A DNA stretch of 11,990 bases from Gammaproteobacteria bacterium (GTDB lineage Bacteria; Pseudomonadota; Gammaproteobacteria; Tenderiales; Tenderiaceae): NCBI GenBank assembly GCA_027001525.1, contig JALTMR010000411.1:1-11990 (forward strand), in the 5' to 3' direction. A program made the position numbers and the translations under genes. This document shows, piece after piece, positions 1-11,990 of this stretch (its first letter is position 1; each line of letters begins with the position of its first letter). Below the pieces are notes generated by a model. The model saw only the letters and a program-made list of their open reading frames with translations. It was not told the origin of the DNA and did no database searches.

Positions 1-103
1 CAGCCATCACGGCAGAAACAGGCAGAGCCATCAGCAACAGTGGCAAAACGCAGGCTGACACAAACCTGGAAAACCAAAATGACATACGTCCTCTGAATTG
101 CAT
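1..103 (-). CDS. Exported protein, N-terminal signal peptide only (partial)
   Basis: An open frame enters from the left edge on the minus strand, and only about the first 34 codons are in the window. The translation begins MQFRGRMSFWFSRF and continues into a hydrophobic stretch ending near PVSAVMA, which reads as a Sec signal peptide with an arginine-containing n-region. The product is therefore probably periplasmic or outer membrane. Two starts are possible: the ATG at 103, preceded by a GGTGG-like site, or the ATG at 85, preceded closely by AGAGG. It follows the 75-residue gene by about 18 bases on the same strand, so it is probably the next gene of the same operon. No function can be assigned from the fragment. 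Confidence 0.6.
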   Translation of the reverse strand, partial: MQFRGRMSFWFSRFVSACVLPLLLMALPVSAVMA

Positions 104-121
104 CACAACCACCCAAACTTC

Positions 122-349
122 CTAATTCTCATCACTGGCATCTGCTTCGGCATTTCTGCGCATCGCGCTCTTCCAGTAGAGAACACCCATGAGAAAAAAT
201 GGAAACAGAACCGCAATCATCAAAAAAATAAAAATTGTCCAGGGCGTCTCTATGGAGACATGCATATATCGATAACTGTCCGCTGCGGCCATCGGTGCGA
301 ACACCACCAATGCGCCAGCCAACCAGGAACGCACTATTAAGTTAACCAT
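122..349 (-). CDS. Small membrane protein with signal peptide and one TM helix
   Basis: The product has 75 residues. The first 23 or so look like a cleavable signal peptide ending at MAAADS. After a short polar stretch comes one strongly hydrophobic helix (about residues 37-60, rich in Phe, Leu and Ile), then a basic and acidic C-terminal tail. If the signal is cleaved, a short segment faces the periplasm and the tail is cytoplasmic. Its ATG overlaps the TGA of the upstream FGE-like gene by one base (TGATG). A GGAGGG site lies about nine bases before the start, so translation is probably coupled. I do not recognise the family. From its position it could be an accessory subunit or assembly factor of the respiratory complex, which is inference only. 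Confidence 0.75.
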   Translation of the reverse strand: MVNLIVRSWLAGALVVFAPMAAADSYRYMHVSIETPWTIFIFLMIAVLFPFFLMGVLYWKSAMRRNAEADASDEN

Positions 350-1428
350 CAGTTTGAACCCTCCACCTCTGAGGTATCAGCCGCACAACGAAAGCCGAAA
401 AAATCCGACGCATAGTGTGGCCAGGAGTAGTTGCGATGATAGGTCGCAGTAGAGAATGGATCACTCTTCCACGAGCCGCCTCGCAACACCTTGTACTTGG
501 CATCAACCCCCACAAGATCGACCACCTTCATCGCCCTGTCCGAAGGCGTTTGCGCTACACCCTTTTTCCCCTGAAACAGATCAGGCGAAGCATCGGTGCC
601 ACGGTAGGGCAAGAAATCGTCCTCGGTCCACTCAAAAACGTTACCCGCCATATCCATCACACCATAAGGACTGGCCCCTTCTGGGTAGGTCGTCACATCC
701 GTCGAGCCACCAACGGAGTAATAGGTATTCAGGCGCGCGGCATCCATGTGCTCGCCCCAGGGCCAACGACGGCCATCGGTGCCCCGGGCGGCCTTTTCCC
801 ACTCCGCCTCGGTCGGCAACCGTTTACCTGCCCATGTGCAATAGTTGCTGGCGTCATACCAGGACACCATCACAACGGGGTGCATTTCCATCTCTGGGGG
901 AATTTGGCCATCAGTCCAGTCCAGTGGCGGACGGTAACCTTTATCCGCCACAAAGCGTGCATACTGAATATTTGTAGTGGGGTATTTATCAATCTGGTAA
1001 GCCGGCAAATCAACCCGATGCTGAGGGCGGTTCTGCTCGCTGGTGCGTCCCTTGTCAGACCCCATCAAAAAGGGGCCGGCAGGAATGGCTACCTGAGTCT
1101 CTATGTCCGCCCAGACTTCAGGTGCCAACAGAGACTCTACCTCCGCCACACTGTAGGTTTTGTAGTCCACCTTGCCGGCCTCGTGACGCTCGTGTCGGGC
1201 GACATCTTCCCCGGCAGCACGAATACGATCTTTCATTTCGCTTAAATCATAGGTGGCCTTTGAGCGCATCTCTTCCATACGATTCGCCCCCAGCTCAACC
1301 ACATGAAGACTACCGCCGATAACAGCGATGCCAGTACAGGTAACCAAGGTAGCATTCAGAAAGCGCTTACGCTTCTGTCGCTCTTTCTCACTGATTACTT
1401 TACGTTTACTAATCCTGCTACTGGCCAT
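349..1428 (-). CDS. Membrane-anchored FGE/SUMF1-fold protein lacking the catalytic cysteines
   Basis: The product has 359 residues. A basic N-terminus is followed by one TM helix (about 24-44), a charged linker that may be helical (about 50-95), and a full FGE-sulfatase (SUMF1/EgtB/PvdO/NirV-type) domain from about 113 to 350. Family hallmarks visible are GPFLMGSD (118-125), HPVVMVSWYDA, GKRLPTEAEWEKAARG (201-216), GNVFEWTED (262-270), VLRGGSW (314-320) and a terminal FGFRCAAD. True formylglycine-generating enzymes carry two copper-binding cysteines just after the GGSY motif. Here those positions read S322 and T327, so formylglycine formation is unlikely. The domain would sit in the periplasm. 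NirV, a relative encoded beside nitrite reductase genes, is a precedent for such a protein in respiratory operons. Its job here is unknown; a structural or maturation role is inferred. Confidence 0.9.
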   Translation of the reverse strand: MASSRISKRKVISEKERQKRKRFLNATLVTCTGIAVIGGSLHVVELGANRMEEMRSKATYDLSEMKDRIRAAGEDVARHERHEAGKVDYKTYSVAEVESLLAPEVWADIETQVAIPAGPFLMGSDKGRTSEQNRPQHRVDLPAYQIDKYPTTNIQYARFVADKGYRPPLDWTDGQIPPEMEMHPVVMVSWYDASNYCTWAGKRLPTEAEWEKAARGTDGRRWPWGEHMDAARLNTYYSVGGSTDVTTYPEGASPYGVMDMAGNVFEWTEDDFLPYRGTDASPDLFQGKKGVAQTPSDRAMKVVDLVGVDAKYKVLRGGSWKSDPFSTATYHRNYSWPHYASDFFGFRCAADTSEVEGSN

Positions 1429-1436
1429 TAAACTTT

Positions 1437-1907
1437 CTACTTCGATACATTGTCTTTTACTGCCTGCTTGTAAAGCAGATGTTTAGGCCTGCGCCCATAG
1501 GTACGTTTCACCATAATCTCTCCCGCGATCCCGCCAAAAGCGGCTGCTTCAATAGCAACGATGAGTACGAGAATCCAGTAAAAAAAGGGCAGTACCGTCA
1601 CACCATCCGGAAGCTGTGCTTCCATTCCATTCATCTGCACATAGCTAACAACCCGCACAATCAGGGGAGAGAAGTAGCAGAGCAATTTACCGCCAAGGCC
1701 GTATATTGCTGAAACAGCAAACCCCGCAATAAAAGGAACAAGAAAGAGGTCAAGTACCCATATGGGTGAAAATGTACTGACGCCCCAAAACAACTCCAGG
1801 CGAACGCCAAGGAGCCGATCCCCCATGTAGTTCACCAACGCGCCAACACTGATGGCAAAAACGGCCATAACAAAAGCCATTAAGCGAGGACTATTTTTCA
1901 GAATCAT
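1437..1907 (-). CDS. Polytopic membrane protein, probably four TM helices
   Basis: The product has 156 residues from the ATG at 1907; a GTG at 1925 would add six. I prefer the ATG because a GAGGAG site lies ten bases upstream and actually overlaps the GTG codon. Hydrophobic segments fall at about residues 8-28, 45-65, 68-85 and 110-135, with a polar loop (SYVQMNGMEAQLPDG) before the last, and a basic tail. No CxxCH or other cofactor motif is present. The start overlaps the end of the upstream cytochrome gene by 17 bases, so the genes are co-transcribed and probably coupled. I do not recognise the family. It could be an integral subunit or an assembly protein for the adjacent oxidase. Confidence 0.8.
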   Translation of the reverse strand: MILKNSPRLMAFVMAVFAISVGALVNYMGDRLLGVRLELFWGVSTFSPIWVLDLFLVPFIAGFAVSAIYGLGGKLLCYFSPLIVRVVSYVQMNGMEAQLPDGVTVLPFFYWILVLIVAIEAAAFGGIAGEIMVKRTYGRRPKHLLYKQAVKDNVSK

Positions 1908-2394
1908 CCGATTTGTACTCCTCACCCGTCAGCTTCTCAAAGGCCGATTTTTTTGCCTCTTCGAGATACCAGTCTTCAACCTTCAAACTGGCGACATAGG
2001 CCGCCAACACCTTTCGATCTTCCTCACTCAAATAGGCAAAAGAGGGCATCTGGTACTTCTTCTTCAACCTTGAGGGCAAAATAGCTTGAGGGTCTTCGGC
2101 TGAAAAATATTCATACAGCCATGCTTCACTTCGCAGCGAACCCATTCCATCAAGCGAAGGTGCGGGAACAGACTGCATGGGGTTCCGCACCCCCCAAAGC
2201 GCGTGACAATCGCGGCAAGCCAAACGTTTGTACAACTCACTACCCTTGTTCTGCAGTTCCACTGATGCCGTAGTGTAGAAAGGAATCCCCTTGTCTTCCC
2301 CTTCCTCCTGGGCCATGCGGTAACCGTTAACCCCCCAGAACAATACAGCGGATACTGCGATACCGATCAGTATCCCCTTCTCGCCTTTCTTCAT
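1891..2394 (-). CDS. Membrane-anchored monoheme cytochrome c (NorC/CcoO-like)
   Basis: The product has 167 residues. An uncleaved TM anchor at about 7-24 precedes a class I cytochrome c domain in the periplasm. The heme attachment motif CRDCH is at 60-64, and the likely distal methionine is M116 in the YQMPSF motif, followed by the usual C-terminal helix (SEEDRKVLAAYVASL). The order of elements, including GSELYKRLACRDCH and RSEAWLYEYF, matches NorC and the single-heme domains of cbb3 oxidases. It presumably feeds electrons to the CcoN-like subunit, perhaps in place of the hemes missing from the CcoP-like protein. It overlaps the CcoS-like gene by four bases (ATGA). It is also a paralogue of the cytochrome at 9018-9572, sharing the LDGxGSxRSExWL segment. 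Confidence 0.9.
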   Translation of the reverse strand: MKKGEKGILIGIAVSAVLFWGVNGYRMAQEEGEDKGIPFYTTASVELQNKGSELYKRLACRDCHALWGVRNPMQSVPAPSLDGMGSLRSEAWLYEYFSAEDPQAILPSRLKKKYQMPSFAYLSEEDRKVLAAYVASLKVEDWYLEEAKKSAFEKLTGEEYKSDDSEK

Positions 2395-2669
2395 TTACTG
2401 CTCTTCTTACGACGGACAGCTTCCTGTTCCTTGAGAATCTCTTCCCGTCGCTTCATCTGAACATCCAGAACTTCACGACTCTTTTTATACTCTTCCGGAT
2501 CCATCTTATCTTTGTCATTTTCGTCGAAAACAAGATATTTTATATCCTCATCGAATTGCTCATTCTTCTTGGCCCATCGGATACCAAAAATAGCCGCCAG
2601 GATAATCAACCCCCCAGCGATTAACCAGACATAGATGGTCCAACCATCTGGTAGCGTATCTAAATCCAT
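2391..2669 (-). CDS. CcoS-like cbb3 oxidase maturation protein with charged tail
   Basis: The product has 92 residues. One TM helix (about 13-31) is followed directly by RWAKKNEQFDEDIKYLVFDE (31-50). This closely resembles the CcoS signature, in which a W-A-x-x-x-x-Q-F-D-D stretch is followed by an I/L-F-D-D/E segment. CcoS is needed for insertion of cofactors into CcoN of cbb3 oxidases. Canonical CcoS proteins end soon after that motif. This one continues for about 40 residues of very charged sequence (KDKMDPEEYKKSREVL onward) that could form a coiled coil. Its stop overlaps the start of the cytochrome gene by four bases. The match is based on motif recall, so a CcoQ-like role remains possible. 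Confidence 0.75.
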   Translation of the reverse strand: MDLDTLPDGWTIYVWLIAGGLIILAAIFGIRWAKKNEQFDEDIKYLVFDENDKDKMDPEEYKKSREVLDVQMKRREEILKEQEAVRRKKSSK

Positions 2670-2687
2670 ATCAACAACCTCTTTGGT

Positions 2688-3005
2688 CTAAAACAGGTAA
2701 CCCTGAAGCAACTGAGCTGCAGCCATCGCAACTGCACCGATGATTCCAATAAAAATCCATACAAACATGACCTTTTCGCCAGTTTTCAGACTGGTTTTTT
2801 GACCATTGCTATTGCTGCCACTGAGCATAAATTTGAACACGATCATTGTAAAAACAATGATACAGACGATGAGAAAGATAAAAATACCAACACTAAACTG
2901 CTGGCTATATAGACCTTCGATCCCCCATTGGTCATCGATAATAGACTCCACTCGAAGCTCATTAGTGAGTGAGACTAGCGAGAAACTATTGCTATTAGAA
3001 AACAT
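2688..3005 (-). CDS. Two-TM membrane protein, first gene of the second operon
   Basis: The product has 105 residues from the ATG at 3005. An upstream ATG at 3026 would add seven residues, but an AGGA site lies six bases before the inner ATG, so I choose that one. A polar Ser/Asn-rich N-terminus of about 38 residues is followed by a strong TM helix (about 39-61, FSVGIFIFLIVCIIVFTMIV), a short basic loop (SGSNSNGQKTSLKTGEK), and a second helix (about 80-102). No cofactor motif is seen. It is the first gene after the terminator at 3111-3137, with possible promoter elements just upstream. I do not recognise the family. Its two-helix form and place are compatible with an accessory subunit. Confidence 0.75.
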   Translation of the reverse strand: MFSNSNSFSLVSLTNELRVESIIDDQWGIEGLYSQQFSVGIFIFLIVCIIVFTMIVFKFMLSGSNSNGQKTSLKTGEKVMFVWIFIGIIGAVAMAAAQLLQGYLF

Positions 3006-3042
3006 CAACTTTCCTGCCACTTCCATTCATGACCGTTTTACT

Positions 3043-3075
3043 ATGTTAACAGCTCATTACACCCATTAACAATGG
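3043..3075 (-). promoter_or_regulatory. Possible promoter and operator upstream of the second operon
   Basis: On the minus strand TTGTTA (3072-3067) and TAACAT (3048-3043) lie 18 bases apart, each matching four of six bases of the sigma-70 consensus. The palindrome TGTTAACA (3044-3051) and the inverted repeat CCATTAACAATGG (3063-3075) sit on these elements and could be regulator sites. The location between the upstream terminator and the first gene fits. The match quality is modest. Confidence 0.35.
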
Positions 3076-3110
3076 CCTTGAGTACATGACGCCAACCAAC
3101 TAATACCCAA

Positions 3111-3137
3111 TAAAAAAGGGGAGCAGAGCTCCCCTTT
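3111..3137 (-). terminator. Rho-independent terminator of the ccoN operon
   Basis: A perfect ten-base stem (AAAGGGGAGC paired with GCTCCCCTTT) with a three-base loop is at 3115-3137. Read on the minus strand it is followed directly by a run of Ts (TTTTTTATT, the arm plus 3111-3114). This is a textbook intrinsic terminator 11 bases after the stop of the 41-residue gene. It separates the core operon from the next one. Confidence 0.92.
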
Positions 3138-3147
3138 CTATGCCTGA

Positions 3148-3273
3148 TTAATGATCTTCAGGCGGCGTTTCCTTGTCATAGTTATCAATGAACAAACTAT
3201 AGACAAATGGTGCAACAAACACGAGAGCAATAATTACAGCCATCACTAATGGCGGATTATCGATATCTATCAT
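3148..3273 (-). CDS. 41-residue single-TM peptide, putative oxidase small subunit
   Basis: This short open frame encodes MIDIDNPPLVMAVIIALV followed by more hydrophobic residues (FVAPFVYSLFI) and an acidic tail ending PPEDH. It is a single TM helix with about eight residues before it and about 12 after. GGAG lies six bases before the ATG. It follows the CcoP-like gene by 21 bases and directly precedes the operon terminator, so it is the last gene of the core operon. Known cbb3 oxidases contain one-helix subunits (CcoQ, CcoM), and this peptide has their size and topology. There is no clear sequence match, so the subunit role is inferred from position and form. Confidence 0.8.
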   Translation of the reverse strand: MIDIDNPPLVMAVIIALVFVAPFVYSLFIDNYDKETPPEDH

Positions 3274-3294
3274 AAAGTTCTCCAACTAAAGTGG

Positions 3295-3918
3295 TTAGTG
3301 AGCAATAGAGTGATCTGGCTTCCAGCTATAATGCGGGAGACGCTTGATCGCTATCAGAACAGCAATACAAAAATAGGTCACATAAAAAATATCAATCGTG
3401 TAACCCTTATCCCACCATGGCTGCTTGCGCTCGATCGTACCATCTGGCTTGACGTTACCCTCGAAGTTAGCCAGCACCACCTTATCCCCAATCACGGTGT
3501 ACTCACTAAGGTCCAACCCTTGATTATGCAGCTCAATCACTTGCGCCTTGATCATACGCAGGTCATCCATCGTCAGAGGGTGGCGCTCCTGAAAAGGCTT
3601 CAATGAATCGTCCTTGGTATTATTCACCAGGTACTCCATCTTGCCCGCATCAGTAGCAATAGCCTGCACAGCCGGAGAATCCATATTCTGAATGTACTCC
3701 AAGTAAATATCAGCTGTGGGACGCTGCCCCCAAAGCGGAAAGGTAATGGCGAATGCTGTGATAATCGTCAAGCCCAGGAGCCAAACTACTGGCACCGGCA
3801 AACGGTTATTATCTTCAGAAATACCACCAAGACTCTCGCCTTCCCAAACACCTTGGGCGACCTTGTTTTGCTCATCGTCCGTCAGTGAATATAACGGACT
3901 ATCAGTTCTCCAACCCAT
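3295..3918 (-). CDS. CcoP-like subunit without heme c domains
   Basis: The product has 207 residues. The first 65 resemble the N-terminus of CcoP/FixP: an acidic GVWEGESLGGISEDNNRLP stretch (23-41, compare the WDGI-E-NNPLP pattern of CcoP), then a TM helix (about 43-62). CcoP continues with two cytochrome c domains. Here no CxxCH motif occurs anywhere. Instead there is a polar region of about 110 residues (65-172) with predicted helices, then a second TM helix (about 174-191) and a basic end (KRLPHYSWKPDHSIAH). Both termini would be cytoplasmic, with the middle in the periplasm. It sits 12 bases after the CcoO-like gene, exactly where ccoP normally is, with a GGGGGAG site. I infer a structural subunit that has lost electron-transfer function. 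Confidence 0.78.
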   Translation of the reverse strand: MGWRTDSPLYSLTDDEQNKVAQGVWEGESLGGISEDNNRLPVPVVWLLGLTIITAFAITFPLWGQRPTADIYLEYIQNMDSPAVQAIATDAGKMEYLVNNTKDDSLKPFQERHPLTMDDLRMIKAQVIELHNQGLDLSEYTVIGDKVVLANFEGNVKPDGTIERKQPWWDKGYTIDIFYVTYFCIAVLIAIKRLPHYSWKPDHSIAH

Positions 3919-3930
3919 GTTCTTCTCCCC

Positions 3931-4881
3931 CTACTTAAGGCTTAAGATAAAGTCCATCAGATAACGAATTTGGCTATTAGGTGCGTACTCTGGCACCTCA
4001 GGCGGATACAGAGACTCCCCCTTCGCATACTCGTTATAGGCAGCTCCCCATGCATCGAAGTCAATGGTATTACCACTGGCATCTTTCTCTCCCCACATAT
4101 AGTCATAGCGAGGCATGATGGAATGGGGCTGAACCAAACGCGGATTGAAAAAGTGCATCATCATCCACTCTTTGGAAGAGTTCCGAGACCCAACATGAAG
4201 CAGATCAGGAGCCTTGCGATCAGAACCAAACGCGGTTGGAGATTCGCCATTAAAGTCACCCAGGCGAGGTGGAACACCGAAGTATTGCCAATCCTGAGTC
4301 TGTTCTGGCAGCAAAGTATGACACCACCAGCAGCCCTCTTTAACGAACATAATCTTGCCCGAACCAACATAGCTCGTATTGGCATCACCAGCAACGCTCA
4401 GCACTTTCTCCGGCTTCCACCCACGAGTCGCCGTCACGTTTTCGATGTAGTTAACCGTCTCACCCTGATAAGAGCCACGAGAGACGACAAACACTGCTCC
4501 CGCAGAGATATCCGCCTCGCTGATCCGCCCTTTTTCCAAACTCAGGTCCGTAATGCCATCCCCCAAAACACGAGGGTGATTAATCCCCCCCGCAAAAGGA
4601 ATACCGGGCTCATAAACATAAGCCTCAACTGTCTCAATCTGCTGACCGGTAACAGGGTCTTCAGTCAAAACAACAGTTTTAGGCTTACCTTCACCCAATA
4701 AAAAGGGATCTTCGTATGAAAACCCGCCAATGCGACCGTAAGACAATTGCTTACGCAGACTTGTTTCAGTCGCAGCCACAGACGTCATATCGATAGTAGG
4801 CAGATACAAGGTGATAATCATTGAACCACCAAGTGCCACTCCAAACAGACGCGCACCGATCTTATATTCTCTAAAAGCCAT
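3931..4881 (-). CDS. ccoO: CcoO-like membrane-anchored monoheme cytochrome c, enlarged
   Basis: The product has 316 residues, against about 200-240 in usual CcoO. One N-terminal TM helix (about 10-28) carries the start of the CcoO pattern (YKIGARLFGVALGGSM...LP). The heme motif CWWCH is at 184-188 in the context KEGCWWCHTLLPEQTQDWQYFG, matching the CcoO region with REGCYxCHSQ. APDLLHVGSR (224-233) matches the GPDLARVG motif, and M256 in HSIMPRY is the likely heme ligand. About 110 extra residues (roughly 50-165) lie between the anchor and the heme domain, and another insertion (262-298) follows the methionine. It would sit in the periplasm beside the CcoN-like subunit and pass electrons to it. 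The GGGAG site is eight bases before the ATG. Confidence 0.88.
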   Translation of the reverse strand: MAFREYKIGARLFGVALGGSMIITLYLPTIDMTSVAATETSLRKQLSYGRIGGFSYEDPFLLGEGKPKTVVLTEDPVTGQQIETVEAYVYEPGIPFAGGINHPRVLGDGITDLSLEKGRISEADISAGAVFVVSRGSYQGETVNYIENVTATRGWKPEKVLSVAGDANTSYVGSGKIMFVKEGCWWCHTLLPEQTQDWQYFGVPPRLGDFNGESPTAFGSDRKAPDLLHVGSRNSSKEWMMMHFFNPRLVQPHSIMPRYDYMWGEKDASGNTIDFDAWGAAYNEYAKGESLYPPEVPEYAPNSQIRYLMDFILSLK

Positions 4882-4903
4882 TTGGCATTCTCCCTACTAT
4901 TAA

Positions 4904-6310
4904 TTAACGCTCGTAAGCCATTTCATGAGGTAGACGACCCACAGGGATCTCAGTACCAACACGAGCAGTCATATACATGTTGTAAAGCCACACCAGGTTC
5001 CCGGTGAATACCAAAGTACCCCCCACCCAGCGAGCAATCATGTAGGGATGCTCAGCAATTACCACGTCAATGTAAGGAACCTCGTAAATTTTACCTGCGC
5101 CCTGAATCAGGCCGGCAATAGTCATGGAGATCCAGTAGATAGAGAAACCAATCAGCAAGAACCAGAAGTGGAAGTTAGCCAACGCCAGGGAATACAGCTT
5201 ACGACGAAGAATGGTCTGAATACCGTAGTAGACAGCAGCCCCTTCCAGGAAGGTAGAAAAGCCCAGCAAAGCCAAATGAGCATGAGCCACAATCCAGCCC
5301 GTACCGTGGACATACCAGTTAATGGCGCGAGTCTGCTGGAAACCACCCTGCATATTCAGTGGAATCGCCATCAGTACACCGGTAATGGTAAATTTGATCT
5401 CAACGTTCTCCACAAACATGTGCCACTTGCCCTGCATGGTCAGAATCAGGTTAGAGACAAACGCGATAGCTGGCACAAGAATCAACACACCCTCTACCGA
5501 GGCAAACGACTTCAGCCACTCAGGAAGAGGCGCTGACATCAAATGGTGGGCTGCAGGAGTAGAGTAGAAGACAACTACCGACCAGAAGTGCAAGTGACCG
5601 ATACGGTGAGAATAGAGCGGATTACCCGTCACCTTAGGGACAGTGTAGTAAGCGATTGCCGCAGCAATTGGCGTTATCCACAAACCAAGCACGTTATGAG
5701 CAAACCACCAAGTCATATAGGCTTCGCTCAATCCGGTAAGGTTAAACCACTCGGGAGAGTTACCTACGATAAAAACGATGGTTACCATGAACACGCCCGC
5801 ACCAAAAAACCAGTTAGTGGTGTAGATACCCTGGGTACGACGTTTGAGGATAGTCATCCAAACATTAATAGCCAGAGGCAAGGCAATAAAAGCGGCGATG
5901 TAGAGATCGATAACCCAAGGAAAATCTGAATACTCACGACCGGAAGTGATACCAGCCCATAGCAACGTCAACCCCAGAGACAAGCCGATATTCCACAAAA
6001 AGCAGTTCCAGATACCCAGCTTTTCGGACCATAGCTTGGTATTACCCAGCGCTGGCGTGATATACATCATCGCCATGGCAAATGCCATTGAGATCCAACC
6101 AAAAATTACAGCCAGAACATGTACCTGACGCATGTGACCAAAAGAAAAAAGCTCACTACCGGTAACAAAATCGGGAAATGCCAATTTTGCAGCATTAAAC
6201 GACCCCAAACCCGTACCGACCACAAACCAAACAATCGACGAAAAAGCGAAAAATATTGCCGCACTACCCTGCGGAATATCTTCATTTTTCGCAAATAGGT
6301 ATTTCAACAT
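4904..6310 (-). CDS. ccoN: CcoN-like heme-copper reductase subunit I, variant C family
   Basis: The product has 468 residues and about 12 TM helices, the usual CcoN length. Ligand residues visible: H64 (RQVH, low-spin heme), H205 in WWFAHN and H255/H256 in TPAAHH (copper B), H343 and H345 in AHAH (the two hemes). Y249, six residues before the HH pair, matches the cross-linked tyrosine of cbb3 oxidases. Departures from ordinary CcoN are NWYVHGTGWIVAHAH (331-345), which resembles NorB's NYYTHGTQ...AHGH segment, and E273 (FASVEG), possibly matching a conserved NorB glutamate. The glutamate after the first helix-VI histidine in NorB (HLWVEGVWE) is absent (HNVLGLW). It is the catalytic subunit, reducing O2 or possibly NO at a heme b3/CuB-type site. 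GGGGGAGG lies nine bases before the ATG. Confidence 0.9.
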   Translation of the reverse strand: MLKYLFAKNEDIPQGSAAIFFAFSSIVWFVVGTGLGSFNAAKLAFPDFVTGSELFSFGHMRQVHVLAVIFGWISMAFAMAMMYITPALGNTKLWSEKLGIWNCFLWNIGLSLGLTLLWAGITSGREYSDFPWVIDLYIAAFIALPLAINVWMTILKRRTQGIYTTNWFFGAGVFMVTIVFIVGNSPEWFNLTGLSEAYMTWWFAHNVLGLWITPIAAAIAYYTVPKVTGNPLYSHRIGHLHFWSVVVFYSTPAAHHLMSAPLPEWLKSFASVEGVLILVPAIAFVSNLILTMQGKWHMFVENVEIKFTITGVLMAIPLNMQGGFQQTRAINWYVHGTGWIVAHAHLALLGFSTFLEGAAVYYGIQTILRRKLYSLALANFHFWFLLIGFSIYWISMTIAGLIQGAGKIYEVPYIDVVIAEHPYMIARWVGGTLVFTGNLVWLYNMYMTARVGTEIPVGRLPHEMAYER

Positions 6311-6339
6311 AGTGTTAAACCTCCCCCAAAAAATCTACC

Positions 6340-6367
6340 TTTACAGACCCAGTATTTGGGCTGTAAA
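6340..6367 (-). other. Stable intercistronic hairpin before ccoN
   Basis: TTTACAG(A)CCCA and TGGGCTGTAAA form an eleven-base stem with one bulged A and a five-base loop. No T-run follows directly on the minus strand, so it is not a standard terminator. It lies between the 30-residue gene and ccoN and could be a processing or mRNA-stability element that sets the level of ccoN relative to the upstream genes. Confidence 0.6.
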
Positions 6368-6392
6368 ACTCAAACTCGATCTCAACCTGATT

Positions 6393-6485
6393 CTAGTGCT
6401 TGCCTGGCAGCATCAGATACCAAGCAAACCACATACTTAAAAAGGCAAGAACAATCCCCAAGACAGTCGCTATAGCCTCGACCAT
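6393..6485 (-). CDS. 30-residue single-TM peptide upstream of ccoN
   Basis: The frame encodes MVEAIATVLGIVLAFLSM, then WFAWYLMLPGKH, then a stop. It is almost entirely one TM helix with aromatic residues near one end and a basic tail. A strong GGAGGG site lies six bases before the ATG, which is good evidence of translation. It lies between the 96-residue gene and ccoN on the same strand. The size recalls tiny respiratory subunits such as CcoM of cbb3 or CydX of cytochrome bd, but no sequence match is claimed. Confidence 0.75.
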   Translation of the reverse strand: MVEAIATVLGIVLAFLSMWFAWYLMLPGKH

Positions 6486-6570
6486 TTGAAACCCTCCGAA
6501 ATATTTCCCCAAAAGAACACAGCTACCCGGCACAGACGCCAGGTTTCCGGCAATCAAACAAACAACTCAA

Positions 6571-6861
6571 CTACCCAGCCTGGCGCGCCGCAGCTGCCTC
6601 AATCTCACCATGCCGATTCAAAGTAATCAGCATAATAATCATAAAAGCGATACCAAACACGATCATGCACCAGTCGATAAAACCGGTAAAAGTTGTAGGA
6701 TCAAAAGCTTGCATACCCATTCCGCCCCAGTCCTCGAAGGGACCACGACCTAAAGCACACATAAGAGCAGCGCCGAACACACTACCATTACCCATACCGG
6801 TCGTAACACCACCGATCAGGCTAACGATAAAGGTCTTTGCTGGCGTTAGATTATTTACCAT
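6571..6861 (-). CDS. 96-residue membrane protein heading the ccoN operon
   Basis: The product has 96 residues. A moderately hydrophobic, glycine-rich segment (about 9-36, FIVSLIGGVTTGMGNGSVFG) is followed by a polar loop (GRGPFEDWGGMGMQAFDPTTF) and a strong TM helix (about 60-80, FIDWCMIVFGIAFMIIMLI), then an Ala-rich charged tail. There is no heme or metal motif beyond scattered Met and Cys residues. The GGAGGGG site directly before the ATG at 6861 supports the start. It precedes the 30-residue peptide by 85 bases with no terminator seen between, so it is probably the first gene of the core operon. I do not recognise the family. Confidence 0.78.
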   Translation of the reverse strand: MVNNLTPAKTFIVSLIGGVTTGMGNGSVFGAALMCALGRGPFEDWGGMGMQAFDPTTFTGFIDWCMIVFGIAFMIIMLITLNRHGEIEAAAARQAG

Positions 6862-7296
6862 GACTCCCCTCCATTTAGCTGTTTAGCTAACAAAACGATG
6901 AACTCCGAATCAGTTCCCTTTTTCTTGTGCAACAACACTCAAATGCCTCCCATTTGGGTATTGCCCTCCAGCACAAAAACTTCGCCTTTAGGAACTAATA
7001 CTGACTGGCGATATTTGCACACGCCACCACAAACAGTCAAGCCCTTTTTGGACCCAAACCATGACCTAAGAAGATGTTTTCATGCCCCCATAACCGAAGC
7101 ACCCAAGACCGCCCAACAAGCCATATCAAATAGTCGATACAACTCCCGCATCCGCACAAAACCACACGACACACCACCAAAGAACAGAACCCACTCAGCC
7201 CGATCAAAGCCATAGGAAAGAGCGACTGATTGCAGTATCCTAGGCTTTACAGAAAAAGCAGTTCAATCCTTGAAATCAACCAAACACTCTAAGCAA
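6862..7296. other. Long intergenic region between divergent genes
   Basis: These 435 bases separate the core operon (leftward) from the small plus-strand gene. The plus strand is poor in G and rich in C and A, especially at 7021-7200. A TTGACT box on the minus strand (7040-7035) could be a -35 element for the core operon, but no good -10 is placed correctly. An eight-base palindrome TTAGCTAA lies within 6877-6892. No convincing FNR, terminator or RNA gene was found. The region probably holds the promoters of both flanking units. Confidence 0.5.
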
Positions 7297-7500
7297 ATGA
7301 AAGAAATCATTATCTACTCCATTGCCGGCGTAGCCTCGCTGTTTATCTTTGGCTACACCATTCACATGTTTGTAGGGGGACTTGTCGAGGAGGAGACAGA
7401 GACGCTACTCATCGCTGCCGCCTGCACCATTGCCGCTGTCGTCATGGGACTCATGGTATGGGATATCAAAAAGCGGCGACAGAACAGCCACCGCTCTTAA
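7297..7500 (+). CDS. Small two-TM membrane protein, plus strand
   Basis: The product has 67 residues from the ATG at 7297; a TTG at 7270 would add nine. Two TM helices (about 2-25 and 36-57) are separated by an acidic loop (GGLVEEETET), and the tail is basic (DIKKRRQNSHRS), giving an in-out-in arrangement by the positive-inside rule. The ribosome binding site is weak. It converges on the gene at 7504-7965, with only three bases between the stop codons. I do not recognise it. Confidence 0.6.
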   Translation: MKEIIIYSIAGVASLFIFGYTIHMFVGGLVEEETETLLIAAACTIAAVVMGLMVWDIKKRRQNSHRS

Positions 7501-7503
7501 AAA

Positions 7504-7965
7504 CTACTTATAAACAGACAAACGGGAACGCAACTCACTATATTCACTTTCAACAGGGAACTGGCCACGATGAAAAACAAACTGCCTCTTCTTCCCTGAC
7601 AGATCCATACCCGTCAATGCAAACGACTTCCCTGCATAATCTGAGAAGTATTTTAGGTCCTTCACCAACTCTATTTGATCGCCACGTTTTATCTTTACAG
7701 AGATGGCGTTTTTGGACACTGACAACTCCGTAGGAGCTGAAGGCAAAATCATTAACCGGGTAGAGAGTACCCGATTAGCCCCGGCAATAAAAAAGAAGCT
7801 TGCCCCAAAAAATAACAAATACGCCCAACTCTGATTTGCCCCCCCGCCATACCAAAGCTTAAGACCGATAGATGCCAGCGCAACCACCGTTGGCACATAC
7901 ATCACCAGATCCCACGTAGCCCCCTTTTTATCGGGCACCAATATATACGTCTGCGACTTACTCAT
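7504..7965 (-). CDS. Two-TM protein with a C-terminal soluble beta-rich domain
   Basis: The product has 153 residues. A short polar N-terminus (MSKSQTYILVPDKKGATWD) is followed by two TM helices (about 20-38 and 46-66). A domain of about 85 residues follows, with alternating pattern (TELSVSKNAISVKIKRG, DLKYFSD, KRQFVFHRG). This layout resembles small bacterial membrane proteins with a PH-like domain, but the assignment is tentative. An AGGG site precedes the ATG, five bases after the stop of the thioredoxin-like gene, so it is the last gene of that unit. Its role is unknown; a place in assembly of the neighbouring cytochrome proteins is inferred from context. Confidence 0.75.
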   Translation of the reverse strand: MSKSQTYILVPDKKGATWDLVMYVPTVVALASIGLKLWYGGGANQSWAYLLFFGASFFFIAGANRVLSTRLMILPSAPTELSVSKNAISVKIKRGDQIELVKDLKYFSDYAGKSFALTGMDLSGKKRQFVFHRGQFPVESEYSELRSRLSVYK

Positions 7966-7970
7966 TCACC

Positions 7971-8465
7971 CTACCCAGCACTCTTCACGCGTCCCAACAC
8001 GGCATCAAGCTCACCATACAAGACCCGACCGGCCTGCTTGTAGCGCACAATACCGTCCTTGTCGATGACATAAGTCCACGGATCTCCCATGACCTTAAAC
8101 ACCTTAAATGCCTCAGGGTTTTGGTACTGATCCATATGAAGAAAAAGCACATCATCATGCTTATCCATCATCCCCTTGAGCATCTGAAGCTGCTTGTCGC
8201 ACACAGTACAGTGGCCCGGTGTGGCAAACTCCAACACCACTGTCTTGTTCTGAGCCAACGCATCATCCAGAGAATACTGATACATCCGTTCATCAGGGTA
8301 TCTGTAGCTCGTTATACGGCTAAAGTCCCCCCCTACATCCGCCAACGTTTTAGTTTTCACCTGGGGGGCGACGGAGCCAACGTGCAACGCACCTTCAGGA
8401 GCAACACCACACCCCGAAACCACCAGGGACAATAACCAAAGCACCACTATAGCTCGAAATTTCAT
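7971..8465 (-). CDS. Thioredoxin-fold lipoprotein (TlpA/SCO-like) with CxxC
   Basis: The product has 164 residues from the ATG at 8465. The first 19 form a lipoprotein signal (KFRAIVVLWLLSLVVSGC), with C19 as the lipidated cysteine. The soluble part has a thioredoxin fold: a strand KTVVLEFATPGHCTVCDKQL (74-93) with CTVC at 86-89, the WTYVID strand after a cis-Pro-like DP (128-135), and GIVRYKQAGRV. TlpA and SCO proteins of this type reduce apocytochrome or CuA/CuB sites, or deliver copper, at the periplasmic face. The gap between the two cysteines is two residues, as in TlpA, rather than three as in SCO. The start overlaps the stop of the HCO-like gene by one base (TGATG), so coupling is likely. 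A longer start at 8489 would ruin the signal peptide. Confidence 0.85.
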   Translation of the reverse strand: MKFRAIVVLWLLSLVVSGCGVAPEGALHVGSVAPQVKTKTLADVGGDFSRITSYRYPDERMYQYSLDDALAQNKTVVLEFATPGHCTVCDKQLQMLKGMMDKHDDVLFLHMDQYQNPEAFKVFKVMGDPWTYVIDKDGIVRYKQAGRVLYGELDAVLGRVKSAG

Positions 8466-8977
8466 CAGTCCTTCTCCCACCCGGAACACGTCTTATACAG
8501 ATTGTAGGCCCAGATAATATTGGCAAGCAAAACCAAGGTTCCAAATATCCCCATCGCCGCCAGCCAAGGCTTAACTATCGCCTCAACTTCTTGCGGGGAA
8601 GAGTAGACACTGGCATTCCCTCCCAGCACGCCCGCAATGGTAAAGAGCAACACCATCCCCACCAAACCAACGTTATGAATCCAGAAATGTACCTTAACCA
8701 ACTTCAGACTGTAGATGGGCCGCCTGACCAAACGAGGAATGATGTAATACACTGACGCAAAAATCGCCATCTCAACCCACCCAAGCAGATTGATATGGGT
8801 GTGCGCCCTCACAATCAAATTACCGTGCAAGCGATGATCAACAAAGTGACGGAACTCAGCAATCCCCCCCATTAAAGCCCCCCACGAAAACCCGATAATG
8901 GCATAAACAACGCACGCATAAACAAACAACAAGGTATAGCGCGTATATTCTTTATCCTGGACCCACGGCTCGTTCAC
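8465..8977 (-). CDS. Stand-alone four-TM protein like the C-terminal helices of CcoN
   Basis: The product has 170 residues from a GTG at 8977, with GAGAGG six bases upstream. TM helices fall at about 16-38, 58-80, 95-118 and 138-160. Residues 55-120 align with residues 339-404 of the CcoN-like protein in this same window: AHTH against AHAH, LLG, VYY, RR, YSL, HFW, and TIAG with similar spacing. It also resembles HVHSGALGW of classical CcoN. Thus H59 and H61, the positions of two heme ligands in CcoN, are kept, while the copper-site helices are missing. It might bind heme b or serve as a partner or assembly subunit. It lies 40 bases after the anchored cytochrome c gene. The length and good start argue against a decayed gene. 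Confidence 0.85.
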   Translation of the reverse strand: MNEPWVQDKEYTRYTLLFVYACVVYAIIGFSWGALMGGIAEFRHFVDHRLHGNLIVRAHTHINLLGWVEMAIFASVYYIIPRLVRRPIYSLKLVKVHFWIHNVGLVGMVLLFTIAGVLGGNASVYSSPQEVEAIVKPWLAAMGIFGTLVLLANIIWAYNLYKTCSGWEKD

Positions 8978-9017
8978 AAAACACCTCTCACACTCTTGTT
9001 AACACGCAAAACCACAA

Positions 9018-9572
9018 CTACTCACGAATATCGCGATACTTGTCCTTCCACTCCTCGGGAGCAAAGGTCTCCAGGGCTCCGTCAATAAACCCCGACGCCC
9101 CCTTGGGTGGTAACGGCGATGATGCCGCACCCTGGTCGGATTTCAAACCCGATAAAAAAGCGGCTATCGCCTCCAAATCAGCCAACGGTAGACTACTCAC
9201 GTAGGCCGCCTCTTTTGGGGCAAAGCCATGATCGAGCGTCGGCGCACCATAAGTTGCCTCAGGGTCACGCATAAACTTCAGCAGCCACTCCTCACTTCGC
9301 TTGGAGCCAATACCATCAAGATTCAAACCCATATTGGTGCCATTTCGCATAGCTCGATGGCAGGCAGTACAACGCGCCTCGCGGAATATTCTAGAACCCT
9401 GCTTGCCCTGCTCGGTAAAGGTGTAGTGCGTACGCACTTCAAACATCGGCTTATCTGACATCAACCGAAAAGCCTCAAGTGCAACATAACCAATCACCGC
9501 AGCCACAAGGAAAATACCAAAGATACCAAACAGGAGTTTTTCACCCTGCTTTAAAGGTTGCTTACCAGCCAT
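9018..9572 (-). CDS. Membrane-anchored monoheme cytochrome c, no obvious distal Met
   Basis: The product has 184 residues. A TM anchor at about 12-32 follows a polar start (AGKQPLKQGEK). The heme motif CTACH is at 68-72 in GSRIFREARCTACH, and LDGIGSKRSEEWLLKFMRDP matches the sister cytochrome at 1891-2394. The position of the M-P-x-F ligand motif reads AAYVSSLP here, with no methionine; M81 and M101 or H115 are other candidates. A long Pro/Gly-rich and acidic tail (145-184) follows. It would be a periplasmic electron carrier, presumably for the HCO-like module downstream. The GGG-containing ribosome site is weak. It is the first gene of its unit, after the terminator of cytochrome c4. Confidence 0.88.
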   Translation of the reverse strand: MAGKQPLKQGEKLLFGIFGIFLVAAVIGYVALEAFRLMSDKPMFEVRTHYTFTEQGKQGSRIFREARCTACHRAMRNGTNMGLNLDGIGSKRSEEWLLKFMRDPEATYGAPTLDHGFAPKEAAYVSSLPLADLEAIAAFLSGLKSDQGAASSPLPPKGASGFIDGALETFAPEEWKDKYRDIRE

Positions 9573-9664
9573 ATACTAACCCACAACAAAGACACAACAC
9601 TGAAGACCACAAGAGGATGAAGACCTACATTCCATGCAGTACGACACTCTAGCACCAAATTAAC

Positions 9665-9696
9665 AAAAAACGGGGCGCTGAAAACTCAACGCCCCG
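9665..9696 (-). terminator. Rho-independent terminator after cytochrome c4
   Basis: CGGGGCG pairs with CGCCCCG, with one mismatch and then TGA/TCA extending the stem to a four-base loop (9671-9696). On the minus strand a TTTTTT run follows. It lies about 40 bases after the stop of the cytochrome c4 gene and separates it from the next unit. Confidence 0.9.
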
Positions 9697-9736
9697 CTTC
9701 ATATGTAGCTACACCACGAAACACAAGCAATACAAA

Positions 9737-10501
9737 CTATGGCAAATGCTCTGGTGGAACCTGAGTATTACCCAAGGTAGTGGGCGGCGCCTGCGTCAGA
9801 TAAGTCGCCACATTCAGAATATCCTCATCTGTCAGCTTCTCAGCAACTTTTCGCATCTGCGCCATAGGATCATTCTTACGCTCACCGTCTCGAAACTTTT
9901 TCAACTGAGCCACAAGATAGGTAAGCTTCTGCTCCCCAATCCGAGGATACATTGGCTCAACGCCACGCCCGTTAAAACCGTGACAAGAGTAACAAGAAGG
10001 AATGTCACGCTCCGGCACACCGTAATACACCATAATCTTACCGACGTAGGCTTGCCCTACCTCTGTCCCCATCTCTTTCAGCGCAGCAATATCGGAACCA
10101 CCAGAAGCAACCTGCAACTGCTTACCCTTAAAAGTGCGCCCCAAAGAGTTCAGGTAGGCAGCTACGTCACGCCGATCAGCCTCCGACAGCCCCTTGGCAT
10201 TGGCGTTCATCACGTACATCGCCGTATCCTGGCGACGATCATTCGCGTAATCATCAAGCTGTTTATACAGAAACTGATACAACTGGCCCGCCAAGCGAGG
10301 CGTACCCAGATTATCATCCCCAAGACCGGTAGCACCGTGACAAGAATTACAAGCGGGAACATCCCCCTTACCATTCTCAAAAACAGACTTACCGTTAGCG
10401 TAGTCCGCACCGGTTACCTTATTACCACCAGCATGCACTGGAGACATCATCATCAACGCCAACACAGACGCCGACCCAAGCTTTAACAAATAAGTGCGCA
10501 T
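9737..10501 (-). CDS. Diheme cytochrome c4
   Basis: The product has 254 residues from the ATG at 10501. A Sec signal peptide ends at about residue 24 (SPVHAGG). Two similar cytochrome c domains follow, with heme motifs CNSCH at 51-55 and CYSCH at 170-174. Each is followed by GxxGxG, P-R-L/I-x-G/E-Q, a Y-x-x-x-Q-L helix (the first reads YKQLDDYANDRR), a methionine region (M95/M98 and M213/M216), and the AAYL/ATYL helix. This is the full cytochrome c4 pattern. In gammaproteobacteria this periplasmic protein carries electrons from the bc1 complex to cbb3 oxidases. An upstream in-frame ATG (10543) has no ribosome site and would spoil the signal peptide, whereas GGGAGGG precedes 10501. It may deliver electrons to the complex encoded downstream. 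Confidence 0.95.
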   Translation of the reverse strand: MRTYLLKLGSASVLALMMMSPVHAGGNKVTGADYANGKSVFENGKGDVPACNSCHGATGLGDDNLGTPRLAGQLYQFLYKQLDDYANDRRQDTAMYVMNANAKGLSEADRRDVAAYLNSLGRTFKGKQLQVASGGSDIAALKEMGTEVGQAYVGKIMVYYGVPERDIPSCYSCHGFNGRGVEPMYPRIGEQKLTYLVAQLKKFRDGERKNDPMAQMRKVAEKLTDEDILNVATYLTQAPPTTLGNTQVPPEHLP

Positions 10502-10669
10502 ACGAAAGACACCCTCCCAGATTCTTGTCTTTTTTAGCCTCATTGCTGCAGACAGGACGAAACCCCCCTCAGCAAAACCGGCTAAAAACCCCCGAAATAA
10601 AACTTAAAGAAACCAGCACAACCCCCTCAGGTAGCGCCAGCGACCAACATTAAACTAATTTAGAAAAAG

Positions 10670-10762
10670 TTAAGAATTTCTCTTGAGAATAAAGGCCGCT
10701 AAGCCCAGAGAAAATACGAACCAAATACCATAGATGAGTAAAATCTGACCTGTTCCTAACAT
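10670..10762 (-). CDS. 30-residue single-TM peptide upstream of cytochrome c4
   Basis: The frame encodes MLGTGQILLIYGIWFVFS, then LGLAAFILKRNS and a stop. It is one TM helix with a basic C-terminal end, which suggests N-out or hairpin-free insertion with the tail in the cytoplasm. A strong GGGAGG site is six bases before the ATG. It lies 168 bases before the c4 start with nothing else in between. I do not recognise the sequence. Its form matches the other tiny peptides in this window. Confidence 0.75.
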   Translation of the reverse strand: MLGTGQILLIYGIWFVFSLGLAAFILKRNS

Positions 10763-10945
10763 TGCTTGCCTCCCATTAAGCACCAGTTTTAGCCGAAATG
10801 TTTTTCGTAAAAAACGCATCAACTTCGCCGAGGAAGATGTATATCACGAGATCAAAGCGCAATGCAAGCATTCACCCGACACTGGCACGGCAAAACAGAG
10901 CCGCTTCGCGCGCATCGTCAGCGTGCAGCCCCATGCGTTTTCAGA

Positions 10946-10951
10946 TATGAT
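10946..10951 (+). promoter_or_regulatory. Possible -10 box for the plus-strand membrane gene
   Basis: TATGAT matches five of six bases of the sigma-70 -10 consensus and lies 35 bases before the ATG at 10987. No good -35 is present at the right distance, so the call is weak. Confidence 0.25.
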
Positions 10952-10986
10952 TTCGCACCTGATTTTCAGCTCAACAAATTAAAGCA

Positions 10987-11990
10987 ATGGAAATGATTAA
11001 ATCCAAATTGGAACAGTACTGGGGAATCATCGTCCTCATTGTTTGGGGGGCATTAATCCTCAGCCTAAGTCTGCTTCGGCTCGACCCCTACGGGATCGAA
11101 GAGAGCGCCGCCCGGGCACTGCTACTCAACTGGTCAGTCGCTGACCGCGTGGTCAATCCCATCGTCACCCTGGGGGCACCCGACCTGAGGGCATTGCTCT
11201 TTCTTCCCCTCGGTGCCTATTGGGCGGGCAGCTTTGTCGCACTAAAAGTCTTTTCGCTTCTGATTTTTTTTGGCGCTGTCACCTTTTTGTATCGCTGGAG
11301 CAGAAAGCATTTCAGCGATGAAGCTGCACTTATCTCCAGCGGGTTACTTTTGATCTCACCCCTGGCAATCATGCAGATCAACTCCATCGGTATTGGCCCC
11401 TACTTGTTGCTGGGGTTTGGCGCAGGATTGTGGATCAATCAACGTTATCGAGAAAAAGGCAAGCCGCTGGGTGGCTGGTATTTCACCCAAAACCTGTTGA
11501 TCGTCACCATGGTCAGTATTCACCCTGCCGCCCTGGCCTACCCCCTGGCGCTGGCCTGGGAGTGGAAGAGAGACCCTGTCGATGCACGCCAGCAAAAGCA
11601 AATTCAGATCGGCATTGCCGCCGCGACTATCTTTGCCCTGGTGTTCAGATTTGGATGGCCAGGTATCGAATGGGGCATCAATCCCATGGAGAGCCTCGGC
11701 GCACTATTCAGCGGTAAAGTACCTGGCGACCCGGTCGCCAGCCAGTGGGTGTCCGGCATTGTTCCCGCAGCGCTCTTGCTGGCGGTCATTTTCTACAACC
11801 GCAAGCAGATTCTGGAAAACATGATGTCACGCATGCTGGTCCTGGCCGTCGTTTTGGGCGCAGCCTCTGCTGACTACGGCTGGACGCTGATCGTGCTGGC
11901 CACCATCCTGTTTCTCGGCATTCCACTGCTCATCAAACTCAATGATGCTTTTGGTGCCCACAGCTTTGCCGGGCAACGAGGCATCGTCAT
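10987..11990 (+). CDS. Polytopic membrane protein (partial, runs off right edge)
   Basis: An open frame starts at the ATG at 10987, with a TGA stop in frame 27 bases upstream, and stays open to the end of the window (334 codons). It begins MEMIKSKLEQYWGIIVLIVW, giving a first TM helix (about 12-31). It continues with the loop RLDPYGIEESAARALLLNWS and about eight or nine further hydrophobic segments. The layout, with a periplasmic loop after the first helix that carries acidic residues and then many helices, recalls GT-C type glycosyltransferases or related large membrane proteins, but no diagnostic motif was found and I do not assign a function. It is divergent from the cytochrome cluster and more GC-rich, so it probably belongs to a different functional unit. 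Confidence 0.8.
   Translation, partial: MEMIKSKLEQYWGIIVLIVWGALILSLSLLRLDPYGIEESAARALLLNWSVADRVVNPIVTLGAPDLRALLFLPLGAYWAGSFVALKVFSLLIFFGAVTFLYRWSRKHFSDEAALISSGLLLISPLAIMQINSIGIGPYLLLGFGAGLWINQRYREKGKPLGGWYFTQNLLIVTMVSIHPAALAYPLALAWEWKRDPVDARQQKQIQIGIAAATIFALVFRFGWPGIEWGINPMESLGALFSGKVPGDPVASQWVSGIVPAALLLAVIFYNRKQILENMMSRMLVLAVVLGAASADYGWTLIVLATILFLGIPLLIKLNDAFGAHSFAGQRGIV

Follow-up and report, generated by a model that had tools for sequence, protein, structure and literature searches.

The stretch of DNA analysed here (the window; 11,990 nucleotides in full) carries a run of 14 genes on its minus strand, between positions 349 and 10543. Positions 4904-6310 are filled exactly by one open reading frame of 468 amino acids on that strand, the plus strand over the same positions being interrupted by stops and offering no open frame. 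The product matches the Pfam COX1 family (2e-76) and reaches 231.8 bits against the TIGR00780 ccoN model, under its cut-off of 583.15, just as the neighbouring CcoO-like protein reaches 60.5 bits against NCBIfam ccoO, under a cut-off of 200.65. We refer to the close relatives of the 4904-6310 product as clade F, a label coined in this analysis; the set (n=213) is made up of the window's sequence, 92 loci and 120 proteins from databases, and since many of these are close to each other they are not independent. The genes are listed below, with the number of loci sharing each neighbour, counted among those of the 80 best loci that have enough flank.

349-1428, minus strand: SUMF1/FGE-like domain protein with one N-terminal hydrophobic segment (PF03781, 2e-54); 62/65 loci
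1437-1925, minus strand: membrane protein of 162 aa, about four helices, no Pfam match; 61/67 loci
1891-2394, minus strand: monoheme cytochrome c of 167 aa with one N-terminal hydrophobic segment (PF00034, 5.5e-08; CXXCH at 60); 66/69 loci
2391-2669, minus strand: small membrane protein, weakly FixS-like (PF03597, 18.1 bits, below the cut-off of 23.1); 67/70 loci
2688-3026, minus strand: membrane protein of 112 aa, about two helices, no Pfam match; 68/70 loci
3295-3918, minus strand: membrane protein of 207 aa, weakly like the CcoP N-terminus (PF14715, 16.9 bits, below the cut-off of 24.9), no CXXCH; 71/71 loci
3931-4881, minus strand: CcoO/FixO-like monoheme cytochrome c of 316 aa (PF02433, 63.9 bits, above the cut-off of 29.6); 74/74 loci, same strand
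4904-6310, minus strand: clade F catalytic subunit, CcoN-like, 468 aa (COX1 match, trees and residue counts); codons of Y249 at 5566-5564, E273 at 5494-5492, Q321 at 5350-5348, HGTGW at 5308-5294 and E356 at 5245-5243
6571-6861, minus strand: small membrane protein of 96 aa directly upstream of the CcoN-like gene, no Pfam match; 69/70 loci
7504-7965, minus strand: protein of 153 aa, no Pfam match; 47/68 loci
7971-8489, minus strand: thioredoxin/redoxin-like protein with CXXC, probably membrane-anchored (PF00578, 30.4 bits, cut-off 26); 46/66 loci
8465-8977, minus strand: half-oxidase of 170 aa, about four helices (COX1, 7.6e-19 over profile positions 310-435); 47/64 loci
9018-9572, minus strand: monoheme cytochrome c of 184 aa with one N-terminal hydrophobic segment (PF00034, 3.1e-08); 44/60 loci
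9737-10543, minus strand: diheme c-type cytochrome (PF00034 in two stretches, 2.2e-20); 42/56 loci

Genes around the catalytic gene

The CcoO-like protein has a single CXXCH, at 184, and an M256 conserved throughout (1.00, n=80). The block upstream of the catalytic gene is less constant than this partner, as seen from the half-oxidase (47/64) and the diheme cytochrome (42/56) compared to 74/74. No gene was found that joins the FixP_N domain to hemes c, as CcoP does with two of them. The diheme cytochrome, in which M112 and M230 are conserved (1.00, n=48), partly matches the TIGR00782 ccoP model (40.6 bits, cut-off 179.95) and so may do the work of CcoP; it is likely an electron donor. The 207-aa protein, with H113 (1.00) and H203 (0.99) conserved among 79 sequences, may be a CcoP from which the hemes have been lost. 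This make-up bears on the idea that the locus encodes an ordinary cbb3 oxidase (ccoNOQP) whose sequence has drifted, which we hold to be very improbable. Its fold, ligands, tyrosine and CcoO-like partner all match such an enzyme, and the diheme cytochrome could replace CcoP; against this, the FixP_N domain and the hemes were not found in one gene, the curated ccoN and ccoO cut-offs are unreached, and the small neighbours differ from those of ordinary cbb3 operons.

In the SUMF1/FGE-like protein C348 is well conserved (0.98) and C197 is not (0.38). As we take these two to be the catalytic cysteine pair of formylglycine-generating enzymes, the poor conservation of C197 makes such a role look unlikely. 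The thioredoxin-like protein, where C94, C97 and H118 are conserved (1.00, n=51), lies beside the half-oxidase and may serve copper delivery or the reduction of heme-site cysteines.

The half-oxidase resembles the C-terminal part of COX1 and is 35% identical over 131 aa to that part of the catalytic subunit. H59 and H61 of the half-oxidase align with H343 and H345 there and, together with H97 and H101, are conserved in all 50 copies examined (1.00). In a sample of 398 Pseudomonadota genomes it occurs with clade F in 39, clade F occurs alone in 3, the half-oxidase alone in 6, and neither in 350 (Fisher p 5e-44, a value that ignores kinship and, the genomes being related, overstates their independence). 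The six genomes with the half-oxidase alone are 57-87% complete, and weak CcoN matches, unlisted, in two of them (G198 and G242) may be fragments of clade F genes. Of the 30 clade F genomes, every one has one or more small COX1-family matches of the half-oxidase kind, and 28 have two. Another small COX1-like protein, of 173 aa, is encoded in the window's genome at L005:1327-1848, and N. fabula has one such match about 11 kb downstream of its catalytic gene. A small and a larger COX1-like gene are also paired on a Ruegeria pomeroyi plasmid (L128:2899-4803), adjoining a SCO gene, in an arrangement that we take to resemble sNOR clusters.

Active-site residues and comparison with nitric oxide reductases

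The ligand histidines H64, H205, H255, H256, H343 and H345 are each found in 213/213 clade F sequences, the window included, and so is Y249 (Tyr-II, helix VII), a column that is Tyr in 33/33 ordinary CcoN and in 0/11 nitric oxide reductases (NORs). The initial annotation had noted six ligand histidines, this tyrosine and E273, and all eight proved invariant in the clade. We presume that the columns of Y221, Y222 and S234 are those of the alternative K-channel, which is defined in print by residue types only; Y221 and S234 are kept in 213/213 and Y222 in 211/213. The available part of PMC3084760 includes six His ligands, Tyr-II and the Tyr and Ser of the alternative K-channel in its definition of C-type heme-copper oxygen reductases, which also takes in a lack of D-channel residues, copper as the second metal and a His-Tyr cross-link. 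An AlphaFold2 model of the catalytic subunit, built on an alignment of 56 sequences, has an overall pLDDT of 82.6, but falls below 50 at 257-260 and 331-343, near the active site.

According to the same available part of PMC3084760, NORs are defined by the motifs H-X-Arom-X-E in helix VI and HH-X-Arom-Arom-X17-E in helices VII-VIII. The second is present in 11/11 NORs (6/6 cNOR, 5/5 qNOR) and in 0/213 clade F sequences. The first is absent from clade F at H205, where the fourth residue after the histidine, which should be Glu, is an invariant G209, so that the helix-VI glutamate of NorB is indeed missing, as the initial annotation had it; the bare pattern turns up elsewhere in the protein in 35/213 clade F sequences, whilst 11/11 NORs have the motif. 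E273 had also been likened to NorB, and this likeness does not hold: the NorB glutamate of the second motif aligns on I277, which is Ile in 213/213 clade F sequences, four residues or one helical turn after E273, and column 273 is Phe in 11/11 NORs. As far as sequence goes, then, the catalytic subunit is without any NOR-defining motif among those tested.

The HGT segment had been taken as another NorB-like trait, and the loop of the usual CcoN as shorter. However, NWYVHGTGWIVAHAH of clade F aligns without gaps over NALSHYTDWTIGHVH of ordinary CcoN, the two loops being equal in length, and does so also with NYYTHGTQITAAHGH of NorB and DIALHGTYYVVAHFH of one aa3-type subunit. The likeness to NorB is real, as clade F and cNOR NorB have both the superfamily fold and the HGT..AH.H segment in common; its specificity is not, because HGTYYVVAHFH also occurs in one A-type subunit out of three, with HNS and RGT in the remaining two, and HGT is therefore not diagnostic of NOR. 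What separates clade F from NorB is the absence of both NOR motifs at their sites and the presence of Tyr-II.

These comparisons weigh on the proposal that the catalytic subunit is a NO reductase, or acts on O2 and NO alike in the living cell, and stands between cbb3 and cNOR. Besides the common HGT-type segment, the acidic helix VIII residue E273 speaks for it, as NOR has one there, if one turn off. Against it stand the missing motifs, the Ile in the NOR glutamate column, Tyr-II, and the absence of AAA or VWA (NorQ/NorD-like) Pfam matches among the 14 genes, and we give it little chance of being right. The motifs, and to some extent the tree, led us to reject membership of the NOR families.

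Apart from the ligands, clade F differs from its relatives in several acidic residues, for which the comparison set (n=292) comprised 33 ordinary CcoN, 124 C555, 121 L108-type, 6 cNOR, 5 qNOR and 3 A-type sequences. E273 and E356 are present in 213/213 clade F sequences and in 0/292 of the other superfamily members, and the AlphaFold2 model puts them inside predicted helices, at 264-276 and 337-368. E304 and E420 are clade-specific in the same sense (above 95% in clade F, below 5% in the others), as is E187, with 36 comparable sequences. Neither E273 nor the HGT segment is thus a feature of ordinary cbb3, as G336 is found in 210/213 clade F sequences where 33/33 ordinary CcoN have Y or N. Column 321 holds Glu in 33/33 ordinary CcoN and Gln in clade F. 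It was considered that E273 or E356 replaces this lost glutamate, an idea weakened by the C555 and L108-type groups, which have Gln at that column in 244/245 sequences (one C555 has Glu) and neither E273 nor E356.

Against the ordinary CcoN structures (3mk7, 8smr, 9g6b), clade F has in common the fold, the six histidines, Tyr-II, the K-channel Tyr and Ser, N287 and T291, and the CcoO-like partner. It differs in its identity of about 30%, in HGTGW where CcoN has H-Y-T-D-W, in Q321 for Glu, in the extra E273 and E356, and in an operon without typical CcoP. The substitution at 321 and the clade-specific glutamates add to what counts against an ordinary cbb3 oxidase with drift. The C555 group (Cupriavidus, Ralstonia, Paraburkholderia) and the L108 group (Methylobacillus, Gemmatimonadota, Myxococcota) have C-type features and the Gln at 321 in common with clade F; they are separate clades, with Q or A/S at 273, hydrophobic residues or T at 356, and F at 336.

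Two loci (L096:3048-4709 and L116:5722-7386) represent a separate C-type group of proteins of about 525-570 aa with Gln at the E273 column, whose named members come from Cupriavidus, Ralstonia, Pseudomonas, Burkholderia and Paraburkholderia, and an ORF downstream in L096 (5920-6633) looks SCO-like by eye. L108:372-1646 belongs to another C-type group (Methylobacillus, Gemmatimonadales, Longimicrobiales, Myxococcota, Kofleriaceae), also without the ordinary CcoN glutamate.

Spread and phylogeny of clade F

A scan of 84,980 species genomes yielded 229 stretches with the pattern, 212 of them encoding a relative. The best 80 of these 212 are 82-95% identical and, by record title, all from Pseudomonadota: 26 of the 80 belong to Gallionella, Sideroxydans, Gallionellaceae or Gallionellales (11), Nitrotoga (9), Ferrovum or Ferrovaceae (5) and Mariprofundaceae (1), and the others are mostly gamma- and betaproteobacteria and Chromatiaceae. 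Of the 398 sampled Pseudomonadota genomes, 42 show a match of at least 70% identity and the next, among the matches listed, are at 35% or less, a gap that makes clade F look discrete in this sample. The catalytic subunit is about 29-33% identical to ordinary CcoN; this low identity and the clean gap again count against mere drift. We reject ordinary CcoN on the gap, the lack of a typical CcoP and the signature residues taken together.

Three maximum-likelihood trees, a check that the initial annotation had proposed, were built, all of them with warnings that long branches meet. The first omitted 16 of 64 aligned rows and the second 24 of 64, among them the long branches L101, L120 and L128; the third and best-sampled had 44 rows, with 11 database proteins added and without qNOR, L101, L120, L128 and near-duplicates. 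L101 and L120, whose long branches are C-type-like, went into the "otherC" count and not into the 292 comparison sequences. Clade F is monophyletic in all three (100/100, 100/100, 100/99) and lies within the C-type side (97/94, 97/96, 100/98), outside ordinary CcoN, as sister to all other C-type oxidases with support of 85/78, 76/46 and 97/93 in trees 1, 2 and 3. By topology, it may sit on the NOR side of the other C-type oxidases.

The AU test gave p 0.104 for clade F with cNOR and qNOR in the smaller set and p 0.0105 for clade F with cNOR in the larger, where that grouping is rejected; also in the larger set, p was 0.0386 for clade F with ordinary CcoN and 0.0939 with the C555 and L108 groups. 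Taken with the trees, these values make clade F C-type in every best tree and deep, its exact branching order being unsettled. The outermost position (97/93, weaker at 85/78 and 76/46) and the unrejected NOR grouping in the smaller sampling, with qNORs, are what the trees offer to a NO reductase, whilst the rejection in the larger sampling goes against it, and the p value of 0.0386 goes against an ordinary cbb3 oxidase. Of the suggestion of a little-studied clade between cbb3 and cNOR, the distinct and non-ordinary clade stands; an intermediate with NOR traits is weakened, the NOR motifs tested being absent.

Probable substrate, proposed mechanism and known enzymes

In 15/30 clade F genomes (completeness not stated for the 30), namely all 9 Nitrotoga (9/9) and 6 others, the clade F protein is the only full-length COX1-family (heme-copper reductase) protein found; the remaining 15/30 have one to four further ones. 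A bd oxidase was not found in 8/9 Nitrotoga and in 10/15 of the single-reductase genomes, and one of these 15 has an alternative oxidase (Nitrotoga G399). As a sole full-length heme-copper reductase in half of the genomes, and without bd in 8/9 Nitrotoga, the enzyme likely reduces O2, and its substrate is thus most likely O2 rather than NO. The initial annotation had left the choice open; the 9/9 Nitrotoga tip it towards O2, if not closing it fully. The same Nitrotoga genomes have no other full-length COX1-family protein able to be a NOR, which would suit a NO reductase, whereas the window's genome already has a separate NorB, an ordinary cNOR gene with both NOR motifs (L001), which would not. 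Ordinary cbb3 enzymes have some reported NO activity, and the clade F enzyme may have it in addition. The window's genome (583 contigs, 88.3% complete) also has a partial ordinary CcoN (L003) and two RuBisCO genes, and a search for dsrA gave one match only, below the cut-off.

The reading we favour, at close to nine chances in ten, is that clade F forms a discrete lineage of C-type (cbb3-like) heme-copper oxygen reductases and that 4904-6310 is the gene for the catalytic subunit of one of them. It rests on ligand conservation, C-type placement in the best trees, operon make-up, and the single full-length reductase of 15/30 genomes; metal content, His-Tyr cross-link, electron route, O2 activity and proton pumping are what we infer. 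Weighing against it are the uneven AU values for clade F with NOR, the ccoN and ccoO scores short of their curated cut-offs, the low pLDDT near the active site and the further full-length COX1-family proteins of the other 15/30 genomes. Electrons delivered by a diheme or monoheme cytochrome c of the periplasm would enter at the heme c of the CcoO-like subunit, pass to a low-spin heme b (H64/H345) and on to heme b3 (H343) and CuB (H205, H255, H256), where O2 would be reduced to water; Tyr249, with its expected cross-link to a CuB histidine, would give the fourth electron. Protons would enter via the alternative K-channel (Y221/Y222, S234), and E273 and E356 could, at a guess, form a proton path unlike that of ordinary cbb3. 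Going further, it is conceivable, though we rather doubt it, that the C-type O2 reductases have in clade F a third lineage, the deepest of all, with a different route to the same chemistry: its own proton path on the buried E273 (helix VIII) and E356 (helix X), a complex of separate cytochromes and not the typical CcoP, a four-helix half-oxidase of its own that acts as an additional heme b subunit or in assembly, and, in most Nitrotoga, a role as the only terminal oxidase.

The names proximal and distal for cbb3 forms were reportedly defined by Ducluzeau 2008. In the available parts of papers on iron oxidisers, such enzymes are already called cbb3-type, and proximal and distal forms are given for Sideroxydans ES-1, Zetaproteobacteria and Gallionellaceae, both being expressed in Sideroxydans ES-1, where the proximal form is up on Fe(II)-citrate and the distal on thiosulfate. 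The organisms are similar to those of clade F and two CcoN forms are described there, a likeness by description and not by sequence; several clade F genomes do hold a match to ordinary CcoN as well. For Ferrovum JA12, the accessible portion of PMC4725956 reports a cbb3-like oxidase with only the subunit I and II genes identified, and proposes nearby c-type cytochromes as substitute for subunit III. Ferrovum loci fall in clade F, and the JA12 enzyme itself is likened by description. The predicted cbb3-type oxidase is the terminal oxidase for electrons from nitrite in the available part of the N. fabula paper; the N. fabula record ZN8, perhaps another assembly than the paper's, has one full-length match, presumably the paper's cbb3-type gene. 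The cbb3-type label, also used by NCBI for some database relatives ("cbb3-type cytochrome c oxidase subunit I"), and a missing subunit III with nearby cytochromes (Ferrovum JA12) are therefore already known. The label is in keeping with an ordinary cbb3 oxidase, the drifted enzyme discussed above. Descriptions of E273, E356 or the whole subunit set are lacking from the available parts of the open-licence literature.

If the favoured reading of a separate C-type lineage is true, the oxygen reductase of Nitrotoga nitrite oxidation would not be an ordinary cbb3 in spite of its cbb3-type label, and in several iron oxidisers the same would apply to one of their oxidases, so that the O2 affinity of clade F should not be assumed from ordinary cbb3. 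Its buried glutamates, together with the lost CcoN glutamate (Q321), would make it a natural test of the residues for pumped protons in C-type oxidases, and its branching position would inform the split between O2 and NO reductases.
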